From contig JARLJU010000017.1 of the NCBI GenBank assembly GCA_031291055.1, positions 62,001 through 126,000 of the forward strand: DNA of 64,000 nucleotides. Direction: 5' to 3'. Each line of letters opens with the position of its first letter. Position 1 is the stretch's first letter. A program made the position numbers and the translations under genes. Shown in pieces: positions 1 to 64,000 of the stretch. Source of the DNA: Rudaea sp. (GTDB taxonomy: Bacteria; Pseudomonadota; Gammaproteobacteria; Xanthomonadales; Rhodanobacteraceae). The notes under the pieces were generated by a model, which saw only the letters and a list, made by a program, of their open reading frames with translations, did not search any database and was not told the DNA's origin.

Positions 1-387
1 CCGACCTCGGGTCTATCGCTTCTTTCCCTCCGCACCGGGCACGGCAGCGACGTGCTTCATCCAAGCCGCAGTCTGTCGTTCGTCGAGGTCCGCCACGGAT
101 ACGAGTTCCATACCCCGCGTCGCCTTACCCATGATTCACTGGGGCGGCGCACCCTGACGGCGACCTGAAAATCCTCCACTCGGGGTCAGGTCAAACTGCT
201 CGATCAGGGATGCCCGCTTCCGGCCAACTCCGGCCACTTGATGCCCACGAATGCGTGCCTGTGAGCGGACGCTCAGATACCAGCAGGTCGCCCCAACGCA
301 CCAGGACCGTGGTGATGCCTTGCTGAACATTGCGTTCGAGACAGATCGTTTATGATGGCTCGCGATCCGCAGACACTCAGGGGCACC

Positions 388-2217
388 ATGCGGTCTTTTT
401 TCAGCGAGCTCAAGCGCCGTAATGTGCTGCGTGCGGCAGCACTTTACATCGGCGCGGCGTGGGCGCTGGCTCAGGGACTGGCCCAGTTGTTTCCGGCATT
501 CGGTGTTTCCGATTGGGCGGTGCGCTGGATCGTAGTTGCCGCGGCCATCGGCTTTCCGTTTGTGCTGATCTTCGCGTGGTTCTACGAATTCACGCCGGAA
601 GGTTTGAAGCGCGAGAGCGAGATTGACCCATCTGAATCGGTCACGCGCGCGACCGGCAGGAAACTCGACCGCTGGATCATCGCGGTGCTCGGCGTTGCTG
701 TCGTGTTGCTGCTGGCCAACACTTTCGTACTGCACAACGATACGAACAAGGAAACCGCGCTGCCCGTTCCGGCAAAATCCATTGCCGTCCTCCCCTTCAT
801 CGACCTGAGCCCGATGCATGACCAGGAGTATTTCTCCGACGGCATGTCCGAGGAAATCCTCAACGCATTGGCGCAGGTGAAGGACCTGAAAGTCACTGGC
901 CGCACATCGTCCTTCTACTTCAAGGGACGCAACGCCGACCTGCGCACGATCGGAAAGGCCCTTGGCGTCGCCAATATCCTCGAAGGTTCGGTGCGCAAGC
1001 AGGGCGACAAGGTGCGCATTACCGCGCAGCTGATCCAGGTGACGGACGACACGCACCTGTGGTCGCGCGACTACGATGGCGACCTGAGCGATGTCTTCAG
1101 TCTGCAGGACAACATCGCGCGCGCGATCACCGATCAGCTCAAGGCCGTGCTGACAGGCGAGCAGAAGGAGCGGCTGGTGCAGGTAGGGACCACCAACACC
1201 GACGCCTACAATCTGTACCTGCAAGCGACTGACGCACTGAACCACCGTGATTACAAACGCATGGGCGATGCGATTGGCTGGCTCGAACAGGTGATCCGGC
1301 TCGATCCGAGCTTCGCCCAGGCGCATGCGCGCCTGGCGATGGTACACGCGCTCGGTTGGACCCAGTACGGCGCGTCCGAAAGCGAAGCCGAGCGGCAGGC
1401 GAAGCTCGCGTACGCGCTCGACCCGAAGCTCGCCGAAACCCAGTACGCACTCAGCTTCCTCGCGCGCAAGCAGCGCCGCTACCTGGATTCGCACGAGGCG
1501 CTGGATCGCGCGCTGGCACTGGCACCGGACGATGCCTCGGCGAACTTCTACGATGCGCAGGCACTGATCAACACCGGCTACACACGGCAGGGTACCGAAC
1601 GACTGGATCGCACGCTGGCGATCGATCCTCTGTTGCCCAATGCACTGCACTGGCGGGCGATGCAGTATCTGTTCGCTGGCGACGTGGATGCCGCCGAACG
1701 CATGTGGAAACGCGCTGGCGATGCAGGTCTGTCCTATGCGAACGTCGGCCTCGCGGAAGTCGCGAAGGCGCGTGGGGACTACGCAAGAGCCCGCGCGCTG
1801 CTGTTGCCCGTGATGTTGACCAACAATGACAAGACCACCTGCCTGAAGAACCCCGGCGCGTCGCTACCGGTCTTTTTGCAGGGGGCAATGGGAGGCGATG
1901 CGGCAGAGCGTGCGAGAGCGCTGGCGGTGGTAGACGAATGTCTCGCGACGAAGCCGGAGAGGGTTCCCCTCTGGGCCGTACAAGGCTTGATGGAATTGGC
2001 TCCGACCGAGCGCGCCTTACAGGTCATCGCCCAGGGGCCGACTACGGACGACGCCGGCCTGTTCAATTATTTCTGGAGCCCGAAACGGCGTGACATGCGT
2101 CGTTCGCTTGCATTCCCCGAGTTTGCCCGCAACGTCGGATTCGCCGCGCTCTGGGACCGCTACGGGCCGCCAGATGGCTGCCACCGCCAGGCACCGAGTA
2201 ACTATATCTGCGAGTGA
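388..2217 (+). CDS. TPR-repeat membrane protein with TolB-like/FlgO-like N-terminal region (ORF open from 352)
   Basis: ELKRRNVLRAAALYIGAAW start, one TM segment, SIAVLPFIDLSP...YFSDGMSEEILNAL...LKVTGRTSSFYFKG motif, then TPRs. Confidence 0.85.
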   Translation: MRSFFSELKRRNVLRAAALYIGAAWALAQGLAQLFPAFGVSDWAVRWIVVAAAIGFPFVLIFAWFYEFTPEGLKRESEIDPSESVTRATGRKLDRWIIAVLGVAVVLLLANTFVLHNDTNKETALPVPAKSIAVLPFIDLSPMHDQEYFSDGMSEEILNALAQVKDLKVTGRTSSFYFKGRNADLRTIGKALGVANILEGSVRKQGDKVRITAQLIQVTDDTHLWSRDYDGDLSDVFSLQDNIARAITDQLKAVLTGEQKERLVQVGTTNTDAYNLYLQATDALNHRDYKRMGDAIGWLEQVIRLDPSFAQAHARLAMVHALGWTQYGASESEAERQAKLAYALDPKLAETQYALSFLARKQRRYLDSHEALDRALALAPDDASANFYDAQALINTGYTRQGTERLDRTLAIDPLLPNALHWRAMQYLFAGDVDAAERMWKRAGDAGLSYANVGLAEVAKARGDYARARALLLPVMLTNNDKTTCLKNPGASLPVFLQGAMGGDAAERARALAVVDECLATKPERVPLWAVQGLMELAPTERALQVIAQGPTTDDAGLFNYFWSPKRRDMRRSLAFPEFARNVGFAALWDRYGPPDGCHRQAPSNYICE

Positions 2218-2352
2218 TCCGCCGTGAGCTTTTTCGCCGACTCAAGTTCCGCAACTTCATCCGCGCCGCGCGTGGCTGTTCATGCGCTGATGCTTTGGGC
2301 CTGATCGGAACCGGTGTCGCCAGATGCATGATCAACCGACTGATACCGGATT

Positions 2353-2705
2353 CTCGCCAGAGTGTGGTGAGGGTCGATAGGAGCCGCTCGCGCCCACGAA
2401 AATTGTCCAGGATTATTTTCCCCGTTCTTTCCCTGATACCGCCCTGTTCCTTCCCTGTTATGACGAAAAACATTCCCTGTTAGTTTTCAGCAACAAATCG
2501 GCATCGATACTCCGCAAACCGCATAGTGCCGTGGTTTCTTGGCAGCGGCCTGCTGCCCTGCCCCACCAAAATGATGATTTTCCCCTGTTATTTTCCCTGT
2601 TAGCAGGGAATTGGCGGCAGAGACGCGTTCGCTGCAGACTGCACCCACCGTCACGCAGGCTCGCGATTCGAGACATGGTCTCTGGATAGCCGCCAAACGC
2701 CGCCA
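2353..2705. repeat. Dispersed repeat family A, copy 1; core carries iterated TTCCCTGTT units and a GAGACATGGTCTC dyad
   Basis: Aligned by eye with 8236-8590; the stretch ttttcagcaacaaatcggcatcgatactccgcaaaccgcatag is identical in both copies. Confidence 0.85.
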
Positions 2706-3054
2706 CAGCGCGGGCTGCCGGCGTGCACACCGCACGCCCTATGCTGTCAAATTGGCAATTTCGTCCTGTTCTGATCGATCGTCTCTGCAAGGCAATTCTG
2801 GGAGTCCGCAGTCGATTTGCCGGACGTCGTGTAGCAGCAATAGGCTGTGACTCGGGATAAGCGAAGCTCGCGAGACCGCTAGCTGGGATCCCTACTGGCT
2901 GAAGGGCGTTCTGCGGGCGCGCAAGGTTTCAAACAACATTGCCGGCGCCGCCTACACGATGGAGCAGGCGACTCTCCTTCCCTGGGACGGACGACCACCG
3001 GCTAGGTCACGACCGTGACTTTCGACATGCAACTCCGTGAAAGATTTAGTACAT

Positions 3055-3080
3055 TATATCATTGCGCTATGATATATCAT
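3055..3080. promoter_or_regulatory. Candidate Fur/Zur-family operator upstream of TonB receptor
   Basis: TATATCAT-N6-ATGATATA dyad overlapping the perfect palindrome ATGATATATCAT; three half-sites. Confidence 0.5.
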
Positions 3081-3109
3081 TGCAATCAAAACACATTGAG
3101 AGGCTCACC

Positions 3110-5266
3110 GTGACCAATAAAACCTTGATCGCTCTTGCCATCAGCGTTGCGCTGTGTGGAACCAATTCGGCATTCGCCGACACGTCGACAACCCCGGGTG
3201 CGGCGACGTCGCCAGCGACTCCTGATGGAGGGCCAGATCCTGCGTCGAACACGACGACGTTGAACTCGGTGGAAGTAAACGCGGCGCTGGACAAATCACG
3301 CAATCAGTTGTCACCGGAAATCGGCGCCAGCCAGTACACGATCAGTCAGCAGGCGATAGAACAATTGCCGCTCGGCGATGCGACGCCGCTCAATCAGGTG
3401 CTGCTGCAGGCGCCCGGTGTCGTGCAGGATTCCTACGGCCAGTTGCATGTGCGCGGCGACCATGCGGATCTGGACTATCGCATCAACGGCATCATCATTC
3501 CGGAAAGTATCGCCGGCTTCGGGCAATCCATCGACGCACGCATCATCGATCAGGTCCAGCTGCTGACCGGCGCGCTGCCCGCGCAGTATGGTTATCACAC
3601 GGCGGGAATCGTCGACATCACCACCAAGAACGGCGGGCAAGGCGAAGGTGGCAGTATCGGGATCACCGCCGGTTCGTTCGGCACGATCAATCCCGAATTC
3701 TCGCTATATGGCAACGAGGACCGCTGGAGCTGGTTCGTCACCGGCAATTTTCTCGAAAACGATGTCGGCATCGAAAATCCGACCGCGGACCGCAATGCGA
3801 CCCACGACCACACGGACCAGGCCAAGGGATTCGGCTATCTGTCATACCTGCTCAGTGACGATGCACGTGTTAGTTTCATGTTCGGCACCGCCGACAATCG
3901 CTTTCAGATTCCGAACAATCCGGGTCAGCAACCCAACTATGATCTGGCTGGCGTGCCAAGTTTCGACTCCACCAACCTCAATGAAACACAGCGCGAGGCA
4001 ACTCGCTTCGGCGTGCTTTCGCTGCAGGGCAAGTTTGGCAACACGGACTATCAGGTCTCGTTGGGGCAACGTTACACGAGCATCAATTACCAGCCTGATC
4101 CCATTGGCGATCTGATCTTCAATGGTGTAGCCAGCACGGTCGATCAGGCCAATCGTGCGAACACGCTGCAGGCCGACTTCTCCACGCCGCTCAGCAGCTC
4201 GCACACCCTGCGCTATGGTCTATACGTCAGCGATGAGCATCCGCTCAGCGATACCTCTTCGCTGGTCTTCCCAGCCGATGCCAATGGCAACCAGACATCC
4301 GATGTGCCGATCACGGTCGTCGATGACGCGCCGCATATCGACGCGCGCACTTATGGTTTGTATGTGCAAGACGAGTGGAACCTGACCGACAAGCTGACCA
4401 TGAACTACGGCCTGCGAGCCGACAAGGTGGACGCCTATGTGACCCAGTGTCAGGTCAGCCCGCGCTTGGGATTCGTCTATCAGGCAACCGACTCCACAAC
4501 GGTGCATGCAGGCTACTCGCGCTACTTTACGCCGCCGCCGACCCAGTTGATTTCGCCGACGGATATCGCGTTATTCCAGCGCACGACGAACCAATTGCCC
4601 AGCAATGTGAATGCGGAGACGCTTTCCGAGCGTTCAAACTACTTCGATGCCGGCGTCTCCCAGAAGGTCACCGACAACCTGACGCTCGGTCTGGATGCTT
4701 ACTATCGCCAGGTTCACGACCTGCTCGACTTGGGCCAGTTTGGTGCGGCGCTGATCTTTTCGCCATTCAACTACGACAAGGGCCGCGTGCACGGCGCGGA
4801 GTTCACGGAGAATTATACAAATGGCAATTTCAGCACCTACTTCAACCTCTCGTCCAACCGCGCCTCAGGCGAAAACGTGGTCACCGGTCAGTACAACTTC
4901 AGTCCGGCCGAACTCGCTTATATCTCCGATCACTTCATCCACCTGGATCACGACCAGCGCCTGACCAGCAATGGCGGTGTGAGTTACAACTGGGACGGCA
5001 CTAAGCTCGGCGCGGATTACCTGTTTGGCTCGGGCCTGCGCTCGGGTTTCGCAAACACCGATCATCTGCCCAGTTACTACCAGGTCAACGTCTCGGCCGA
5101 TCGCGATTTCAATCTACCCGAGATTGGCAAGACGAACATCCGACTCGCCGTGATCAACGTCACCGACAGGGTGTATGAACTGCGCGATGGCTCAGGTATC
5201 GGCGTATTCGCACCGCAATTCGGGCCGCGGCGCGGCGTGTACGTCGGGCTTACAAAAGAATTCTGA
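3110..5266 (+). CDS. TonB-dependent outer-membrane receptor (GTG start; signal peptide VTNKTLIALAISVALCGTNSAFA)
   Basis: Plug domain (LNQVLLQAPGVVQDSYGQLHVRGDHADLDYRINGIIIPE), beta-barrel repeats, C-terminal aromatic GLTKEF. Confidence 0.9.
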   Translation: MTNKTLIALAISVALCGTNSAFADTSTTPGAATSPATPDGGPDPASNTTTLNSVEVNAALDKSRNQLSPEIGASQYTISQQAIEQLPLGDATPLNQVLLQAPGVVQDSYGQLHVRGDHADLDYRINGIIIPESIAGFGQSIDARIIDQVQLLTGALPAQYGYHTAGIVDITTKNGGQGEGGSIGITAGSFGTINPEFSLYGNEDRWSWFVTGNFLENDVGIENPTADRNATHDHTDQAKGFGYLSYLLSDDARVSFMFGTADNRFQIPNNPGQQPNYDLAGVPSFDSTNLNETQREATRFGVLSLQGKFGNTDYQVSLGQRYTSINYQPDPIGDLIFNGVASTVDQANRANTLQADFSTPLSSSHTLRYGLYVSDEHPLSDTSSLVFPADANGNQTSDVPITVVDDAPHIDARTYGLYVQDEWNLTDKLTMNYGLRADKVDAYVTQCQVSPRLGFVYQATDSTTVHAGYSRYFTPPPTQLISPTDIALFQRTTNQLPSNVNAETLSERSNYFDAGVSQKVTDNLTLGLDAYYRQVHDLLDLGQFGAALIFSPFNYDKGRVHGAEFTENYTNGNFSTYFNLSSNRASGENVVTGQYNFSPAELAYISDHFIHLDHDQRLTSNGGVSYNWDGTKLGADYLFGSGLRSGFANTDHLPSYYQVNVSADRDFNLPEIGKTNIRLAVINVTDRVYELRDGSGIGVFAPQFGPRRGVYVGLTKEF

Positions 5267-5305
5267 TTGCGGCCACGCACCGCTCATGCTTGTCAGATTG
5301 TCACC

Positions 5306-5818
5306 ATGAAGCAATCCAGACTCAAAGCTGCCAGGGACGGCAAAGAGATACTGTCGAACGCAGCAGAGTTACTGGCACGCCGGGGGATGAGATTTACCAC
5401 GGTAAGACGCTTGGTTTTGGAGCTATTGTGCCGCGAACAAAAGGCGATCGGTGCTTACGATCTTGCGTCAGCGCTCGAGGCACTGTCGGGACGCCGGGTT
5501 GCTGCAAACACCGTCTACCGCGCATTGGATTTTCTAGCGGAACAAGGACTGGTGGCGCATTTGGCCAGCACACGCACGTATGTGGCTCGCATACATCACG
5601 ACGGCGCGGAGTCCTCGGTATTCTTTGTCTGCACCGAGTGCGGAGAGACAACGGAGCGCCAAGAACCGAACGTCCAACGTGCAGTTCGCACCGCGGCAAA
5701 TGCCATCGGATTTATCGCGCGCGCTCGTGCCATCGACGTGGAGGGCTTTTGCAAAGCGTGCACTCAAGGTCGCAGACCGGAACGATTCAGGCTGAGAACC
5801 GCATCATCTAAAGCCTGA
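5306..5818 (+). CDS. Fur-family metalloregulator, possibly Zur-like
   Basis: RRGMRFTTVRRLVLELL, AANTVYRALDFLAEQGLVAHL, paired Cys motifs CTEC and CKAC. Confidence 0.85.
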   Translation: MKQSRLKAARDGKEILSNAAELLARRGMRFTTVRRLVLELLCREQKAIGAYDLASALEALSGRRVAANTVYRALDFLAEQGLVAHLASTRTYVARIHHDGAESSVFFVCTECGETTERQEPNVQRAVRTAANAIGFIARARAIDVEGFCKACTQGRRPERFRLRTASSKA

Positions 5819-5854
5819 ATTCGGTACCCATCGTTCAGCGCACGTCGGGGGGCG

Positions 5855-5990
5855 TGACGGGTTAAAGTTGGTCCATGTTGACATAGAGCTCGCCTTCAAA
5901 ACGAGCAACCAATTTGAGACAAAGAATCTCGATCAGGCAATTCAGGTTAGCTCAGTCTTTATCGCCTTGGATCAATTTAGGCCGGTCAGG
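5855..5990. mobile_element. MITE-like element family B, copy 1 (~136 bp)
   Basis: Ends GTGACGGGTTAAAGTTGGTCCATG and (reverse complement) CCTGACCGGCCTAAATTGATCCAAGG; same length and highly similar to 8642-8777. Confidence 0.7.
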
Positions 5991-6193
5991 CCACAATCAA
6001 GTCCGGATCCGCTGCCGCCTGGACGTGGCTGGTCGCGAGGCGTTGGGGCGCATAGTAGTAACGATTGAGAGACTAGTCGGACGCCGCGACAGCGTGGCTG
6101 CTCCAGACCTTCCCAATATGCATTTGTTGTGTAATGGTTCGGGGTGTTTGAGCGTCTATTCAAGTATGAATTGCACGCATCAGGATCTGTGAT

Positions 6194-6940
6194 ATGCGCG
6201 AATGGATTTGTGGCACCCTCATCGCGTGTGCGCTGATATCGTCGTCGCGCGCGGATTGCGGCGCCCAGTCGGCAGCGACGCATCCGCACTTAGTTGAACT
6301 GTACACGAGCGAGGGATGTAGTTCGTGCCCACCCGCCGATGCGTGGCTGCGCAATCTGCCAAGTAGTGCCGGGGTCGTGGCTCTCGCATTCCATGTGGAC
6401 TATTGGGACTCGCTTGGCTGGCGCGACCATTTTGCAGATGCGCGTTACAGCGATCGGCAACGCCAGCAGGCGCGGCGCGATGCGAGCGCGTCGGTCTACA
6501 CGCCGCAGGTCGTGCTTGATGGACGGAGCTGGCAAGGCTGGTTTCACGGTGCGGGTTTTCCCGCCGCGGAACGCAGCCGGATTGCGATCAAGATCTCGGC
6601 TGTGCGTGCGGCTTCGTCGCTGCAACTTCATCTCGAGAGCACAGCGCCTAAAGGCGTCGACGTCGGCGCATATCGTAACTTTGTTGCGCTGACTGAAGAT
6701 GGTTTGTCTACCGAAGTACGCGCCGGCGAAAACCGCGGCGTGACGCTTCATCATGATCACGTCGTCCGCAATATCGTTGGACCACTACCTGCATCGGGCT
6801 CTGACGTCCGCATCGACATTCCGGCTGAAACCGACGCATCCAGGTCCACCCTTGTTGCATTTACGCAGGACCCGCGCAGCGGCGATGTCGCGCAAGTACT
6901 GAGTCTGCCGCTCGTGCAATGCCGCGTCGACGCCGATTGA
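6194..6940 (+). CDS. DUF1223-type secreted thioredoxin-fold protein
   Basis: HLVELYTSEGCSSCPPADAWL, FHVDYWDSLGWRDHFA, YTPQVVLDG. Confidence 0.85.
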   Translation: MREWICGTLIACALISSSRADCGAQSAATHPHLVELYTSEGCSSCPPADAWLRNLPSSAGVVALAFHVDYWDSLGWRDHFADARYSDRQRQQARRDASASVYTPQVVLDGRSWQGWFHGAGFPAAERSRIAIKISAVRAASSLQLHLESTAPKGVDVGAYRNFVALTEDGLSTEVRAGENRGVTLHHDHVVRNIVGPLPASGSDVRIDIPAETDASRSTLVAFTQDPRSGDVAQVLSLPLVQCRVDAD

Positions 6941-7163
6941 GTACACCAAGAGCGGACTCTTGCCATGGGCCGCTCCGGGTCGACTGCGGAAAGTCAGATT
7001 GGTTACAGACAACCGTTATCAGGCAGCACCGTACCCACAGCCATACTTCTAGCGACCGATGTAGATAAATTGCGCCATGACGTTGGAAAATGGCGCTCAA
7101 CAGCGATCGTGACCTTTGAAAGTAACGTATCATCTGGACGCCCGTAGAGCGGCCAAAGCAATT

Positions 7164-7194
7164 GGTAGTGTCTATTTCAAGCTGAGACACTACC
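7164..7194. repeat. Perfect 10-bp inverted repeat (GGTAGTGTCT-N11-AGACACTACC)
   Basis: Direct reading of sequence. Confidence 0.9.
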
Positions 7195-7332
7195 ACGCAA
7201 TCGATCGGCACTTGTTCGCAGATGCAAGACGCATGAATTGTCGCATCGCTTTTGCCGCCATGCTTGCACTCATGCTCGGACGACCTCGCTCGATGTTTTT
7301 CTACAACGCCCCAACCACCGATGGAGATTGCC

Positions 7333-8154
7333 ATGCAGCTTCGCTCATGCTGCTTGCTTCTGTGCCTCAGCCCAACGCTGTTCCCAACCGCGTATGCAGC
7401 AGATACAAGTGCGATCGCCGAAGCAGGTGTCAAGCTGACGACTTCGCCGTATGACGCGTCGGCAAAGTTTCGTGCCGTTCACATCGATACGCTCGACCCA
7501 CATTTGCAACACGTGTTTGAAGCGGCACGGATTGAGTGGCTGAAGGTCCTTGCTACACATAACACAACGGACGGGCGCGGTTTCTTTTTTCAGCGTGACC
7601 GCAGCACGTTGCTGACGTTGCGATCGTTCAATTCGTTCACCGAATACGACGCGCTGCGCGCTTTTCGCGCCAGCGTCGGAACTCGCATTGGTCCCGAAGG
7701 AGAAAAAGCAGGGCAGCAATACGATCAGGGCGACGTTGCAATTACGTTCCCGCACAACAGCGAGGTATGGTCGCGCAACGAAGCGTTCGATTATCACGCG
7801 CCCGGACCGGCCCTCAACGAATACACCGCGGGATTCATGCAGATGGTCCTCGAGCACGTGCGCTCTGACGATTACGAAGCGGCGTGGAAGGAGATGCGCG
7901 CGGCGCTTACGACCGTCAAGTACCCGATCAGCCGGATTGGATTTTTCAGCATGCTGGGGAGCGGCAAACAGATCAGCGTGTGGCTTGCCCCGGATCGAGC
8001 GACTTTCCTTGGTGCCGGATCTCCGGAGGAAGCAGTGGCGAAAGTGCTCGGTAAAGCAAAAGCCCATGCTCTACTCAACAGGCTCAAAGAGGCGGGTAGC
8101 CACGTAGAGATATCTGAACTGGTTCCACGGCCTGAATTGAAGAGCCCCGAGTAA
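7333..8154 (+). CDS. Secreted hypothetical protein
   Basis: Signal peptide MQLRSCCLLLCLSPTLFPTAYA; long ORF with coding-like composition. Confidence 0.7.
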   Translation: MQLRSCCLLLCLSPTLFPTAYAADTSAIAEAGVKLTTSPYDASAKFRAVHIDTLDPHLQHVFEAARIEWLKVLATHNTTDGRGFFFQRDRSTLLTLRSFNSFTEYDALRAFRASVGTRIGPEGEKAGQQYDQGDVAITFPHNSEVWSRNEAFDYHAPGPALNEYTAGFMQMVLEHVRSDDYEAAWKEMRAALTTVKYPISRIGFFSMLGSGKQISVWLAPDRATFLGAGSPEEAVAKVLGKAKAHALLNRLKEAGSHVEISELVPRPELKSPE

Positions 8155-8235
8155 TCGTCGAAACTGCCTTGAACGCAAACGTTGACCTCCGTAACCTTTT
8201 TCCGTGGCCGGCAACCGACGGCCGCAAAGCAGCCG

Positions 8236-8590
8236 CTCGCCAGAGACAGGTTCGGGTCGATAGGAGCCGCTCGCGCCGACGAGAATTGCCCAGGATTATT
8301 TTCCCTGTTCTTTCCCTGATACCGCCCTGTTCCTTCCCTGTTTCGACAAAAAAATTCCTTGTTAGTTTTCAGCAACAAATCGGCATCGATACTCCGCAAA
8401 CCGCATAGCGTCGGTGTTTTTTGGCAGCAGCCTGCTGCCCTGCCCCACCAGAATGATGATTTTTCCCTGTTATTTTCCCTGTTAGCAGGGAATTCCATCC
8501 GGAGACGAGTTCGCCGGAAACTGTAACCAACGCCACGCAGACTAGCGAGCGGAGACATAGTCTCCAGTTCCCCTGGCAACGGCGCACCAG
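8236..8590. repeat. Dispersed repeat family A, copy 2
   Basis: Alignment with 2353-2705; same ordered TTCCCTGTT series and GAGACATAGTCTC dyad. Confidence 0.85.
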
Positions 8591-8641
8591 TGTGGGCTTG
8601 GCGGGTGCCCAAGCAGACTGAAGTCGCCAAGCGAAGGTAAC

Positions 8642-8777
8642 CTGACCGGCTAAAGTTGGTCCAGGTTGAGATAGAGCTCGCCTCCCGAACGAGCAACCAA
8701 CTTGAGACAAAGAATATCGATCAGAAAAATCAGGTTAGCTCAGTCTCTATCGCCTTGGATCAATTCAAGCCGGTCAG
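8642..8777. mobile_element. MITE-like element family B, copy 2 (136 bp)
   Basis: Imperfect TIRs CTGACCGGCTAAAGTTGGTCCAGG / CTGACCGGCTTGAATTGATCCAAGG; internal sequence matches copy 1. Confidence 0.75.
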
Positions 8778-9066
8778 ATCAGTTCCTTATTCTGAAATAG
8801 TGCCCCATTTCTTCCAGCCGCGTGTTCGACCCATTCCGCGGGAATCCGCACGGTTCCAGCCGCCACGGCAGCGCTTGCGGTCAATGTTTGCTACCGCACA
8901 GATGTTTGAATGCGAGCGTGGTATCTACGCATGCAAGCTTCGTATGGTTTTACTTCGTCCCGCGATTGCATGATGCGTTGAGACGCAATGGTCTAGTCTG
9001 AACCTATTCAGGCTTCTGGAGTGAGCAGTCTTTTACGAAGCAAGTCGCAACCATGGAGGAGTCACT

Positions 9067-9378
9067 ATGAAATCAGTCCTGTCGTCTACCGTTTTTCTCA
9101 TTGCTTTGCTCGGAGGCACCGCGTACGCCGCGACTCAGTACAACGATCCAGGCAACAATCCTCAATACAAGCAATGTATCGACTGGGCGTCGAAGCGATA
9201 CGAAGGCGGCGACGATAAGAGTCCTGTCGCGGGGCAATCCAAGGTGCAAGCCTTCTGCACCTGCATGTGGAATGAGACGCCCGACGATTTCAAGGGCAAT
9301 CTGATTGTGTTCTCGGAAGGTGAAAAAGGCGCCAGCGTTAACAAGACGTGCGAAAAGCATGCCGATTGGGGTACTTGA
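9067..9378 (+). CDS. Small secreted Cys-containing hypothetical protein
   Basis: RBS-like ggagg upstream; signal peptide MKSVLSSTVFLIALLGGTAYA; mature part has four Cys (CIDW, CTC, CEKH). Confidence 0.7.
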   Translation: MKSVLSSTVFLIALLGGTAYAATQYNDPGNNPQYKQCIDWASKRYEGGDDKSPVAGQSKVQAFCTCMWNETPDDFKGNLIVFSEGEKGASVNKTCEKHADWGT

Positions 9379-9550
9379 GCTGGAATCCAGCGGAGGTGCC
9401 GCGGGCGCCGTAGCATCCTCCGCACTCCGGAATGCGGCAAGGCGTTGTGGGACTAAAAAATGCAATTCGCCGGTGGGTGGCGAATTTCTGGTATGAGCGA
9501 ATGCGCCAGCGCGTTGTAGTCTTGCGCAGCATGGTAGCCATGGTAGTGAC

Positions 9551-9586
9551 CTGACCGGCTTTTCCTCATCCAGAGAAATAGAGACT
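9551..9586. repeat. Partial/degenerate end of MITE-like family B
   Basis: CTGACCGGCT-N7-ATCCA-N5-ATAGAGACT has the same blocks at the same offsets as the right end of 8642-8777 (opposite orientation). Confidence 0.45.
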
Positions 9587-10029
9587 ATCCTCCAGGAGCA
9601 AAGGAGCTGGTTGCGCCGAAGAAAGCATTTTCGCCCGAACAGATTGTTGCGAAGCGCCTTCACCCAAATGCTGTTTCCCGCGGTCGCAGCAGAGCTCCCC
9701 ACTGCCCGGACAGTAACTGCTTGTTCTGGGCATCGGCAGTCGCCTAACTCGTGAATTCGCCACCCACAAAGTGGCGGCCGCAGCGCTGTTGCTGACGGCG
9801 GCAATCACCGGATCGACGGTCCATATCGGCGAGCAGACAATCAGTCGGCTCGCCGTCGCCCATTGCGGAATTCCCTGGGGCACCATCGCCAAGTTGGCCT
9901 CGAACTCGGGTCGCAGCATCAGAAACATTTGGACATACGTCGATCATCGACAGGGTGCTAGCATGCCGACCTCAAATGGCGCTGCCGAATGGCATATCTG
10001 TAACGAAAACCTGGATGTAGGAGGTTGCC

Positions 10030-10782
10030 GTGTCCTTTCATCGTAGCGTCTTTTGGGTCGTTTCGTTGCTGCTAAGCACGGTTTCGTTCGCAGTCGCACA
10101 GGAATTCCCGTTATGGGAGAAGTTGCTTCAACGCAACAGCGCAACTACCGACGCTACGCCCGTGCCCTCGATGAAAATGGGCCGTCATATGCAGATGTCG
10201 CTGAAGGGGACGGCGCAGCCCGGTGATGCGGAACGTGCAGCGCAGATCGTAGCTACCGCGCGGCGCGTGATCGAGCACTACGCCGACGTCGAGACGGCAC
10301 TTAAAGACGGTTATAAACCGTTTTTCCCGAGCGGCAAGATCGGCGAGGAAGTGCACTACACGAACTATCGCTATGCGCAGTTGGAACACCAAAAAGTGGA
10401 CTACGATCGCCCTGGGTCGATCCTGTACAAGCGTACCGCGAACGGCATGCAAGCTGTCGGCGTTATGTACACGGCCCCGCAAGAGGCGACGGCGCAGCAG
10501 CTCGACGCCGTGGCACCGCTAAATGTGGCTACCTGGCATCGCCACGTCGATTTCTGCGGGTGGCCCCGCTCGTCGTCGATCGCCGAGCGATTCGGACGCG
10601 ACGCGCAATTCGGTCCGCAAGGAGCGATCCACACCGAGCAGGCGTGCAAGGATGCACACGGGCTTTGGCTTCCCGTCGTCTTCGGATGGATGACGCACGT
10701 TTATCCAAATGCCGTGCATTTCGACGGGATTTGGGGAGGCATGGATATGGCAATGGAAGCGGCGGAAGGCTCAGCAGAGTGA
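10030..10782 (+). CDS. Secreted hypothetical protein with His/Cys-rich motif
   Basis: Signal peptide MSFHRSVFWVVSLLLSTVSFAVA; NVATWHRHVDFCGWP motif. Confidence 0.75.
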   Translation: MSFHRSVFWVVSLLLSTVSFAVAQEFPLWEKLLQRNSATTDATPVPSMKMGRHMQMSLKGTAQPGDAERAAQIVATARRVIEHYADVETALKDGYKPFFPSGKIGEEVHYTNYRYAQLEHQKVDYDRPGSILYKRTANGMQAVGVMYTAPQEATAQQLDAVAPLNVATWHRHVDFCGWPRSSSIAERFGRDAQFGPQGAIHTEQACKDAHGLWLPVVFGWMTHVYPNAVHFDGIWGGMDMAMEAAEGSAE

Positions 10783-10907
10783 CCTTCGTGTTTCCCAGGC
10801 GAATTGATAACCCGCAGTGTGTTGATTTTCGAAGAAGTCACCCGCGACTTATAAAACGATCTGCGCTTCTACCGGTCATTCGCTTTGACGTCCAGCTGCC
10901 AATCGCA

Positions 10908-11108
10908 CAATCCCTGCGCATCGTTCAGCGCCTGATCGCTGATTTGAAACTCAATCCGCGCAACCCCCGTATCCATACACCCAAGCAATTGCGTCAGATT
11001 GCTCGAAGCACCGGGCAATTCGGTTTCAATGTGCCCGTCGTTATCGACTGCAACGATCAGATTATCGCCGATCAAGGGCGACTGCCGACTTTCCGGTCCT
11101 GGGGGTGA
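10908..11108 (+). pseudogene. Remnant of ParB-like nuclease domain / DNA methylase N-terminus
   Basis: Frame of the 10560-11108 ORF reads LIADLKLNPRNPRIHTPKQLRQIARSTGQFGFNVPVVIDCNDQIIADQGR then diverges and stops. Confidence 0.6.
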
Positions 11109-11194
11109 CGGGCACCCGCAACTACTGACGCCAGAATTGCCGCAATTTCAGCTTGACAATGCCTCAGCAAGAGCCTCGGCACGTAATCGGGATG

Positions 11195-11779
11195 TCAATG
11201 TTCAGATACCGACGGCACGAATAAGATCTGCGCGCGCGGACTCGAGAGCACCTGTTTGGTCAGTCCGCTTGGCAGCGTCAGATTTACAACGATACTGTGC
11301 GTTCCAGGAAACCTTTCGATCAAATCGAATTCAAGCGCCTTCAAGTTGAATGGCGCGTCGCAGTTGTAAGTGTATTGGACACCTATATCGGCGCGATGCT
11401 GATGGTGGCTATGATCGGGATTCTGTTGGGATTCGGACTCTTCCGCGGTGTGATATACGTTGGGCGTCAGTCCAACGAATGTTCGCCGACACAATGCTTC
11501 CGCATTGGGCCGGAGCCATTCTTCAGGAGACTGTAGAGTTGTGAGCGCCGCGTCCACCTTGGCTTGCTCCGCCTCAGAATGTGGTGCATGTTCGAACCCC
11601 ACTGCGTTCGCTCCCGGTAGCTCGAAACCGATATTCAAGTCGTGGCCGCTCTGGACGACATTCACGATCATCGTGCCGTGCACATGACTGTCGTGCACGC
11701 GTTGCGTCTGAGCGTCGGCGGAACCCGACGAGAGAGGGCCAGCCAGAATCAGCAGGTACAGGAAGCGACGCGAGTTCAT
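11195..11779 (-). CDS. ZrgA/DUF2796-like periplasmic zinc-associated protein
   Basis: HDSHVHGTMIVNVVQSGHDLNIGFELPGANAVGFEHAPHSEAEQAKVDAAL, His-rich NPDHSHHQHRADIGVQYTYNC. Confidence 0.75.
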   Translation of the reverse strand: MNSRRFLYLLILAGPLSSGSADAQTQRVHDSHVHGTMIVNVVQSGHDLNIGFELPGANAVGFEHAPHSEAEQAKVDAALTTLQSPEEWLRPNAEALCRRTFVGLTPNVYHTAEESESQQNPDHSHHQHRADIGVQYTYNCDAPFNLKALEFDLIERFPGTHSIVVNLTLPSGLTKQVLSSPRAQILFVPSVSEH

Positions 11780-12386
11780 GTCAGCACCAACGGACGCCCA
11801 AGCGGCTGCGAACACTATAACGTACTGATAATGCGTTCACGCAGCTTTTTATGACCCTGCATGGATTGCGTGGTGCGACGCGCAATCGATGCTATCGCCG
11901 TAGGCAGCGGCGTAGTGTCGTGCACTTCAGCGTACGCGCCTTGGTCCGCTCTCTCGTGCAGCAAGCTGAGCTGCCGTTGCGGCACCCCGGTTCGCGCTTC
12001 AACGAGAGACGCAATCAGCTGCCAGGCCTGTAGGTAGCGAATTCGTAAACTAGAGCCAGCGCGATCCTGTAGTGCAGTCTTGAGATCCAAAACGGTGCTC
12101 GCAATGGTCGATAGATGCGCGATCTGTCATCGCAAGACTGCAACTCCCTGATTGAGCGGCCCATGATTTACGAATTCACCACCCGCGGCATTATTCTCGC
12201 CGCGCGTTTACGGAGGTGCCGAGCACGCGGTCACTCCCAGAGTCGGCGCCCAGATCGCGGATCGGCGACAGCAAGTGTAGTCGCGCTGCCGTGCTTTGGC
12301 CGAATCCGGTCCCCATCTCGACTGATGTGGGCCGCGCAAAGCATACTCCGTGATAATCGGAAACCCGACGAATTCACAACAACAGA

Positions 12387-13862
12387 GTGGACATGAACAA
12401 ACGCGGCATCGCCGACACATCGACGGGAACGCACACGCAACACGACCGCAGCCGCTGGTTTGCGCTAGCCGTGCTTTGTCTGGGCGTGCTGATGATCGTG
12501 CTGGATGTCACCATCGTGAACGTCGCGCTGCCAACGATTCGCGAAAACCTGAAATTCTCTGAAGGCTCCCTGGCCTGGGTGGTCAATGCTTATTTGCTCA
12601 CGTCGGGTGGTTTTTTGCTGCTCGGCGGCAGGCTGGGCGACCTGTACGGTCATCGGCGACTATTCCTAATCGGCATCGCAGTGTTCACGCTAGCCTCGCT
12701 GTCGTGCGGATTCGCCGGCTCGCAAACGGTGCTTGTGACGGCACGCGCAGTCCAGGGACTGGGCGGCGCAATCGTCGAGGCAGTTGCCCTGTCGCTGATC
12801 ATGGACCTTTTCACCGAGACAGGCGACCGCGCCAAGGCAATGGGCGTCTATGGCTTCGTGTGTTCAGGCGGCGGCACGATCGGCGCGTTGCTCGGCGGAT
12901 TCCTGACCAATGCGCTCGACTGGCACTGGATTTTCCTTGTCAATATCCCGATTGGCATTGCAGTGGTTGCGTTCTCCATACTGCTGCTGCCAGCCTCCCG
13001 TGGTCGGAACGTCGATCGGCATTTGGATGTCGCCGGCGCAGTAACCGTGACGACGTCGCTGATGCTCGCGATCTATGCAATCGTCAACGGCAACGATGCC
13101 GGCTGGACTTCGACGCCGACCCTCGGATTGCTCGCGGCAGCGGCCGTGCTGCTCGCCGTGTTTCTGATCATCGAAGCGCGCGTACGCGTGCCTCTCATGC
13201 CTCTTGGCCTGTTCCGCCTGCGCAATGTCGCCACAGCCAACGTCGTGGGCATGCTGTGGGCAGCCGCTATGTTTGCCTGGTTTTTCCTGTCGGCGCTTTA
13301 CCTGCAACTCGTGCTTGGCTATAGCCCGATGCAGGTCGGATTCGCGTTCGTGCCAACCAATCTGATCATGGCGGCGTTCTCGCTCGGCGTGTCAGCCAAG
13401 CTTGTTATGCGCTTCGGCATCAAGCCGCCGCTCGTTGCCGGATTGCTGTGCGCGGCCGTAGGACTGCTGCTATTCGCGCATGCACCCGTCGGCGGCAGCT
13501 TCGTCGCCGATGTACTGCCGCCGATGCTATTGCTGGGCTTCGGCGCGGGCATTGCGTTCAACCCCGTGCTGATGGCAGCGATGAACGACGTCACCGCAAG
13601 CGAGTCGGGTCTGGCTTCGGGTATCGTCAATACATCATTCATGATGGGTGGCGCGCTGGGTTTGGCAGTTCTTGCGAGCATGGCCGCGGCACGGACCGAT
13701 CAGCAACTGGCGGGCGGCGTTGAGCGTCTCGTTGCACTCAACAATGGCTATCACGCCGCGTTCCTGGGCGGCGCATTTTTTGCTCTGCTCGCGGCCGCTG
13801 CCGCTGGCGTATTCATGCGTGTGCGCGACAAAGCAGAGGGGGAACCGGTCGAACTAGCGTAG
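12387..13862 (+). CDS. MFS transporter, DHA2 (EmrB/QacA-like), 14 TM
   Basis: LDVTIVNVALPTIRENL, GGRLGDLYGHRRLF, 14-TM length hydrophobic pattern. Confidence 0.9.
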   Translation: MDMNKRGIADTSTGTHTQHDRSRWFALAVLCLGVLMIVLDVTIVNVALPTIRENLKFSEGSLAWVVNAYLLTSGGFLLLGGRLGDLYGHRRLFLIGIAVFTLASLSCGFAGSQTVLVTARAVQGLGGAIVEAVALSLIMDLFTETGDRAKAMGVYGFVCSGGGTIGALLGGFLTNALDWHWIFLVNIPIGIAVVAFSILLLPASRGRNVDRHLDVAGAVTVTTSLMLAIYAIVNGNDAGWTSTPTLGLLAAAAVLLAVFLIIEARVRVPLMPLGLFRLRNVATANVVGMLWAAAMFAWFFLSALYLQLVLGYSPMQVGFAFVPTNLIMAAFSLGVSAKLVMRFGIKPPLVAGLLCAAVGLLLFAHAPVGGSFVADVLPPMLLLGFGAGIAFNPVLMAAMNDVTASESGLASGIVNTSFMMGGALGLAVLASMAAARTDQQLAGGVERLVALNNGYHAAFLGGAFFALLAAAAAGVFMRVRDKAEGEPVELA

Positions 13863-14028
13863 CCGCCGGCATTGTCAGACTAAAAATCCGATTCGCCGGT
13901 CGGCGCGTAGCCCTGCCAGGGGCCCAATCCATTCCGCTATTTCAAATTTGCTTCACTTCGCATGTCTCGTTCTCTCCATGTCCCACGATCCGACTGACGC
14001 CCTCAGCTTCGGCATGGCGTCCAAAGTT

Positions 14029-14090
14029 GCCCGACGACTCTCTTTTGATCGCGGCTTATCGCAGCGACCCGCTCGAGCGAATGGCTCGGC
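14029..14090 (-). other. Possible degenerate attC-like site
   Basis: Minus strand GCCGAGC-CATTCGCTCGAGCGGG...GTCGTCGGGC; partial match to attC R''/L''/R' layout, downstream of the 14117-14533 gene. Confidence 0.25.
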
Positions 14091-14116
14091 ACGACGACGC
14101 GTCTGGGTACATTCAA

Positions 14117-14533
14117 CTATCTGCCGCAGCTATCCGGCGGTACGGATATCGCCATTTTCTGGTCACCACGACCGTCAGGATTGAAAGTATACAAATACTC
14201 GATGGTGACCTGGTTATCCAAGATCATCTTCATGCCGCTACCGCATATTTTTTTCACTGCGACGGCTCTATACGTCTGTTCTTGTGCAGGATCGATTTTC
14301 ACTCCTCGATCCATCGTGTAGTTTATTCGGTAAATACTGCCGTCAAATTCCGCTTTGGTAAGCGTCGTAATGGCGTCAATCTTCTTTGGGAGGCTCTTGT
14401 TGGTTTCGTTGACAACATCTGTTATTTGCTTAGACGCGATAGCTTTATTGTCGGGAAGCATAATATGCTGAACGATTTTTGGCACAACAATTATGATGGC
14501 TATCCCAGCGATGATCTTTATGAGCCGGTTCAA
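14117..14533 (-). CDS. Small hypothetical protein with N-terminal TM/signal segment
   Basis: MNRLIKIIAGIAIIIVVPKIVQHIML N-terminus; coherent 138-aa ORF, AT-richer than surroundings. Confidence 0.7.
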   Translation of the reverse strand: MNRLIKIIAGIAIIIVVPKIVQHIMLPDNKAIASKQITDVVNETNKSLPKKIDAITTLTKAEFDGSIYRINYTMDRGVKIDPAQEQTYRAVAVKKICGSGMKMILDNQVTIEYLYTFNPDGRGDQKMAISVPPDSCGR

Positions 14534-14597
14534 GGCAAACCTCGATAGCTAAGAAGAAGTGTTTCGGGTAGCAACGCTACGTGCGCAACGATCAGAC

Positions 14598-14685
14598 GCC
14601 CAACGCTTGCGCTAAACTCCCGTGATGCCCAATGCCGAACCAAGCCGGCCCGAGAAGCAGGTTCGGCCTGAATGAAATGCTGGAC
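14598..14685 (-). other. Candidate integron attC-like recombination site (88 bp)
   Basis: Minus strand GTCCAGC-ATTTCA-TTCAGGCCGA ... TTTAGCGCAAGCGTTGGGC; R'' and R' can pair along all 7 positions (2 wobbles); internal dyad GCCGAACC/GGTTCGGC; starts 13 bp after the VOC stop codon. Confidence 0.4.
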
Positions 14686-14698
14686 CGCAGTTCCGCGC

Positions 14699-15079
14699 TC
14701 ACTGACCTTCAGGCGGTTCCCAAAGCTCAATTTTGTTCCCTTCAGGATCGAGAACCCAGCCGAATTTGCCGTACTCCGAAATTTCCGGTTCGCCAATCAC
14801 GTTGCAGCCCTCCGTGCGCAGTGCGGCAAGAAGCGCAAGCAAGTTGTCTACACGGAAATTGACCATGAAAGATGCGGTGCCCGGCTCCATCTTGCTCGTA
14901 TCTTCAGAAAAAGGGGTCCAGAGGGTCATTCCTGGAGGACTATCAGGACCGCCCCACTGGAAAACGGCTCCGCCCCAATCGGAGACATCCAATCCAAGGT
15001 GATCGCGATACCACGAATTCAGAGCTTTTGGATCTTTCGACTTGAAGAAGATTCCACCGATTCCAGTAACACGTTTCAT
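14699..15079 (-). CDS. VOC-family (glyoxalase/bleomycin-resistance-like) protein
   Basis: MKRVTGIGGIFFKSKDPKALNSWYRDHLGLDV...FGWVLDPEGNKIELWEP. Confidence 0.9.
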   Translation of the reverse strand: MKRVTGIGGIFFKSKDPKALNSWYRDHLGLDVSDWGGAVFQWGGPDSPPGMTLWTPFSEDTSKMEPGTASFMVNFRVDNLLALLAALRTEGCNVIGEPEISEYGKFGWVLDPEGNKIELWEPPEGQ

Positions 15080-15733
15080 GTTGCTCTCCGATTGGGCGGG
15101 AATTGGTTCTGTGGTCTGACACTGAGTTAAAGATGGCCACATGCCGTTTACTTGAAGGAACGACCAGCACGCAAGAAAGAGCTGCACTCGTCTTGTGCGA
15201 CCGACTGGTTGACCGACGAGCGGCTCTGGCGCCAAGGTCGAACCAGCGAACCCAAGAGCGTCACTTGAGCTTGCAAACGAAGCTGTCGGCTCATCGGGCG
15301 GCTCTCCTTGCAAGTACGGAAAAGCGTAGATCTCTATCCAGCTTTCGTTACGTCCTCAACCTCATGTACCCAGACCCGAAACTCACTCTTATTTGGGCAC
15401 GCCCCAAGCCAATGCAATGCCACAACAGCGCTACTCGAAGCTGCACCCATGAATTGCTCCAGCGACAAGGAATGTAGGCGCAACATGCCGTACGTCTTGT
15501 GGTATCCAACCTTTCCCAGCCAGACCTCGACATCCGGCTATACGTTGTGACAGCCCATCGCGTCGAGTCGCAGAGTCCCTTGTTTGGCTTCGATCATATC
15601 GTTGCGATGTCCGGCTAACAACCAACTGCAAAAACTGGGCATAGGCAAATTCCCACGGGCCGCCGCGACGAAACCCCACGGACCTGCGTCCCAGCGTAAG
15701 CTTAATTCATCTGACAACTAGCTAGGGACGCCA

Positions 15734-16183
15734 ATGAGGTTCGTCGCCATATTCCTATTCGCTGCATTCCTCCTGGCGGGCTGCGCCACAACGCCACCGA
15801 GGATTTCGCATGCCCAGGCTCAAGCTCAAGTCGAAGTCACCGAGCGAGCGTTTGCCAGAACCATGGCCGATCGCGATTACAACGCCTTTACGCGCTTCCT
15901 GGCCGATGAAGCGATATTCTTTGGAGGTGCAGAGCCGTTGCGTGGAAAGGAGCAGATCGCCATCGCATGGAAGAAATTCTACACGGCAACCGTTGCACCG
16001 TTTTCATGGGAGCCGGCCCATGTCGAAGTGCTCGATTCCGGCACGCTCGCGCTGAGCACCGGCCCAGTGCACGATGCGACCGGCAAGTGCATCGCAACGT
16101 TCAATTCGATTTGGCGCAGAGAACCCTCGGGAGATTGGCGCATCGTATTCGACAAGGGCAGCGATGGTTGCGATGGGAGCTAA
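15734..16183 (+). CDS. SnoaL/DUF4440-like lipoprotein
   Basis: Lipobox FLLAGCATT; ADRDYNAFTRFLADEAIFFGG...WRREPSGDWRIVFDKG. Confidence 0.85.
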   Translation: MRFVAIFLFAAFLLAGCATTPPRISHAQAQAQVEVTERAFARTMADRDYNAFTRFLADEAIFFGGAEPLRGKEQIAIAWKKFYTATVAPFSWEPAHVEVLDSGTLALSTGPVHDATGKCIATFNSIWRREPSGDWRIVFDKGSDGCDGS

Positions 16184-16233
16184 ATACCGCCGATGCCTGG
16201 GCAAGCTCGACGGCCGCTGCCGCAAGCCTATCG

Positions 16234-17616
16234 TCACTCAAACCCGGAAGCAAAAATTCTGTCGTCAGCCTCGACATAGACATAGCCATCCATGCCGCCC
16301 TCATTGGCGACCGGACCCGAACCGAAATCAATGTTGCTGCTGAAAAAGCCACCGGAAACTATGCGTCCTTTGGGGTCGACAGCCACGCTCAAGACTTCTT
16401 CTGCTCCGGCACCGCCGATGTTGGAATAGCCGAGATAAGAACCGTCGGCTCCTTGAATTGCTCCGACGAAGGCATCGGTCGAGCCGGCACTGGTGAATGG
16501 CATCCCGAATGCTGTGCCGGAATCCGAAAGGGACAGTCCAACATAGCCGCGATTATTTGTACCCACCGCGAGCGAGCACGGAGCGCTGGCGGTGGTCGAG
16601 CCCACCTCGGCATCGACCGCCCACAACGGCTGGCCACCGGCATCAAACTTGGCGACAAAATAGCCCGTGGCAGCCTGAGAAGTCAGCATCGTGGAACCAA
16701 AGCTAACAGTGCCTTGGTAGCTGCCGCACAACCAGATGTTGTTACTGCCATCGATCGCGACCGAATATCCGATCTCATTGCCGCTCGACCCGAAGGATTC
16801 GCTCCAGACGGTGTTGCCGCCCGAGTCGAATTTCGCCAGGAAAATATCGAGGCCGCCTTCGGAAGTAAGCTGCCCCAAGCCCAAGTCCATGCTTTGCTGG
16901 AATGCTCCGGTGACGACGACATTGTTCGACCCATCGGTGGCGATGCCAAGCGGCAATTGCGTACCCGCGCCACTGAATGAACGCATCCATTGCGGGATCC
17001 CAGCGGAATTGAGGCCCACGAGGAAACCATCCGTTCCACCGGCGCTCATCATGCTCAGACCACCGATCGTGAACATGCCGGTCGTGCTGCCGATAAGCAA
17101 TACCTCGCCCGCCGAGTCTAGCGCCACGCCAGTCGGCGAATCGGTCGACGTGCCGCCAGCCGTCTCGGACCAGAGAAACTGACCCAGCGAATTGAAACGG
17201 GCAAGAAAAACATCCGAGCCACCCTGCGAAGTGAATGCACCGGCGCCGAAATCGATGCTTCCTGTAAAGTTGCCGGTGATGATCACGCCAGTGGAATCGG
17301 CGGCTGCGCCTACGCTGGTCTGCGTCTGATTGCCAGCCAACGTGCTTGACCACAGGCAATTGCCGCTGCTGTCGTATCGCGTCAGAAAGACTTCGCTGGA
17401 TACGCCGCTTCCTCCCTGCATTCCACATTCCCCTAAATTGACCGTGCCTGTGACGTTGGCCAATGAATAGATCGCGCTGCTGGAATCCGGGACGACGGCG
17501 ACTACGGATTGATCCTGTGGGTTCCCGATTGTGTCGGCCCAAACGGTGTAATAGGGTGTGGCAGCGGTTGCTGCCAGCGGAAAACCCGCCAGCAATAGCA
17601 TTCCGACCACGGCCAT
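16234..17616 (-). CDS. Secreted SBBP/beta-propeller-repeat protein ending DDRIFASGFE (ORF open from 17727)
   Basis: Signal peptide MAVVGMLLLAGFPLAATAA; recurrent SGGSDVFLARFNSLGQFLWSETAGG-type repeats. Confidence 0.85.
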   Translation of the reverse strand: MAVVGMLLLAGFPLAATAATPYYTVWADTIGNPQDQSVVAVVPDSSSAIYSLANVTGTVNLGECGMQGGSGVSSEVFLTRYDSSGNCLWSSTLAGNQTQTSVGAAADSTGVIITGNFTGSIDFGAGAFTSQGGSDVFLARFNSLGQFLWSETAGGTSTDSPTGVALDSAGEVLLIGSTTGMFTIGGLSMMSAGGTDGFLVGLNSAGIPQWMRSFSGAGTQLPLGIATDGSNNVVVTGAFQQSMDLGLGQLTSEGGLDIFLAKFDSGGNTVWSESFGSSGNEIGYSVAIDGSNNIWLCGSYQGTVSFGSTMLTSQAATGYFVAKFDAGGQPLWAVDAEVGSTTASAPCSLAVGTNNRGYVGLSLSDSGTAFGMPFTSAGSTDAFVGAIQGADGSYLGYSNIGGAGAEEVLSVAVDPKGRIVSGGFFSSNIDFGSGPVANEGGMDGYVYVEADDRIFASGFE

Positions 17617-17730
17617 AACATTCGGTACGCGACTTGCTGGTGATATCGGCACGAGAATCTCCCAGACGACGTGTTCACGCGACTCCCAATAGATGGGTGA
17701 ACGTTTGCCGATATGAAATACGAACATTCC

Positions 17731-19170
17731 CTATCTTGAAAGCTGCGCGCTTGCTGCCTCTTCCAGCAACGCATCGAGATCGGCCCGCCGCAGGAGGCGG
17801 CCGTCGAGCAGCACCGCATTGATGCGCCGGCTGTTGCGAATGTCTTTGGCCGGATCTGCGTCGAGCAGCAGCAGGTCGGCGCGCTTGCCGACTGCAACCG
17901 AGCCGGTTGTCGCGGCAATGCCGAGGAATTCGGCCGGCGCAAGCGTCGCCGAGTACAGGGCTTCGCGTGGTGTCAATCCCGACTCGACCAGCATGGCCAT
18001 CTCCTCGTGCAATGAAAAGCCCGGGTAGACACCGGGCATCGGTGAGTCGGTTCCGGCCAGGATCGGCACGCCGGCATCGTGCATGGCGGCCGCGATCTTG
18101 CGCGCTACCGGCCAGCGTTTCCGGGCAAGCGCCGCATCCTGCGCCGTATAGCCGGCAAGGAATTCTTGCCAGCGCACGCGTTCGTCTGCGCGCAGATATC
18201 GCCAGCGTGGATCGGTGCTCATCGATCCGCTATCCAGCGAATCTTCGTTGGCGAGCACCAGCGTCGGAACTTGCGCCTGGCCGGTAGCGAAGAGGTTTTT
18301 GGTGACGTGCTGGCAGACATCCGGATCGAAGGCAGCGAGCACCCGCGCTTCCTGTGCGTCGCGTCGTTCAACCAGCGCGTCTCCTTGCAGGTCGAGGCGT
18401 TCGTGCAGCAGTTGCGCTTCGATGGACGAACATGCCTCATATGCCTGCATCAGATGCTCACTACTGCGCTGTCCCGCAGCGGCCGCGTCCAGCAACGTTA
18501 CTCCCGCCGGGACGTGACCGGCGACCGGCAACGCGCGCGCCTTGGCTTCGGCAAGAATCGCACGCCAATGTGAAACCGGCACTTCGGAAAAGACCTTGAT
18601 GAAATCGGCGCCCGCGTCCGCGGCGGCATCGACTCCACGGGCCGCGTCCTGCGGCGATTTTCCGTACACGGCGATTCCAGCGGCAAGGATCCGTGGCATT
18701 GCGATTTCGCCGGCGTCCAGGGCCTTGCGCCATCGCGCCACGAGTGTCATCGCCGTCGCATCGGTGCGCATTTCGCGCACCGCGGTGACACCATTGGCGA
18801 TATACAGTGGAAAACTCCAGTCGTTCGGCGGACGGTGTGAAGAAAGGTTGAAGAAGTGGACGTGCATGTCCACCAGACCTGGGATCAGGAATCGCCCGCG
18901 TCCGTCGACGCGCAGCGCCTGCGCTGGAATGTGGGCGTCGCGTACAGGATCGATAGCAACGATACGACCGTCATTCGCAATGACGGTGCGCGAACCGCTC
19001 GATCGGCCGCGCGTGACATCGACGACCGTCACGTCGGTGATCGCGACGGCTTGCCGCTCGGGCAACGACCGGGCCTGCGCGGCAGCGGTCCACACAAACA
19101 ACGCCGCGATACCGAAAATGAATTGCGGTGCCGCCCGTCGTGCGGGATGCGAGCGCACTGTTCGCTTCAT
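17731..19170 (-). CDS. Secreted metal-dependent amidohydrolase
   Basis: FLIPGLVDMHVHFF, GHVPAGVTLLDA, LAGTDSPMPGVYPGFSLHEEMAMLVESGLTPREAL, GKRADLLLLDADP. Confidence 0.9.
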   Translation of the reverse strand: MKRTVRSHPARRAAPQFIFGIAALFVWTAAAQARSLPERQAVAITDVTVVDVTRGRSSGSRTVIANDGRIVAIDPVRDAHIPAQALRVDGRGRFLIPGLVDMHVHFFNLSSHRPPNDWSFPLYIANGVTAVREMRTDATAMTLVARWRKALDAGEIAMPRILAAGIAVYGKSPQDAARGVDAAADAGADFIKVFSEVPVSHWRAILAEAKARALPVAGHVPAGVTLLDAAAAGQRSSEHLMQAYEACSSIEAQLLHERLDLQGDALVERRDAQEARVLAAFDPDVCQHVTKNLFATGQAQVPTLVLANEDSLDSGSMSTDPRWRYLRADERVRWQEFLAGYTAQDAALARKRWPVARKIAAAMHDAGVPILAGTDSPMPGVYPGFSLHEEMAMLVESGLTPREALYSATLAPAEFLGIAATTGSVAVGKRADLLLLDADPAKDIRNSRRINAVLLDGRLLRRADLDALLEEAASAQLSR

Positions 19171-19681
19171 TGGTCGTATTCCTTGCACCTGATCCATACT
19201 GTAGCAATTGTGCCCCGTCCGGCATCATCGGAGGCGAGGGTTGCAGAGATCACGTTGAAGCGCTACAGGGTTTACCCGATGCCTGACACTCGCGGGCGTC
19301 CGCTTAGGGTCTTTGTATCGTGCGTACGCTCCCATGGAGCAGTGCTGAATATAGTCGGCAATACTGCTTGCCAAGACGGTTACGGCCGCTGGGTCAACAA
19401 TCGGGCTCGGAATTCGCAGCAGCCGTTCCGGCGACGCGAACGTGCAACGCATCGGGTCAGGCGAATGGGCACGCTGCAGAAATTCACGTCCGTGCACGCA
19501 TCCACTCACAACCTCTTCAAACACAAGCGCCATCTCATCGATCGCATGACCTCCAGTTTCGATGTATTGGCGGCGCGCACTCAAACCGCGACACGCCTCT
19601 ACCGGCCGCCCGGAGCGTCCGACCTCGACCCCGACCAGGCCTGGTCAGGACGTCGGCTTACGAATCGAGGCAATATGCGAA

Positions 19682-20542
19682 CTACTCAAAACCATCTATG
19701 AATAGGTCATCGCACTGATTGGTCGGATCAGGAACCGCCCACCAGGGTGCGTATCCGGTTGCGGTATTCCAGTCGGTATTGGCGGTCATGGTTAACGGGT
19801 TGGGGCAGAATCCGGACCCGCCCGCCACTAGACTGTTCGGACTCGGCGCGGCCGGCACGGCTCCGGTGAGCTTGTTTCGACCGACATTGAACAGCGACAG
19901 GCCCGACAGTCCGGTCAATGCAGGGATGCTGCCGGTCAGCTGGTTCGAACTCACATTGAAAACCACCAGACTCGATAGTTGAGTCACAGCGGGTATGTTT
20001 CCGCTTAGTTGATTGGCGCTGAGATTGAAATGGCACAAGGTCGGCAAGTTGGAGAGATCCGGGATCGAGCCGGTGAGCTTGTTGTTGTAAATGTAGAAAT
20101 AACTAAGCTGGGTCAACCCGGCTATAGCCGGGATGTTGCCGGTAAGCTGATTGTTAAACACGAGGAAATTTCCGAGATTCGTAAGATCGATCAATGGCGG
20201 AATGGCGCCGGTTAGTTGATTGGTGTCGACATCGAAGTTTTCGATGTTCGTCAACGGCGCCAGCGAAGGCAAAGGCCCGGACAGGTTGTTGCTCGCAAGT
20301 TCGATGCTTGTCACGTGCGACTGCGCGCCGTCGCACGTCACCCCGAACCACATGCATTCCGTTCCCGCAGCTCCATTCCAGCCTGAACTATTGATCCACT
20401 TCGGTCCATTTGTATTTGTATACAAATTAAGAAGTACTTGTCGTTCGGACCCGGGAATGGCGGCGTGCGCAGCAGCCACTGCAAGTAGGTAGATGATGCC
20501 GTGGCGCCATGCCTGACGCCGAGCAAGCTTCGACTTAGTCAT
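19682..20542 (-). CDS. Secreted leucine-rich-repeat protein ending CDDLFIDGFE
   Basis: Signal peptide; LNLYTNTNGPKWINSSGW...WFGVTCDG; LTGSIPxLxxLxxL repeats. Confidence 0.9.
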   Translation of the reverse strand: MTKSKLARRQAWRHGIIYLLAVAAAHAAIPGSERQVLLNLYTNTNGPKWINSSGWNGAAGTECMWFGVTCDGAQSHVTSIELASNNLSGPLPSLAPLTNIENFDVDTNQLTGAIPPLIDLTNLGNFLVFNNQLTGNIPAIAGLTQLSYFYIYNNKLTGSIPDLSNLPTLCHFNLSANQLSGNIPAVTQLSSLVVFNVSSNQLTGSIPALTGLSGLSLFNVGRNKLTGAVPAAPSPNSLVAGGSGFCPNPLTMTANTDWNTATGYAPWWAVPDPTNQCDDLFIDGFE

Positions 20543-21125
20543 AACGTTCTCCCGCGTGAGCCTTCGCTACCCGCTATGGTTCGTGCGCTCCCCGCCACAT
20601 TTGAGAAAGTAGTCGAGTCAGCGAGGGCAAACCCCCGTGTTTGTGGTTTGGCCGGTCTTGGCGACATTGTTGCCACCGCTCGTCTGAGCATACCCAAGCT
20701 GAAGCCAGTTGCCGGCGTGCGCAAATGACCGGATGGAGGTGCGGTCAGAACCAGAAGCGTTCCCGATGGAGAATTCGTGCTCACAGCACGCTCCTACCAG
20801 AGAAATCGCCGTGATCCTAACACCCCGGAAGCTTCGATTCTGTGAACTCCAAGAGCAATTTATATCGACAATGCGCGCAGCGGTCCTGACCATCACGCTC
20901 GAGCAGCCTCGGCCACCGAGGTAAAGTAACAGCGTGCTAGCGGATGTCGACAAGACATCCCGAAATGTTGACCAACCCGCTGCAGGCGGCACCACCCCGA
21001 AAATGGTAAGTGCAAGCATCCGCGTCGCCGCAACCCGCGAAATTTCATGTGTCGTGATCAACCTCCTTTCATTCGAGGCTGGAAGCCTCTCGACGCGTGC
21101 CGGTGGAGCAATTGCATCGATTGGG

Positions 21126-21659
21126 CTATTCAACAAGTCCGTTGGCGAAGAGCGTGTCGACAAAGCTGCCGCCGATATCGATCGCAAAGTTGTTGGTGCG
21201 CGACAGGTCGTAGTTTCCGAGCCCGGTGAACCCGTCGCCAAGCGTTCCGCTCCCGAGATTTTCCGCGAGGGACAGGTTGTCGAACGCTTGCACAACCAGC
21301 GCGTCGGTTCCTCGGCCCAAAGTCAGACTCAGGGCGGAGTCTGGACACGGGCTTCCATTGAGCGATGGCGGCATGCGGGCGCCATCGTCGTTGCTGGCGA
21401 GAAATGTTGCCGAGGGGCCAGCGCCGACAAAAACGCAGATAGACGGATCGAACCCGCCTGCAGGAATGACTACACCGGTCAGATTGGTGCCGCCCGGCGC
21501 ACCACCACTTCCACCGTATCCGTAGCTTTGAATCGTGATTGCAGGGGCCGCCGATACGGAAAATTCATACGTCGCCGTGTCATTGGCGACGCCTGCACTG
21601 AGCGCCAGCGCACCCGGCCAGGAAGTGGAGGCCGCAGACGCGACGTCGCTCAAGACCAA
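21126..21659 (-). pseudogene. DVUA0089-like secreted protein, apparently missing its N-terminus; ends VDTLFANGLVE
   Basis: Mature-domain-like sequence from a TTG codon, no signal peptide; in-frame TGA just upstream. Confidence 0.45.
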
Positions 21660-21802
21660 TCGAGCAGGCCAGATAGCCAGGCCCGGAGTAGATCGTGCAC
21701 GCGTTACTAACAGATGCGAGCATTTTCAGCGTGCTTTGAAAGATCTCGCGCCGAGCGCACAATCATCACGCGGCCAGTCCGGTCGTCCCGAAGGAGAACA
21801 GC

Positions 21803-22054
21803 ATGACTGCGGAGTCGCTCATTGTCTTTTTACTGATCGGCGCAGTTGCCGGATGGCTTGCCGGCGTTGTCGTCAGGGGTGGCGGATTTGGCTTGGTCGG
21901 CGACATCATCATCGGCATCCTCGGTGCCTTTGTAGCCGGGTTGCTGCTGCCACGGCTTGGCCTCGGCCTGACAGGCATCGCCGGCGAAATTATCTATGCG
22001 GCGATCGGAGCGATCATCCTGTTGGTCGTAATCAGGTTGATCAAGCGCGTGTGA
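21803..22054 (+). CDS. GlsB/YeaQ/YmgE-family stress-response membrane protein
   Basis: IGAVAGWLAGVVVRGGGFGLVGDIIIGILGAFVAG. Confidence 0.9.
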   Translation: MTAESLIVFLLIGAVAGWLAGVVVRGGGFGLVGDIIIGILGAFVAGLLLPRLGLGLTGIAGEIIYAAIGAIILLVVIRLIKRV

Positions 22055-22333
22055 CGATTTGGTGCAACGGAATCGAAGGGGCCGGATAGATCCTTGTCTG
22101 GCTCCTTCACGTTGAATGCGTCAAAGCGGCGGACCGGCCGCGACTTCTCGATCCTCGGCATTCACAAGAGCAGATGACTCCAATGAAGGTTCTCCGGGCA
22201 GCCGTTTCCGTTCCGCGAGCCTGGCGTCGGCGTAGAGGCAGGTTCGCTCGCAAAGTTTCTTCGATGCCCAGCGGAGGAACGTCGTTGCTCACCGCGGATT
22301 TATTCGCGGGGGTGTCCCGATGCAGGCAAACAT

Positions 22334-23542
22334 CTATTCGGCAATCGCATACTTTCGACAATGCGCCAGATAACCGGCTTCGTGACGCGCGACCAGGTCC
22401 ACGACGCTCGTCCACAACCAGGAAGGCGCATCAAGGGACTTGGAGTAAGCCCGGCTCAATTCATTTGTCCAAACCCGCTTTGTGCCCGAATCCATCTGGC
22501 GCCAATGTGCCCGGCCGACGACGTGAGCCAGATATCTGGCGACGCCAATGGCGTCTTCGTACGTCAACCGCCGAATGTCAAACTTGATGTCCTGTGGCAG
22601 GAGTTCGCGGATGAAAACAGGAGCATCGGCAAACCGGGTGGCCAGCATCCGCTCGCCTAAGTGGGGAGACAGATGGCGGGCGCCCGTGACCACTCGCTCG
22701 GCGTTGTCTCGCGGCATTGCAACCTCCGCGGAACGAGGAGCCGCCGCCATCACTGCTTGCTTGATATCGACCAGGCACAGGTCGGCTTGATCCACGTTTT
22801 GTTCATTTGCGCCGATCCCAGCGAGCGCGACCATTCGCATGCCTCCCAGGGAACTACACCCCTTCACCCAATATGCAGCGTCCAGCAACACGACGCCGCT
22901 ATCGGAATCCCGATGCCTGAGCTTGGTCAGGAGAACCCGCAGGAGCTCTTCCCGGAATAACCTCGCGACTGCCGATCTTTCCGATTTCAACAGCGGCCAG
23001 AAGGTCTTGCCGATCGGGATGGAAGGACTGACGTCCTCAAGGCGTTCCTGCGCCAGGTGCCGCCAACGACGCCGCAAAGCATTCTTGAACGTCTTGTTGA
23101 TTATTGCCGGCGCCGAATATCTTTCCACCTTCGAAGTCAGCGCCCGACGATATCCGGCCATGGCCGCTTCGAGCATTCGGGCCGTCGTCACGCCCGGCAG
23201 ATCGGATCCACGCGCGACCATTGCCAGCGAAAGACCCAACCGGACAATATCGTGCGACGGATTTCCGATCACGGTTTGATCGAGATCTCGAATCTGCACC
23301 TCGACATTGCCATCTGAATCCGATACCGGACCCAGATTGCCGATGTGGCAGTCGCCGCAAATCCAAATGTCAGGGCCGACGGGTATTTGCCGACCACCAG
23401 CAGATTCCAGCCACTCGTAAAATTGCGCCGTATTGCCGCGGACGTAGGCGTGTGCTGATGCGGCCATCTTGAGCGAGCGTCGCGCGGAAAGCAGCCTGGT
23501 ACGAGCCCGTCGAGTTCGCGGCGCAGCGTACTTTGCCTTCAT
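22334..23542 (-). CDS. DUF2252 family protein
   Basis: FYEWLESA...GDCHIGNLGPVSDSDGNVEVQIRDLDQTVIGNPSHDIVRLGLSLA. Confidence 0.85.
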   Translation of the reverse strand: MKAKYAAPRTRRARTRLLSARRSLKMAASAHAYVRGNTAQFYEWLESAGGRQIPVGPDIWICGDCHIGNLGPVSDSDGNVEVQIRDLDQTVIGNPSHDIVRLGLSLAMVARGSDLPGVTTARMLEAAMAGYRRALTSKVERYSAPAIINKTFKNALRRRWRHLAQERLEDVSPSIPIGKTFWPLLKSERSAVARLFREELLRVLLTKLRHRDSDSGVVLLDAAYWVKGCSSLGGMRMVALAGIGANEQNVDQADLCLVDIKQAVMAAAPRSAEVAMPRDNAERVVTGARHLSPHLGERMLATRFADAPVFIRELLPQDIKFDIRRLTYEDAIGVARYLAHVVGRAHWRQMDSGTKRVWTNELSRAYSKSLDAPSWLWTSVVDLVARHEAGYLAHCRKYAIAE

Positions 23543-23791
23543 TCAACACTCCATGCGCAATTGATGTGGTGCCAAGTGCCGTGCCGCAGCCGATCTCGAC
23601 GCACAACCGATCCAGATGTCACTTTGCCGCCAGTCGCGAACGCCACCCCATTGTGCGCTCTTTTGTGGCTTCCATTGCCTTTTCCCGAGGTGGCCGAGGG
23701 GCGACCATCGCTTTCCGGATAGATCGCGATCAAGAGGTTGCGTTGCAGGAAGACAACTCGTTCCAGGTGGGTTCGTCCGGAACGGCTTGCT

Positions 23792-25039
23792 TCACCGCAG
23801 CGGCCCCTCGCCCTGTTCTGCCGCTGGCGGCACAGGCTTCGCGCGGAATGGGAACATCTGCTGGTTGAGGAAACCGTCCGGCATATAGTCGCCAACCACG
23901 CCGTACTTCTCCGGAAACGGTTTGCTTGCTGGCACTTTCACGGCGGTACCGAAAAGATGATCGAGAAACGCGTAGTGCGCCGCGTAGTTGCGATCGATGG
24001 CCTCGTCATCCGAGGCGTGGTGCCAGTGGTGAAAATCCGGAGTGACGATCACGTACTTGAGTGGCCCCCAGGGCAGATGCACGTTGGCGTGATTGAACAC
24101 GGCCTGGAAGCCGACAATGATGATATAGGCATTCACGACGCTCTCGCTGAACCCGAGCACGAATAGCGGCGCCAGAACCAGGATGCGCGTGACGACCAGT
24201 TCGAGCATGTGCTGGCGCGAACCGGCCAGCCAGTCCATCGTCTTCGCGCTGTGGTGCACCGCGTGATAGCGCCAGAAGTACGGCACCTCGTGATAGGCGC
24301 GATGCGTCCAGTATTGCGCAAGATCGGCAACCAGGATGCACAGCAGAAGCTGCGGCACGAACCAAATGTGCTGGACAGCCTGTTGGAAATCGCTGCGCAC
24401 GAGCCAGCCGAAAACGTGGTGAATGAGAAAATTTACGGTGAGCAGGATCAGACCGACGAGGAAATGATTGATCGCGAAATGCTTCAGGTCGGTCTGCCAC
24501 TCGGTGCGAAAGACCACCTGTTCCTTGTACAGCGGGAAAAGCTTTTCGATGACGACGAACAACAGCGTCGACCCGAGCAGGTCGAGAATGAACCAGTCCA
24601 GGCCGATGTACGGCGTGTGATCCGGAAAATCACCGACCGGCACACGCGAGCCGCCCAGTGCGACGGCGAGGAACACGAACGCGAACGCCACGGTATTCAG
24701 AGTGCGGCGATTTCCCAGAATCAGATTCGCCAGAGACAGACCGCCGGCGACCAGCAGCGCGAAGAGCAGCGTCTGGCGCAACACATCGACCGAGTACTCG
24801 TGACGCAATTCAGGTGTCGTCAGGTATTGAGGGAAATGAAACGCCAGAACGCCGAGCAGGCACAGGAACCCCAGCGACAGCGCAATTACCGTCGCGATGA
24901 TGCCTTGGCCGAATTTCATTCCGCCACTGCGCCCGAGCAGATCTTTGGTGTCTCCAACGGTCGAGCCGACCGCGTTCGCACGTGCCTTGACGGCACTGAC
25001 CAGCTTATAGGCAAGCGGAGTACGAGCCGGTGTCGGCAT
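23792..25039 (-). CDS. Sterol desaturase / fatty-acid-hydroxylase superfamily membrane protein
   Basis: His boxes HRAYH, HAVHHSAKTMDW, FNHANVHLP, DFHHWHH. Confidence 0.9.
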   Translation of the reverse strand: MPTPARTPLAYKLVSAVKARANAVGSTVGDTKDLLGRSGGMKFGQGIIATVIALSLGFLCLLGVLAFHFPQYLTTPELRHEYSVDVLRQTLLFALLVAGGLSLANLILGNRRTLNTVAFAFVFLAVALGGSRVPVGDFPDHTPYIGLDWFILDLLGSTLLFVVIEKLFPLYKEQVVFRTEWQTDLKHFAINHFLVGLILLTVNFLIHHVFGWLVRSDFQQAVQHIWFVPQLLLCILVADLAQYWTHRAYHEVPYFWRYHAVHHSAKTMDWLAGSRQHMLELVVTRILVLAPLFVLGFSESVVNAYIIIVGFQAVFNHANVHLPWGPLKYVIVTPDFHHWHHASDDEAIDRNYAAHYAFLDHLFGTAVKVPASKPFPEKYGVVGDYMPDGFLNQQMFPFRAKPVPPAAEQGEGPLR

Positions 25040-25326
25040 GGCGCCAGGTCCGAGGAGTAGTTGGCATGTCCCTAAACGCCCGACGGCGCGCGTTCCGGAC
25101 AAAGGCAGAGTACGCGCCCACCTGCGTTTTGGGAAGATCGCCAGCAAGAAACGTTTTGCCAAAACGGCGCCGTTGCCATTGGCTCAGCCCATCGACGCCG
25201 GCATTACCACCACGCATCGATGACGGTTCCTGGAAAATCGAGCGGGCGCTGTTCCATGCAAACCGAGTGCGCAGACTGCTTCGCTCAAGACCCCGAGAGG
25301 TGCCGCTCCTCGGTTGTCGTTGTGCG

Positions 25327-26250
25327 TCAACCGTCCTCGACCTGGATGTCGTGGAATCGTGCAAGGTTCACGTACAGATGCCGCGGATGGTCCCCTTCGG
25401 CAAAAATATCAACGAAACGCCTATCGAACTCAATGTCCTCGTGCGCGTAGTCATGGCGCGCAGTGATGCCCGCGGCAAAGGTTTCATCCACCCCGGAGAT
25501 CGTTACCGCAAGACGCATATCGCCCTGTTCGAACTGCTGGGCGGAAACGCCGTAGAGCGGGCTGGTCTCGTCGATGCGATGCATGATCTGCCACGTGAGC
25601 GCAAACATCGGCGAGCGGGCACGTTCGAGCTTCAGGTCATAGAAGCGTCGCAGGCTGTGGCCATCCGTGGTCTCGGCGTCGCGCACCAGCACGAGCGACG
25701 CTACTGCTTCAAGGATATAGCTGTGACGCTGATTGGCCACGCGCAGCATCAACGTCGGTATGCCTTCATAGCTGGTGATTACTACGATCCGGCTGAACAG
25801 TATCCGCGCTGTCGGCTTTGAAAATCGCGCGAAGACAAGGCTGGTCGTCACCGCCAGGCTCAACATTCCGGTCATGATCTCGGCCGTGGCGATGCAATGG
25901 CCGTAGAACGTGGCGGGACTCATATTGCCGTAGCCGACCGTGGCCAGAGTCTCGACACTGAAGAAGAAGCAATCGGAGAAAGAAACGGCATTCTTGACGG
26001 CATGATTGCCGGCGAAATAGGCAGACGCGAAAACAAGATTGACCGCGACATACGTCGCCACGGCGCCGGCGAAAAAACGCGGCCACGTCAACGACATGAT
26101 CACATGATAGGCATCGTGCCAGTCGAAATGCGGCACACCAAGCTTGGTGACTTCCGTCTTGCCAAGCTTGACGGTAATACCCGGACGGCGACGGGATGTT
26201 TCTTTCATGTGCATTCGGAACACGGGGAACGAGGCGTAGGGAATATGCAC
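25327..26250 (-). CDS. Inward-rectifier-type (KirBac-like) potassium channel
   Basis: Selectivity filter FSVETLATVGYGNMSP; cytoplasmic Kir-like domain. Confidence 0.9.
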   Translation of the reverse strand: MHIPYASFPVFRMHMKETSRRRPGITVKLGKTEVTKLGVPHFDWHDAYHVIMSLTWPRFFAGAVATYVAVNLVFASAYFAGNHAVKNAVSFSDCFFFSVETLATVGYGNMSPATFYGHCIATAEIMTGMLSLAVTTSLVFARFSKPTARILFSRIVVITSYEGIPTLMLRVANQRHSYILEAVASLVLVRDAETTDGHSLRRFYDLKLERARSPMFALTWQIMHRIDETSPLYGVSAQQFEQGDMRLAVTISGVDETFAAGITARHDYAHEDIEFDRRFVDIFAEGDHPRHLYVNLARFHDIQVEDG

Positions 26251-26561
26251 CTAGCAGACCCACTTGGCTACCACGACCTTGGCGCGCATGGAAAATCGCC
26301 TTCCGAAGACGGGCGATGCATACTCGCCGATCGACCTTGCCCGCCACATCAGCGGCGTGTCGGTGCGGTTTGTTGCGGTTGCGTATGGGCTATCCCGCAG
26401 CGGATGCGAACAGCGCAGAAAATGGACATGCGCCCGAAATGATGAGCGCCTGCCAGGCGCAGCCGCGTTCAATGCCCGGCTTGGCGTCCATTCGGTGGAG
26501 TGATCGACAGCGTTGCCGGCCACAACCGCTGTGACCGGCGCGACGCCGCGCGAAGCAGCGC

Positions 26562-26978
26562 CTAGTCGTCGGCCTCGACCTTGAAGTGCACGGTGCCCGA
26601 CGCCTTGCCGTCAATGAACAAGTCTACGCGATACTTGCCCACCGGCCAGCCGGCAGTTGGCTTGCTCAGCGAAAAGGTCGCCACGTTCGTCAGCATGCCG
26701 ACATTGAGAGTGACGCTGTCGATCTTGTAGTTGGCTGGCGCGACGCCGCCAGTGTCCTCGGCAATCCACGTCGAGCTCAGCTTCGATCCACTGGCTACAT
26801 CGACGAGACCGGCATGCAGAAAAATCTTGGCGGTGTCGGGTGCAAACGATTCCATCGCATCGCCATCTTCGCTGTCCGACAACTTCAGATCGGCATAGTG
26901 CGGCGCGCCTGCGTAGGCGGCCGTTACCAGCAACAACGCGAGAAGCGCTGTCAGTCTCCTCATCCACTGCAGTGTCAT
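26562..26978 (-). CDS. Secreted hypothetical protein
   Basis: Signal peptide MRRLTALLALLLVTAAYAGA; beta-sandwich-like sequence. Confidence 0.7.
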   Translation of the reverse strand: MTLQWMRRLTALLALLLVTAAYAGAPHYADLKLSDSEDGDAMESFAPDTAKIFLHAGLVDVASGSKLSSTWIAEDTGGVAPANYKIDSVTLNVGMLTNVATFSLSKPTAGWPVGKYRVDLFIDGKASGTVHFKVEADD

Positions 26979-27068
26979 GATCTATCTCCCTTGAAAATGC
27001 ACAAGTTACCGAAGATGGGGACGGGGCGCAGACGCGGGTATCCGGCTGCGGCCACGCTTCCGCACTGA

Positions 27069-27413
27069 CTATTCCGTAAATTCGATCGGCTCGTCCAGAT
27101 CGCGGCAGAAGTCCTGCTTCGAGGGCTCGCTCCAGCTGCCATCGCTGAACTTCGCTCGGATCCACTGGTGACATTTTTCATCGTTGGTGCTGCTGGCCCA
27201 TACCAGGGTCACGCGTTCACCCGGACCGATTCCGTCGCCGATATCGAAATTGCCCCATTCCTGCTTGTCCTGGGATACCTCCAGCTTGGTGATGTTTGAT
27301 TCTGTCTTGTTCTTGACTACGAAATGCCATTGGTCCGCAGCATTGGCGCTCAGCGTCAGAAGGCTGATCGGCAAGCAGGCCAGGGCGACGCGAATTGTAT
27401 TCTGAATGGACAT
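27069..27413 (-). CDS. Secreted hypothetical protein
   Basis: Signal peptide MSIQNTIRVALACLPISLLTLSANA; 114 aa. Confidence 0.65.
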   Translation of the reverse strand: MSIQNTIRVALACLPISLLTLSANAADQWHFVVKNKTESNITKLEVSQDKQEWGNFDIGDGIGPGERVTLVWASSTNDEKCHQWIRAKFSDGSWSEPSKQDFCRDLDEPIEFTE

Positions 27414-27801
27414 CGGGGGTACCTCGTCGGTTGGAAGAAAGAAGTGGATTTGACGGCTCGTTCCGTTCAGGAGCAATTGAAGCCGCAAGCCAAGCATAGC
27501 AGCAAGAACCGGGCCATACGTCCGATAGCGGAACTTGCCGCGACGTACCCGCGATTCTATCAGCAGCTCGGGTTGATTGAATGTGCTTCGCCATCAGCGG
27601 TAGGTGATCCGCATGCCTGTTGTCGATCAACCAAGGCAGCGACGAGCACGATGGGACGACGGCGGCGCTGCGCGCCAGCTATGGTCGCTGCTGGTCAGTT
27701 TGATGCGCCTGGCGCGTGCCGGATTGAACATATGAGCGCGATGACGCCCGAAGTTCCATGCCGGCTTGCATTGCCATGGGCTCGCCCCGGCAAAAACTCG
27801 T

Positions 27802-29214
27802 TCAAAACTCGAAACCGTCGCCGAAAATGTTATCGCCCGGAAACTCGAACGCGCCAATGTCCACGACGCCATTGCGGATTCGGGAAAAGCCCGTCTGATC
27901 GGTCTGCAGTGGCTGCGATGCCGCATTGACGGCCAGAGCATTGCTGCCGGCGTCGATCGCAGGGCTGCCGATCATCAACGCCATCGTTTGCGTGTCGCCG
28001 CCGTTGTTCGCAAGCGGCTTCAGGCCCGGCGTATCAGTGAACACATTGCCATTGCCGGAGTCCGGTCCGCTCGAGGAACTCCCGAGCAGGCTGAAAGCGG
28101 CACCGAAGGCTCCGGCTTTGATACGGAGGTCCGGCATGGCAGAGGCATCGCCGACGATCGAGGCGCTGTTGGCCGAGAGAATGCTGTTGTGCAGCGTCAG
28201 GCTCGCCGAGCTGTGAATTCCGATCAGCGCGCCGCCGGCCACGAACGCAGCTCCAGCGTTCGTGGTTGTCGCGGAGTTGGAAGATACGGTCGTGTTGGTG
28301 AGCGTCATGCCGTAGGAGCCGGCCGACGTTTGGCTTTCGATCAGTGCCCCGGCAATGAAATCGTTTCCGGATGCGGCATTGCCGGCGATCGTTGAGTTGA
28401 TGACGGACACGGCGCTTCCAATCGCGTTGATCCCGCCGGCGCCGTCCGCAACGGGGCTGCTTGCCACCGCGGAATTCCCCGAAATTGTGGAGCCGATGAT
28501 GACCACCGTACTGCCGTTGGCGATGGACAATCCGCCACCGCAATAGCCGCTGGAGCACGCCGCCGTATTTTGCGACACCGTGGAATTGGTCAACGTTGCG
28601 CGGGAACCGTCGATGATCAGACCTGCACCCCCGCTTCCGCCGCTCAGCGAGTTGCCCGCGACCACCGCATTGGTCAGCGTTGCATTGCCGTAGCGGATGG
28701 CCATTCCGCCAGCGCCAGTGCCTGACCGATTCGAAATCACTCTTGAATCGGTCAGTGAAATTGACGCCTGATATCCGTACAGACCGGCTCCCGGTCCGCT
28801 CGAATTGCCGCCGGTGATCGTGAGATCACGAATGCTCAGCGCGGCAACGGTATACATCGCGCGCGAGGCGCCCGCAGCATCAATCGTCTGACCACTGCCC
28901 ACCATTGTCATTGGTGCGAACATGACAAGCTGGCCTTGGGCGAGCGTGATCGTGCTGTTCGCCAGGCCTGGACCAAAAACGATTGTGTCGTTGTCGCCAA
29001 ATGGGCCGGCGATGGATCCTGCGCATGCGGGAACAGTGGCGCTGTTGCCGTTGTTGATCGCTTTGATTGCGTTTCGCAGATTGCAAAACGCGGACGCGGA
29101 CGCGTCATCACTGCTGTTGACGGTCACCGTCACCGCATCGACGCCCGTCGCAAGGCAAAGCGCGATAGCCAGCGCAAGAGGGCGGCGCAAAGGCACACTC
29201 ACCGAGATCGACAT
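27802..29214 (-). CDS. Secreted right-handed beta-helix (choice-of-anchor-Q/CSLREA-like) protein ending GDNIFGDGFEF
   Basis: Signal peptide; SDDASASAFCNLRNAIKAIN; repeats of LTNSTVSQNTA/IIGSTISGNSA; FSRIRNGVVDIGAFEF. Confidence 0.85.
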   Translation of the reverse strand: MSISVSVPLRRPLALAIALCLATGVDAVTVTVNSSDDASASAFCNLRNAIKAINNGNSATVPACAGSIAGPFGDNDTIVFGPGLANSTITLAQGQLVMFAPMTMVGSGQTIDAAGASRAMYTVAALSIRDLTITGGNSSGPGAGLYGYQASISLTDSRVISNRSGTGAGGMAIRYGNATLTNAVVAGNSLSGGSGGAGLIIDGSRATLTNSTVSQNTAACSSGYCGGGLSIANGSTVVIIGSTISGNSAVASSPVADGAGGINAIGSAVSVINSTIAGNAASGNDFIAGALIESQTSAGSYGMTLTNTTVSSNSATTTNAGAAFVAGGALIGIHSSASLTLHNSILSANSASIVGDASAMPDLRIKAGAFGAAFSLLGSSSSGPDSGNGNVFTDTPGLKPLANNGGDTQTMALMIGSPAIDAGSNALAVNAASQPLQTDQTGFSRIRNGVVDIGAFEFPGDNIFGDGFEF

Positions 29215-29711
29215 TTTCCGCTTCCAGAAAATATATACGCTTGGGCGACACTATGCCGACGTTGGCTCGTCTCCTTGCGCGTCGCTGTCGCCAAGCGAGC
29301 CGCGGCAGTGCGTCGTAGTCAAATCTGAACAAGTCTGCTGGCGCCGCTGCGGCGGGTATGTCGTGCGCTGCATCCGTGGCTTTCACAGTTTTCCCTGCTG
29401 CAGTCGTGACGCAGACTATAGGCGCTGGGAATGTTCTGATCAATTCTGCGCCAGCGCCGGCGCGGAATTGTGTCGGCATCGGCCTGGGTGATCAATGCGC
29501 AGGTATTGAGCACGGGCGGTGATGCGCATGTTCGATTGATTCGAAATCAAGATCGCTGCAGGGTCTGAACACAGAAAACGGCGATGCTGCACCGGACGCG
29601 GGGCGCCGCTCATATCGACCCGGGACATTCCAGGCTTCAGGTAGAAGGTCGCGGGCCCATGGGGTCAGTCAAAAGCGGCCGTCGGAAATGTTTGGCAAGC
29701 GAACGGAGTCG

Positions 29712-30401
29712 TCAGCCTTTGCCTTCCGTGCGTACGGCCTGCACCGCGCGCGAACGGCTACGCGTATACACGTATACCGACGCCGGAGGTACGTTCCACC
29801 AGGCAAAGCCACCACGCCGGACCGAGAGGCCCAATTCGGCAAGCAATTCCTTGGGTACCGGCGATTTCGGGCCATAGGTGAACTGGACGAAACGGCCATC
29901 TTGCTTCAAGGTGTCGAACGCAGCCCGCAGAATCTCACCCTGCATCCTTTTGCTCATCGACAGCAAGCCGAGCCCGCTGATCACGGCGTCGACCGGACCA
30001 CCGTCAAGGAAGCCGCCAGCGGCGGCGATGGACTTCAGTTCACGCGCATCGCCACAGACGACGTGGACATCGGCAAAGCACACGCTCAGGTGCTGGTACA
30101 GCGCCTCGTTCAGCTCGAGCACGAGCAGGTCCTTGCGCGCAATGCCATGCTCCAGCAACGCGCGCGTAAACACGCCGGTGCCACCGCCAAGTTCGATCAC
30201 GCGCCGAGCATCGTGCGGCAGCTCGGCGATCATCTGCCGCGTCAACTGACGTCCCGATGGCGACAACGCGGCGATCGCCAAAGGATTTTTCAGCCACTGA
30301 CGAAAAAATGTCCACGCGGCCGGCGGATCCGAATCGAAGGTGCTGTTTTCTGGCCGGGGCGGCTGGGTCATGCGGAAATCCGGGAGCAAAACGTCCGCCA
30401 T
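29712..30401 (-). CDS. SAM-dependent methyltransferase, PmtA-like
   Basis: IAALSPSGRQLTRQMI...VIELGGGTGVFTRALL...GLGLLSM. Confidence 0.8.
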   Translation of the reverse strand: MADVLLPDFRMTQPPRPENSTFDSDPPAAWTFFRQWLKNPLAIAALSPSGRQLTRQMIAELPHDARRVIELGGGTGVFTRALLEHGIARKDLLVLELNEALYQHLSVCFADVHVVCGDARELKSIAAAGGFLDGGPVDAVISGLGLLSMSKRMQGEILRAAFDTLKQDGRFVQFTYGPKSPVPKELLAELGLSVRRGGFAWWNVPPASVYVYTRSRSRAVQAVRTEGKG

Positions 30402-30469
30402 GATAGTGCCGCAGGGCTTTAGCCGCCAGCGGATGGGTGTATCGATAGCTTTGCAGCCATCTGGCCGGC

Positions 30470-30503
30470 AAAAAAAACCCGCTGCAGCAAGACATGCAGC
30501 GGG
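30470..30503 (-). terminator. Rho-independent terminator of the 30542-30904 gene
   Basis: Minus strand CCCGCTGCA-N8-TGCAGCGGG followed by a T8 run. Confidence 0.85.
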
Positions 30504-30541
30504 GCTCAGCGCGCCACCAGTGCGCGCGATGTTGCATCCAG

Positions 30542-30904
30542 TCAGCGATAGCCGCGCCGAGAGTAGCCACGGTCGCGGTAGTAGTAACCGCCACGATAGT
30601 AATGGTACGGGTAGCCGACGCGAACCGCCGGGCCACCATAGACGACGCCATAGGCCGGGGCATAGTAGTTATCGTAGTAGATCGGAGCTGGCGCATAGTA
30701 GCCGCCGTAGTAACCACCGCCGTATCCATATCCACCGACACCTACATAGCCGTGGTGTCCACCCCAATACCCCACGCTCACGCCCGGCAGACTGATGCCG
30801 ATATCGACATGGCCGCGGGCGAACGCGGCCGGCGCCAGCGCCAGGCCCGCTGCTACCAGCAGACCGAGTACCATCGCTCGAAAACCACGCTTGCGGAAAT
30901 TCAT
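30542..30904 (-). CDS. Gly/Tyr-rich secreted protein of unknown function
   Basis: Signal peptide MNFRKRGFRAMVLGLLVAAGLALAPAAFA; GYGGGYYGGYYAPAPIYYDNYYAP low complexity. Confidence 0.8.
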   Translation of the reverse strand: MNFRKRGFRAMVLGLLVAAGLALAPAAFARGHVDIGISLPGVSVGYWGGHHGYVGVGGYGYGGGYYGGYYAPAPIYYDNYYAPAYGVVYGGPAVRVGYPYHYYRGGYYYRDRGYSRRGYR

Positions 30905-31130
30905 GACTTTGCTCCTGATCGATTGGCGACTCTTTCGTCGCAATGGGATGATGGGGTCGCCGGGCTGAATCGCCACTGAAATATTTACCAATGTTGTCGC
31001 TGGTTCAGTTTGGCCGCGTTAGCTGAATGGAGTTTGTGAATTTCGCGCGAAAGCCTGGCGCGAGGGTGGGCAAGCTTGGCAAAAAAGAATCAATCTGGAT
31101 TCCCGCTTGCGCGGCAATGCCGAGGAGTCG

Positions 31131-33266
31131 TCAGCGCTTCAATTCCCAGGCCCGATGAATCCGTGCATTGCGCTCGAAGTCGAACGGTATCGTGCTGGCG
31201 CTGATGTCGCGGATGGCAAATTCCTCCAGTGCCGCTGCGTCGAGTTTGAAGCGGCGAAAATTGTTCGAGAACAAAATCGTCCCGCCTGGAAACAGACGCT
31301 CTCCGCACAGCGTGAGCAGGCGCACATGATCGCGCTGGATGTCGAAATCGTCCGCGCGCTTGGAATTGGAGAACGTCGGCGGATCGACGAAGATCAAGTC
31401 GTACATTGCCGAATGCGATTGCAGGTAACCCAGCACATCGGCCCATACCAACTTGTGTTGCGGTTCGCCGAATCCGTTCAGGGCCAGATTCTGCGCCGCC
31501 CAGTCCAGGTACGTCTGCGATAGATCGACGCTGGTCGTCTCGATGGCCCCGCCGGCCGCTGCGTAAACGCTGACACTGCCGGTGTAGCAAAACAGGTTGA
31601 GGAAACGCTTGCCGCGGCTCATCGTGCGTATGCGCGTGCGCAATGGCCGATGATCGAGGAACAGGCCCGTATCCAGATAATCGCGCAGGTTGACGAAAAA
31701 CCTGAGGCCGCCCTCGCCCACTTCAAGGAATTTGCCGCATTCGTCGAGACGACCGTATTTCTCCCCGCCTTTGCCGCGCCGGCGCGTTTTCAGCGCAACA
31801 TGGTCGCGCGCCACGCCCAGCACTTCGGCGGCCACGCGGGCGAGTTCGCGAAAACGTGTACGCGCGACATCCTCGGGTACGTCCGCCGGGGCCTGGTACT
31901 CCTGGATGTGCAGATAAACAACGGCTTCCAAAGTACGATAGATGTCAATCGCTGCGGCGTATTCCGGCAAGTCGGCGTCGTACACGCGCCAGCAACTGAT
32001 ACCTTCGCGTTCAGTGCGCTTGCGCAGATGCCGGTAATTTTTCTCGATGCGGTTCTTCAGCATCTGCGCGCCATCCGACAACGGCTTTACCGGTCGCGGT
32101 TCCTCACGGTGCGGCGTCAGATCGAAGTTGAGCAACACGCATTCCAGTGCGCCGTTGTACAGGCGATACTTCTTGTCCGCGCGCAAACCGATCGCATGGC
32201 CGAGCTCAGCGTCGGATGTGATCACGCTTGCGTGCCAGAACGGAAACTCCGCCTTGAGTTTTTCGCCAAGCAGCCGGTACAGCGGGGCCACGCCAGAGTC
32301 GGCGCCCATGCGTTCGCCATATGGCGGGTTGCAGATCACCAGTCCCGGGCGCTCGAGTTCACGCGGTCGATGCAAATGCTCCAGCGATTGTCGCCCGAGG
32401 TGGATGAAGCCGGACAGTTCCGCCATCTGGGCGTTGCGTTTGGCTTCGTTGAGCACGCCCGGATCCTGATCGAAGCCGAAAAACACCGGGCGTAGGATCT
32501 GCAGGCCCGCGGTCGCGCGCGTTTGCGCTTCATCATGCAGCTTTTTCCACAATGCAGCATCATGGCCGCGCCAGCCGGAAAAGCCGAAGTAGGCGCGACG
32601 CAGCCCCGGCGCGACATCGCCGGCCATCAGTGCCGCCTCGATCAGCAAGGTGGCCGATCCGCACAGCGGATCTACCAGACCGCCGCCAGCGGCGAATATC
32701 GTCGGCCAGCCCGCACGCAACAGCATCGCGGCGGCGAGATTTTCCTTCAACGGCGCCGCCCCCGAACCCTGGCGATAGCCGCGCCGGTGCAAGGGCACTC
32801 CGGACAGATCGATGCTGACGATCGCCTTGCCTTGGCGCAGGACCAGGTTCACGCGCACGGCCGGACGCTCGGTGTCCACATTGGGACGCTCGCCGGTCGT
32901 ATCGCGAAACTGATCGACGATGGCATCCTTGATGCGCAACGCGGCGTACTGGCTGTTGGTGATGCCGCGCGAACTGCCGACAGCATCGACGGCAAAACTG
33001 GCAGTCACGCCGAGATGCTCGCTCCAGACGACGCCGAGAGCGCCTGCAGACAGTGCATCGCCATCCTCCGCCGCGAATTCAGCAATCGGCACTAAGATGC
33101 GGCTGGCCAGACGCGACCACAGACAGGCGCGATAACCAACCTCGAGCTCACCGCGAAAATACACACCCGCGAGCGCTTCACGCACGTCGCTCGCGCCAAG
33201 CCCATTGAGTTCGTCGACCAGCAGATATTCCAGGCCTTTGGGGCAGGTCGCGAAGAATTCGCGCAT
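31131..33266 (-). CDS. rlmKL: Bifunctional 23S rRNA methyltransferase RlmKL
   Basis: MREFFATCPKGLEYLLVDEL (THUMP), DPLCGSATLLIEAAL, ICNPPYGERMG, FLNLFCYTGSVSVYAAAGGA, DLIFVDPPTFSNSKR. Confidence 0.95.
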   Translation of the reverse strand: MREFFATCPKGLEYLLVDELNGLGASDVREALAGVYFRGELEVGYRACLWSRLASRILVPIAEFAAEDGDALSAGALGVVWSEHLGVTASFAVDAVGSSRGITNSQYAALRIKDAIVDQFRDTTGERPNVDTERPAVRVNLVLRQGKAIVSIDLSGVPLHRRGYRQGSGAAPLKENLAAAMLLRAGWPTIFAAGGGLVDPLCGSATLLIEAALMAGDVAPGLRRAYFGFSGWRGHDAALWKKLHDEAQTRATAGLQILRPVFFGFDQDPGVLNEAKRNAQMAELSGFIHLGRQSLEHLHRPRELERPGLVICNPPYGERMGADSGVAPLYRLLGEKLKAEFPFWHASVITSDAELGHAIGLRADKKYRLYNGALECVLLNFDLTPHREEPRPVKPLSDGAQMLKNRIEKNYRHLRKRTEREGISCWRVYDADLPEYAAAIDIYRTLEAVVYLHIQEYQAPADVPEDVARTRFRELARVAAEVLGVARDHVALKTRRRGKGGEKYGRLDECGKFLEVGEGGLRFFVNLRDYLDTGLFLDHRPLRTRIRTMSRGKRFLNLFCYTGSVSVYAAAGGAIETTSVDLSQTYLDWAAQNLALNGFGEPQHKLVWADVLGYLQSHSAMYDLIFVDPPTFSNSKRADDFDIQRDHVRLLTLCGERLFPGGTILFSNNFRRFKLDAAALEEFAIRDISASTIPFDFERNARIHRAWELKR

Positions 33267-33267
33267 G

Positions 33268-33780
33268 TCAGATGAACCGACCGAGGAAATCGCGGAACTG
33301 GCGTGCGACAAAATCCACATGTGCACTCAGCCGGTGATCGTCGCGCACCAGGGTTATGACGTCGCCGCGCGCACGCGCAAAACCGATGGCTGCGTCAACC
33401 GGACACAGCTCGTCGTCCCAACCATGCACGAGTGCCGTCGGCACGCCTGCTGCATCGAACCGGCACGGGTAACCGGGAATCTGCGTCGGCAGTGCAATCA
33501 GGAACAGGCCGACACAGTCCAGTTCGGTCGAGGCCAGCGCAGAAATGAACGCGCCCATGCTCGACCCGGCCAGGATGACAGGCGCATGCGCCGGCACGTG
33601 CTGCTTGAGTCGCGCAATGCGTTCGTCGATGCGCCTGACGTCGCGCAACGCATCCAGATCGCGATAATCGGGCCGTACGCTGCTAAATCCCATTGGTTCA
33701 GCGATGGCGGCGAGCGCACTGACCTTGGTCGCATCAGGACCGCTTTCCAGCCCGTGTGAGAGTATGAGCAAAGGTTTCAT
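33268..33780 (-). CDS. Alpha/beta-hydrolase-fold protein
   Basis: LLILSHGLES, ILAGSSMGAFISAL, ALVHGWDDELCPV, DDHRLS. Confidence 0.8.
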   Translation of the reverse strand: MKPLLILSHGLESGPDATKVSALAAIAEPMGFSSVRPDYRDLDALRDVRRIDERIARLKQHVPAHAPVILAGSSMGAFISALASTELDCVGLFLIALPTQIPGYPCRFDAAGVPTALVHGWDDELCPVDAAIGFARARGDVITLVRDDHRLSAHVDFVARQFRDFLGRFI

Positions 33781-33839
33781 CCCCCCATTATCGCAGACAC
33801 GGCGTTGGCTTGGGCCGGCGCCCGTGCGACACTTTCGCC

Positions 33840-34424
33840 ATGCCCATCGACCTGCCGACCGAGCTGTCAATCCGCGACTGGCCACTGCCCTACGAGGCAC
33901 GCCTGCACGTGCGCGCGCTCGACGCCATCGACCTGATCGTGATCCACTGCACCGAGTTGCCGGATATGCAGATGACGCGCGAATTCGGCGAACGCATCCG
34001 CTATGCGGCGACGCAGACCGGCAACAGCGGCCACTACTACATCGATACCGATGGCAGCGTGTCGCGCTTCGTCGCCGACAACCGCGTCGCCAATCATACA
34101 TTTGGCTACAACACGCGCTCGATCGGCATCGAGATCGCCAATATCGGCCGCTATCCGCACTGGGGCGATAGCCGTTACCAGACATTCGCCGTCGCCTATA
34201 CGAAGGCGCAGATCGACACCCTGCTCAACCTGCTGCGGCAGCTGCGTCATGATCTGCCCAACCTCAGATACATTGCCGGCCACGAGGATCTCGACCGTCG
34301 CAGGGAACCGGCCAGCGACGACCCATCGATCATGCTCCCGCGCAGGCAGGACCCCGGGCCGCTGTTTCCGTGGGATCAGGTCGTGCCGGCCAGCGGTCTG
34401 GAACGGCTCGTGCCGCCAAAGTGA
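33840..34424 (+). CDS. N-acetylmuramoyl-L-alanine amidase (amidase_2)
   Basis: DLIVIHCTELP, GHYYIDTDGSVSRFV, RVANHTFGYNTRSIGIEIAN, AGHEDLDRRR. Confidence 0.9.
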   Translation: MPIDLPTELSIRDWPLPYEARLHVRALDAIDLIVIHCTELPDMQMTREFGERIRYAATQTGNSGHYYIDTDGSVSRFVADNRVANHTFGYNTRSIGIEIANIGRYPHWGDSRYQTFAVAYTKAQIDTLLNLLRQLRHDLPNLRYIAGHEDLDRRREPASDDPSIMLPRRQDPGPLFPWDQVVPASGLERLVPPK

Positions 34425-34476
34425 CCGGATTGCCGATCACCGCAGTTATACTTTTCGTCCCTAGCGGAGATTCCAC

Positions 34477-35364
34477 TTGGCCAGCCCCATCGTCGGCGCA
34501 CTGATCGACCTGCTGCAACTCGAACGCATCGAGGAAAACCTGTTCCGTGGCCAGAGCCGTGACATCGGCACGCGCTATGTGTTTGGTGGACAGGTGCTCG
34601 GTCAGGCGTTGTCGGCGGCGCAGCGCACGGTTGATCCGCTGCGCGCGGTGCATTCGCTGCACGCCTATTTTTTGCGCGCCGGCGACATCGAAGCACCGAT
34701 CGTCTACGAGGTGGACCGCGCACGCGACGGCAAGAGTTTTTCGGTGCGCCGCATCGTCGCCATCCAGCATGGCGAGACGATCTTCAACTGCGCTGCTTCG
34801 TTCCAGGTGGCCGAGCCTGGCGTCGAGCACCAGGCGTCTATGCCGGAAGTGCCACCACCGGAGGATATTCCCCCGCGCGAACCGTTGTCCGCTGCCGAGC
34901 TGGCGAATCTTCCGATCAAGCTGCAACGCTGGCTCGATCGCAAGGGCCCGTTTGAATTCCGCCATGTGACGCCGCGCAACGAGCTCAATCCGGTCAAACG
35001 GCCGCCGTTTCAGCAGATCTGGTTCCGCCTGATCGACCGCGCTCCGGACGACCCCACCCTGCATCGGGCCCTGCTCGCCTATGCGTCGGACTTTCATCTG
35101 ATAGGCACCGCAACGTTGCCGCACGGCATTTCCTACCTGCAGCACAATGTGCAGATGGCCAGCCTGGATCATGCGCTGTGGTTTCACCGCCCGTTCCGCA
35201 TCGACGAATGGTTGCTGTATTCCTGCGACAGCCCGAGCGCACAGGGTGCGCGCGGCCTTACCCGCGGCATGATCTTCAGCCGCGACGGCAGGCTGGTCGC
35301 ATCCACGGCACAGGAGGGCATGATCCGCCTGTTGCCTGACACGAAGCCGGCGGACAGTGCATGA
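34477..35364 (+). CDS. tesB: Acyl-CoA thioesterase II (TTG start)
   Basis: DLLQLERIEENLFRGQSRDIGTRYVFGGQVLGQALSAAQRTV; SLDHALWFHRPFRIDEWLLY. Confidence 0.93.
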   Translation: MASPIVGALIDLLQLERIEENLFRGQSRDIGTRYVFGGQVLGQALSAAQRTVDPLRAVHSLHAYFLRAGDIEAPIVYEVDRARDGKSFSVRRIVAIQHGETIFNCAASFQVAEPGVEHQASMPEVPPPEDIPPREPLSAAELANLPIKLQRWLDRKGPFEFRHVTPRNELNPVKRPPFQQIWFRLIDRAPDDPTLHRALLAYASDFHLIGTATLPHGISYLQHNVQMASLDHALWFHRPFRIDEWLLYSCDSPSAQGARGLTRGMIFSRDGRLVASTAQEGMIRLLPDTKPADSA

Positions 35365-35744
35365 GACAGATTTATACTTCTCCACGAGTGGAAAATGTGC
35401 ACAGAGTGGTCGCCATGCTCGGCGAGGCCGGCATTGCCACCAGCGTGACCAATCGCCGTGCCTGGTCCGGCCACGACTACAAGCGGCACAGCTACAGTGC
35501 AGCGCAGGATACGAACGAGTGGCCGCAGGTCTGGGTGGTGAATGCCGAAGACCAGCCGCGTGCGCGCGCCCTCCTGCGCGAAGCCGGAATCGAGCCGGCG
35601 ATACGCCATGCCGAAGAACTTGCGCGATCGCGCAGCGCCGCCGCAGCACCGGATCGGCGCCACCCGCTGGCGATCTATCTGCGCCTGGCCTTGCTCACCG
35701 CAATCGTCATGCTGATCGTGCTGCGCTGGTCGGGCATCTTCTGA
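35361..35744 (+). CDS. DUF2007-like protein; start overlaps tesB stop (ATGA)
   Basis: MRQIYTSPRVENVHRVVAMLGEAGIATSVTN...WPQVWVVNAEDQPRARALL. Confidence 0.8.
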   Translation: MRQIYTSPRVENVHRVVAMLGEAGIATSVTNRRAWSGHDYKRHSYSAAQDTNEWPQVWVVNAEDQPRARALLREAGIEPAIRHAEELARSRSAAAAPDRRHPLAIYLRLALLTAIVMLIVLRWSGIF

Positions 35745-35784
35745 CGCAACGGTCGGCACCGCGTCTTCCGCGCTAGAATGCAGC

Positions 35785-36483
35785 ATGAAGTCCGAGATCG
35801 TCCGGCTGTTCCAGACGTTGCCGCATCCGTGCGGCTATTTCAGCGAACGCACCGCGCGCAACCTGGTGATTGACCCGGCATCGCCGCATCTTGCACAAAT
35901 ATACGATGCCGCATTGCTGCGCGGATTCCGCCGCGCCGGCGGTCACGTCTACCGGCCGCAGTGCGGAAGCTGCCACGCCTGCGTCGCGGCGCGCGTTCCG
36001 GTGGCACAATTCAAGCCGGACCGCAGCCAGCGTCGCTGCCTGCAACACAACCGCGACCTGGAAATGCGCATCGAACCGGCGCGCCACACCGACGAATATT
36101 TCAATCTGTACCAGCGCTATCTCGACGCGCGCCATCCCGGCGGCGGCATGGACAACCCGGAGCCGGAAGACTTTTCGCGCTTTCTCTACACTACGTGGAG
36201 CCCGACTTCCTTCATCGAATTTCGCCAGTCCGGCCGTCTGCTCGGTGTTGCGATCACCGACATTGCAACGACAGGAATATCCGCGGTGTACACGTTTTAC
36301 GATCCCGCCGAAACTGCGCGCGGGCTGGGAACCTTCGCCATCCTGCGCCAGGTCGAACTGGCGCGGGAACGCGGCCTGCCGCATCTGTATCTGGGTTACT
36401 GGATCGCAGGGCATCCGAAGATGGATTATAAGATGCGTTTCCGTCCACTTGAACTGCTGGCCGTGGACGGTTGGCGCCAATAG
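35785..36483 (+). CDS. bpt: Aspartate/glutamate leucyltransferase
   Basis: LPHPCGYFSERTARNLVIDP, YRPQCGSCHACVAARVPV, YLGYWIAGHPKMDYKMRFRPLE. Confidence 0.95.
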   Translation: MKSEIVRLFQTLPHPCGYFSERTARNLVIDPASPHLAQIYDAALLRGFRRAGGHVYRPQCGSCHACVAARVPVAQFKPDRSQRRCLQHNRDLEMRIEPARHTDEYFNLYQRYLDARHPGGGMDNPEPEDFSRFLYTTWSPTSFIEFRQSGRLLGVAITDIATTGISAVYTFYDPAETARGLGTFAILRQVELARERGLPHLYLGYWIAGHPKMDYKMRFRPLELLAVDGWRQ

Positions 36484-36769
36484 CAGCACGACGCCCACCG
36501 GCGCGACACCGATGCTACCGCCGCAACGCCTGATCCGGCCGGTTTTTGCCAGTCTTGCCTGCCGCACACATGCGTGCGACGCGATATTTGCCGTTGATTT
36601 TGCGTGCGGTAACGCACATACGGACACGACGCCATGCGTGTATTAGGCGTTTCGGGGTTGACCTTGGGGCGTGCAAATGCGCAAGTGCGAAATAGGCAAT
36701 CAAGTATCTGGCAACGTCATGGGTTGCATGCGAGAGCTTGGCGCTAAAATGAATGCCGCGGCGACGTAG

Positions 36770-38662
36770 ATGGCGAATTCCGAGATATCCACGCGCCGTA
36801 GGTCGGCGTCACGCGCACCGGTCGCGAGTCACGCACCGTCGCTAGAGTGCCCCGATGCGGGGCCATCGCGGAGCCGCGATGACATATCGACAGCACCCCG
36901 CAACCTGGTGCTGGAAGCCAGCGTTTTCGAATCCAGCCGCGATGGCATCTTCATCGCTTCCAGCGAGCGCGTCATCCTTGCCGCGAATCGGGCATTCATC
37001 AAGCTGAGCGGCTATGACATCACCGAACTGGTGGGAATGCAGCTTGACGAGTTGCGTTCCGCCTCGATCGGCATGGATCCATTCAACCAGGAATGGCCCG
37101 ACAGCCAGGCAAGCAGTTGCTGGGTCGGAGCAACATTGGGTCGAAAGAAAGATGGCGACAATCAATCGATCGAGCTCTCGATCGTGCGCGAGCGTGACGC
37201 GCGCAACGGCAAATTTTTCTATATCTACACCTGCGTCGACTCCGCCGGGCCAGCTTACGCCCAGGCGCGCATCGAGCACATGGCGTTTTTCGATTCGTTG
37301 ACCGGCCTGCCGAACCGTGCGTACCTGATAAAGCATTTTGCCAGCCTCTCTGCGGACATTGATGCGACTCATCGTACGCTCGCGATCGTGTTCCTGGATC
37401 TGGACGGTTTCAAGGAGATCAACGATACCTTCGGCCACACCGTAGGGGACACGATGCTCGTGCAATTGGCGCAGCGGATGTCCACGAACAGCGCTGCCGA
37501 TACCCTTGTGTGCCGTTTCGGCGGCGATGAATTCATTCTGCTTTTGCCCGACGGCGACGACGGGTTGGCTACCAGATGCATTCGCGAAATGCTTGTCCGC
37601 ATCAGCCAGCCGGTCTTACTGGAAGGCCAGCATGTCTCGGTTACCGCGAGTGCCGGCATCAGCCATTTTCCAAAAGACGGGATGGATGCCGAGAGTTTGG
37701 TGCGACACGCCGATACGGCACTGTACTACGCCAAGGCAAATGGCAGGAATACCGTCGTCAATTTCAGCCTTGAAATGGATGTGGCCCTGTCCCGGCACTT
37801 CGGCCTGCTGACGGCGCTGCGCTTGGCGATAGAGCGCGACGAGTTCGTACTCCGTTTCCAGCCGATCATGAACACCGCCAGCGGAATGGTTGTGGCGGCC
37901 GAGGCACGGGTCTACTGGAATCACCCGCAATTCGGCACGATCGGTCCGTCCACGTTCATTACGTTCGCCGAGGAATCCGGGCTGATCAAGGCGATCGGCG
38001 AGTGGGTACTTGATGAAGCGCTCGCGCAGTATGCGATGTGGGAGACGCGCGGATTGCCAAAGCTCGACCTCGCGGTAAACGTATCCGGCTTCCAGGTACG
38101 TCGGCTGGAAGCCATTGAGCGGAAAATTCTTGCCGCGGTAGCCGCCGGCGTGATCGAGCCGCAAAAACTCACGCTTGAGATCACCGAACGTCATTTTGTT
38201 CACAACCTGAAGACCGGGGTACCGGTAATGCAGTCCCTTTCCAATCGCGGAGTGGGGCTGGCCATCGACGACTTCGGCACAGGTTATTCGAACCTGAACT
38301 ACCTGAAGGACCTGCCCATTACCGAAATCAAGATCGATATCTCGTTCATCCGCAATCTGGTCGGCGACGCGGGAGACCGGGTGATCGTGAAAGCCATTAT
38401 CGACCTGAGTCGAAGTTTGCATCTTCGTGTCGTGGCCGAAGGCGTGGAAACGGCCGAACAGCTGGCAATCCTCAGGGAATATGGCTGCAACCACGTCCAG
38501 GGATATCTGTTTGCGAGGCCGATTCCGTCGGAAGAGTTCGTGGAGTTTGTCCTAGGCTGCAAGGAAACCGGCACGGAAGCCGCAGAGTACATGGTACTCG
38601 AACGTCGACGTGGCGATCCGCCAAGAAGAAAGGCGCGCATCGGCCTAACTAGCGCCTCGTAA
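36770..38662 (+). CDS. PAS-GGDEF-EAL protein
   Basis: CRFGGDEFILLLPD; AEARVYW in place of EALLRW; IDDFGTGYSNLNYLKDLP. Confidence 0.93.
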   Translation: MANSEISTRRRSASRAPVASHAPSLECPDAGPSRSRDDISTAPRNLVLEASVFESSRDGIFIASSERVILAANRAFIKLSGYDITELVGMQLDELRSASIGMDPFNQEWPDSQASSCWVGATLGRKKDGDNQSIELSIVRERDARNGKFFYIYTCVDSAGPAYAQARIEHMAFFDSLTGLPNRAYLIKHFASLSADIDATHRTLAIVFLDLDGFKEINDTFGHTVGDTMLVQLAQRMSTNSAADTLVCRFGGDEFILLLPDGDDGLATRCIREMLVRISQPVLLEGQHVSVTASAGISHFPKDGMDAESLVRHADTALYYAKANGRNTVVNFSLEMDVALSRHFGLLTALRLAIERDEFVLRFQPIMNTASGMVVAAEARVYWNHPQFGTIGPSTFITFAEESGLIKAIGEWVLDEALAQYAMWETRGLPKLDLAVNVSGFQVRRLEAIERKILAAVAAGVIEPQKLTLEITERHFVHNLKTGVPVMQSLSNRGVGLAIDDFGTGYSNLNYLKDLPITEIKIDISFIRNLVGDAGDRVIVKAIIDLSRSLHLRVVAEGVETAEQLAILREYGCNHVQGYLFARPIPSEEFVEFVLGCKETGTEAAEYMVLERRRGDPPRRKARIGLTSAS

Positions 38663-38868
38663 ACCTGTCTTCTCACGCGAGAAGCTGGAATCCGGTTGCA
38701 TCTGATGCGGCCCGGACAGAGCGTGATCGGATACCGGACACCCTTTGTACGGAGAAGCAGGATAACCGCGTAGCCCGTGTCCGGTCATCGTGATGCATCT
38801 GATACTGCACGAGTGCGGTCGACCTTCGTTGCGTTATGCTTGCGTTCCTTTACCGCATGGATTTGCCG

Positions 38869-40335
38869 ATGCATCGCATTTTTTTCTGCGTTGCCCTGTT
38901 GCTGCCCACCATCGTTTCGGCTGCCGTCACTGACGACACCTGGATGAGCGTGCTGCTCGACGGACGCAAGATCGGCGCCATGCATAACACGCGCAAGGTC
39001 GAGGACGATCGCGTGATCACATCGCAGACCATGGATGTGCAACTGGATCGGGCTGGTACGAAGATTGCGCTCGCCAGCGGCGAAACCGACACCGAATCCA
39101 GCGACGGCAAACCACTGGCGTTTGAATCGCTAACGACGATTTCCGGCACCACGAACGTGCTGCGCGGCAGGCGGCGCGCCGACGGCCAGTTCGACGTGGA
39201 AACCCAGGTCGGCGGCGCAAAGCATAGCCGTGTCATTGCATGGCCGCGGGGCGCCCTGCTCGCCGAAGGCATGCGTCTGGCAAACCTGCGCGCCGGCCTG
39301 GACGCCGGCACGCATTATCGTGAACTGGCCTTCCAGCCGGAAAGCCTGGATGCGGTGGAAGTCCAGTCAACTGTAGGTGCCAGCGAAGTGGTCGACCTGC
39401 CCGACGGCAGGCGTACGCTGACGAAAATCGAGCAGATCGTCCACTTACCTGAAGCGCAAACCAGCACCGTTACCTGGGTCGATGCTGATCTGTCGGTGTT
39501 GAAGATGACGATGCCATTGATGGGCTACGAACTGACCCTGCTGGCATGCTCGAAAGCCTGCGCGCAGGCGCCGAATCAGTCTGCCGACATTCTCACTCAT
39601 GCGATGATGCGCGCGCCTTCGGTTCTGAACGCAGCCGAACGGCAGCACGGCGTGATCCTGAGCCTGAGTGCGACCACACCGGGCGCGCCGCTGAAACTGG
39701 CCGATACCGACGAGCAGCAGGCCACCGCGACAGCACAGGGCGTGGAGTTGCGTATCGTGCCGCTGACGACCAACGCCATGCCCGCGCGCGAGGACAAACC
39801 AACCGCTACCGATTCGCTGCCGAACGACTGGCTGCAAAGCAGCGCGCCGGAAATCGTCGGGCTCGCACGGCGCGGTGTAGGGCAGGCAACGCGGCCGCGC
39901 GAGCAGATGCAGAATCTCGAGCAATTCGTGCGCAGCTACATCCGCACCAAGGATCTGAACGTTGGCTACGCGTCGGCGCTGGAAGTGGCGAAGAATCCCG
40001 AAGGCGACTGCACCGAACACGCCGTGCTGCTCGCCGCACTCGGGCGCGCAATGGGCATTCCGACCCGCGTCGTCGATGGGCTGGTCTATGCCGATCGCTA
40101 CGCCGGTACCGAGCACGTGTTCGTGCCGCACGCCTGGGCGCAGGCCTTCGTCGATGGACATTGGCAGAGTTTCGATGCCGCCCTGCACGGCTTCGACGCC
40201 GGCCATATCGCGCTATCGGTCGGCGATGGCGATCCGTGGCGCTTCTTCGCCGGCTTCGACACGCTCGGGCGCATGCGCGTGGATGCGATTGACCCATTGC
40301 CGGCGGGAGAGCCATTGCAGATGGATGCGCGATGA
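38869..40335 (+). CDS. Secreted transglutaminase-like protein
   Basis: GDCTEHAVLLAALGRAMGIPTRVVDGLVY...HAWAQAFVDGHWQSFDAAL; signal peptide. Confidence 0.9.
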   Translation: MHRIFFCVALLLPTIVSAAVTDDTWMSVLLDGRKIGAMHNTRKVEDDRVITSQTMDVQLDRAGTKIALASGETDTESSDGKPLAFESLTTISGTTNVLRGRRRADGQFDVETQVGGAKHSRVIAWPRGALLAEGMRLANLRAGLDAGTHYRELAFQPESLDAVEVQSTVGASEVVDLPDGRRTLTKIEQIVHLPEAQTSTVTWVDADLSVLKMTMPLMGYELTLLACSKACAQAPNQSADILTHAMMRAPSVLNAAERQHGVILSLSATTPGAPLKLADTDEQQATATAQGVELRIVPLTTNAMPAREDKPTATDSLPNDWLQSSAPEIVGLARRGVGQATRPREQMQNLEQFVRSYIRTKDLNVGYASALEVAKNPEGDCTEHAVLLAALGRAMGIPTRVVDGLVYADRYAGTEHVFVPHAWAQAFVDGHWQSFDAALHGFDAGHIALSVGDGDPWRFFAGFDTLGRMRVDAIDPLPAGEPLQMDAR

Positions 40336-40429
40336 CAGGCAAAGGACCTGCCCGTGCGATGGGTTCGCGACGTCCAAACCGCGGTTGCCGATACGCCGCA
40401 GGCACTGCGCGCACAACTCCTTGAAATTT

Positions 40430-40453
40430 TGATATCTTTATGATATCAATATC
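40430..40453. promoter_or_regulatory. Candidate operator: TGATATC direct repeat with 11-bp period plus a third half-site
   Basis: TGATATCTTTATGATATCAATATC, 30 bp upstream of the SPFH gene. Confidence 0.4.
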
Positions 40454-40482
40454 TCGCACATCATCCAGATGTGGAGAATCCC

Positions 40483-41349
40483 ATGAACGAACGTCGCTAT
40501 TCGGCCCCATCAGGCATTCCTGCCCTGATCGGCCTGATCGTCCTGCTGCTGGTCGACGGTGCATGGCTGGTGCATTCCATCCAGCACGAGATCGTCTGGT
40601 CCACAATCGTTGCGGTGCTGGCCGGTGTCATCCTGCTGATCGCGCTCGGCGGTTTTTTCACGGTCGCGCCGAACGAAGGCAAGGTGTTGCAGTTCTTCGG
40701 CCGCTACGTCGGCACCGTGCGCGATTCCGGCCCGCGCTGGGCCAATCCGTTCTACAGCAAGCGTGGGATTTCCCTGCGCGTGCGCAATTTCGAGTCGAGC
40801 AAGCTCAAGGTCAACGACCTGGATGGCAATCCGATCGAGATCGCCGCCGTCGTCGTCTGGCAGGTGGTCGATACCGCCGAGGCGATCTTCGAGGTCAACG
40901 ACTACGAGGATTTCATCCATATCCAGAGCGAGTCGGCTTTGCGCGCGATGGCGACCAGCTATCCCTATGATTCGCACGACACCGGCGCGCTGTCGCTGCG
41001 CAGCCACGGCAAGGAAATCTCCGAGCACCTGCAGAAGGAAATCCAGGAGCGCCTGGCCAGCGCCGGCATCAAGGTGATCGAGGCGCGCATCACCCACCTG
41101 GCCTTCGCACCGGAAATCGCCCAGGCCATGCTGCAACGCCAGCAGGCCAGCGCGATCATCGCCGCACGCACGCGCATCGTCGAAGGCGCGGTCAGCATGG
41201 TCGAGATGGCGCTGGAACAACTGCAGGCGCGCGGGGTTGTCAATCTCGACGAAGAGCGCAAGGCCGCAATGGTCAGCAATCTGCTCGTCGTGCTCTGCGG
41301 CGAACGCGGCACTCAGCCGATCGTGAACACAGGTACGTTGTACAACTGA
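40483..41349 (+). CDS. SPFH-domain (stomatin/prohibitin-like) protein
   Basis: [31 protein letters not shown]...[42 protein letters not shown]. Confidence 0.95.
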
Positions 41350-41361
41350 TCGCGTCCGGGT

Positions 41362-41592
41362 ATGTCGAACGGTCTTGCGGGCATTGTCATCCGAACGGCG
41401 GTTGGCGTCGTGCCGTTCTTTGCGACCTTGATTCGCATGCGCGGGCCAGCCGGCCTGGTCAGGAACGCTGATTGGGCCCGCGTCGGCGACCCGCTGGCCC
41501 TGGCGCACTTCGTCAGTCTGATCCTCGGCGTATTGGGCGCACTGATCGTGGCCGACGGCGGGCCCGCGCTGCGAATACACGATGGCCGCTGA
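41362..41592 (+). CDS. Small hypothetical membrane protein between the SPFH and Arc-like genes
   Basis: 76 aa with hydrophobic segments; overlaps the next start. Confidence 0.5.
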
Positions 41593-41779
41593 CAAGAAAG
41601 CCTACCCGTTACGCATCGGCGCCGACGTGCTCGACGCTGTGCAGCGCTGGGCCGACGACGAGTTGCGCAGCGTGAATGCGCAGATCGAATACGTGCTGCG
41701 CGATGCCCTGCGCAAGGCGGGGCGGATGAAAGCGGCCGAACCGGCACAGGCGAAATCGAAGGACGCAAGATCGCGATGA
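41582..41779 (+). CDS. Arc-like ribbon-helix-helix DNA-binding protein
   Basis: [40 protein letters not shown]. Confidence 0.9.
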
Positions 41780-43149
41780 AAAGCATTTTGACCATTGCGG
41801 CCTGTGCCGCTGCATTCAACGCATGCGCCATCGGCGCTCCGGAAACCGCGACCATGCGGGACGCCCGAATAGGACGGCTTGCCATCCAGTTGATCGACGA
41901 TCTGGCGCATGGTCAATTCGCCGCGGTCGAGGCCGGCTTTGATGCGCGCATGCGCGATGCGCTGCCAGCGGACAAGCTGGCGTCCACATGGAAGACGATC
42001 ACGCAGCAGGCCGGTGCATTGCAGCACTGCGGCGCGCCCGCCGTCACCCGCCAGGAGAGCCTGGACATCGTGCTGCTTCCCTGCGCCTTTGCCAACGCAA
42101 ATCTCGATGCCAAGGTCGCCTATGATCCGGAAGGCAAAGTCGCAGGATTGTTCTTCGTGCCAGGATCGGCAATGGCCGCAGCATCGACTGCAACGGCCTC
42201 AACGAATGGCCCCGTCGGCAGCGTCGAACAAGCGCTGACCGTGTCCTCGCCGCTGGGACCGCTGCCCGGTACGCTGACCCTGCCGGTTGGCGACGGGCCA
42301 TTTCCTGCCGTACTTCTGATTGCCGGCTCCGGTCCGCAGGACCGTGACGAACGTATCGGCCCCAACAAACCCTTTCTCGATCTGGCACGCGGCCTGGCTG
42401 AACACGGCATCGCCACCTTGCGCTACGACAAGCGCACGTTGACGTACGGCGCAAAGATGGCCGGCGAGTCGATCACGGTCGACGACGAGGTCACCGACGA
42501 TGCCGTTACGGCGCTCACGCAGCTGGCACGCCAGCCGCGCATCGATTCCACACGCGTGTTCGTGCTTGGCCACAGCCTCGGCGCATTGATGGCGCCGCGC
42601 ATTGTGGCACGTAATCCGCATGCGGCCGGGCTGATCCTGCTTGCAGCGCCGGTTAAGTTCGATCTCGACGTGGTGGTGCGCCAGACTCGCTATATCGCCG
42701 GCTTGCAGGGTGCCTCGACGGAACAGCTGCAACAAGCCATCGCGCCAATCATCAGCGCGCGCGACATCCTGGCGCACGCAGATCCCGTGCACCCACCCGC
42801 CGGCGAATTCTTCCACGCACCGGCCAGTTACTGGCTGAGCCTGCGCGATTACCGACCAATTTCGGTCGCAGGGCAGCTGCGGCAGCCGATGCTGGTGCTG
42901 CAAGGCAGCAGCGACTACCAGGTGACGCCGAAAGACGATTTTGCAAAATGGAATGAGGCCTTCGCGCACGACGCTCGCATCACCCTGCGCGAGTATCCCG
43001 GCCTGAACCATCTATTCATGCCATCAGGAAATCCACCCTCGCCGGCCGACTACGCCAAGCCCGGGCACGTCGACCTGCGCGTTATTGCCGATGCCGCGCA
43101 ATGGATCGCCGCGGTTCCGCGCGGCGGCGTAAACTCCGCGACGCCATGA
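41776..43149 (+). CDS. Secreted alpha/beta hydrolase with DUF3887-like N-terminal domain
   Basis: [36 protein letters not shown]. Confidence 0.9.
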
Positions 43150-43712
43150 ACGAAAGCAATTCGCCACTATCCGCGCCTGTTCGTGCCGACACGGCGGCAT
43201 GCAAGCGATTGATCGAATCCGCATTTGCGCTTGGCGTTCCGCGCAATCACGGCAAGCTGCGCGACCTGCGTCGCGTGAATGAACCCAGGCAGCTGGCGTT
43301 TATCGGCCACGACACCCAGAATCGTCCCCAATGGCTCGCTCCGCGCGCCGCACGCGCCTGGCGGCGTATGCACGCGGCCGCGGGGCGCGATGGTGTGGAA
43401 TTGCTGGTCGTCTCAGCATTCCGCGGGATCGAGTATCAGTTGGGGATACTCAAGCGCAAACTCGAACGCGGACTCGGCATCGAGGAAATATTGCGCGTCA
43501 GCGCAGCACCCGGTTACAGCGAGCATCATTCCGGCCGCGCGCTTGATGTCACGACACCGGGTTTTGCGGCGCTGGAAGAAGCCTTCGAGAACTCTGCCGC
43601 ATTTGCGTGGTTATGCACAAATGCACAAAAGTACGGCTTCCGGCTCAGCTATCCGCGCGGCAATCCACACGGGATCGCATATGAGCCTTGGCATTGGTGC
43701 TGGCACCGCTAG
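43146..43712 (+). CDS. D-alanyl-D-alanine carboxypeptidase (VanY/LAS-like)
   Basis: LLVVSAFRGIEYQ...PGYSEHHSGRALDVTTPG...EPWHWCW. Confidence 0.9.
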   Translation: MNESNSPLSAPVRADTAACKRLIESAFALGVPRNHGKLRDLRRVNEPRQLAFIGHDTQNRPQWLAPRAARAWRRMHAAAGRDGVELLVVSAFRGIEYQLGILKRKLERGLGIEEILRVSAAPGYSEHHSGRALDVTTPGFAALEEAFENSAAFAWLCTNAQKYGFRLSYPRGNPHGIAYEPWHWCWHR

Positions 43713-43814
43713 CAGCGGCGTGAGCCATCCCTGGCGCGTCTTCCGGTCGGCATCCCTCCCACCTTCGCGCCGCGTGCGACATGCGCTCCAACGCATGTCG
43801 CAGGCACGCCGCGC

Positions 43815-46730
43815 TCAACCTCCCGGCGTGAAATTCACGGTCGTCTGCGTTCCCTGCGTCGCGGCATTGGGATCCACGATCAGCGGGTGATAGTTGCCGG
43901 TGAGCCACAGCAGCAGCTGGCTGGCGTAGTTCGGATCGCCAAGCACGGCGCTTTCGCCGCCCGGAATCACTTCGACGGCGCTGATCGGCGTGTCCATCTC
44001 GCCGACGAAGCGCCGGCCTGGCGCGGTCGCACCGCTGAACATGAAATCGTTGACGCCGCTGACACGCAAGGTGCCTCCACCCGGATTCACTGTCTCATAC
44101 GAGCTGTCGCGCGACAGCCCGGGCAGGTCCGCCGACAGATCGGTGAAACCGTAGGGATTCGGACCGGGGATATTGAATGGTCCGCCGAGCGGATGCACGA
44201 GTACGAAGCGGTGCAGCGCGCCCCAGTGGTAGTCGGATTGCGACGTCGAATTGCCATATGCATCAGCGAATGAAGCGCTTGCAAGCTGGTTGAGACCGTC
44301 CTGCAGGCTCTTCAGCAGATAGTAGTCGCGGGCCGAGGCCGCGTCGGGTGCGCCGGGGAAGGGGAAGAAATTGATCCCCGAGGCGCCGTTGCCGCCGAGC
44401 ACCGGAAAGGCGTCGAGCAGGAATTTCAGATTGGTGTACGCACTGTCGTCGCCGGCCAGGTAGCTGCCCAGACCATAGTTGACGAGCGTGGCATCGACGA
44501 CGTTCTTGATCGCATTGCTGCGCCACATGAAAAATTCGGTGGCCGCGACGCTATGGTCGAGCTGCGCCTGGGTCGGCGTCGATCCGGGCTGCCTGCCAGC
44601 GTCAAAACCCTGGGCCAATCCGGTCGGCGTTGACAGATCCCATGCTGTCAGGCGCGAGATCGATTCCGTTATGGCCGGATCGGCCACAAACTGCTGCAGT
44701 GGCGCCCAATTGCTGGTGGAGGCGTTCTGATATGCCGCCAGCAGATAAGGCAGCAGCAACTCGGCATCGACCGGCTGGGTATTGAGCTGTACCTGTTCGA
44801 TATCGGCCATCGTGATCTTGTGGCCGGCGGCGATCATCGACGACAGCATGCGATCGATACGACCCATGCGATAGGAGTCGTAACCGTAGTTCAGGTAATA
44901 GATGCCGCCGCCGGGGCGCAGCTGGTTGAGCGGATTGTTGTCGAGAGTGACCCCGATCGGATCGTTGTTCGCGTTGGCGAAATAACCCGCTGCCGGATTG
45001 ATCACATGCGGCATTTCCGATGCCGGCATGATCTCGTACGGTACCGCCTGGTTCGGCTGGGGATTCTGCACGTCGAGCCAGTCGTGGTGCAGCGCGCCCG
45101 AACCGTCACGGATCAGGAACGGCGGCACGCCGCCGCCGGGACCGCCATCCTGCTGCAGATCCTGACGTATGGGATTTTCGGCGCTGGTGAAATAGGCGAT
45201 ATTTCCGGCCGTGTCCGCGTAGGCGAAATTCTGCGAACCAAAATCGAAATACGTCAGCGCGTTCTGGAAATCGGCCAGGCCCTGTGCGCGGTTGATCAGC
45301 TTGAACGCCTTGAGCTCGAACGTGGCGCCCCAGCCGGTGTATGCGATCGACAGGCCGCACGCGTAACCCGGGCCGTACTTCACGCCAGCTTCAGTAGTGC
45401 ACTGCCCCGCCGTGCCGAGCTGGACCATGGGGCCGTTGTTCCGGCGCGGCACGATCACGGTCACTGCACCGTTGGTGTAACCGATCGAGTTGTCGCGTGC
45501 GATGTTGTCGGTCTGCCCGGCCGTCATCTGGTTGACATAGTAGCTTTGGAACACCCACTGCACCGGCTCATTTGTACCATTGTGGACAATTGCGGTGGGC
45601 AAGCCGTAGCTGTTCAGGGCAAAGGTTTCCATGAACGTGTCGGTGACATCCATCGGATTGACCGTGCTGCCCCAGCACAGGTTGCTGTTGCAACCCTGGA
45701 TGATGCCGGGTGTACCGGGCACGCTCACGCCCGTGGCATTGAGCGGCTGCGCATAGCCCGGATCATTGGAGATGATATGCATCTCCATGAAGATCGGCGG
45801 CAAGGCAAGCGTGAGATGCGGATCGTTGGCGATGATGGGTCTGCCCGACGCAGTATTGGCGCCGCTGATGGCAAACTCATTGCTGCCGCCGCGGCCCAGG
45901 CGCGGATGCAGGGTTGGCGCGATGAACGGATTGCCGATGATCTTGTCGCGGTAAGCCTGCGCCAGGTTCAATGCTTCCGGATTGATGCTGGCGATGGCGG
46001 CCGCAGGCGGCGCAGATTTTGCCGGCGCGAGCTGCTTGCTGGCGGCGTCGGTCGGCAGGAAACCCGGCACGGTAACGCGGTTGTCGGGCGGCGCGAAACG
46101 GTGGGTATCGCCGAAGAACAGGGCCTGCGGATCGACTTTTGCCGCTGCAGCGGCTTGCGAATAGGCGCCGTAGTCGATCGTGTTCTGGATATCCAGATCG
46201 AACGACAACTGGAAAGCCAGACCCTTGCCGACCGTGATCGTATCCACGGGCGACCACGGCTCGGCACGGGTCAGCATGAGCGCGCCGTATTCCGGCGGCA
46301 GGGCTTGCGTCTGCAACCAGAAATTCACGCCATCCGTATAGGACTTGAGCCAGCCGCGGGTATCGTCGTCGAGTGCTGTCCATGTCGCCCACGCTGCACG
46401 ACGCAGACCCAGGGTCCGCGACTGCACGTCATTGGCGAGCGCAGCCGCCCCGACCAGTTCGGCCAGGGTGCCGCTGGCGGCGCGGCGATCGAAATCCATT
46501 TCGAAGAAGCGCGCCTTGGCCTGCGCGTAGCCTTGCAGGAAGGCGACATCGTCGTCATTGGCCGCCTGGATTGTCGGCATGCCGAGCGCGTCGTAGGAAA
46601 TCTTGCCGGGAGCGGACAACCCCGGTGCGCTGATCGTCTGTGCGGACAGCGGCAGCGCCGCCGCTATACAAATGGAAAAAACAAGGAATATACGGCCGCT
46701 GCGGCCGCATCGAGCACGCAAAAATGACAT
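43815..46730 (-). CDS. Penicillin acylase family protein
   Basis: GRGGSNEFAISGANTASGRPIIANDPHLTLALP; Ntn-hydrolase layout, signal peptide. Confidence 0.92.
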   Translation of the reverse strand: MSFLRARCGRSGRIFLVFSICIAAALPLSAQTISAPGLSAPGKISYDALGMPTIQAANDDDVAFLQGYAQAKARFFEMDFDRRAASGTLAELVGAAALANDVQSRTLGLRRAAWATWTALDDDTRGWLKSYTDGVNFWLQTQALPPEYGALMLTRAEPWSPVDTITVGKGLAFQLSFDLDIQNTIDYGAYSQAAAAAKVDPQALFFGDTHRFAPPDNRVTVPGFLPTDAASKQLAPAKSAPPAAAIASINPEALNLAQAYRDKIIGNPFIAPTLHPRLGRGGSNEFAISGANTASGRPIIANDPHLTLALPPIFMEMHIISNDPGYAQPLNATGVSVPGTPGIIQGCNSNLCWGSTVNPMDVTDTFMETFALNSYGLPTAIVHNGTNEPVQWVFQSYYVNQMTAGQTDNIARDNSIGYTNGAVTVIVPRRNNGPMVQLGTAGQCTTEAGVKYGPGYACGLSIAYTGWGATFELKAFKLINRAQGLADFQNALTYFDFGSQNFAYADTAGNIAYFTSAENPIRQDLQQDGGPGGGVPPFLIRDGSGALHHDWLDVQNPQPNQAVPYEIMPASEMPHVINPAAGYFANANNDPIGVTLDNNPLNQLRPGGGIYYLNYGYDSYRMGRIDRMLSSMIAAGHKITMADIEQVQLNTQPVDAELLLPYLLAAYQNASTSNWAPLQQFVADPAITESISRLTAWDLSTPTGLAQGFDAGRQPGSTPTQAQLDHSVAATEFFMWRSNAIKNVVDATLVNYGLGSYLAGDDSAYTNLKFLLDAFPVLGGNGASGINFFPFPGAPDAASARDYYLLKSLQDGLNQLASASFADAYGNSTSQSDYHWGALHRFVLVHPLGGPFNIPGPNPYGFTDLSADLPGLSRDSSYETVNPGGGTLRVSGVNDFMFSGATAPGRRFVGEMDTPISAVEVIPGGESAVLGDPNYASQLLLWLTGNYHPLIVDPNAATQGTQTTVNFTPGG

Positions 46731-46831
46731 GGTGTTTCCCCTCCGTTGAAAGCGTCATGGGTCTTGAAACAAACGCCCGTTTGAGGGGGGATTATGCGCC
46801 GCCGTGCAGGGAGCGCCAACCAACCAACGAT

Positions 46832-47209
46832 CTATTCGTCTGCGGCATTGCACAAAGCAATGCCGAGGCCTATCCATCCGCCAATCAGCGCAACGCCGCC
46901 GAATGGCGTAATGACGCCGATCCAGCGCGGTGCGCCCAATGCCAGGGCATAGAGGCTGCCGCTGAACATGGCCGTGCCGGCGATGAAGGCGATGCCGCCG
47001 GTCCGCCACCAGCGTGCGCCGGACGCCGGCGCGAATCCGGCGACGGCGAGCAAGGCCAGCGCGTGCCAGAACTGATATTCCACGGCCGTATGCCAGACCT
47101 GCAAGGCAGCGTCATCGACATGACCGCGCAAGGCGTGCGCTCCGAAGGCTCCGAATGCAACGGCAGCGGCACCGAGGCACGCCGCCGTGATGCCGAAACC
47201 ACGAATCAT
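46832..47209 (-). CDS. DUF423 membrane protein
   Basis: AVAFGAFGAHALRG...YQFWHALALL...GTAMFSGSLYALALG. Confidence 0.9.
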   Translation of the reverse strand: MIRGFGITAACLGAAAVAFGAFGAHALRGHVDDAALQVWHTAVEYQFWHALALLAVAGFAPASGARWWRTGGIAFIAGTAMFSGSLYALALGAPRWIGVITPFGGVALIGGWIGLGIALCNAADE

Positions 47210-47217
47210 GCGAGCGG

Positions 47218-48516
47218 CTACTTGCCGCCGGCTTTGACGCCGGGCTTGGCCGCCACTGGCTTGCCGTTTGCGTTGCCCGCAGATTTCGCGTCGGGTTTTT
47301 TCTGCTCCAGCGGCTTGAGCATGTCGTCCATGGTCTTGGTGATGTCGGCGAACTTGAAGCTCGGCAGCACGAAGGTCCAGCCGGAAAAACTCTTGTTCAG
47401 CGACTCGACCTCCCTGTTCAATGCCTCGAGCCGATCCTGCCGGTCTCTGGCTGCGTCGCTCACGGCGAGCGGCTTGGCTACCTCGGATGCCGCCGTCGCG
47501 TTGGCCTCGGCCTGCTTGTCGGTCGTCGATTTTTCGTCGGCAAGTTTCTTGTTCGCTGCGAGCACGGCCGCTTCATAGTCGGCCTTGGCCCTGGTCTGTG
47601 CAGAGGCAACATTTGCATCGGCCTGGACGCTGTCGAGCTTCGCCGCAAGCTGCGCGTAGTCCTTGCCGTCCTTCTCCCAGCCGGCGACGTCGATTACAAG
47701 GCCATCGAAAGCGGCATAGCGGGCCTTGTATACCCTGGGGCCAGGCGACGCATCCTTGGCGGGGAAAACGTCGTCGGCCTTGAGGCCGGCCAGGGTCGAC
47801 CCCAGTGCATTGGCAGCGAATTCGGAGCTGGTCTCGCGGCCTTTCGGCACATCGGCAATCTTGAAGTTGGCATCACCGGACTGCTCCTTGGATGCCTTCA
47901 GTACGTTGCCGTCGGGACTGGTCAGGGTGACCGACTGCAGACGGCTCGCGGCGATATCGGTCAGATCGCGTTTCTCCCAATCGGCAATGTTCTTGTCGAC
48001 GCTCAGATTGCCCTTGACCAGCAGGCTTTGCGCATCGCCGTCATGACGCACGAAAGTGCCGCCTCCACCCGCACCATTGTAGTTGCCGACAATCAGCCGC
48101 AGCGGTTGCGCCAGCCCGGCAATCTCCACAAGTATACCCTTGGCATCCTTGTCCTTGACGTCGCTAACACCGAGCTCAGCGTAGAGCTTGGGATTGCTGG
48201 TCTTCTGCTCGACCACCGTCGCCGCATCGAGCTTGAGCAGGAATTCACGGATCTTGGCCAGATCGGCCGGATACCCGGACTTCTCGGCGACGCTCCAGCC
48301 GTCGCTGCCGCGCTGGAGCGTCGCCAGCACCTTGTTGTCCGCTCCGATCAGGGTGATAGCGCTTACATCGTTGACGTGACCGTGCAGCTGCGCCAGCAGC
48401 GGCTTGGCTTGATCGGCAACCTCACTTTCGGGCCGGTTGGCGAAATTGATCGCCACTGCCGTACCCAGCGCGAGTGCGGCTACGGCGACCAGGACATAAA
48501 GCGTCTTGGCATTCAT
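47218..48516 (-). CDS. DUF4340 protein of Gld-type ABC cluster
   Basis: MNAKTLYVLVAVAALALG; adjacent to gldG-like gene. Confidence 0.85.
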   Translation of the reverse strand: MNAKTLYVLVAVAALALGTAVAINFANRPESEVADQAKPLLAQLHGHVNDVSAITLIGADNKVLATLQRGSDGWSVAEKSGYPADLAKIREFLLKLDAATVVEQKTSNPKLYAELGVSDVKDKDAKGILVEIAGLAQPLRLIVGNYNGAGGGGTFVRHDGDAQSLLVKGNLSVDKNIADWEKRDLTDIAASRLQSVTLTSPDGNVLKASKEQSGDANFKIADVPKGRETSSEFAANALGSTLAGLKADDVFPAKDASPGPRVYKARYAAFDGLVIDVAGWEKDGKDYAQLAAKLDSVQADANVASAQTRAKADYEAAVLAANKKLADEKSTTDKQAEANATAASEVAKPLAVSDAARDRQDRLEALNREVESLNKSFSGWTFVLPSFKFADITKTMDDMLKPLEQKKPDAKSAGNANGKPVAAKPGVKAGGK

Positions 48517-48527
48517 CGCATTCTCCT

Positions 48528-50384
48528 TCAGGCAGCGCGCCGACGGCGCTTCCACATTGCGAAAGCAAGCGCGGCAATCGTTATCAGCAGCGGCACCAGG
48601 CCGATATTGATGAACTTCAGGCGCGCGCCGAGTGCTTCGATGCGCTCATCCAGGCTGCGCCGGACCTGGCGCAGCTGCTTGCGGATGTCGACCTTCGTCT
48701 GCATGAAATTCTGCAGTTCCGCCTGCTGTTCCGGCGAGAGGATCATCTCGCTGCCCTTGCTCTTGCCGCTTTGCAGCTCGGTGAGCTTGCGCTCGGTGTC
48801 GTTCAGCTGCTGCTGCAGTTCCTGCTCCTTGCCGCGGAAATTTTCTTCGGCTGCGCGCTTCATCTCGTCCACCGTGGTGAACGGACGCTGGGAGGTGGCG
48901 CGGCCACGGATCGAGATCAGGTCTGACGAGCCAGTAAGATTGTCCACCGCGTTGACGAAGAAATCACCGTTGTTGGCAAACGCGTTCATGATCTTCTGAC
49001 CGAAGAACGGCTGGATCTGCACCCACAGGCGATCGGTGAGCAGATCGGTGTCGGCAACCAGGATGATCTCGCCATCATCCTTCGCCGCGGCCAGGTGGCC
49101 GTCTTCATTGCGCTCCGGGAATGCGGTCGCGAACTTGCCTTCCAGACGGCCGGCGATCACGTAGCTTTCCTTGCTGGGCTGGTAAGCGGCCAGAAGCTGA
49201 CTCGGGTCCGGCAGGAACTTGATGCGTTCGCTTGGCACCACCATCGCATCGGTGCTGGTCTGGATCAGTGGCACGAGCTTGTTCTTGGAATCCTTGGCCA
49301 GCTGGAAATAGCCGGCCGTTGAAATGTTGATGCTGTCCAGATTCGCCGTGATCACGTCGTCCGGATTCAGATCGTGCTTGGTGAAGCCGAGAATGGCTGC
49401 GTCGCGCACCGGCGGCGCACCCTGGGCAATGGTGATCTGCAGCGCATGCGCGCGGTCCAGGACAACCTTGTGCGGGTCGTACTGAACGCCCCAGGCTTTG
49501 AACAGCCTGGGCAGGTCCGAGGATTTGTCCGCGAACATCGCCGCTTGCGGGTTGCTCGGGTCCGCGCCGGACTCGTCGGTTTCCGCATTCGGGTCGACGA
49601 ACACCAGCAAATGACCGCCGCGCATGACGAACTGGTCGATCGCATACTGCGCGTCGTCGGACAGCGCCTTCGGATGTACCAGTACCAGCACGCTGATGTC
49701 CTTGTCGATGGATTTGAGCGATGCCGCATTCAGCTGGCGCACGTCGAACAGCTGCTGCAGCTGCTGCTGCACCGCCCACGGCTCGCGCATCGAACGCGTC
49801 TGCTGGTCGAAGCCCTGCCCCATCGGCAGGCTCGACACCAGACCGACCGCCGGTTTCTTCGTCGTGCTCAGCTCGTGGACCAGCTTGGCGACGTCGTACT
49901 CGAGAAAGGCTTCCTTGTCCGGCTGCAGGAAAGGAATCACGGATTTTCCGTTGGTGGAATTGGTGCCGGCCAGACCGAAGAAGATGGCCTCGCCGCCCGG
50001 CCCGCTCGGCACCGATTGCAGGCCGTAACCGGTAGCGCGATCCTCGTCCTCCGAGAACGGCTGCGGATCGATCACGTCGAGCTTTAGCTTGCCGCCGGAG
50101 CGAGCCGCCATTTCCTGGATCATCTCGCGCACGCGCTGCGCATAGGTGCGCAACTGGGGCAGATCCTGGGTCGCCTTGTCGGAGAAGAACAGATAAAGAT
50201 GAATCGGTTCGTCGATGCCGGAGATGATGTTCTTCGTGCCCTCCGACAGGGTATACAAATGGTTCTGGGTCAGATCCAGGCGCGCACCGCGGAACACGGC
50301 GTTGCTGATCAGGATCACCGCTACGAACAGCACGGCGAGCACCGCGAGCGCACCGCCGGTCAGGAATTTGCGATTGGGTGTCAT
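48528..50384 (-). CDS. GldG-like ABC-type auxiliary protein
   Basis: ARLDLTQNHLYTLSEGTKNIISGIDEPIHLYLFFSDK; DNLTGSSDLISIRGR. Confidence 0.9.
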   Translation of the reverse strand: MTPNRKFLTGGALAVLAVLFVAVILISNAVFRGARLDLTQNHLYTLSEGTKNIISGIDEPIHLYLFFSDKATQDLPQLRTYAQRVREMIQEMAARSGGKLKLDVIDPQPFSEDEDRATGYGLQSVPSGPGGEAIFFGLAGTNSTNGKSVIPFLQPDKEAFLEYDVAKLVHELSTTKKPAVGLVSSLPMGQGFDQQTRSMREPWAVQQQLQQLFDVRQLNAASLKSIDKDISVLVLVHPKALSDDAQYAIDQFVMRGGHLLVFVDPNAETDESGADPSNPQAAMFADKSSDLPRLFKAWGVQYDPHKVVLDRAHALQITIAQGAPPVRDAAILGFTKHDLNPDDVITANLDSINISTAGYFQLAKDSKNKLVPLIQTSTDAMVVPSERIKFLPDPSQLLAAYQPSKESYVIAGRLEGKFATAFPERNEDGHLAAAKDDGEIILVADTDLLTDRLWVQIQPFFGQKIMNAFANNGDFFVNAVDNLTGSSDLISIRGRATSQRPFTTVDEMKRAAEENFRGKEQELQQQLNDTERKLTELQSGKSKGSEMILSPEQQAELQNFMQTKVDIRKQLRQVRRSLDERIEALGARLKFINIGLVPLLITIAALAFAMWKRRRRAA

Positions 50385-50392
50385 GGTCTGCC

Positions 50393-51127
50393 TCAGTCCG
50401 CTTTCTTCAAATCGATCACGACTGCGCTGGCGTACAGCCAGAATGCAATCGTGAGCAGGAAGTAGATCAGGTCGCGCAGGTCGATTACGCCCTTGCTGAT
50501 CGAGACGAAGTGATTGAGAAAGCTCAGTCCGGAAATCGCATCGACCACGCCTTGCGGTGCCCAGGCGCTGAAGAAATTCAGCACCAGCGGAAAGCCGGCA
50601 AGCAGGAACAGGAAGCAGACGACAACAGTGAGGATGAACGCGATCACCTGGCTGCGCGTGCAGGCCGAGATGCATGAACCGATGGCGAGGAAGGCACCGG
50701 CCATGAGGAAGCTGCCTAGGTAGCTGGCCAAGATCACGCCGTTGTCGGGCGAGCCCAGGTAATTGACCGTGATCCAGATCGGGAACGTCAGCACCAGTGC
50801 GATGCCGATGAACGCCCATGCAGCGAGGAACTTGCCGACGACCGCCTGCCACATCGTCACCGGCAGGGTCAGCAGCATCTCGATCGTGCCGCTCTTGCGT
50901 TCTTCCGACCACAGGCGCATGCCCACCGCCGGCACCAGAAACAGGTACAGCCATGGATGGAAGTTGAAGAACGGCAGCAGGTCGGCCTGGCCACGCTCGT
51001 AGAAATTGCCGAGGTAGAACGTGAAGGTTCCGGCCAGCAGCAGGAAGATCACGATGAACACGTAGGCAACCGGCGTGGCGAAATAACTCGCCAGTTCGCG
51101 CTTGAAAATCGTAGCGATTGTGCTCAT
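50393..51127 (-). CDS. ABC transporter permease (GldF-like)
   Basis: ATIFKRELASYFATPVAYVFIVIFLLL...WSEERKSGTIEMLLTLPV. Confidence 0.92.
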   Translation of the reverse strand: MSTIATIFKRELASYFATPVAYVFIVIFLLLAGTFTFYLGNFYERGQADLLPFFNFHPWLYLFLVPAVGMRLWSEERKSGTIEMLLTLPVTMWQAVVGKFLAAWAFIGIALVLTFPIWITVNYLGSPDNGVILASYLGSFLMAGAFLAIGSCISACTRSQVIAFILTVVVCFLFLLAGFPLVLNFFSAWAPQGVVDAISGLSFLNHFVSISKGVIDLRDLIYFLLTIAFWLYASAVVIDLKKAD

Positions 51128-51282
51128 GCCAGATGCCCCCCGGGACCATGCGAAATTCCCGGCACAGGGATGTGCCGGCCGAGCACGCGCGCATGCACGT
51201 GCGTCGCAAGCACGTAGCCCGGCGTTGCCGGGTTCGTGCGCGGCACTATTACATTGCCGAAATTGAATATCGCCGTGTTCAT
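51124..51282 (-). CDS. 52-aa ORF coupled by ATGA overlaps to both neighbours
   Basis: MNTAIFNFGNVIVPRTNPATPGYVLATHVHARVLGRHIPVPGISHGPGGHLA; ATG overlaps ATPase TGA (51282-51279), its TGA overlaps permease ATG (51127-51124). Confidence 0.6.
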   Translation of the reverse strand: MNTAIFNFGNVIVPRTNPATPGYVLATHVHARVLGRHIPVPGISHGPGGHLA

Positions 51283-52217
51283 GCGCGCGCCTCCGTCGCC
51301 GTGCCCTGCGTGACGGTGCGGAACACCTCGTCCATGCGACCGCTTTCCAGCTGCAGCTCGCTCACCTGGATACCCTGCGTCTTCAGCAGCTCGCTGATCG
51401 GCGCGAAAATCTGCTTGCCGGGTTTCGGGAACGCGGTGATGCGGTGATCCTGCGGATCGATCTCGACCGCGGCGACGTCGGCCACGCGTGACAGGGCTTC
51501 CTTGGCCGCAGCGACGTTCGGCGTGGTCAGCGACACCGCCTGGTGATAGCGTGAACGGGCTTCCAGTTCGGCCGGCGTGGCGTCCGCGAGAATCCTGCCC
51601 TGGGCAATGATGATCGCGCGACTGCACACGGCATGTACTTCCTCGAGGATATGCGTCGACACGACGATGGTCTTGTCCCGGGCCATCGCATTGATCAGCG
51701 CGCGCACTTCGTGCTTCTGGTTGGGATCCAGGCCATCGGTGGGCTCGTCCAGTATCAGCACGGCCGGGTCATGCACCAGGGCCTGGGCGAGGCCGACGCG
51801 GCGCTTGAACCCCTTCGACAGCGTTTCGATCGGCTGCTCCAGCACGCCGTTCAGATGCAACCGTTCGATCACGTCGTCGATGCGCTGAGTGCGCCGCACG
51901 CCGCGCAAGCCACGCACATCGGCGATGAAACCGAGAAACTGCCGCGGTGTCATCTCGCCGTAGCTTGGTGCGCCTTCCGGCAGATAGCCAATGACCCGTT
52001 TCGCGGCGATGGGATCTTCCACGACATCGTGATCGCAAACCCGCACGCTGCCGGAAGTCGGTGCGAGAAAGCCCGCTATCATTTTCATTGTCGTGGATTT
52101 GCCGGCGCCGTTGGGGCCGAGGAAACCGAGCACGCGCCCGGGTTCCAGCTTGAAGGAAATGTTGTCGACGGCGGTGAGGTCGCCGTAGCGTTTGGTCAAT
52201 TGCCGGGTTTCTATCAT
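51279..52217 (-). CDS. ABC transporter ATP-binding protein (GldA-like)
   Basis: GFLGPNGAGKSTTMKMIAGFL, SKGFKRRVGLAQALVHDPAVLILDEPTDGLDP. Confidence 0.95.
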   Translation of the reverse strand: MIETRQLTKRYGDLTAVDNISFKLEPGRVLGFLGPNGAGKSTTMKMIAGFLAPTSGSVRVCDHDVVEDPIAAKRVIGYLPEGAPSYGEMTPRQFLGFIADVRGLRGVRRTQRIDDVIERLHLNGVLEQPIETLSKGFKRRVGLAQALVHDPAVLILDEPTDGLDPNQKHEVRALINAMARDKTIVVSTHILEEVHAVCSRAIIIAQGRILADATPAELEARSRYHQAVSLTTPNVAAAKEALSRVADVAAVEIDPQDHRITAFPKPGKQIFAPISELLKTQGIQVSELQLESGRMDEVFRTVTQGTATEARA

Positions 52218-52395
52218 CGTCAGGTCACCGGATGGTTGGCTTCGGTTCTGCGGGCACTGCGCTGGGCTGTGTTCCGGGGCGTCACCGCGCCAAAAAAAAA
52301 CAGCCGCCGCGCAAAATACCGCAAAGCGCTGTAAAAGTTCCGCAGATGAGAACGGGCGGCTCGCGCCACCCGTTCGAGCAGAGCCGGAGCGTCGG

Positions 52396-53448
52396 CTACT
52401 GCGACTGGATCGGCAGGTACACGTTGAAGGATTGCGCGTCTTCCGGGGTACCCGGCGCGCTGGTCAACTCGTCGTAGAAGCGGCCGTTTCCTTCAGAACT
52501 CTCGTCAAAAATATAGCCGTGCGTATAGGCATAGGCCTTGAGCATCAGGCGCATCAGCGGCAGCTGCGCCGGCGAGCCGGTAAACGAGGTCGTCAGTGCC
52601 TTGCCGCCGTAGCTCTGGCCGGCCTTGACCGGGTCGCTGACCGGGGCATCGTTGTGGTCCACCGGCAGGGCAATGTCGAAATCGTAGTTTTCGTCGCCCC
52701 AGTTCGTGGTGATCGTGATGCGCGGCCCGGTCACGTTGAGCTTGTCTTTCTTGATCGACGCCTGCAACAGCGCCATTGCCTTGTCGGTCGCATCGCTGAC
52801 ATCGTCGAGCGTACGCTTGGCTGTGGTGGAAACGTACAGGATCGGTTTTGGCGTCTCGTCCTGCGGTGCGATCGCCTGGTCCTTGTAATCCACATTGGGA
52901 AACGTGGCAATCATGTTCTGCAGCGAGGTCAACTGGTACATGATCTGGGTTGCCGGATCGCCCTCCAGATACATGCCGGAATAGCGTGCAACCAGATCCC
53001 AACCGTAGTCGACGTCGTAGCCCATCGTGATCTTCGCGGTCTTGCCGTTCGCGGCCGGATCGATATCGATCGTGAAGGTCTTGTTCTCGCCCTGCCAGTT
53101 GTTGAGCAGCGACCACGTTACCTGCTTGTCCTGCTGCGGCGGTGGATCTGCAGCCACGGCAAGGCTGCCGTTGCCGATGCGCGCGTCGCTGCTGGTCCAG
53201 TCGACCTTGGCGCCAGGCCCCGAAGCCGGACCCTCGAAATTCAGTTGCACCTTCGGGTCGTAGGCGCGCAGCGCATTCCACGAAGGATAGGTACGAAAGC
53301 CATCGATCACGTCGAATACCTGGCGCACCGGCGAGCTCACCTCGACCGAACGCTCGATGTGGCGGTGGCTAGGCAGGGCGATGGCAAACAGCACCGCCAG
53401 CACGAAGACGATGGCGATGGCAACGAGCAACTCAAGCAGACGGGTCAT
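52396..53448 (-). CDS. SRPBCC/polyketide-cyclase-like protein
   Basis: HRHIERSVEVSSPVRQVFDVIDGFRTYPSWNALRAYDP. Confidence 0.8.
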   Translation of the reverse strand: MTRLLELLVAIAIVFVLAVLFAIALPSHRHIERSVEVSSPVRQVFDVIDGFRTYPSWNALRAYDPKVQLNFEGPASGPGAKVDWTSSDARIGNGSLAVAADPPPQQDKQVTWSLLNNWQGENKTFTIDIDPAANGKTAKITMGYDVDYGWDLVARYSGMYLEGDPATQIMYQLTSLQNMIATFPNVDYKDQAIAPQDETPKPILYVSTTAKRTLDDVSDATDKAMALLQASIKKDKLNVTGPRITITTNWGDENYDFDIALPVDHNDAPVSDPVKAGQSYGGKALTTSFTGSPAQLPLMRLMLKAYAYTHGYIFDESSEGNGRFYDELTSAPGTPEDAQSFNVYLPIQSQ

Positions 53449-53727
53449 TCAACGAATCTCCGAAATCCAGTGCCACGACCGCCAACCCCGGCGCGTGGCA
53501 GCAATAACATAACCTTTCAGGCGGCCCTGGCCAAGATTTGCCAGCCGCGCCCGTCCCGCACCGGGTGTCCGAAGAGCCGACGCTGAGCCGCGAATGGTAC
53601 TTGCTCTGTGGCTCGAAGGCTATGGGAGCCAACGCGGCCGGGCCAGGAGCCGGGCGCCGAAAAGGCAGCGACATTGGCGCTTGAAGTTTTCTCCCCGCCC
53701 AAGACCATCGGCCCTCAGCCCTGCATC

Positions 53728-54369
53728 TCAGACTATCCCCAATTCGAAAGCCTTGAGCACGGCGCGCGTGCGGTCGCGGACACCGAGTTTGGACAGGATG
53801 TTGGAAACGTGGTTTTTCACCGTGCCCTCGGCCACGCCGAGAGAATTGGCGATTTCCTTGTTGCTGTAGCCGCCGGCCATCAGCCGCAGGATTTCAGTTT
53901 CGCGCTCGGTCAGCGGGTCGGGCCGGTCCAGACTGGTGAAATCGTTCTGCATGCGTTCCAGCCCTGCCAGCAGGCGCTGGGTGACGACGGGCGCTACCAG
54001 CGAACCGCCGTCGGCGACGGCCTTTACCGCATCGACAAGTTGATCGAGCGACACGTCCTTGAGCAGGTATCCGCGCGCGCCGGCCTTGAGCCCGGCCAGC
54101 ACCAGCTGGTCGTCGTCGAACGTGGTCAGGATGATAGTCGGCGGCAACGCGTTGCGCGCGGCAAGCGCATTGAGCACGTCCAGGCCGGACATGCCTGGCA
54201 TGCGCATGTCGAGCAGTACGACATCGGGGCTGGTCTTGGGAATGATGTCGACCGCCTGGATACCGTCTGCCGCCTCGGCCACGACGCGGATTTCGTCGGA
54301 CAGCTCAAGCAGCGAGCGGATGCCCTGGCGAACCAGGGTTTGATCGTCTACCAGACAAACCGAAATCAT
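53728..54369 (-). CDS. LuxR-type response regulator
   Basis: MISVCLVDDQTLVRQGI, DVVLLDMRMPGMSGLDVL, LTERETEILRLMAGGYSNKEIANSLGVAEGTVKNHVSNIL. Confidence 0.95.
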   Translation of the reverse strand: MISVCLVDDQTLVRQGIRSLLELSDEIRVVAEAADGIQAVDIIPKTSPDVVLLDMRMPGMSGLDVLNALAARNALPPTIILTTFDDDQLVLAGLKAGARGYLLKDVSLDQLVDAVKAVADGGSLVAPVVTQRLLAGLERMQNDFTSLDRPDPLTERETEILRLMAGGYSNKEIANSLGVAEGTVKNHVSNILSKLGVRDRTRAVLKAFELGIV

Positions 54370-55526
54370 CGCGTCGCCTCCAGCGGCAGCCATGCATCGA
54401 GTGCGAAACCCCGGTCGCGCGCCGTGGTGATATTCAACCGCCCGCCGATCTGCGCCAGACGCTCGCGCATGCCTCTCAGGCCGTTGCCCTGGCGCACTTC
54501 GCCGGTGCCGCAGCCGTCGTCGTGGGCATGGATCGCAAGCTCATTGGCTTCCGTGCGCTCGCAGCGCAGCCACAGATTATGCGCTGCGGCGTGACGCACG
54601 GTATTGGTGATGATTTCCTGCGCGCAACGCAGCAGCACCTGCGCGCGACGCGGATCGTCGATCGAGAAGCGTGGCGGCATATCCAGGTGGATGGTCAAAC
54701 CCGGCACGCCTTCGACCAAGGTCTTGAGTGCCTCGGTCAGGTCGATCGCATCGTCGTCACGCAACTGGCTCACTACTTCGCGCACATCGGACAACAGCAG
54801 CTTGGCGACCGATTGCGCCTGGCGTACGTGCTCCTGCGCACCGCCGCTGACCAGGTGGCTGGCAACTTCCAGGTTCAGGCTCAGCGCGGTCAGATGATGT
54901 CCGACCAGATCATGCAGCTCGCGCGAAATGCGCATGCGTTCGGCGATGCGGCTGGATTCGGTCAGCAAGGTACGCGTGGCGCGCAGTTCCGAATTCAGAC
55001 GCCGCTGCTCCTCGCGCGAATCGGTCTGTTGCCGCGCGACCAGCGACGTGATGTACGTGAACGCGGAAAAGCCCATGTACAACGACGACTGGAACAACGC
55101 ACCGAACCAACCGTAGCCAAGCACGATGGCGGTAACCGGTGCCAGCGAGAAGCTCTGCACCACGACCCAGACCAGTCCGGGCCAGAACGGCATCAGCCAT
55201 GGCGTTACGCCCGCGATCACCAGCATCAAAATGCCCGACAATCCGCTATGGCTGAAGTAGCCGATGCCGATCGCGGCGGCATTCATGACCAGCAGCAACG
55301 GAATCCGCAACTGCCATGGTTTGCGCGCACCCAGATCACGCGTGACTATCCAGTACGCGAGTCCGAAAATAAGGTAGGACGACAGCCACCAGGCCCGCTC
55401 CGACGGATCGCCCGCATCCTCAGGCGCACGCATGCTTTCCCACAGCAGCGGTATGCCGACGCAGACATAAGTAAACAACCCTGCGTAGCGCAACAGTTGG
55501 ATATGGTTGATCGAGGACAGGCGCAT
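54366..55526 (-). CDS. Sensor histidine kinase (DesK/HisKA_3-like); stop overlaps regulator start
   Basis: RISRELHDLVGHHLTALSLNLE; HDDGCGTGEVRQGNGLRGMRERL. Confidence 0.95.
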   Translation of the reverse strand: MRLSSINHIQLLRYAGLFTYVCVGIPLLWESMRAPEDAGDPSERAWWLSSYLIFGLAYWIVTRDLGARKPWQLRIPLLLVMNAAAIGIGYFSHSGLSGILMLVIAGVTPWLMPFWPGLVWVVVQSFSLAPVTAIVLGYGWFGALFQSSLYMGFSAFTYITSLVARQQTDSREEQRRLNSELRATRTLLTESSRIAERMRISRELHDLVGHHLTALSLNLEVASHLVSGGAQEHVRQAQSVAKLLLSDVREVVSQLRDDDAIDLTEALKTLVEGVPGLTIHLDMPPRFSIDDPRRAQVLLRCAQEIITNTVRHAAAHNLWLRCERTEANELAIHAHDDGCGTGEVRQGNGLRGMRERLAQIGGRLNITTARDRGFALDAWLPLEATR

Positions 55527-55760
55527 CTGCGCATCATAGACTGCGGCGCGCGCACTGCAACCTGCCCTAAGTCATTAATTGGCGGACCCGTAACGACATC
55601 CGGTGCGCCTGTATCTGGTCCACCTGGATGCGCTTCATCCACACGGAATTAACGAAAAAGCCAGATCGCCGACATGACCGTCGCGGTCGGCGCGTGCGAT
55701 AATCGGCGCCCAAGAGATCGTGCGGGCGCCCGGCGCCGGTGCCAGTGGAGTGAAACCGGA

Positions 55761-56375
55761 ATGACCATTGTGATTCGCGACGTGCACGAGCACGAGCTGG
55801 ATTCAGTGCTCGCGCTGAACAATGCCGCGGGTTCCACGATTCTGCCTCTGGATATGGCGCGCATGCGCGCCCTTGCCGAGCAGTCCCCCTACTTCCGCGT
55901 CGCCGAAGCCGACGGACATCTGGCCGGCTTTCTCATCGCCTTGCGCGAGAATGCGGCCTACGACAGTCCGAATTTCCTCTGGTTCCGCGAGCGCTATCCG
56001 GAATTTCTGTATATCGACCGCATCGTCATCGCGCGCCCGTATCGCGGCCTGGGTCTGGGCCGAGTGTTCTACGCCGATGTAACCAGCTTCGCCGAGGTCC
56101 GTGTGCCACTGCTTGCGTGCGAGGTTTTCCTCGAGCCACGCGACGATGTTTCCGTACTGTTCCACGGTACCTACGGGTTTCACGAAGTCGGCCAGCAGAT
56201 GATGCCGGCAGTGCACCGGCGCGTCGCCCTGCTGGCCAAGCAGTTGTGCAGCTACGCGTATGTGCGCGACACCTACCTGCATGGCCCCACCGGCAGCCTG
56301 CCAAGCCAGCCGTGGCTGGCCGAACGCGCTCACGCTCCCAGTCCGATGGCGGTACGTGCCGCCGGCGGTAGCTGA
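55761..56375 (+). CDS. GNAT-family N-acetyltransferase
   Basis: LYIDRIVIARPYRGLGLGRVFYADV. Confidence 0.88.
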   Translation: MTIVIRDVHEHELDSVLALNNAAGSTILPLDMARMRALAEQSPYFRVAEADGHLAGFLIALRENAAYDSPNFLWFRERYPEFLYIDRIVIARPYRGLGLGRVFYADVTSFAEVRVPLLACEVFLEPRDDVSVLFHGTYGFHEVGQQMMPAVHRRVALLAKQLCSYAYVRDTYLHGPTGSLPSQPWLAERAHAPSPMAVRAAGGS

Positions 56376-56378
56376 AGG

Positions 56379-57104
56379 ATGCGATCCGCAGCAGCGGTCG
56401 CCGAACCGGTCTTCGAGCTGAAATTCGGTCAGGTAGGCCTCGCCAACCTGAAGTTGCGCGTGTGCGATCCGCAGGCGCTGCGCGACGAACTCGCGCGTAA
56501 AGTCGCCGCAGCGCCGCAGTTGTTCGGACGCGCGCCGCTGGTGCTCGATCTGGGCCACCTGGCGCAATTGCCAGACGCCGATACGGCGGTGGCGCTGCTG
56601 GAAAGCGTGCGTGCCGCGGGCATGCTGCCGGTTGGCCTCGCTTATGGTACGGCGGAAAACGAACAACTCGCGCAAACGTTGAATTTGCCGCTTTTTGCAA
56701 AATTTCGCAGCAGCTACGATTCCGCGCCCAAAGGCAGCGAGAACAAGCCGCAAAAAGCAAACCCGGCGCCGGCCACGGAACTGGGAATGCGCCATGACAA
56801 GCCGGTGCGCTCCGGTCAGCAGGTGTACGCGCGTGGACGCGATCTGGTGCTTGCCGCAACAGTCGGCAATGGCGCCGAGGTGATTGCGGATGGTTCGATT
56901 CACATCTACGGCCGCCTGAGCGGCCGCGCCCTGGCAGGTGCGCAAGGCAATGCCAGCGCGCGTATCTACTGCATGGATTTCCAGGCCGAACTCGTGTCGA
57001 TCGCCGGCCACTACCGCGTGTTCGAAGAGTTTCCCGCGGACCTGCGCGGCAAGCCGGCCCAAGCATGGCTGGACGGCGACAAACTGTTGCTCGCCAAACT
57101 CTGA
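56379..57104 (+). CDS. minC: Septum site-determining protein MinC
   Basis: RSGQQVYARGRDLVLAATVGNGAEVIADGSIHIYGRLSGRALAGAQGN; precedes minD. Confidence 0.95.
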   Translation: MRSAAAVAEPVFELKFGQVGLANLKLRVCDPQALRDELARKVAAAPQLFGRAPLVLDLGHLAQLPDADTAVALLESVRAAGMLPVGLAYGTAENEQLAQTLNLPLFAKFRSSYDSAPKGSENKPQKANPAPATELGMRHDKPVRSGQQVYARGRDLVLAATVGNGAEVIADGSIHIYGRLSGRALAGAQGNASARIYCMDFQAELVSIAGHYRVFEEFPADLRGKPAQAWLDGDKLLLAKL

Positions 57105-57148
57105 AGAACATCTGTTTTGCTGCATCGTGAAAAAATGGAGATTGCAAC

Positions 57149-57961
57149 TTGACTGAATTCATCGTTGTTACCTCCGGCAAGGGCGGGGTCGGCAAGACCA
57201 CCACCAGCGCCAGCGTCGCCGTCGGTCTGGCGCGGCGTGGCAAGAAAGTCGCCGTGATCGACTTCGATGTCGGTCTGCGCAACCTCGATCTGATCATGGG
57301 CTGCGAGCGCCGCGTGGTCTACGATTTCGTCAACGTGATCCAGAACGAATGCACTCTCAGGCAGGCGCTGATCAAGGACAAGCGCCACGAAACCTTGTTC
57401 GTGCTCGCCGCGTCGCAGACCCGCGACAAGGAAGCCTTGACCAAGGAAGGCGTCGAACGCGTTCTCAATGAATTGCGTGACGACGGTTTTGAATATGTGG
57501 TCTGCGATTCGCCCGCAGGCATCGAGAAAGGCGCATATCTGGCGATGTACTTCGCCGATCGCGCGATCGTGGTGGTAAATCCGGAAGTGTCCTCGGTGCG
57601 CGATTCCGACCGCATTCTGGGTCTGCTCGCAAGCAAGACGCGGCGCGCGGAACTGGGCGCCGCGCCGATCGAACAGCATCTGCTGCTGACCCGCTACAAC
57701 CCGGCGCGGGTGGTCAACGGCGACATGCTCAGCATCGACGATGTCAAGGACATCCTCGGCATCGAAGTGATCGGTGTGGTGCCAGAATCCGACGGCGTGC
57801 TGGCGGCATCCAATGCCGGCGTGCCGGTGATCCTCGACGACGATTCCAGTGCTGGCCAGGCGTATGAGGATGCTGTCGCACGCCTGCTCGGCGAGCAGCG
57901 GCCGATGCGTTTTCTCGACGCGCCGAAGAAAGGTTTCTTCACGCGCATGTTTGGAGGCTGA
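57149..57961 (+). CDS. minD: Septum site-determining protein MinD
   Basis: [58 protein letters not shown]. Confidence 0.98.
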
Positions 57962-57962
57962 C

Positions 57963-58241
57963 ATGGGTATCTTCGATTTTCTGCGCGTACGCCGGAAACA
58001 GACCGCCTCGATCGCCAAGGAGCGCCTGCGCATCATCGTCGCGCAGGAACGCGCCGAGCGCGGCAGCCCGGACTATCTGCCGCTGTTGCGCCGCGAACTG
58101 CTCGAAGTAATCAGGAAGTACGTGAACGTGAATCCCGACGCAGTCGATGTGCACGTTGAGCGCGACGGTGAACATGACGTGCTCGAGTTGAGCGTCGCCC
58201 TGCCTGAAAAACAGTTGTCAGTTGCCGGTTCTCGGTTGTAG
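57963..58241 (+). CDS. minE: Cell division topological specificity factor MinE
   Basis: [54 protein letters not shown]. Confidence 0.95.
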
Positions 58242-58267
58242 GAAAACACGGCGCGAGGCCTCCGCTC

Positions 58268-58774
58268 TTGCCGACAACCGCCAGCCAGCAACCAAGAACC
58301 GGCATCCTGACGCTTGCGGACGTGGCTGAAGCTGACGTCATCGCGCTGCTTGGCGGTTACGGCCTGACCCTGGTCCGCATTGACGGCAGCGCGCCGATTC
58401 CCGGCTGTTACTGGGGTGAACCCGAAGCCGGCGTGATCGGCGAAAAAGTGTACGCGCGCAGCGACACCCCGGTGCATTCGCTGCTGCACGAGGCCTGCCA
58501 TCTGATCGTCGCGCCACCGCAGCGGCGTAAACAGATACACACCGACGCCTCTGAATCGCAGGCCGAGGAAGATGCCGCGTGCTATCTGCAGATCCTGCTC
58601 GGCGACGCCTTGTCCGGCGTCGGCAGGGAACGGGTGATGGCCGACATGGACGCCTGGGGCTATACCTTCCGCCTCGGCTCGGCACGCGCCTGGTTCGAGC
58701 GCGATGCCGAAGATGCGCGGGCGTGGCTGGCGCAGCACGGCCTGCTGCCGGACGCACGGCAGATGACCGCCTGA
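58268..58774 (+). CDS. Putative zinc-metallopeptidase-like hypothetical protein
   Basis: HSLLHEACHLIVAPPQ...EEDAACYLQILLGD (HExxH-type motif). Confidence 0.75.
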   Translation: MPTTASQQPRTGILTLADVAEADVIALLGGYGLTLVRIDGSAPIPGCYWGEPEAGVIGEKVYARSDTPVHSLLHEACHLIVAPPQRRKQIHTDASESQAEEDAACYLQILLGDALSGVGRERVMADMDAWGYTFRLGSARAWFERDAEDARAWLAQHGLLPDARQMTA

Positions 58775-58842
58775 TCGCGGCGCACCTTGCGCGATGCGGC
58801 GGCGCGCACTAGCCTGCGCACTCCACGATCAGGAATCGACCC

Positions 58843-59082
58843 ATGCAACGCTGGCTGAAACTTCCCGACGGGCGTTATCTGGACGCCAACCGTATCTGTT
58901 ACGTGGGCAAAGTGGAAACCTATCCACGCCTGGACGACGACGGCAACGATATCGGCCAGGGCTACGCCGTGAACCTCGGTACCGACATCCCGCGTGAGCA
59001 GCACATCACCGTGATGGGTTCCAAGGAAGAAGTGCTGGCCCTGCTGAAATCGTTGCTGGGCGGCGGCGCTGCGCCGGTCTGA
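58843..59082 (+). CDS. Small conserved-looking hypothetical protein
   Basis: MQRWLKLPDGRYLDANRICYVGKVETYPRLDDDG; 79 aa. Confidence 0.7.
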   Translation: MQRWLKLPDGRYLDANRICYVGKVETYPRLDDDGNDIGQGYAVNLGTDIPREQHITVMGSKEEVLALLKSLLGGGAAPV

Positions 59083-59090
59083 GCTGCCGT

Positions 59091-60338
59091 TCAGTCGGTA
59101 TCGTCGAGTAGTTCGCGCTCGATGCTGCCCGCCGGGGGGGCGCGCTTGGCGACAGTTCGGTACCAACGCCAGGCGGCGAACCCGCACGCATACAAACCGA
59201 GCGCGGCCAGCGCAAAGTGCAAGGCATTGTCCCCAAGCCAGGGGCCGATGACGCCGGCGAGCAGCGCGTAAAACGCGAGCGTGACGAAAGCCTGCACTGA
59301 CGAGGCGGCACCGCGATGCCGCGGAAAACGATCGAGCACTAGCAGATTGATCGTCGGCGCAATCAGATTGATGCCCACTCCGCCGAGGGCCAGCGGCAAC
59401 ACAGCCCAAGGCACCCGCGCCGGCACCATCTGCCAGGCGACCAGCACGCCGAGCAGTGCCGCGCCGAGCATGATCGCGTAGCCGGCGCCAAGCAGTACGC
59501 GCGCATTCACGCGCCCCGCAAGGCGCGCCGCCAAAGTCGATCCCAGCACCAGTCCACTGATCGCCGGCACAAACAACCATGGGAAGTGATGCGTATCCAG
59601 CTGCAATATCCGCAGTACGAATGCCGGCGCGTTGGTCACATACAAGAGCAGTCCGCCGACACTGAACGTGAGCGTCAGCGCCAGCGGGATGAACTGGCTA
59701 TCGGTCAGGATTTCGCGGTAGGTGCTCAGCAGTCCGCGCGGCGACAACGCGATACGGCTTGCGCGCGGATGCGTTTCGGGCAGCATGCCAAGGCACAACA
59801 ACAGCAACAGCGCGGCAAATGCGGACAGTACCCAGAACAGCGCGTGCCAGCCGCCGAGCATGACCAGCCATGCGCCGACGACGGGCGCCAGCGCCGGAGC
59901 AACACCGAAAATCATGCTGATGTGCGCCATCAGCTTTTGCGCTTCCGCACCCTCGAAGCAGTCGCGCACGATGGCGCGCCCGACGATCAATCCGACCCCG
60001 GCACACGCGCCCTGCAAGCCGCGGAACATGAGCAGCACCGGCATCGACTGCGCCATCGCGCAACCCACTGATGCCATGAGAAACACGCTGACACAGCCAA
60101 GCGTCACCGCACGTCGGCCCCAGGCATCAGACAGCGCACCGAGCACGAGTGACATCAGCGCATAGACCAACAAGTATACACTTATCGTTTGCTGCATCGC
60201 CGGCGCACCGGCGCGGAACTGCGCCGCAATCGCCGGAAATGCCGGGAAGATCGCGTCGATGCAGAACGGCCCGAACATCGCCAGCGCGGCGAGCAGGCCG
60301 GCGAGCACGGATCGGCGCGGAATTGCAATGGCGGCCAT
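59091..60338 (-). CDS. MFS multidrug efflux transporter, Bcr/CflA family
   Basis: LAMFGPFCIDAIFPAFPAIAAQF...LGALSDAWGRRAVTL, RAIVRDCFEGAEAQ. Confidence 0.9.
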   Translation of the reverse strand: MAAIAIPRRSVLAGLLAALAMFGPFCIDAIFPAFPAIAAQFRAGAPAMQQTISVYLLVYALMSLVLGALSDAWGRRAVTLGCVSVFLMASVGCAMAQSMPVLLMFRGLQGACAGVGLIVGRAIVRDCFEGAEAQKLMAHISMIFGVAPALAPVVGAWLVMLGGWHALFWVLSAFAALLLLLCLGMLPETHPRASRIALSPRGLLSTYREILTDSQFIPLALTLTFSVGGLLLYVTNAPAFVLRILQLDTHHFPWLFVPAISGLVLGSTLAARLAGRVNARVLLGAGYAIMLGAALLGVLVAWQMVPARVPWAVLPLALGGVGINLIAPTINLLVLDRFPRHRGAASSVQAFVTLAFYALLAGVIGPWLGDNALHFALAALGLYACGFAAWRWYRTVAKRAPPAGSIERELLDDTD

Positions 60339-60433
60339 GTCGGATCAGCGGCGCACGAAGGCGGTTGCCGGCCATCTTAACCGGGCACCACGCTTGACGG
60401 CGTACCGGCAGTCTGCGCTACCATGGCGGCGTT

Positions 60434-60522
60434 GTCGGGAGATGGCATTCCTCCCGGCACGATGCGAAGCAAACTACGGCCCGCATCGTGCCCAACCGCC
60501 GCAAGGCTGATGATGCCTGCCA
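60434..60522 (+). ncRNA. Fluoride riboswitch (crcB RNA motif)
   Basis: GGGAGATGGCATTCCTCCC, perfect 11-bp stem GGCACGATGCG/CGCATCGTGCC, CCCAACCGCC, GGCTGATGATGCCT; upstream of crcB. Confidence 0.92.
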
Positions 60523-60620
60523 ACATCCCGGACCTGCGGGATGCGCAGGCATCGCTACGAGTCGCTCTCGCAACGACCCCGCCATCCCATGCGTCCGTGT
60601 CAAACCCGGACGGAGAGTTT

Positions 60621-61007
60621 ATGGGACTTCTATCGATCTTCGCAGTCGTGACCGGCGGCGCCCTGGGTACCTGGCTGCGCTGGGCGCTGGGCATTGTGCT
60701 CAATCCGCTGTTTCCAACGCTGCCGCTGGGCACGCTCGCAGTCAACCTGATCGGCGGCTTCATCATCGGCGCCGCGCTCGGGGTGTTCGGCCAGTTCCAG
60801 AGCCTGCCTCCAGAACTGCGCCTGTTCGTGACCACCGGCTTCTGCGGCGGCCTCACCACATTTTCCACTTTTTCGGCGGAAACGGTGACCTTGCTGCTCC
60901 GGCAACAATACGGCTGGGCATTGGCGATTGTAGGCGCGCACGTACTCGGGTCGCTGCTCATGACCCTGGCTGGAATCGGATTCATGCACCTGCTGCTAAA
61001 GGCCTGA
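60621..61007 (+). CDS. crcB: Fluoride channel CrcB (Fluc)
   Basis: GGALGTWLRWALG, LPLGTLAVNLIGGFIIG, TTGFCGGLTTFSTFSAETV. Confidence 0.95.
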   Translation: MGLLSIFAVVTGGALGTWLRWALGIVLNPLFPTLPLGTLAVNLIGGFIIGAALGVFGQFQSLPPELRLFVTTGFCGGLTTFSTFSAETVTLLLRQQYGWALAIVGAHVLGSLLMTLAGIGFMHLLLKA

Positions 61008-61016
61008 GGAGGTACT

Positions 61017-61346
61017 GTGAACGGTATACATCTTCGTTTTTATACTTACGAGAACCGCAGACATGGCAGCGAGCTGATGTACGAATGGCTGCTGGAGTAT
61101 GCGAAGAAGCTCGGCATTCACGGCGGTTCGGCATTCCGCGCCATCGCCGGCTTCGGTCGCCACGGTCGTCTGCACGAACAGCATTTCTTCGAACTTGCCG
61201 GCGACGTGCCGGTACTCGTGGAATTCATCGCCAGCGAAAGCGAAGCCGATGCCCTGCTGGCTGCCCTGCGCAACGAGAATGTGAACCTGTTCTACGCCCG
61301 CCTGGCCACCGAGTTCGCCGTGATCGAACCGGCCGCACTGGGATAA
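61017..61346 (+). CDS. DUF190 family protein (GTG start)
   Basis: NGIHLRFYTYENRRHGSELMYEWLLEYAKKLGIHGGSAFRAIAGFGRHG. Confidence 0.9.
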   Translation: MNGIHLRFYTYENRRHGSELMYEWLLEYAKKLGIHGGSAFRAIAGFGRHGRLHEQHFFELAGDVPVLVEFIASESEADALLAALRNENVNLFYARLATEFAVIEPAALG

Positions 61347-61396
61347 TCCGCATAGAGCCATGTCCGCATAGAGCCATGCTTGGCGCGTCGGGGAGA

Positions 61397-61585
61397 ATGC
61401 GACGAACGCAATACGGTTATATCATCGCCGCCGTCGTCGGCAGTGCCGTGATTCCGACGCTGATAGCGAATGCGTTCTTCCTGCCACGACACCTGTTGCC
61501 GCGGGATGAAGCAGACTCCGAACTTGCGCAAGCACGGGTCCCGCCCGCCAGCGACGTGCCGGATACCGTCATTGCAGTGCGCTGA
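61397..61585 (+). CDS. Small membrane protein, 62 aa
   Basis: GGGAGA-ATG; MRRTQYGYIIAAVVGSAVIPTLIANAFFLPRHLLPRDE. Confidence 0.55.
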   Translation: MRRTQYGYIIAAVVGSAVIPTLIANAFFLPRHLLPRDEADSELAQARVPPASDVPDTVIAVR

Positions 61586-61607
61586 AACGAGACTGGAGCC
61601 GAATCGC

Positions 61608-62753
61608 ATGCAGTCGCAGGAAAAAGATTCGCCGGCTCAACGCAGAATTTCCGCTCTGCTGATACGGGCAGGAATCACGCTGAACGGTCGTGCTGCGTTC
61701 GATCCGCAAATTCACAATGATCACTTTTACGGCCGCGTCGTGACTCACGGCTCGCTTGGCCTTGGCGAATCCTACATGGACGGCTGGTGGGACGCCGAGG
61801 ATCTGGACGGGCTGTTGTTCCGCATGCTCGCCGCGCATCTGGACGAGAAAGTGGGCGGCATCGACGAGGCATGGCTGTGGCTCAAGGCCTGGCTCGTCAA
61901 CCTGCAGCGAGGGCGGCGTGCTTACGTGATCGGTGAACGTCACTACGATCTCGGCAACGATCTGTTTCAGGTCATGCTCGGCAAGCGCCTTGTGTACAGC
62001 TGCGGCTACTGGAAAAACGCGCAGGAATTTTCCGGCAACGCCCTCGATGCGTCCCAGGAAGCCAAGCTCGATCTGGTTTGCCGCAAACTGGGATTGAAGC
62101 CTGGCATGCGCGTGCTCGATATCGGCTGCGGCTGGGGCGAGGCCCTGAAGTTTGCCGCGCAACGCTACGGCGTCAACGGCATCGGTATCACCGTGTCGCA
62201 CGAACAGGCAGAATTTGCTCGCGGCCTGTGCACGGGTCTGCCGCTCGAGATACGCGTGCAGGATTATCGTGAGGTCGACGAGCGCTTCGATCGCAGCTGG
62301 TCGATCGGCATGTTCGAGCACGTGGGCGTGAAGAACTACCGGGCCTATTTCGAAATGTTGCGCCGCTGCCTGGCCGATGACGGTCTATCGCTGCTGCATT
62401 GCATCGGTTCGAATGTGTCGACGAATCACACCGATCCGTGGATTGCCAGGTATATTTTTCCCAATTCCATGCTGCCCTCGGCTGCGCAGATCGCCGACGC
62501 GCGCGAGAATCTGTTCGTGATCGAGGACTGGCACAACTTCGGCGCCGATTACGACAGGACACTGATGGCGTGGCGCGCGAACTTCGACACCGGATGGAGC
62601 CGCCTGGCCGAAAAATATGGTGAACGTTTCCGCCGCATGTGGCGCTTCTATCTGTCGGCTTCGGCGGCGACATTCCGCGCCCGCCGTGATCAGCTCTGGC
62701 AGATCGTGCTCAGCCCGCACGGCGTTCCGGGAGGGTATACGGCGCTGCGCTAG
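61608..62753 (+). CDS. cfa: Cyclopropane-fatty-acyl-phospholipid synthase
   Basis: VLDIGCGWGEALKFAAQRYGVNGIGITVSHEQ, SIGMFEHVGVKNYRAYF, HYDLGNDLF. Confidence 0.95.
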   Translation: MQSQEKDSPAQRRISALLIRAGITLNGRAAFDPQIHNDHFYGRVVTHGSLGLGESYMDGWWDAEDLDGLLFRMLAAHLDEKVGGIDEAWLWLKAWLVNLQRGRRAYVIGERHYDLGNDLFQVMLGKRLVYSCGYWKNAQEFSGNALDASQEAKLDLVCRKLGLKPGMRVLDIGCGWGEALKFAAQRYGVNGIGITVSHEQAEFARGLCTGLPLEIRVQDYREVDERFDRSWSIGMFEHVGVKNYRAYFEMLRRCLADDGLSLLHCIGSNVSTNHTDPWIARYIFPNSMLPSAAQIADARENLFVIEDWHNFGADYDRTLMAWRANFDTGWSRLAEKYGERFRRMWRFYLSASAATFRARRDQLWQIVLSPHGVPGGYTALR

Positions 62754-62976
62754 CGATCGCGCATTGCAAAGTCCGCACACGTCGACGCCGCAGGAATGTA
62801 GCGCCGGTGCCTGGCGCAGATGCCGTCATCTCCGCGCACCGACGAGAATGCCGAGCCCAGCATGCGCAGACCGGGAATCGCAACCTCCAGCAGCGCGGGC
62901 TCCGCAGAAAAACTGGCGCAGCGCCGGCACGCGCTTGGCGCTGTGTTCGCGCCAGCGTCCGTCGTGGTCGCGGCGT

Positions 62977-64000
62977 TCATGGCAGCGGTTGTCCGATGCG
63001 TTGCCAGAACTCCACGAACACCTGCGTCGAGAGCAGATAGCCGAGCACGATGTTGACCGCGACTCCAGCGGTGAACGCGTAGAACGGTCGCGCACCAGCG
63101 CTTGCCAGTTCGCGCAGGCGCGTGCTCAGGCCGATGCTCAGGAAGCAGAATGTGAAGGCCCAGGTGCGCAGACCGATCAGCGGACCGACCAGCCCCGGTG
63201 TCAGCGCCTTCTTGAAGTCGGCATAGTTGTAGCCTTGAGCGATCAAGGTGACGATCGCCGAAGCGATGAAGAAACCGAGCACGAATTTGGGGAAACGCCG
63301 CCAGATTTCTCCGACCCCGGCGCGCGACTGGATGCCGGTACGCTCCCAGCGGGTGGTCGCGACGATCGACAGCACCAGCGCCCACACGCCGATCCAGACG
63401 TCGCGGCCGATCACTTTCATCAGCGTGAACGCCTGCACCGAGGCATCTGCCGTGCCGGCGATGCCTGGCTGGCCCGCATAGCCGGAATAAGTCTGCGCCG
63501 CGGCAAAACCGGCGGCGTCGGCGAATTCCGACGTGCCGATCCACGCCCCCGCGACGCCGGTGGCAAGCCCCAGTGATCGGGATATGAGCGGCAGCGCGAA
63601 GATCATCACGATTGCCCAGAAAACCACCAGCGTAATGGCGATCGGCGCGTCTTCCTTCTTCGCACCGACCGCACCGGCGACGGCAATCGCGCCGGATACG
63701 CCGCAAACCGCGCCGCCGGTGCCGAGCACGGCCGCGAGGCGCCGATCCAGACCGAGTCTAACCGCAACGAAGTAGATCACGCCGAACGTGACCAGCGACA
63801 CGATCGCCGCCTGGGTAATCGCCACGGGGCCGGCCCAGACGATCAGCGTGAACGGCAATTGCGCACCGAGCAGCACGATGCCGGTCTTGACGTAGAACTC
63901 CACGCGCAGGCCGCTGTCGAACCACGCTGGCGGACGCGACAGGTTGGACACGAGCAGACCCAGCGCCAAGGCGACGAGAGGCGGTTCCAGGTTGTGGCGC
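62977..64000 (-). CDS. YeiH/UPF0324-family putative sulfate exporter; 5' end outside window
   Basis: VEFYVKTGIVLLGAQLPF, LGTGGAVCGVSGAIAVAGAVGAKKEDAPIAITLVVFWAI. Confidence 0.9.
   Translation of the reverse strand, partial: RHNLEPPLVALALGLLVSNLSRPPAWFDSGLRVEFYVKTGIVLLGAQLPFTLIVWAGPVAITQAAIVSLVTFGVIYFVAVRLGLDRRLAAVLGTGGAVCGVSGAIAVAGAVGAKKEDAPIAITLVVFWAIVMIFALPLISRSLGLATGVAGAWIGTSEFADAAGFAAAQTYSGYAGQPGIAGTADASVQAFTLMKVIGRDVWIGVWALVLSIVATTRWERTGIQSRAGVGEIWRRFPKFVLGFFIASAIVTLIAQGYNYADFKKALTPGLVGPLIGLRTWAFTFCFLSIGLSTRLRELASAGARPFYAFTAGVAVNIVLGYLLSTQVFVEFWQRIGQPLP

Follow-up and report, generated by a model that had tools for sequence, protein, structure and literature searches.

A nine-residue tag on unrelated exoproteins of Lysobacterales as a probable export signal of a second type II secretion system

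Three predicted exoproteins of unrelated folds, encoded by the window (the whole analysed stretch of 64,000 nucleotides, positions 62001-126000 of contig C19 in a genome of 5.07 Mb and 371 contigs), end in almost the same nine residues. We consider it probable that T2SS-b, an order-specific second type II secretion system (T2SS), uses this motif, D-x-[IL]-F-x-[ND]-[G, less often S or R]-F-E, as a portable linear signal for export. Tag and T2SS-b co-occur among the genomes of the order. Export would proceed through T2SS-b rather than through the Xps-like system of the same cell, and the tag would contact the PDZ domain of GspC. For the more specific model, in which a dedicated GspC binds the nine residues by its PDZ domain, so that dozens of unrelated exoproteins are recruited in folded form in each genome while receptor and tags co-evolve, we see the chances as evenly balanced. 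The original prediction, a short tag for sorting, secretion or processing with a dedicated factor, is supported, T2SS-b being the candidate factor by co-occurrence; among these three roles, secretion is now favoured.

In the window, the C-termini read EADDRIFASGFE (stop at 16234), NQCDDLFIDGFE (19682), FVDTLFANGLVE (21126) and PGDNIFGDGFEF (27802). The near-identical ends reported for three secreted proteins of unrelated folds were confirmed at the positions given in Table 1, and so were their signal peptides, which are present from a plausible start in each case; in the first protein an internal ATG near residue 38 may be the true start. The fourth frame had been regarded as a variant of the tag. 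It does carry an altered tag (GLVE), but with neither an ATG start nor a clear signal peptide in addition to that alteration it is probably a decaying copy. A single-sequence AlphaFold model of the leucine-rich-repeat protein had a mean pLDDT of 51, too low to interpret. Between the tagged genes sits a gene for a KirBac-type inward-rectifier potassium channel (25327-26250). When a factor gene was sought beside the tagged genes, the neighbours in the window proved to encode an amidohydrolase, a DUF2252 protein, a fatty-acid hydroxylase, the IRK-type channel and an RlmL-like methyltransferase. Nor did the low-tag genomes examined show any plausible factor recurring near tags.

Table 1. Tagged genes of the window (positions within the window) and T2SS-b genes of the same genome (locus L276 on contig C306, outside the window).
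Feature	Location	Coordinates	Strand	Remarks
Tagged exoprotein 1	window	16234..17727	-	SBBP beta-propeller, signal peptide, 497 aa
Tag DRIFASGFE of exoprotein 1	window	16237..16263	-	last residue abuts the stop exactly
Tagged exoprotein 2	window	19682..20542	-	leucine-rich-repeat, signal peptide, 286 aa
Tag DDLFIDGFE of exoprotein 2	window	19685..19711	-	last residue abuts the stop exactly
DVUA0089-family protein	window	21126..21659	-	probable degenerate tagged gene
Altered tag DTLFANGLVE of DVUA0089-family frame	window	21129..21158	-	GLVE
Tagged exoprotein 3	window	27802..29214	-	beta-helix, signal peptide, choice-of-anchor Q domain (residues 396-458 of 470)
Tag DNIFGDGFE of exoprotein 3	window	27808..27834	-	immediately after the choice-of-anchor Q domain; followed by one F, then stop
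gspC (T2SS-b)	C306	8605-9558		
gspD (T2SS-b)	C306	9589-11733		
gspE (T2SS-b)	C306	11730-13211		
gspF (T2SS-b)	C306	15247-16452		

Searching the genome with the degenerate pattern HTNTTYNNNRNYGGNTTYGAR ([ILMVF]-F-x-x-G-F-E) bore out the original prediction and returned 41 matches, against none for the reversed pattern; the count is a lower bound because the TCC serine codon in the ASGFE of exoprotein 1 is missed. Thirty-two of the 41 lie 0-9 residues from the stop, where about 5% would be expected (binomial P about 4e-33). Three look like chance matches (L022, L035 and L036) and six are internal or N-terminal. In L012 (G000:C71:80070-83090) the motif directly follows the signal peptide and forms the mature N-terminus, and in L026 (G000:C108) it is close to the N-terminal end of an esterase-like frame (sequences FMDCLFFDGFEDSG and CAHPDAIFIAGFESG, respectively); since these two motifs are N-terminal, the terminal position is not strictly required. 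The remaining internal matches fall between domains. Tandem tags also occur at one C-terminus, CDVIFINGFESDVIFRNGFE in L066 and DLIFKNGFESDIIFKDGFE in L176, both ending at the stop.

Among 67 C-terminal tags from many genomes, in which G, F and E were demanded by the search pattern, D stands at -2 in 49, the next hydrophobic position is I in 51 and L in 16, and the first F is fixed; the position after it is free and is followed by N (37), D (26), S (3) or T (1). Relaxed searches found S or R instead of G, and D instead of E. Between 0 and 11 residues follow the tag, usually 0-4, and none in 26 cases. The 34 amino-acid words of these 67 tags are written in 66 distinct DNA words and all wobble positions are variable. 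Selection is therefore at the level of the protein, and for the same reason we rejected a DNA element located at gene ends. The view that the tag belongs to no named family stands as well: we found no NCBIfam or Pfam model for it, an NCBIfam scan of tagged proteins gave no match on the tag, and we found no publication describing the motif.

The proteins that carry the tag are diverse. In the window's genome they include SBBP, Kelch and DUF5122 propellers, leucine-rich-repeat proteins, GH44, proteins with DUF11 and Big domains, the choice-of-anchor Q protein, M12B-like (reprolysin) and M10-like metalloproteases and an S8 subtilase with an InhA-like domain; many are typical exoenzymes. According to a crude predictor, 68 of 96 complete tagged frames (71%) have a signal peptide, compared with 210 of 791 other frames at the same loci (27%; P about 5e-17), which agrees with the expected enrichment among signal-peptide proteins. 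By the same crude predictor, the tagged proteins thus have the cleavable Sec or Tat signal peptide of T2SS substrates. A shared C-terminal domain was rejected as the source of the motif, as the hosts belong to many unrelated families and domains end before the tag; the NCBIfam choice_anch_Q domain of the 27802 protein and the DVUA0089 domain of the 21126 protein both stop just short of it. Neither of the two outcomes named beforehand as fatal to the idea, a lack of enrichment at the C-termini of secreted proteins or a homologous C-terminal domain, was therefore observed. One family of short signal-peptide proteins (L040, L041, L059, L067, L145) has the tag, as IFF-[ND]-[GS]-FE, ahead of a short tail that contains a conserved cysteine (FEGCGQ, FEDCGS, FEDCKP, FEGCKP or FEACP).

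The tag is confined to the order Lysobacterales (Xanthomonadales) and patchy within it. In 369 genomes of the class, high counts were found only in the window's own order, the rest being near background. When 85,462 named species genomes were scanned for the tag plus a stop codon, the result pointed the same way: among the matches listed (117 stretches) most are from Lysobacterales (Marinicella, Dokdonella, Tahibacter, Rudaea, Pseudofulvimonas, Pseudomarimonas and MAGs), and some are from MAGs labelled otherwise. Most genomes of most Lysobacterales families hold about 10 to 90 copies. The tag stays at background in most of families f2 and f8 and in more than half of f1, and congeners of the window's genome are among those without it. 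Most matches in low-count genomes are due to chance, with the exception of G044, which uses an RFE form of the tag.

A secretion gene co-occurring with the tag had been proposed as a check, and a second, PDZ-bearing T2SS was found. With GspD as the sole factor family profiled (TIGR02517), all 19 tagged genomes first tested had two full-length T2SS secretins (one of those of G013 is a contig-edge fragment), while tag-free genomes of f1 and f8, including some of the same genus or family, had only the Xps-like one. The gene order of T2SS-b in the window's genome is rho, rhlB, gspC, gspD, gspE, two other genes, gspF, ftsE, ftsX, rpoH, and the synteny rho/trx-rhlB-gspCDE(F)-ftsEX(-rpoH) is conserved: all of the first 12 tagged genomes to be fetched have the locus, and none of the eight T2SS loci fetched for comparison matches it. 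Its GspD is a secretin by its Pfam N0 (5.4e-29) and Secretin (4.5e-50) domains and its score above the TIGR02517 cut-off. Its GspC combines a T2SSC domain (PF11356, 5.5e-25) with a C-terminal PDZ_2 domain (1e-6), as fits a GspC, and the GspC-b profile finds its best PDB matches in GspC proteins of the OutC, PulC and EpsC type. GspE and GspF are recognizable as ATPase and platform protein (T2SSE 8e-148, T2SSF 3.7e-59). The fetched 20-kb loci hold only C, D, E and F, and no pseudopilins GspG-K or GspL/M were found within them; these components may be shared with the Xps-like system.

In a GspD tree, all 14 T2SS-b copies fall on one side of a branch (93/96), and the nearest other secretin, from the untagged f2 genome G056, is 36% identical. 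Both tagged f2 genomes (L312 and L313) have the T2SS-b gene order of the other tagged genomes. This common order argues for one ancestral locus that would have been lost repeatedly, rather than transferred.

We then compared GspC-b profile scores with tag counts in 250 genomes of the order, with cut-offs of 150 bits and at least 6 tags. At completeness of at least 95%, 58 genomes have both, 112 neither, two GspC only and four tags only (Fisher P 5e-39, kinship ignored); at completeness of at least 98 the figures are 46 both, 104 neither, one GspC only and one tags only. The weight of this co-occurrence rests on the patchy pattern within f1, f2 and the window's genus. GspC-b is present in all six tagged genomes among the 52 of f1; of 53 f2 genomes, the only two with the tag, G482 and G624, are the two with a full-score GspC-b and a T2SS-b locus; and the tagged and untagged genomes tested in the window's genus likewise sort by T2SS-b.

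The discordant genomes are of several kinds. G508 has a broken contig with an end piece of GspD-b, and G443, G453 and G596 are incomplete. Three f8 genomes (G450, G456 and G488) have a few genuine C-terminal tags and no detectable T2SS-b GspC or GspD; the system may have been lost recently, or the other T2SS may be used. Conversely, T2SS-b is present and tags are undetected in G473 and G617, and G457 has T2SS-b with very few tags, one of them IFSHGFE. A de novo search for another tag, covering about one tenth of each genome, yielded one IFSHGFE tail in G457 and none in G473. In four f10 genomes of 1.3-2.1 Mb from an RFE-using genus (G480, G571, G592 and G607) GspC-b is divergent (108-122 bits) and the tags number only 1-5, which looks like a system that shrinks along with the genome. 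The co-occurrence may also be due to some other gene whose gains and losses went along with those of T2SS-b.

A further line of evidence comes from a change in the tag itself. In genus g30 and in G528 (f10) nearly all tags end in D-R-F-E, the share of RFE being 68 of 71 in G433, 43 of 45 in G490, 35 of 39 in G528 and 36 of 37 in G044. The sister genera keep GFE, with no RFE in G446, G458 and G470; G551 is mixed (7 of 41). The same residue has thus changed across dozens of unrelated genes, as a shared receptor predicts. At two columns the PDZ domains of RFE users have D and E/D, whereas the others mostly have N or S, and S or R. It is suggestive that extra acidic PDZ residues go with RFE; the change amounts to a single evolutionary transition, which G551 shares in part.

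Food for thought is how such a tag could work. T2SSs move folded periplasmic proteins through a secretin, with the GspC PDZ domain and GspD sharing in substrate choice (PMC12369372, PMC7949064, PMC11981180); recent papers state that T2SS cargo has no known conserved linear signal and is probably recognised by its structure (PMC12369372, PMC7949064, PMC11981180). EpsC and OutC need their PDZ domains for some substrates only (PMC12369372), and in PelI a loop of 9 residues acts as a secretion signal and touches both GspC and GspD (PMC7949064). A tagged protein would be exported by Sec through its predicted N-terminal signal peptide and would fold in the periplasm with the tag exposed as a tail, or occasionally as a linker or N-terminal extension. 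The tag would then recruit the folded protein to T2SS-b, perhaps being read by the GspC PDZ domain, and the pseudopilus would push the protein through the secretin GspD, a step established for T2SSs generally. As far as can be judged from sequence, the tag appears to stay uncleaved. Tags with up to 11 trailing residues and internal tags are a misfit with canonical PDZ binding of a free C-terminus. Some tagged proteins may also be retained at the surface, and secretion alone would not account for this.

That misfit bears on the alternative that the tag is indeed a T2SS-b signal, read by the N0-N2 domains of GspD, the pseudopilus tip or an unlinked adaptor instead of the GspC PDZ domain. Classical PDZ ligands are C-terminal, which some tags are not; the N-domains of GspD add to T2SS specificity, and the PelI loop contacts GspD as well as GspC (PMC7949064). 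Nevertheless, the PDZ domain is the part of the T2SS best linked to substrate choice (PMC12369372) and it is at PDZ columns that the RFE clade differs, so that we find a receptor elsewhere conceivable but doubtful.

Another possibility would be to see the tag as a signal for surface anchoring or C-terminal processing, addressed to an enzyme that acts on T2SS-b cargo, with the T2SS merely as carrier. Some hosts have choice-of-anchor Q or DVUA0089-family domains, which in other settings stand in front of exchangeable anchors. GlyGly-CTERM proteins use a T2SS too (PMC13393428), and lytic proteases of Wenzhouxiangella have been inferred to be held at the outer membrane (PMC7691419). The tag, however, has no hydrophobic helix or basic tail and occurs in internal, tandem and directly post-signal-peptide copies, and we judge such a role unlikely. 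The least probable explanation, to which we give hardly any credence, is that the tag caps a structure or is a tail under no selection that recombination has spread, and that it matches T2SS-b by lineage only. Some of the discordant genomes would suit it; unrelated folds with the same tag, DNA words that are nearly all different, the like patchiness of tag and T2SS-b in f1 and f2 and the concerted switch to RFE all speak against it.

Cargo recognition by T2SSs is a long-standing open question. If the tag is an export signal of T2SS-b, as we propose, the cargo set can be predicted with a regular expression, is paired with an identifiable machine and comes with natural variants of tag and receptor (GFE, SFE, RFE), and recognition is therefore directly testable with short peptides and grafts. 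The secretomes of hundreds of Lysobacterales genomes would become readable from sequence, and the tag could possibly serve as a portable export tag for non-pathogenic hosts. Should the step between peptide and receptor be proven, this would be, to our knowledge, the first proteome-wide linear T2SS signal.

Several known systems resemble the tag in part. GlyGly-CTERM/rhombosortase, PEP-CTERM/exosortase and MYXO-CTERM/myxosortase are likewise many-to-one C-terminal tags on diverse exoproteins, patchily distributed and placed after exchangeable domains. In those systems, however, the motif is accompanied by a transmembrane helix and a basic tail, and an intramembrane enzyme does the processing, whereas our tag comprises about nine soluble residues in an optionally terminal position and is paired with a T2SS. 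The original distinction from PEP-CTERM, GlyGly-CTERM and LPXTG signals is upheld, given the 0-11 residues, most often none, that follow the motif; the helix and basic tail expected there, also for MYXO-CTERM, are missing, and no NCBIfam CTERM model matched the tag in the scanned proteins. Type IX secretion of Bacteroidota also joins unrelated signal-peptide proteins to a dedicated outer-membrane machine by a common C-terminal export signal. That signal belongs to another phylum and takes the form of a folded domain some 70-100 residues long, whereas the tag is a 9-residue motif in Gammaproteobacteria and the regions upstream of it belong to unrelated families instead of one homologous domain of that size. 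Type I substrates lack an N-terminal signal peptide, which the tagged proteins have.

Closer to hand is the Xps-like T2SS of the same cell (L277), a system that occurs in tagged and untagged genomes alike. Its GspD shares only about 27% identity with GspD-b, and no Pfam match was obtained for its N-type component; XpsC of Xanthomonas has a single helix where the PDZ domain would be (PMC11981180). In L277 (G000:C212:28001-48000) a signal-peptide gene at 7081-8640 follows the Xps-like cluster, and the nanopod S-layer gene npdA has been reported adjoining gsp clusters (PMC10765051). The likeness to npdA in position suggests a division of labour between the Xps-like system and T2SS-b. The nearest counterparts are EpsC with VesB in Vibrio cholerae and OutC with PelI in Dickeya. 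The cargo there is again folded signal-peptide exoproteins, the PDZ-bearing GspC of T2SS-b is homologous to OutC, PulC and EpsC, and in PelI an exposed loop of nine residues serves as the signal. Those signals are structural, composite and specific to a single substrate and share no linear sequence (PMC7949064, PMC12369372), whereas the tag is one linear motif carried by dozens of unrelated proteins.
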